This document shows positions 1 through 12,256 of a stretch of DNA of 12,256 bases, in pieces; position 1 is the stretch's first letter, and each line of letters opens with the position of its first letter. This DNA is from Clostridia bacterium (GTDB taxonomy: Bacteria > Bacillota > Clostridia > UMGS1883), in contig JAFSBF010000154.1 of NCBI GenBank assembly GCA_017441965.1, positions 1-12,256 on the forward strand, read 5' to 3'. The notes under the pieces are model-generated. The model was not told the DNA's origin and made no database searches. It worked only from the letters and a program-made list of their open reading frames with translations. A program made the position numbers and the translations under genes.

Positions 1-13
1 AACAAGTGAATAT

Positions 14-87
14 TGCCGAATTGTGTAAGGGTAGCACAGCAGACTCTGACTCTGTTTGTCTGGGTTCGAATCCTAGTTCGGCAACCA
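14..87 (+). tRNA. tRNA-Gln (anticodon CUG)
   Basis: A full cloverleaf can be folded by eye. The acceptor arms TGCCGAA (14-20) and TTCGGCA (77-83) pair over 7 bp, the discriminator base is A84, and CCA is encoded at 85-87. The D stem is 23-26/34-37. The anticodon stem GCAGA/TCTGT encloses the loop CTCTGAC (44-50), which places the anticodon CTG at 46-48. The T stem CTGGG/CCTAG encloses the loop TTCGAAT. CUG reads the glutamine codon CAG. The promoter, or a preceding tRNA in the same transcript, would lie left of the window. Confidence 0.95.
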
Positions 88-90
88 CGT

Positions 91-125
91 CGGAACAAGC
101 TTTGGCTTGTTCCGATTTTTTGTTT
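91..125 (+). terminator. Rho-independent terminator after tRNA-Gln
   Basis: A perfect 10-bp stem, CGGAACAAGC (91-100) and GCTTGTTCCG (105-114), has a TTTG loop and is followed by ATTTTTTG. It begins three bases after the tRNA CCA end and ends just before the IS remnant. Confidence 0.9.
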
Positions 126-129
126 TTAC

Positions 130-153
130 GGCTCTATAATATCTATTGGGGTA
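130..153 (+). repeat. Left terminal inverted repeat of the ISL3-like element
   Basis: It starts GGCTCTATAA and ends ATTGGGGTA. It matches the complement of 771-794 at 17 of 24 positions, with the outer six and inner eight bases identical. Confidence 0.75.
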
Positions 154-731
154 CCAATCAGTAGAACTTTACAAGCAAGAATAAAAAAATAGTAGAGCAT
201 ATTGAAAATTTCTTGTAAAATGGAATTGACGAGAAACCATGTACAAGGAGAAATCTAGAGTTAGGAAATCAGAACAAAAAAGATACGGAAAAGAAAACAG
301 GTTGCTTTTAAAAAACTCTAAGAGAATACTTACAAAACGAGCCTTTAAACTAAAAGATGAACAGAAACAACGTGTAAATGCTATTTTATATATCAGTGAT
401 GCCTTAAGAGAAGCATATATACTAAAAGAGATGTTGTATGAGGTCTGTGATTGTACAGACAGAGCCGGCGCAAAGGCTATGTTGGAAGAATGGATATATT
501 CGGCACAAAAAAGCGATTTAAAGGACTACCACGATTGCGCCAATACATTGTTAAACTGGCAAAAGGGTATTTTAAATTCATTTGAAGTCACATATACTAA
601 TGCATTCACCGAAGGCTGTAACAACAAGATTAAAGTATTAAAGAGAAATGCTTATGGCTATCGCAATTTTGAACGATTCAGAAAACGCATATTACATATG
701 TTCAGATACAAAAGCGAAAAAGCAAAACTAA

Positions 732-753
732 TGCGGCAGCCTAAGCTGCCGCA
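732..753. terminator. Hairpin inside the IS end, possible bidirectional terminator
   Basis: A perfect 9-bp stem, TGCGGCAGC (732-740) and GCTGCCGCA (745-753), has a CTAA loop. On the minus strand it is followed by TTAGTTTTGCTTTTT, a moderate T-rich tract. It could therefore end transcripts leaving the aldolase gene, with about 40 bases of IS sequence in between. The + strand tail is less T-rich. No better terminator is seen after the operon. Confidence 0.5.
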
Positions 754-770
754 CCAATTCCATTTTATTT

Positions 771-794
771 TACCCCAACTGTTGACAAAGAGCC
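771..794 (-). repeat. Right terminal inverted repeat of the ISL3-like element
   Basis: On the + strand it starts TACCCCAACTG and ends AAAGAGCC. The outermost base, 794, lies directly next to the stop codon (795-797) of the aldolase gene on the other strand. Confidence 0.75.
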
Positions 795-1469
795 TTAAAA
801 GTCAAGTATTGTCTTATCCCCGTAAACCGATGTCCAGTCTCTTTCAAAGCCTTTTATCGCCGCATCTGTCATAGGATGAGAGATAACCGCCTTGAGGATT
901 TTCGGGTCAACGGTTACGCAGTGACAGCCTGCCGATGCACATTTATGTACCTGCTCGGCATTTTTGAAGCTTGCAACCAAAACCTTGCAATCGCTGCCGT
1001 AATGGGCAAGCTGCCTTACAATTTCAGCCGCAACCTCTGTTCCGTCACCGATAATGTTATCGAGTCTGTTTACATAGGGGGCAACAAAGCTTGCTCCTGC
1101 CTTTGCCGCAATAAGTGCCTGCGGAGGTGTGAATATTGCAGTCATTGTAACACCTATTCCAAGCTCCTTAAGGCGCATTGTTGCCTTAAGTCCTTCTTCA
1201 CAGATAGGAATTTTCACGTAAAAGCCGCCCTCTAATTTTTCTTTGAGGAGCTTTGCTTCCTCTACAATCTTTTCAGCCTCTTTCTGCGTTGTCTGAACGT
1301 GAAGCATCTTATCCTTTCCGATTATCTCCCTGATTTGTGTAACCAGTTCCCAGAAGTCTGTATGCTCCTTTGCAATAATCGAAGGGTTGGTTGTAACGCC
1401 CGCAAGAGGGTAATATTCGTTACAATACCTTATTGTTTCAATATCAGCAGTATCCAAAATATACAGCAT
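795..1469 (-). CDS. Fructose-6-phosphate aldolase / small transaldolase-like protein
   Basis: This 224-residue class I aldolase belongs to the FSA/TalC group, whose members are about 215-225 residues long. It carries GVTTNPSI at 24-31, the Schiff-base lysine K86 in VKIP, T110, and VAPYVNRLDN at 129-138. Aligned by eye to E. coli FsaA, it keeps Gln59, Thr110, Ala130 and Tyr132, the residues that separate true fructose-6-phosphate aldolases from transaldolases, which carry Glu and Phe. That favours reversible cleavage of a ketose phosphate into a dihydroxyacetone-type donor and an aldehyde phosphate, over transfer between sugars. The ribosome site AGGAGG lies 7 bases before the ATG. It is the last gene of the operon, 19 bp after the kinase. 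Its TAA abuts the IS end, so the original downstream region has been replaced. The true substrate may be another sugar phosphate. Confidence 0.88.
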   Translation of the reverse strand: MLYILDTADIETIRYCNEYYPLAGVTTNPSIIAKEHTDFWELVTQIREIIGKDKMLHVQTTQKEAEKIVEEAKLLKEKLEGGFYVKIPICEEGLKATMRLKELGIGVTMTAIFTPPQALIAAKAGASFVAPYVNRLDNIIGDGTEVAAEIVRQLAHYGSDCKVLVASFKNAEQVHKCASAGCHCVTVDPKILKAVISHPMTDAAIKGFERDWTSVYGDKTILDF

Positions 1470-1488
1470 ATGTCTTCCTCCTATGATG

Positions 1489-2892
1489 TTATTTCCTTAC
1501 GTTAAGTATGCTGTCATACTTAACGAAGTTTTCATATACCTTTGTATAATCATTACCCTGCGGTGTGTAAACCTTGTCGGTTTCAATCATAGCACAGGCT
1601 TCTTTAACAGACTTAAACTCACCTGCACCCACCCCTGCAAGAATTGCTGCGCCGAGACAGGCAGTTTCCTTGTTTTTAAGTGTAATGAGGCGTTTTTTTG
1701 TAATATCAGCCTTCATATTGCACCAGAGCGGGCTTTTTGCACCGCCACCCATAACACGGATTTCATCCACATCAGTGCCGAGATAGTCAAGATTACTCTT
1801 GAGCATACACGCAACTGACTCCATAATACTGCGTACAAAATGTGCCGTATTATGCTCGGGCGTAAGTCCTGTGAAGCTTCCGCGTGCATCGGGGTTATAT
1901 TTAGGCATTGTAGAGCCGCACAAATACGGTAAAAAGGTTACTCCGTCACTTCCAACACTGACCTTTTCTGCCAGAGCATCAAGGTCTTTGAAAGAAACAT
2001 CAGGGAGGAATGCCTCCTTAAACCATTTTAATGCCATACCTGCCGTCGGACTCCACGAAAGAAGTGCGTAGCTTCCATCAAAGCTATAGTGACACGGCAC
2101 AAAGCTATCCTCTTTAAACTCGGGCACACTGTCCGTAGGAAGATAAATAGCCATTGTAGTACCCGTCATAACACTGCAGATACCCTTTTCTATAACGCCT
2201 GCACCGATTGCACCTGCAACCTGGTCCATTGCAGAGGTGATAACCTTAATTCCGTTATACTCCCCTACATACTTACCGCTGTCCATAAGGGCGGGAAGCA
2301 TATCTTTCTCCACACCTATGAAGCCGAGCATTTCATCCCAATATTCTGATGTATTAATATCAAAATAAATTGTTGATGACTGAAGGGTTTTTTCTGTCAC
2401 AAACTCGCCCGTAAGCTTATAGAGAAGATAATCCTCAAGCAGGAAAATTTTCTTCGTCTTAGCCCATATCTCAGGCTCGTTGCGCCTCACCCACAAAAGC
2501 TTACTTGCAGGCCAGGTAGCCGTGATTTCAGGCTGACCTGTAACCTCATAAACCTTCTTACGTCCGAAATGCTCCTCGATAATACGTGCCTCTTCCTCTG
2601 CACGGTTATCAAGCCATACGATTGCATCACGCACAGGCTCACCGTTTTCATCGGTAAGAATAAGAGTTTCACACTGTGTATCAATTGCAAGAGCATCTAC
2701 CTTTGCAGTTTTCTCTACATTTGCAAGGGCATTTTTAAGAAGGCTCCAGTATTTCAGCGGCTCCAGCTCTACAATATTTCCGCTGGTCTTAACTGTATAA
2801 TCCTCGGTAGAGGAAGCAAGCTCACGAAGTTTCTCGTCAAACAGAACTGCCTTTACCGAGGTTGTTCCAAAGTCAATTCCTAAAAGATTCAT
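1489..2892 (-). CDS. FGGY-family carbohydrate kinase
   Basis: This 467-residue protein has the two-domain actin-like FGGY fold and would phosphorylate a sugar or polyol with ATP in the cytoplasm. The N-terminal phosphate loop is DFGTTS (7-12), WLDNR is at 93-97, the catalytic base is probably D223 in AMDQVAGAIG, and the C-terminal ATP-site motifs are TGTT (243-246), GGGAKSPLW (382-390) and ETACLGAAILAG (409-420). It resembles xylulokinase most in general layout. However, the GQMHG substrate motif typical of XylB is replaced by IDTQCET around 70-76, so the substrate is probably not D-xylulose. It starts 5 bp after the YjbQ gene, with only a weak purine-rich site (AAGAGA), which suggests translational coupling. 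The neighbouring aldolase and isomerase-like genes point to a ketose or tetritol/pentitol route. The family is certain and the substrate unknown. Confidence 0.85.
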   Translation of the reverse strand: MNLLGIDFGTTSVKAVLFDEKLRELASSTEDYTVKTSGNIVELEPLKYWSLLKNALANVEKTAKVDALAIDTQCETLILTDENGEPVRDAIVWLDNRAEEEARIIEEHFGRKKVYEVTGQPEITATWPASKLLWVRRNEPEIWAKTKKIFLLEDYLLYKLTGEFVTEKTLQSSTIYFDINTSEYWDEMLGFIGVEKDMLPALMDSGKYVGEYNGIKVITSAMDQVAGAIGAGVIEKGICSVMTGTTMAIYLPTDSVPEFKEDSFVPCHYSFDGSYALLSWSPTAGMALKWFKEAFLPDVSFKDLDALAEKVSVGSDGVTFLPYLCGSTMPKYNPDARGSFTGLTPEHNTAHFVRSIMESVACMLKSNLDYLGTDVDEIRVMGGGAKSPLWCNMKADITKKRLITLKNKETACLGAAILAGVGAGEFKSVKEACAMIETDKVYTPQGNDYTKVYENFVKYDSILNVRK

Positions 2893-2897
2893 AGCAC

Positions 2898-3518
2898 TTA
2901 TCTCTTAAGCTGAAGGTCGTAATGAACGTCATACGCCTTTTCTTCGTCTGTATACTTACGCTTTGTATCGATAACTTCACCGTTATTCCACTTTCTGTCC
3001 TCAACAGCCTCAGTAGTACCCATAACAGTTACGTTAATCTGTCTTCTTCTTGCACGTACGTGATCCCAGTCAATAAAGTAAACATGTGCAAATTCGCCAC
3101 CGTCAAGAACGCCGTCCTTGATTGTCATAGCTTCGCTTCTGCCGAAGAATACACTGCGAAGATGTCCGTCTGTGTTCATACTTGTGTAGTCACCGGGCTC
3201 GTTTACGTATCTTCCGAACTGTGAATGGATGGGGCCGGGATGACGGTACTGATGCTCCTCTGCAAAGTCAGGAATCATCTTTCTCATAATATCGAGAAGA
3301 TCATGCTGAAGGTACTCAAGATCAAATGAATCGATATCGTGTGAGCACTCCTGAACCATAACTGAACAGGTTGTGTGATGTGATGCGATTGTAACAGTAC
3401 CATTCTTAACACCTGAAGCTGCTACTATTTCCATAACCTCTTTTGAAATGTCGTGGAATGTGGGTATCCAACCTCTTGACTGAACTTCCAATTCCTTCTG
3501 AAATACTTTAAATTCCAT
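2898..3518 (-). CDS. YjbQ/UPF0047 family protein, extended form
   Basis: This 206-residue protein belongs to the YjbQ (UPF0047) family. Visible family features are QSRGW at 13-17, HHTT at 47-50 with E57 following, HD at 72-73, and the conserved tail from GHLRSVFFG (118-126) through the DGVLDGGEFAHVYFIDWDH region to a basic RARRRQINVTVMGT. E. coli YjbQ is about 138 residues. The extra length here is an insert near 88-113 (rich in His and Pro) and a charged tail after about 170. Some family members have weak thiamine-phosphate synthase activity, but their real role is unsettled. A good site, TAGGAGGA, precedes the ATG by about 7 bases. The gene follows a 226-bp repeat-rich gap and lies just upstream of the sugar kinase. 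Its placement suggests a part in sugar-phosphate handling or in supplying TPP precursor to the E1 enzyme; neither is shown. Confidence 0.85.
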   Translation of the reverse strand: MEFKVFQKELEVQSRGWIPTFHDISKEVMEIVAASGVKNGTVTIASHHTTCSVMVQECSHDIDSFDLEYLQHDLLDIMRKMIPDFAEEHQYRHPGPIHSQFGRYVNEPGDYTSMNTDGHLRSVFFGRSEAMTIKDGVLDGGEFAHVYFIDWDHVRARRRQINVTVMGTTEAVEDRKWNNGEVIDTKRKYTDEEKAYDVHYDLQLKR

Positions 3519-3540
3519 AATTAAATCCTCCTAAATTTTT

Positions 3541-3750
3541 ATATTTCTCCCATTTTGGGAATTATGAGCGTGGGGATTGTTAAGGGCACTCCCTTAACGA
3601 TTAAATCCGTTAAAATCGGGGGCGTGTACCTCGATTTTAACTCCTTGCGTGGGCTGGTGCGGTGAGCACCGCGCGAGCGTAAGCCCACTTGTCGAAAGTA
3701 AATGTTTTGCAGGGCAAAACTTTGCTTTCGAGAGGATGACCTTGTCATCC
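3541..3750. repeat. Cluster of five to six consecutive hairpins between the SIS and YjbQ genes
   Basis: This gap of about 226 bp in the operon is almost wholly palindromic. A small TCCCA/TGGGA stem spans 3548-3560. Stem A, GTTAAGGG/CCCTTAAC, spans 3579-3598. Stem B, GTTAAAATCG/CGATTTTAAC, spans 3609-3641. Stem C, GTGGGCT/AGCCCAC, spans 3649-3688 and encloses GGTGC/GCACC (3656-3670), giving a branched fold. Stem D spans 3692-3731: TCGAAAG then AAA then GTTTTGC, all paired, with one bulge and an AGG loop. Stem E, GGATGAC/GTCATCC, spans 3734-3750 and overlaps the last codons of the SIS gene. No stem is followed by a clean T tract, so these are not simple terminators. It looks like a dispersed repeat (REP/MITE-like) or a structured leader or processing region in the operon mRNA. 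The short reading frame across it has no family resemblance. Confidence 0.7.
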
Positions 3751-4338
3751 GTTTAATCGCTCGCCTACTGCGCCGCCCGGATGAACAAGGGCAAACTGCT
3801 CATTCTGGAAATTTGTTTCCTCAATAAGCATTGTCTGCAGCACATGGAAAATCACCGCAAGCGATGTTGAAGATGTTGTTCCCTGACAGTTATACTTGTC
3901 CGTTTCACGGTTTACATACTGCTTAAGAACAACGTCTGCCTCTTTCGCAAGGGGGGACTCCATATTTTCAGTAACGGTTATAATTTTAACACCCTTCTTT
4001 TTGCAGATGTCAACAAGTGTCAAAAGCTCCTTTGTCTTGCCGCCGCGTGATGCAAATACCATTACATCACCCTCCTGCAAAAAGCCTGTTGCACCGTGCG
4101 GTCCCTCTGCAGGTGAAATAAACCTTGCAGGCTGCTCTATGCAGCACATAAGATGCGCAAAATGCTGACATATAATGCCGCTGTGTCCGCATCCGCTTGA
4201 GCCTATTCTCGGCGCATTTTTGAGAAGCTCTACCGCTTTAGAGTAAGCTTCCTCGTCAAAATATTGTGCCATCTCGGCAATACACTGGCTCTCTGTTATG
4301 TAAGCCTGTCTTGCCATTTCAAGTGCTTCTTTTTTCAT
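3745..4338 (-). CDS. SIS-domain sugar-phosphate isomerase-like protein
   Basis: This 197-residue protein is a single SIS domain, like the N-terminal half of KdsD/GutQ arabinose-5-phosphate isomerases without their two CBS domains. Family landmarks are the first loop SSGCGHSG (47-54), SPAEGPHG (75-82, compare HPAEA.HG), the phosphate loop ASRGGKTKE (96-104), a GTTSST segment at 153-158, and VHPGGAVGERL (185-195). H81 and H186 match the catalytic histidines of KdsD. The loop lysine of KdsD (GKSG) is His52 here, and the usual SNSGE loop is SRGGK, so the same reaction should not be assumed. It probably interconverts an aldose and a ketose phosphate, or binds one. The ribosome site AAGAGG is about 11 bases before the ATG, rather far. 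Repeat-rich gaps lie on both sides, unlike the rest of the operon, and its stop lies inside the last hairpin of the downstream cluster. Confidence 0.82.
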   Translation of the reverse strand: MKKEALEMARQAYITESQCIAEMAQYFDEEAYSKAVELLKNAPRIGSSGCGHSGIICQHFAHLMCCIEQPARFISPAEGPHGATGFLQEGDVMVFASRGGKTKELLTLVDICKKKGVKIITVTENMESPLAKEADVVLKQYVNRETDKYNCQGTTSSTSLAVIFHVLQTMLIEETNFQNEQFALVHPGGAVGERLNG

Positions 4339-4360
4339 AATTACGTAAACCTCTTCTTAG

Positions 4361-4454
4361 TTCGAAGTTCGAAATTCGAAGTTCGAAATGATTGTTGATT
4401 TTCGCAGTGCGAAAATCTTCCAACACTTCGCATTCCGCATTTCGCATTTCACAT
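4361..4454. repeat. Two blocks of four 7-bp tandem repeats flanking a perfect hairpin
   Basis: Positions 4361-4388 are four exact units of TTCGAAR (R alternates G, A, G, A). Positions 4427-4454 are four units TTCGCAT, TCCGCAT, TTCGCAT, TTCACAT. Between them is a perfect 9-bp hairpin, GATTTTCGC AGT GCGAAAATC, at 4397-4417. The array fills most of the 131-bp gap between the TPI-like and SIS genes and sits inside the operon mRNA. It resembles short heptanucleotide repeats that expand by slippage; any function, such as mRNA processing, protein binding or phase variation of spacing, is unknown. No gene is seen in this gap. Confidence 0.85.
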
Positions 4455-4469
4455 TATTTTTAATATTTT

Positions 4470-5171
4470 TTATGCGTTGCACTCATCCCAGGCCTTACGA
4501 AGATTGAATAACATTTCCTCAACCATTTCATACGGTCTGTCAGATTTCATAATACCGCTTGTTGTACCTGTTGCCTGAGCGCCAAGCTTGATTGTGTTGT
4601 ATACGTCCTGACCGTTGGAAATTCCCGCACCCTGAAGTACCATTATATCGGGATTGATTTCACGAACAGTCTTGATTGTTTCAACAACGTAGTTACTGTC
4701 ACTTGTCTGACCTGTACCGATAAGGTCTGTAGGCTCTGCCACGATAAGGTTGGGTCCCATCTTGGCAATTTTCTTAACATCTTCAACAGTATCGGCACAA
4801 ACAATTGTACCAAGACCAACCTCGTCAGCTCTTGCAATTGTTTTTTCGATTTCTTCCAATGTAAGAGGCTTTTCAGCATGGTTAAGCATTACACCAACCG
4901 CACCTGCAGCCTTTACAGCCTCGGGAAGAACGCTGCCTAATCCCCTGCCGGGTGTCAGGTAGTCCATATGCTGCGCAAATACTAAAATTCTTTCAGTATT
5001 GTCAGCAAGAAGCTTAATATCTGTATACTGCGGAGTAACGATTACATCAACATCGTACTTCATTGCAGTCTTGTCAATTACCTGTGCAAGCTTAAGCATT
5101 TTTTCGCCGTACAAAAATGCTTTGGGACCAACCTCGAAGAAAGGCGGTTTTATCTTTAAATCCTTGTACAT
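4470..5171 (-). CDS. Triosephosphate isomerase-like protein (archaeal-type), altered active site
   Basis: This 233-residue TIM-barrel protein aligns along its length with the short archaeal-type triosephosphate isomerases (about 220-230 residues). Landmarks are TPQYTDI (46-52), FAQHMD with catalytic H68 (65-70), GAVGVMLNHAEKPL (90-103), VAEPTDLIGTG with catalytic E146 (144-154), GAGISNGQDV (181-190) and a C-terminal phosphate loop TGTTSG (201-206). The usual N-x-K motif with the catalytic lysine reads G-P-K (K17), and NHSE reads NHAE, so Asn and Ser of the canonical enzyme are lost while Lys, His and Glu remain. This suggests isomerase chemistry on a different phosphorylated ketose, as for the tetrulose-phosphate isomerases of erythritol operons that belong to this superfamily. 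That comparison is inference. AAAGGAG lies 10 bases before the ATG, and the gene follows the metallo-hydrolase gene by 19 bp. Confidence 0.85.
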   Translation of the reverse strand: MYKDLKIKPPFFEVGPKAFLYGEKMLKLAQVIDKTAMKYDVDVIVTPQYTDIKLLADNTERILVFAQHMDYLTPGRGLGSVLPEAVKAAGAVGVMLNHAEKPLTLEEIEKTIARADEVGLGTIVCADTVEDVKKIAKMGPNLIVAEPTDLIGTGQTSDSNYVVETIKTVREINPDIMVLQGAGISNGQDVYNTIKLGAQATGTTSGIMKSDRPYEMVEEMLFNLRKAWDECNA

Positions 5172-5190
5172 AAATTTTACACTCCTTTAT

Positions 5191-5811
5191 TTAAAACACT
5201 AATGTCTGTCCTATTTGAGGAATATGAAGAGAGGAATCGCTCCCTGCCGTTTTCTCAACCGCATCCCAAAGCGCGTACTCGTCACACTCACGCTGCGGCA
5301 GATGAAGAAGCACTATCTCCCCTGCTCCAAGGTTTTTTGTAATCTGCCACGCAGAAGAAGTAATTGCATACGCATACGGTACAATCACTACATCAGGTTT
5401 TGGAAAGCTATCTGCATTTTTCCACATAAGCGGTGATGCATCACCCATAAACCATACACATTTGCTGCCGCTGATAATATAGCTTATATGGGAAATATCT
5501 GTCTTTCCTATATGTCTGGTGGAAACTGCCTCGATTTCTATGTTTTGTGTAACCTTTGGCGGTAAACACTCAGGCCCGTAAACGGGTCTGAGTGTTTTTA
5601 TCCTATATTCCTCTGCATAATTCTCATCATAATGATCCTTATGCATATGTGTAAACGCTACAACGTCAGGGGGATTTTTTATAAATTGCTCACGAAAATG
5701 GTGCGGTGTTCCCGCATAAGGCGCAAGCTCCTGCGCCACGCCGTCAAGCAGAAACGATACACCGTCAAGTAAAAGCAATACCCCTGCATTTGCCGTCCGC
5801 GTAATTTCCAT
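5191..5811 (-). CDS. Metallo-beta-lactamase-fold hydrolase (UlaG-like group)
   Basis: This 206-residue protein is a small MBL-fold enzyme. The metal-binding signature THMHKDH gives H55, H57, D59 and H60. Further likely ligands are H100 or H108, D124 in FMGDAS, and H170 in LLHLP. The order matches the short COG2220-type hydrolases; UlaG, an L-ascorbate-6-phosphate lactonase, is a longer relative, but lactonase activity here is only a guess. No signal peptide is seen, so it is cytoplasmic. Its ATG overlaps the TAA of the E1 gene by one base (TAATG), which indicates translational coupling to E1. It could hydrolyse a sugar lactone or a thioester/ester intermediate, or remove a side product of the dehydrogenase. 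Confidence 0.82.
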   Translation of the reverse strand: MEITRTANAGVLLLLDGVSFLLDGVAQELAPYAGTPHHFREQFIKNPPDVVAFTHMHKDHYDENYAEEYRIKTLRPVYGPECLPPKVTQNIEIEAVSTRHIGKTDISHISYIISGSKCVWFMGDASPLMWKNADSFPKPDVVIVPYAYAITSSAWQITKNLGAGEIVLLHLPQRECDEYALWDAVEKTAGSDSSLHIPQIGQTLVF

Positions 5812-8276
5812 TATACACCCTTCTGAGCACGGCGAAGAGCCTCAGCCTCTGTGCAGCCGTTTTCTACAGTGTGTCCGGGAAGCGGAACGAGCTTTTCATG
5901 GATTGCATCAATAATCCAGCCTGCCTGCGGGAAGAAGTATTCGTCAAATTCGAACGGAGGTGTTATCCAGTTGCGTGCGCCTACTACTACGGGCGGTGCA
6001 TCAAGATCGTCGAAGCAAAGCTCTGTGATGTTCTTTGCAACGTCATTTAAGAATGAACCACGTGCACATGCATCTGAAACGAGGACAACTCTGCCTGTCT
6101 TCTTCACAGACTCAATAATCTTGGTATAATCAAGCGGTACAAGAGAGTGAATGTTAATAACATCTGCCTCCATACCGTATTTTTCGCTAAGCTGCTTAGC
6201 AGCATCCATAGCGCGGTAAAGTGCCGCACCGATTGTAAGGATTGTAACGTCCTTACCGTCACGAACCTTATTTGTATCACCAAATTCGATTTCATAACGT
6301 TCAGCAGGAACACCGCCTTCGTGGAACTGCTCACCAACGTCATAAATTCTCTGGCTTTCAAAGAATACAACGGGGTCAGTACCCTTAAGCGCTGATTCCA
6401 TAAGACCCTTTGCCTCCCAAGGTGTTGCGGGGAAGCAAACCTTAAGTCCGGGGATATGTGCACAAAGTGCTGTCCAGTCCTGAGAGTGCTGCGCACCATA
6501 CTTAGAACCGACAGATACACGAAGAACTACGGGCATCTTAAGTATGCCTGCACTCATTGCCTGCCATTTTGACATCTGGTTAAAGATTTCGTCACCTGCG
6601 CAGCCGATAAAGTCAGCATACATAAGCTCTACGAGTGCACGTCCGCCTGAAAGTGCGTAACCAACGGCTGTACCTACGATAGCAGCCTCGGCAATGGGTG
6701 AGTTAAAGAGACGGCAATGCGGGAATGCGTCCATCATACCACGGTATACTGCAAACGCACCGCCCCAGTCACGGCAGTCCTCACCGTATGCGATAAGTGT
6801 GGGGTCTTCATAGAAACGGTCATATATAACCTCGCTCATTGCATCACGAAGGTTAAAGAGCTTCATCTTTGAAACGGGCTTTCCATCAACAACGGGGCAG
6901 CGTTCCTTTTCCTTAAGCTTCTTATATGCAGGAACTTCATTAAGAGGCATATTAACCTCAGGCTCACGGTCATCAAACTTCTCAACCTTTTCGTTTGAGA
7001 ACATCATACGTTCAACAACCATAGAATCCTTCTTGAAATCTACATAGGGGCTTACCTCTACATCTGATGCAGCCTTGCAAATCATTGTCATACGCTCAGC
7101 GGTGTTTGCAAGAATAGCTTCAAGGTCGCTATCGCCTGTAACACCTGCTTCAACAAGACCCTTACGGTATGTGATAATCGGGTCGATTGCCTGCCAAGCT
7201 TCGATTTCTTCCTTAGTACGGTACGCGTTCTGGTCAGATACAGAGTGACCGCTGTAACGGTATGTAAGTGTATCGAGCATAACGGGACCTTCACCCTTAC
7301 GGAGAATTTCAAGCTTACGCTCCATAGCATCAATAACTGCAAGCGGATTGAAACCGTTTACTCTTTCAGCGTGGAACTGCGTCGGGCTTACACCTGAGCC
7401 GATACGTGCAAGCATATCATAACCCATTGTTTCACCTCTGGTCTGGTCGCCCATACCGTATGAGTTATTGAATACGTTATAAAGAATGGGCATACCACCC
7501 TGATGGCTTTCCCAAAGTGTGTGGAACTGGTCCATAGCAGCAAAGTTCATTGCCTCCCAAACGGGACCGCGTGCCATTGAGCCGTCACCGCTGTTACAAA
7601 CAACGATACCCTGCTTGCCGTTAACCTTCTTAAAGAGTGCCGCACCTGTTGCAATTGCAGCAGAGCCGCCAACGATAGCATTGTTGGGATAAATACCAAA
7701 GGGCAGGAAGAATGCGTGCATTGAGCCGCCCATACCCTTATGGAAGCCTGTTTCACGGGCAAATATTTCAGAAAGTGTTCCGTAAAGGATAAAGCGGATT
7801 GCAAGTTCCTTTACGTCATCAACCTTGCCAAGCTTTTCTGTCGCACGAAGAGCACTACCACCAAGGAAGCCCTCCATAATTGTCATGAGTTCCTGCTCGC
7901 TGAGCTTGTGTATGCAGGAAAGTGCCTTTGCAAGGATTTCACTGTGGCTACGGTGTGAGCCGAAAGAAAAGTCGTTCTGGTCAAGAAGATAAGCCTGACC
8001 AACTGCAGCAGCCTCCTGACCTACAGAAAGGTGAGCAGGACCGGGATATGTAGTTTCAATTCCGTTATACACACCCTGTGTCTTTATAAGGCTGAGCATA
8101 GACTCAAACTCACGAAGAACAGTAATGTCACGGTAAATACGAACAAGGTCATCATCACTGTAACGCTTACGCTCGTCCTTGATTGTTTTGTTATAGACAT
8201 TTACGGGAATGTCCTTAAAGGTAATTTTGCCGGGAGCCAAGGTCTCGACGGGATCTACAAATAAACTCTTAGGCAT
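5811..8276 (-). CDS. TPP-dependent dehydrogenase E1, fused alpha and beta subunits
   Basis: This 821-residue protein joins both E1 subunits of a 2-oxoacid or acetoin dehydrogenase complex. The alpha part (about 40-400) carries HRSHSEILAKA (108-118), GFHKGMGGSMH (177-187), the TPP/Mg motif GDG (230-232) to NN (270-271), and the loop YRYSGHSVSD (339-348). The beta part (about 470-821) carries YGED (497-500), the catalytic glutamate E530 in PIAEAAIVGTAVGYA, and GAQHSQDW (594-601). A linker near 405-470 connects them. E1 decarboxylates or cleaves the substrate on TPP and hands the acyl group to the lipoyl arm of E2. About 40 extra residues (near 120-165) lie between the alpha HxxH region and GMGGSMH compared with ordinary E1 alpha, and a short insert lies before NN. 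The substrate could be pyruvate, a branched oxoacid, acetoin or a related acyloin. AAGGAGG precedes the ATG, and the gap to E3 is 13 bp. Confidence 0.9.
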   Translation of the reverse strand: MPKSLFVDPVETLAPGKITFKDIPVNVYNKTIKDERKRYSDDDLVRIYRDITVLREFESMLSLIKTQGVYNGIETTYPGPAHLSVGQEAAAVGQAYLLDQNDFSFGSHRSHSEILAKALSCIHKLSEQELMTIMEGFLGGSALRATEKLGKVDDVKELAIRFILYGTLSEIFARETGFHKGMGGSMHAFFLPFGIYPNNAIVGGSAAIATGAALFKKVNGKQGIVVCNSGDGSMARGPVWEAMNFAAMDQFHTLWESHQGGMPILYNVFNNSYGMGDQTRGETMGYDMLARIGSGVSPTQFHAERVNGFNPLAVIDAMERKLEILRKGEGPVMLDTLTYRYSGHSVSDQNAYRTKEEIEAWQAIDPIITYRKGLVEAGVTGDSDLEAILANTAERMTMICKAASDVEVSPYVDFKKDSMVVERMMFSNEKVEKFDDREPEVNMPLNEVPAYKKLKEKERCPVVDGKPVSKMKLFNLRDAMSEVIYDRFYEDPTLIAYGEDCRDWGGAFAVYRGMMDAFPHCRLFNSPIAEAAIVGTAVGYALSGGRALVELMYADFIGCAGDEIFNQMSKWQAMSAGILKMPVVLRVSVGSKYGAQHSQDWTALCAHIPGLKVCFPATPWEAKGLMESALKGTDPVVFFESQRIYDVGEQFHEGGVPAERYEIEFGDTNKVRDGKDVTILTIGAALYRAMDAAKQLSEKYGMEADVINIHSLVPLDYTKIIESVKKTGRVVLVSDACARGSFLNDVAKNITELCFDDLDAPPVVVGARNWITPPFEFDEYFFPQAGWIIDAIHEKLVPLPGHTVENGCTEAEALRRAQKGV

Positions 8277-8289
8277 TTTTTATTCCTCC

Positions 8290-9657
8290 TTATATATGAA
8301 AAATTGCTTCTCTGATAATTTCTGCAACCGTCGGATGCGGGAAGACGAGCTTCTGCAGACGGTTTGGTGTCATTTCTGTATCTACCATCATTGTAGCAGT
8401 CATAATAATTTCTGATGCGTATGAGCCTACCATATGGCAGCCTACAAGGCGTTTCTTGTCCGTATCAACAACAAGCTTTATAAAGCCCTTGCCGCCTTCT
8501 GTTTCTGCAAGGTATCTGCCTGCATAGGACATCGGAAGCTTAACTTCCTTAACCTTCATACCCTTTTCCTCTGCATCGTTCTTGCTAAGACCAACACTTG
8601 CAACCTCGGGGTCAGTATATATAACGGAAGGAATTACATCATAACGCATTTCGTCATTCTTTCCAACCATATGATTTACTGCAACCTCTGCCTCTCTGTA
8701 GGCAGTATGTGCAAGCATCAGCTTACCGTTACAGTCACCGATAGCATAAACGCCTGAAACATTTGTGCAGAGGTGACGGTCTGTCTTTATTGCCGCTCTG
8801 TCCATATCGAGCTGAAGAGTCTCAAGACCGATATTTGCAGTAGACGGCTTACGTCCTGCGGAAAGAAGAACTTTATCGCACTTTATTTCCTTCTTTTCGC
8901 CGTTTTCTTCATATATAACACTGTCTTTCTTAACCTCAAGCACTTTGCAGGAAAGCTTGAACACCATACCCCTCTTTTCAAAAGCATCGGTGAGCACCTT
9001 ACAGATTTCGGCATCTGTCGCACCTGCAATTTTGGGCATCATTTCAATAACAGTTACCTTTGTACCGACACTTGCAAAGTAATACGCCATTTCAAGACCT
9101 ATTACACCGCCGCCGATAACAACCATTTCCTTTGGAAGTGTTTTTTCGTCAAGCACCTCGCGGTTTGTAACCACAAAGCCGCTCTCAAGACCTTCCTTTA
9201 AACCTGGAACAGGCGGAACAACTGTTTCTGAGCCTGATGCAATTACAAGCTTTTTACCTGCATAAACAGTTCCGTCTGCCTCAACTAAAAAACCGTTTTC
9301 GTCCTTACCCTTAACAGTAGCATTTGCACTGATAACGGTAACCTTGTTCGCCTTCATAGTAGCGCCCACGCCTGAAACGAGAGTTTTAACAACCTTATCC
9401 TTTCTGTCAATAACCTTTGCGTGGTCGTATTTTACGCCCTCGGCAGTAACACCGAATGCCTCGCTCTCTTTTGCGTGGCGATACATTTTTGATGAATTAA
9501 GAAGTGTCTTTGTGGGGATACATCCCTCATTAAGGCAAGTACCGCCAAGAGCCTTCTTTTCAAAAACAGCCGCTTTAAGTCCATTCTGGGAAGCTCTTTC
9601 TGCGCACAGATATCCGCCGGGGCCGCCGCCCAGAACCAATACGTCAAAAATTTCCAT
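8290..9657 (-). CDS. lpdA: Dihydrolipoyl dehydrogenase (E3)
   Basis: This 455-residue flavoprotein reoxidises the dihydrolipoyl arm of E2 with NAD+. It has an N-terminal FAD fold with GGGPGG (10-15), the redox disulfide GGTCLNEGC (C41 and C46), a second nucleotide fold with VIGGGVIGLEMA, the FAD motif YAIGDCNG, and the C-terminal catalytic pair HPTVAE (H441, E446). The length is that of E3 without an extra lipoyl domain. Gap spacing is 19 bp after E2 and 13 bp before E1, so the three complex genes run in the order E2-E3-E1. GGGAG precedes the ATG by about 8 bases. The enzyme is well conserved in all key residues and should be active. The symbol follows the family; it may be specific to this complex (acoL-like). 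Confidence 0.95.
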   Translation of the reverse strand: MEIFDVLVLGGGPGGYLCAERASQNGLKAAVFEKKALGGTCLNEGCIPTKTLLNSSKMYRHAKESEAFGVTAEGVKYDHAKVIDRKDKVVKTLVSGVGATMKANKVTVISANATVKGKDENGFLVEADGTVYAGKKLVIASGSETVVPPVPGLKEGLESGFVVTNREVLDEKTLPKEMVVIGGGVIGLEMAYYFASVGTKVTVIEMMPKIAGATDAEICKVLTDAFEKRGMVFKLSCKVLEVKKDSVIYEENGEKKEIKCDKVLLSAGRKPSTANIGLETLQLDMDRAAIKTDRHLCTNVSGVYAIGDCNGKLMLAHTAYREAEVAVNHMVGKNDEMRYDVIPSVIYTDPEVASVGLSKNDAEEKGMKVKEVKLPMSYAGRYLAETEGGKGFIKLVVDTDKKRLVGCHMVGSYASEIIMTATMMVDTEMTPNRLQKLVFPHPTVAEIIREAIFHI

Positions 9658-9676
9658 ATCAATATCTCCCTATATT

Positions 9677-10924
9677 TTATTTAGCAAGAAGCATTGTAAA
9701 GTTTTCAAGATTGTAACCGAGTTCCTTCTGGAAACGTGCCGCAGGAGTTCCGTCTACTGCACGGTGGTCATATGTAAGGCTAAGTCCCATTGCAGGATAA
9801 ATCTTAATCTCGCCGTCCTTACCCTTCTTAACACGCTCAATTGTGCCGCAAACACCAAGTATTCCCGTCTGCGGAGGATTGATAACGGGTGTAAAGGACT
9901 CAACTCCCATATTACCGAGGTTTGAAACTGTAAATGTACCGCCTGAAAGCTTATCGGGGCTGATATTACCCTCACGGCACTGTGCGGCAAGCTCCTTAAC
10001 CTCTTTTGAAATTTCAAGAAGACTCTTCTGGTCAGCGTTAAAGATAGTGGGCACCATAAGTCCTCTTGGTGTATCCACCGCAACGCCAAGGTTTACGTGC
10101 TTAAAAAGTCTGATATTATTGTCATCAAGCATATGTGCATTCAAATCAGGATGATTTAAAAGCGTTCTTGAAACTGCATACAAAACTATATCGCCAAGTG
10201 TAATACCGCTGCACTCACCCTCAGAAGCCTTAAGAAGCTTTCTGTATGCGAGTATTGCAGTAGCATCAAATGATGTATTGTGTGTAAGCTGTGCCATTGT
10301 AGAAAGTGAAGTATGCATAGACTTGCTGATAGCACGGCGGATACCGCTGAACTTAACATCCTCATACTCCTGCTCAGGTACTGCTGCTGCAGGTGCAGCC
10401 GCAACCTCTGCCGCCTTCGCTGCCACAGGATTTTCCATAAGCTCTCTTACATCGCGTTCAATAATTCTTCCGTTAGGGCCGGTAGGTGTTGCCAGTGTTG
10501 CATCCACACCTGCACGCTCCGCAAGCTTTTTCGCTCTGGGAGAAACGGCAGTCTTTCCATCCGCACTTACAGTCGGAGCTATAGCTGCAGGTGCAGCCTC
10601 CTTCTTAACTTCCTCAACAGGAGCCGCTACAGCTTCCTCCTGTGCACCCTGCGCTCCGTCAGGACGCAGTGCACTGCAATCCTCACCGGGATTACCAACT
10701 GCACACACATTCATAAGACACGGAACCTCGTCCCCGTCTTCAAAGAAAATTTCGAGTAATGTACCCTCTGCAGTAGATTCACATTCAAAGCTTGCTTTGT
10801 CAGTTTCGTATGTGAATAAAATGTCGCCGACCTTTACAGCGTCGCCAACCTTCTTTTCCCAATTACCGATAATACAGCTTTCAACAGTAATACCGGCTTT
10901 GGGCATAATTACAGCATTAGCCAA
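9677..10924 (-). CDS. Dihydrolipoyl acyltransferase (E2)
   Basis: This 415-residue protein is the core of the dehydrogenase complex. It has one lipoyl domain (about 1-78) with the modified lysine K43 in ETDKASFE, an Ala/Pro/Glu linker (95-122), an E3/E1-binding domain (about 126-161, VSPRAKKLAERAGVD), a second Ala-rich linker (165-185), and the catalytic acyltransferase domain ending in YDHRAVDG (H387 and D391). The start is TTG at 10924, not ATG: it gives the expected MANAVIMPKAG opening, and GGGAGG stands 8 bases upstream. The first ATG, at codon 7, would cut into the lipoyl domain. It is the first gene of the operon, 33 bases after the -10 box. It transfers acyl groups to CoA. Acetyl, acetoin-derived or branched acyl specificity cannot be read off. 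LplA near the right edge could load the lysine. Confidence 0.93.
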   Translation of the reverse strand: MANAVIMPKAGITVESCIIGNWEKKVGDAVKVGDILFTYETDKASFECESTAEGTLLEIFFEDGDEVPCLMNVCAVGNPGEDCSALRPDGAQGAQEEAVAAPVEEVKKEAAPAAIAPTVSADGKTAVSPRAKKLAERAGVDATLATPTGPNGRIIERDVRELMENPVAAKAAEVAAAPAAAVPEQEYEDVKFSGIRRAISKSMHTSLSTMAQLTHNTSFDATAILAYRKLLKASEGECSGITLGDIVLYAVSRTLLNHPDLNAHMLDDNNIRLFKHVNLGVAVDTPRGLMVPTIFNADQKSLLEISKEVKELAAQCREGNISPDKLSGGTFTVSNLGNMGVESFTPVINPPQTGILGVCGTIERVKKGKDGEIKIYPAMGLSLTYDHRAVDGTPAARFQKELGYNLENFTMLLAK

Positions 10925-10956
10925 GGCAAAAACCTCCCTATTTTGATATATTGTTA

Positions 10957-10985
10957 ATTATAACATAACTTAACATTCCCGTCAA
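10957..10985 (-). promoter_or_regulatory. Promoter of the dehydrogenase/sugar operon
   Basis: Read on the minus strand, TTGACG (10980-10985) and a perfect TATAAT (10957-10962) are separated by 17 bp, a strong SigA-type promoter. Transcription would start near 10950, leaving about 26 bases before the TTG start of E2. The putative operator overlaps its spacer and -10 box. Confidence 0.85.
10958..10975 (-). promoter_or_regulatory. Putative DeoR operator at the operon promoter
   Basis: Minus-strand sequence TGTTAAGTTATGTTATAA. It matches the site at 11864-11881 at 15 of 18 positions, in the same orientation and overlapping the -10 box in the same way. It is built as two TGTTA units 10 bp apart. 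Binding is inferred from this sharing and from the adjacent regulator gene. Confidence 0.65.
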
Positions 10986-10999
10986 TTACTTTTATACTA

Positions 11000-11038
11000 A
11001 AAAACAAAAAAGAATTGCCTTAAATGACAACTCTTTTT
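11000..11038 (-). terminator. Rho-independent terminator of the regulator gene
   Basis: On the minus strand AAAGAGTTGTC and GGCAATTCTTT pair over 11 bp (two G-U pairs) around an ATTTAA loop, followed by TTTGTTTTTTAG. Read on the + strand the G-U pairs become mismatches, so the signal is strand-specific. It lies between the regulator stop and the operon promoter, which separates the two transcripts. Confidence 0.8.
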
Positions 11039-11074
11039 CGTCAAAATATACAAATTTTCACCAAGCACACAAAG

Positions 11075-11824
11075 CTACATTATAGTAACTCCGCTTTCCT
11101 TTGCCGCAACAACATACTCCTCGGGCATCGGTTTATCGGTTATAACATAATCCACATCCTTGATTGTTGCGAAGGTATACGGCATAAGTCTTTTTAGCTT
11201 TTCATTTCCGCACATAAGCACACTCGTGCGCGCCTTTTCTATAACAAGCTTTTTCACAAGCATATCCGCCTCCGTTCCGCAGGTAAATCCCACGTCGGCA
11301 GAGCATCCCGAAACACCTATAAAGGCAATATCTATATTGATATTTTTGAGCATTTCAAGTGTATTCTGACCGCAAACAGACTGATTATTACGGTTAAGCG
11401 TGCCGCAGCACATAGTAACCACAGGATTTGACAGATGACACAGTTCCAGTGCTATTCCCGGACTTGTGGTTATAATATTAAGGTTTATGTCAGGCAGATT
11501 TTTTGCGATGAACAGGTTTGATGTTCCGGCGTCAAGGAACACGCAGTTGTGCTGCTGCATAAGCGACAGTGCCTTCTGCGCCATATTAAGCTTACCGGGG
11601 TTATTGTCACGCAGACGGACACTAAACTCCATATCGCCCATCTGATGAACAAGCTTTACCCCGCCGCGGTACTTTGCCAGAAAGCCCTGCTGTTCCAGAG
11701 CATCAAGGTCACGGTGAAGCGTCATCAGCGAAATATCGGGGATAAGCTCGCGCAGTTCCTTTATTGTAGCTACATTTTTATCATCTAAATATTCCTTTAT
11801 CCGTTCTCTGCGAATGCGGTTCAT
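11075..11824 (-). CDS. DeoR/GlpR-family transcriptional regulator
   Basis: This 249-residue protein, of normal DeoR length, has an N-terminal winged helix (about 5-58), with VATIKELRELI and the recognition part ISLMTLHRDLDALEQQG, then GG at 54-55. A C-terminal sensor domain of the sugar-phosphate-binding type follows, with FLDAGTSN, the TTSPG loop, GVSGC and a CGTEAD motif. Such regulators usually repress until a phosphorylated sugar binds. The ATG at 11824 is chosen over an upstream ATG at 11842: AGGAGG stands 5 bases before it and would be coding sequence if translation began earlier. It has its own promoter and terminator, and a likely operator shared with the operon, so it probably regulates itself and the operon. 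The inducer is probably a sugar phosphate made by the operon enzymes; that is inference. Confidence 0.92.
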   Translation of the reverse strand: MNRIRRERIKEYLDDKNVATIKELRELIPDISLMTLHRDLDALEQQGFLAKYRGGVKLVHQMGDMEFSVRLRDNNPGKLNMAQKALSLMQQHNCVFLDAGTSNLFIAKNLPDINLNIITTSPGIALELCHLSNPVVTMCCGTLNRNNQSVCGQNTLEMLKNINIDIAFIGVSGCSADVGFTCGTEADMLVKKLVIEKARTSVLMCGNEKLKRLMPYTFATIKDVDYVITDKPMPEEYVVAAKESGVTIM

Positions 11825-11863
11825 AATACCCTCCTGAGGCATTTGTATTATTTTTTACACCTT

Positions 11864-11881
11864 TTATAACATATTATAACA
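11864..11881 (-). promoter_or_regulatory. Putative DeoR operator at the regulator promoter
   Basis: Minus-strand sequence TGTTATAATATGTTATAA, a direct repeat of TGTTATAA with a 10-bp period, about one helical turn. It covers the -10 box and start site. It is the partner of the site at 10958-10975 and suggests negative autoregulation. Confidence 0.65.
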
Positions 11882-11901
11882 CATTTATATCATATTTTCA
11901 A
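11873..11901 (-). promoter_or_regulatory. Promoter of the DeoR-family regulator gene
   Basis: Read on the minus strand, TTGAAA (11896-11901) and a perfect TATAAT (11873-11878) are 17 bp apart. The start site would be near 11866, about 42 bases before the ATG. Its -35 box lies only 8 bases from the -35 box of the divergent lplA promoter. Confidence 0.85.
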
Positions 11902-11909
11902 GAAGAATA

Positions 11910-11938
11910 TTGACTATTTTTAAAAAATCTTATAAAAT
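11910..11938 (+). promoter_or_regulatory. Promoter of lplA
   Basis: TTGACT (11910-11915) and TAAAAT (11933-11938) are separated by 17 bp. An overlapping TATAAA at 11931 would give 15 bp. Transcription would start near 11945, about 44 bases before the ATG. The putative operator at 11864-11881 lies 28 bp upstream of the -35 box, so direct repression of lplA is less likely. Confidence 0.75.
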
Positions 11939-11988
11939 AGATAGAAATGGCACTTACATTTAATTATCTATGACTGTCAGGTGATACT

Positions 11989-12256
11989 ATGATTGACACA
12001 CTTCAAATATATATAGCACGTTCCTTTGACCCGTACGAAAATCTGGCGGTTGAAAAATATCTTCTCGATACAGTGTCGGAAAACGCGTGCACTCTTTATC
12101 TGTGGCAGAATGAAAATACAGTTGTTATCGGCAGAAATCAAAATGCCTGGGCGCAGTGCCGGACCTCTCTTCTCGAGGAGGAGGGCGTGCGCCTTGCACG
12201 CAGACTTTCAGGTGGCGGTGCCGTTTTTCACGATTTGGGAAATCTTAACTTCACAT
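11989..12256 (+). CDS. lplA: Lipoate-protein ligase A (5' part, cut by window edge)
   Basis: The first 89 codons are present and run off the window. The protein opens [10 protein letters not shown] and carries the family landmarks [13 protein letters not shown] (14-26), [13 protein letters not shown] (45-57) and the lipoate/lipoyl-AMP-binding stretch [19 protein letters not shown] (71-89). LplA activates free lipoate with ATP and attaches it to the lysine of lipoyl domains, here plausibly K43 of the E2 protein. AGGTGA stands 4 bases before the ATG at 11989; an ATG at 11970 is followed by an in-frame TGA after three codons and is rejected. It is divergent from the regulator gene, with its own promoter. 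Full length is normally about 330 residues, so roughly three quarters lies beyond the window. Confidence 0.93.

Follow-up and report, generated by a model that had tools for sequence, protein, structure and literature searches.

Why should a complete lipoyl-dependent dehydrogenase be encoded together with sugar-phosphate kinase, isomerase and aldolase genes, and on what would it act there? The question is raised by a 12,256-nucleotide stretch of DNA from a Clostridia bacterium (UMGS1883; GenBank assembly GCA_017441965.1, contig JAFSBF010000154.1), hereafter the window. A first-pass annotation had offered two answers: that the E1 component cleaves an acyloin-like sugar product, or that the complex drains pyruvate made by the sugar route.

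Nine genes between a promoter-like site and a terminator-like hairpin

All nine genes named in that annotation were found on the minus strand, approximately where it had placed them, in the following setting (listed in the direction of the operon).

~11989-12256, plus: partial divergent lipoate-protein ligase, cut by the contig end (in-frame translation; 54% to an LplA relative)
11842-11075, minus: DeoR-family regulator upstream of the operon (PF00455 138.5 bits, PF08220 33.6 bits)
11042-11003, minus: terminator-like hairpin between DeoR and E2 (17 pairs, T tail)
10985-10957, minus: sigma-70-like promoter-like site before E2 (consensus match TTGACG-17-TATAAT, 11/12, TG before the second hexamer)
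10924-9677, minus: E2, 415 aa, TTG start; lipoyl, E3-binding and acyltransferase domains (PF00364, PF02817, PF00198)
9657-8290, minus: E3, dihydrolipoyl dehydrogenase (TIGR01350 483.7 bits, cut-off 408.8)
8276-5811, minus: fused alpha-beta E1, 821 aa (PF00676, PF02779, PF02780); separate clade in the tree
5811-5191, minus: metallo-beta-lactamase-fold (MBL) hydrolase (PF13483 30.1 bits, cut-off 24)
5171-4470, minus: TPI-like protein, archaeal-type (NF003302 199.9 bits, cut-off 132)
4338-3745, minus: SIS-domain phosphosugar isomerase, KpsF-like but short at 197 aa (PF01380 69.8 bits)
3518-2898, minus: YjbQ/UPF0047 protein (PF01894 85.1 bits)
2892-1489, minus: FGGY sugar kinase, xylulokinase-like (PF00370/PF02782)
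1469-795, minus: FSA-like, a fructose-6-phosphate-aldolase/transaldolase-like protein (PF00923 172 bits)
762-723, minus: strong terminator-like hairpin after the FSA-like gene (18 pairs, T tail)

From E2 to the FSA-like gene the intergenic gaps are 19, 13, -1, 19, 131, 226, 5 and 19 bp, so that the description of gaps mostly of 19 bp or less holds for six of the eight and fails at TPI-SIS (131 bp) and SIS-YjbQ (226 bp). At the MBL-TPI junction, where the two modules meet, 19 bp with a ribosome-binding-site-like sequence separate intact genes. Hairpins within the unit on the operon strand are short (5-7 pairs), and just one of them, at 3720-3704 between SIS and YjbQ, falls in a gap. The genes of the unit also contain several promoter-like sites of lesser strength; across the window, the scan gave 28 promoter-like and 20 terminator-like elements, a modest excess over the 22.5 and 11.6 in shuffled DNA. 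The proposal of a single promoter agrees with the consensus-based prediction, in which one promoter-like site precedes E2 and the hairpin at 762-723 closes the unit. The gene cluster is thus real: nine genes on one strand between a strong promoter-like site and a strong terminator-like hairpin.

A distinct kind of E1 in a lipoyl-dependent complex

The combination of a TPP-dependent E1, a lipoyl E2 with E3-binding and acyltransferase domains, and an E3 identifies a lipoyl-dependent 2-oxoacid/acyloin dehydrogenase complex, and it recurs: of 80 related loci, many of them cut by contig ends, 74 have an E2 close to the fused E1 and 59 an E3. The window E2 scores highest with the PDH acyltransferase model TIGR01349 (280.6, cut-off 445) and reaches only 60.9 with the AcoC model.

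In a tree built on matched frames, the E1 falls into a clade of 21 rows (support 100/100, stem branch 1.91) distinct from the E1 sequences of PDH, BCKDH and context-verified acetoin loci; this tree carries the warning that long branches may meet, and its PDH references amount to two rows, both long-branched and one with a truncated beta part. Clade membership accordingly groups the window protein neither with PDH E1 nor with the acetoin E1 of aco operons, represented by loci L199 and L214, whose identity is verified by sigma-54 regulator and NAD-kinase-like neighbours. The signature KYGAQHSQDW is present in 21/21 rows of the family and in 0/16 references. Histidines 82, 344 and 597, which we take to be catalytic, are retained, and they are adjoined by E113, Y540, Y593, D600 and W601, residues rare among the 16 references. 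The protein also lies under both PDH E1 alpha cut-offs (TIGR03182, 200.4 vs 393.85; TIGR03181, 141.3 vs 411.35). Counting against an acyloin substrate, a sequence search of solved structures returned PDH/BCKDH beta subunits as best matches. With the predicted structure (mean pLDDT 79.8) Foldseek ranks 2-oxoacid dehydrogenases and transketolase together; because its low-confidence stretches include active-site loops, this model was kept out of the substrate claims. The family, found in 65 of 341 sampled class Clostridia genomes, extends to alphaproteobacterial plasmids. By its sequence, the window E1 is best assigned to a separate, deep-branching, so far unclassified kind of PDH-like E1.

Enzymes of the sugar module

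The MBL hydrolase has a HxHxDH motif invariant across 27 rows and a confident model (pLDDT 94.9) that Foldseek matches to MBL folds, and the TPI-like protein passes a curated archaeal-type subfamily model and has short TPIs (such as 1hg3 and 2h6r) as its nearest structures. The SIS protein stays under the TIGR00393 cut-off (116.4 vs 203.7 bits), the YjbQ protein slightly under that of TIGR00149 (64.5 vs 67.75). The FSA-like protein fails both curated FSA models (TIGR00875, 218.6 vs 245.95; NF009299, 211.3 vs 214), and its closest solved structures are FSA (9v4b, 9lkp and 8s7h at the top). The FGGY kinase fails the xylulokinase model (XylB, TIGR01312, 326.3 vs 380.25 bits) as well as the LsrK model (NF008187, 166.2 vs 528). 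An autoinducer-2 (lsr) route, to which a plasmid regulator (112 vs 486 for LsrR) and one plasmid binding protein annotated for autoinducer-2 relate, was set aside in view of the window kinase's XylB score, which is double its score for LsrK.

Sugar genes are recurrent neighbours of the E1 family

Of 80 loci, 38 have a DeoR regulator related to that of the window close to E1, 23 have PHP-like or HAD phosphatase-like genes there and 9 have MTHFR genes. SorE-like (L-sorbose-1-phosphate-reductase-like) genes, at 52-53% to annotated sorE, occur in the available E1 flanks of 29 of the 80, and SorD-like (sorbitol-6-phosphate-dehydrogenase-like) genes in 12, or 11 if a distant SDR in L047 is dropped. 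Among 60 relatives, 16 have a SorE-like gene and 15 of these also carry a clade E1. All four loci of genus g118 combine SorE-, SorD-, PHP- and rhamnulokinase-like genes, with an L-fucose isomerase in three; the single g118 SorD scored passes its model (391 vs 307). The PHP-like Pfam match is under its cut-off (24.5 vs 26.4). Searches for SorE found none in the window's genome, which is 86.6% complete, or in G002 and G005 of the same genus, so that the keto-shift step is missing in the very genome that has the operon, a point against the acyloin reading.

Plasmid members of the clade (16 records, 53-54%) have comparable surroundings. In five plasmid regions the genes for a lipoyl protein and an alpha/beta hydrolase come after that of E1, with a sugar kinase nearby in 5/5 and an annotated sugar transporter in 4/5; three of the plasmid hydrolases have AcoC as their best model (159-202, cut-off 307). 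The neighbours of the E1 family are thus repeatedly sugar genes, in Clostridia as in alphaproteobacteria. The absence of FucA/RhaD from FucI-bearing genomes was rejected as proof of a new route: class II aldolases were found in 14 of the 16 such genomes searched, some adjoining a gene that by eye resembles L-rhamnose isomerase, and the usual fucose/rhamnose pathway may therefore operate in these genomes.

The joining of the two modules is lineage-specific

In three same-genus genomes (G001, G002 and G005) the sugar genes form their own separate operon. In a fourth, G003, they come after the dehydrogenase genes and lack the FGGY gene; between the two modules lie a terminator-like hairpin, a regulator belonging to the sugar genes and a perfect promoter, none of which the window has. 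Among the genomes compared, the exact joined set was found only in the window, and G003 has a near version. The first-pass annotation had named confinement to one genome as a refutation; this outcome was obtained for the exact set, beside a near version with regulator and promoter of its own.

In the suggested neighbourhood survey, 5 of 80 related loci have TPI and SIS genes in the vicinity of E1, the TPI gene in four arrangements where a rough model expects ~0.2 loci. Of the 341 class genomes 42 have the TPI-like gene, and 26 have it together with E1 (~8 expected, an excess inflated by kinship), yet the two are within 20 kb of each other in just 1 of these 26, the window's own genome. The TPI-like gene without E1 in 16 of 42 genomes, and E1 without it in 39 of 65, count against the acyloin reading. 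Because the exact set occurs only here and TPI lies near E1 in so few loci and genomes, the partnership between E1 and the sugar module is loose and its joining lineage-specific.

A possible acyloin-cleaving complex and its alternatives

The cleavage hypothesis of the first-pass annotation gains from the distinct E1 clade and the repeated sugar-gene neighbours, the substrate itself being inferred. What is observed is the order of the genes, their frame of promoter- and terminator-like elements, the E1 clade with its sugar-gene neighbours, and the separation of the two modules elsewhere. On these grounds the chances appear even that, rather than oxidizing pyruvate, the separate-clade E1-E2-E3 complex splits an acyloin derived from sugar, with a 1-deoxy-2-ketose phosphate as the predicted substrate and acetyl-CoA, an aldose phosphate and NADH as products.

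Its most serious competitor, although itself unlikely, is a divergent pyruvate dehydrogenase that oxidizes pyruvate from the sugar route and is linked to the sugar genes by regulation alone. Such an enzyme would account for the E1 domains and best solved relatives (PDH/BCKDH), for an E2 nearest to PDH acyltransferase models and for the many clade E1 genomes that lack the TPI gene; a DeoR regulator and a lipoate ligase would fit any lipoyl complex. It sits less well with a long-branched E1 that falls outside the two reference PDH rows and under both E1 alpha cut-offs, and plain pyruvate drainage leaves the recurring SorE-like and phosphatase-like neighbours unexplained, as it does the plasmid combination of AcoC-like E2 and sugar transporters. 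Moreover, 59 of the 65 class genomes with a clade E1 have a PFOR-model match (51 at E = 0, 8 weak or partial), and the window's genome holds a PFOR piece. These observations weaken the pyruvate-draining hypothesis.

Cleavage of a small acyloin (acetoin or hydroxyacetone) fed or made by the sugar genes is improbable. AcoC-like acyltransferases do accompany the plasmid members, and one of them carries an acetoin-cleaving annotation; FSA enzymes use hydroxyacetone as donor; the MTHFR encoded near some E1 genes could take a released C1 unit; and the SorD-like SDR of L157 scores to butanediol dehydrogenase, albeit under cut-off (225 vs 270) and far below its score to sorbitol-6-phosphate dehydrogenase (391 vs 307). 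Acetoin, however, would require neither sugar kinases nor phosphatases, and membership of an acetoin operon was rejected because L199 and L214, the context-verified acetoin E1s, fall into a different clade. About as improbable is a joining without any common pathway, whether by accidental fusion of two independent operons or through faulty assembly: the separate sugar cluster of G001, G002 and G005 and the single close E1-TPI pair among 26 genomes would suit it, whereas the 19-bp junction with its ribosome-binding-site-like sequence and intact genes, the near version in G003, the four TPI arrangements in excess of the rough expectation and the kinship-inflated co-occurrence all oppose it.

If the complex is acyloin-cleaving, distant Clostridia might use L-fucose isomerase and a rhamnulokinase-like kinase to make a ketose-1-phosphate, of which C2 would be reduced and C5 re-oxidized by the SorE-like/SorD-like pair; for L-fuculose-1-phosphate this keto shift would yield a methyl-ketone acyloin, 1-deoxy-D-tagatose 6-phosphate, which E1 would bind via TPP; after transfer of its acetyl group to CoA by E2, a tetrose phosphate would remain. 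In the window's lineage, the ketose phosphate could be supplied, and the aldose phosphate consumed, by the FGGY kinase, the SIS and TPI-like isomerases and the FSA-like aldolase. Both modules would have come under the promoter before E2 once the intermodule terminator, regulator and promoter were lost. That all of this forms one cross-phylum deoxy-sugar route, in which a C2-to-C5 shift of a 6-deoxyketose 1-phosphate precedes cleavage of the 1-deoxy-ketose 6-phosphate by a dedicated E1-E2-E3 to acetyl-CoA, NADH and tetrose phosphate, and in which the FGGY/FSA/SIS/TPI module replaces the pair and is fused into the same transcript, is a tentative and rather doubtful extension.

Discussion

The complex shares with pyruvate dehydrogenase its domain make-up, TPP and lipoyl parts, retained histidines and a nearby lipoate ligase, and differs in its single fused E1 chain, which belongs to a separate clade and has distinctive signature residues, in its sugar-phosphate neighbours and in the PFOR-model match usually also present in the genome. 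The acetoin system (AcoABCL) is likewise lipoyl-dependent, and plasmid relatives of the window E1 have an AcoC-like split E2, but the window E1 belongs to another clade, whose members adjoin sugar kinases, transporters and sugar-type regulators. SorE and SorD are a known C2/C5 keto-shift pair; unlike in the L-sorbose operon, the corresponding genes of relatives are joined to an E1-E2-E3 complex, and the window lacks them. The relatives' sugar module resembles the sulfoquinovose transaldolase pathway (SftI/SftT) in its FSA-like aldolase and distant SftI-related isomerase (79.3, far under the cut-off of 700); points of difference are the kinase of the FGGY family and the genes for TPI-like, SIS and YjbQ proteins, and no SftI-like gene was found in the window. 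Transketolase and phosphoketolase use TPP to cleave a ketose phosphate into a two-carbon unit and an aldose phosphate, as proposed here, except that the two-carbon unit would pass to CoA via lipoate, with NADH. Among the matches listed from the open-licence literature, nothing concerned the window E1's clade in sugar catabolism; the references of this analysis are PMC3333776, PMC2962223 and PMC11659671.

If acyloin cleavage is correct, lipoyl-dependent complexes would go beyond 2-oxoacids and small acyloins, one clade drawing acetyl-CoA directly from sugars in a new way of sugar breakdown. The names now carried by the clade (dehydrogenase, alpha-ketoacid dehydrogenase, acoB) would be corrected, and the orphan YjbQ family would gain a possible setting. 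Many named relatives of the clade E1 come from gut and rumen, as their record titles indicate, and predictions of deoxy-sugar fermentation yields in these habitats would change.

Organization of the operon

The window is contig C146 of a 228-contig genome (1.34 Mb, 86.6% complete); its minus strand carries ten genes in the order DeoR, E2, E3, fused E1, metallo-beta-lactamase-fold (MBL) hydrolase, TPI-like, SIS, YjbQ, FGGY kinase and FSA-like, the operon running from E2 to FSA. All ten genes were found, with a promoter-like site before E2, and the joined dehydrogenase and sugar-gene cluster described by the first-pass annotation is sound; its statement that gaps are mostly 19 bp or less fits the eight intervals from E2 to FSA (19, 13, −1, 19, 131, 226, 5 and 19 bp), of which two, TPI–SIS and SIS–YjbQ, are longer.

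14-84, plus strand: tRNA gene (57.5 bits to the Rfam tRNA model); a terminator-like hairpin comes next, at 89-116
239-874, plus strand: open reading frame that looks by eye like a transposase C-terminal region and overlaps the FSA gene end, which is on the opposite strand
795-10924, minus strand: operon
3519-3744: SIS–YjbQ gap, 226 bp
4339-4469: TPI–SIS gap, 131 bp
5811-8276, minus strand: fused E1 (alpha-beta chain, 821 aa)

Inspected by eye, the two long gaps show a number of repeats, both inverted and direct, which may represent a small repeated element.

A promoter and hairpin scan, whose consensus matches are also common in shuffled DNA, placed a promoter-like site (11/12 consensus bases plus an extended −10) directly before E2, and terminator-like hairpins of 17 pairs in the DeoR–E2 interval and 18 pairs 3' of FSA. 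Inside this unit, same-strand hairpins are all short (5-7 pairs; one in a gap, SIS–YjbQ), and same-strand promoter-like sites are weaker and lie within genes; a single E2-to-FSA transcript is predicted.

Among the remaining products, the TPI-like protein scores above the short-TPI subfamily model cut-off; the SIS protein is nearest to an unnamed SIS protein, followed by phosphosugar and arabinose-5-phosphate isomerases; and the FSA-like protein, whose nearest structures are FSA, falls slightly under the curated cut-offs. The MBL protein keeps HxHxDH in 27/27 rows, and its confidently predicted structure best matches isothiocyanate hydrolase and other metallohydrolases (Foldseek). Because it sits directly after E1, a slot taken by a HAD gene in 11 of 80 loci with related E1s, our guess is that it may hydrolyze a phosphate or ester product.

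The fused E1 proteins form a distinct clade

The window's E1 falls below the cut-off of both curated PDH E1 alpha models. In a 37-row tree, 21 fused E1s from Clostridia and alphaproteobacterial plasmids form one clade (support 100/100, branch 1.91) that excludes two acetoin E1s (whose operons carry a sigma-54 regulator and an NAD-kinase-like gene), two PDH E1s and one BCKDH E1; some of the references sit on long branches, and the program's warning about long branches meeting makes any choice of exact sister group tentative. Histidines 82, 344 and 597, which we take to be catalytic, are conserved. Around His597, KYGAQHSQDW is present in 21/21 family rows versus 0/16 references, and position 113 carries E in place of the histidine found in 11/16 references; judged from sequence, such substitutions beside kept histidines would suit a different substrate.

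Sugar genes recur near E1

Of the 341 genomes sampled from the class, 65 (45/202 genera) gave a match to the fused E1. It and the TPI-like gene, each common without the other, occur together in 26 genomes (taken singly, 65 and 42) against about 8 expected, with a Fisher value of 3e-11 that is inflated by kinship; the genus-level test among relatives gives 4e-4. The two lie within 20 kb in just one of these 26, the window's own. TPI is near E1 in 5/80 loci, in four arrangements, versus 0.2 expected by a rough estimate that assumes TPI in 40% of 2.3-Mb genomes and random placement.

The gene-neighbourhood survey proposed earlier kept 80 of 450 E1 loci, with flanks of up to 10 kb, many ended by contig ends. 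Sugar-type genes do recur near E1; of the window's own set, TPI and SIS are nearby in 5/80 loci, YjbQ in four and FSA in two. Complex-related genes are found there (E2 74/80, E3 59/80, LplA 36/80), as are DeoR (38/80), MBL (29/80) and PHP-like or HAD phosphatase-like genes (23/80; PHP assigned slightly under the Pfam cut-off, 24.5 of 26.4). A SorE-like gene is present in 29/80 loci; its product shares 52-53% identity with three plasmid genes that carry the annotation sorE (L-sorbose 1-phosphate reductase) and 56% with E. coli genes, of which one is labelled yggP (zinc-binding dehydrogenase). SorD-like genes occur in 12/80 (11 if a distant SDR in locus L047 is excluded); that of L157 exceeds the curated sorbitol-6-phosphate dehydrogenase cut-off (391 of 307), and that of L195 falls under it (243 of 307). 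Among 60 relatives, 15 of the 16 with a SorE match carry the fused E1, which is found in 20 overall (by genus, 14/15 SorE bearers); SorE was not matched in the window's genome (G000) or in the same-genus genomes G002 and G005. Operons of another genus, g118 (L156, L157, L159, L164), additionally hold a rhamnulokinase-like gene in 4/4 (one scored, 519 of 528 bits) and L-fucose isomerase in 3/4 (one scored, 948 of 775).

Several other features were observed in these loci. In L020, L021, L030, L031, L033, L037 and others, the search matched no E3 gene next to E2 and E1 in the position between them, and the E2 of L032 is about 530 aa. A methylenetetrahydrofolate reductase gene near E1 in 9/80 loci (L023, L031, L033, L034, L037, L041, L043, L044, L055) could handle a one-carbon product or reflect chance synteny within one clade. 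L008 and L036 each have two distinct YjbQ-type genes per sugar cluster (~79-89% and 39-44% to the window's), so the family seems split within the pathway. A conserved ~496-aa protein (g18), frequent in the sugar module (L184, L183, L137, L139, L188, L189 and others), had no NCBIfam match at E 1e-15, and the L187 transporter matches PgtP weakly (65 of 408 bits).

On sixteen plasmid records, E1 is 53-54% identical over 96-97%. In the five regions inspected (Pleomorphomonas, R. johnstonii pRL8, R. leguminosarum, Rhizobium sp. RCAM05350 and Agrobacterium pAt15955), genes for a lipoyl-type protein and for an alpha/beta hydrolase come after it, with a sugar kinase within ~10 kb in 5/5 and an annotated sugar transporter nearby in 4/5. 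Profile scores mark the pRL-type kinase as fructokinase-like and the epimerase as D-psicose-3-epimerase-like, each under its model cut-off. By profile the hydrolase resembles the acetyltransferase of the acetoin dehydrogenase system, the best model for all three scored, under cut-off (159-202 of 307). Such an acetoin-type E2 alongside a TPP E1 within sugar operons points to a putative cleavage of a sugar-derived acyloin.

Origin of the joined operon

In three same-genus genomes (G001, G002, G005), the sugar genes form a separate cluster (TPI, SIS, YjbQ, FGGY, FSA) adjoining a DeoR-type gene, with an SftI-like isomerase added in G001 and G005; cluster and E1 lie on different contigs in G002 and G005, and a search of G001 matched no family E1. 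A fourth, G003, has the order E2, E3, E1, MBL, second DeoR, TPI, SIS, YjbQ, FSA. Besides this DeoR, its MBL–TPI interval holds two promoter-like sites (each 12/12 consensus) and a hairpin followed by T's, which is absent from the consensus scan's list and was found by folding energy (−21.8 kcal/mol, z −5.5). Just 19 bp of this interval is left in the window. We read this as probable loss of terminator, regulator and promoter in the window's lineage, the direction of change being inferred, after which expression of the sugar genes would depend on the promoter that precedes E2.

A candidate sugar-acyloin cleavage

Working through a hexitol phosphate, SorE and SorD shift the ketone of a hexose phosphate from C2 to C5 or back. 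By our stereochemical derivation, such a shift on L-fuculose 1-phosphate would give 1-deoxy-D-tagatose 6-phosphate, a methyl-ketone acyloin whose bond is of the type cleaved in acetoin by TPP E1 enzymes; E1-E2-E3 would then yield acetyl-CoA, NADH and a tetrose phosphate. One paper (PMC2962223) states that L-fucitol (1-deoxy-D-galactitol) could be enzymatically oxidized to 1-deoxy-D-tagatose. The SorE/SorD pair is absent from the window, where its role would fall to the FGGY kinase and the SIS, TPI-like and FSA-like enzymes.

The chief rival is that the complex drains pyruvate, and the first-pass annotation named, as a finding that would refute its reading, a plain PDH E1 with no other PDH or PFOR in the genome. 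PFOR-model matches at E ≤ 1e-50 occur in 326/341 class genomes (282 above cut-off) and in 59 of the 65 E1 genomes, so the fused E1 is not usually the sole candidate pyruvate oxidizer. Of these 59, 51 have E = 0 by tally; the other 8, among them the window's genome with a 351-bit piece at a contig end, have weaker or incomplete matches that might represent other oxidoreductases. On this genomic evidence we favour sugar-acyloin cleavage by the E1 complex, at about even odds. The E1 clade, with no assigned substrate found, is widespread and has sugar partners, and is of more interest than the single window.
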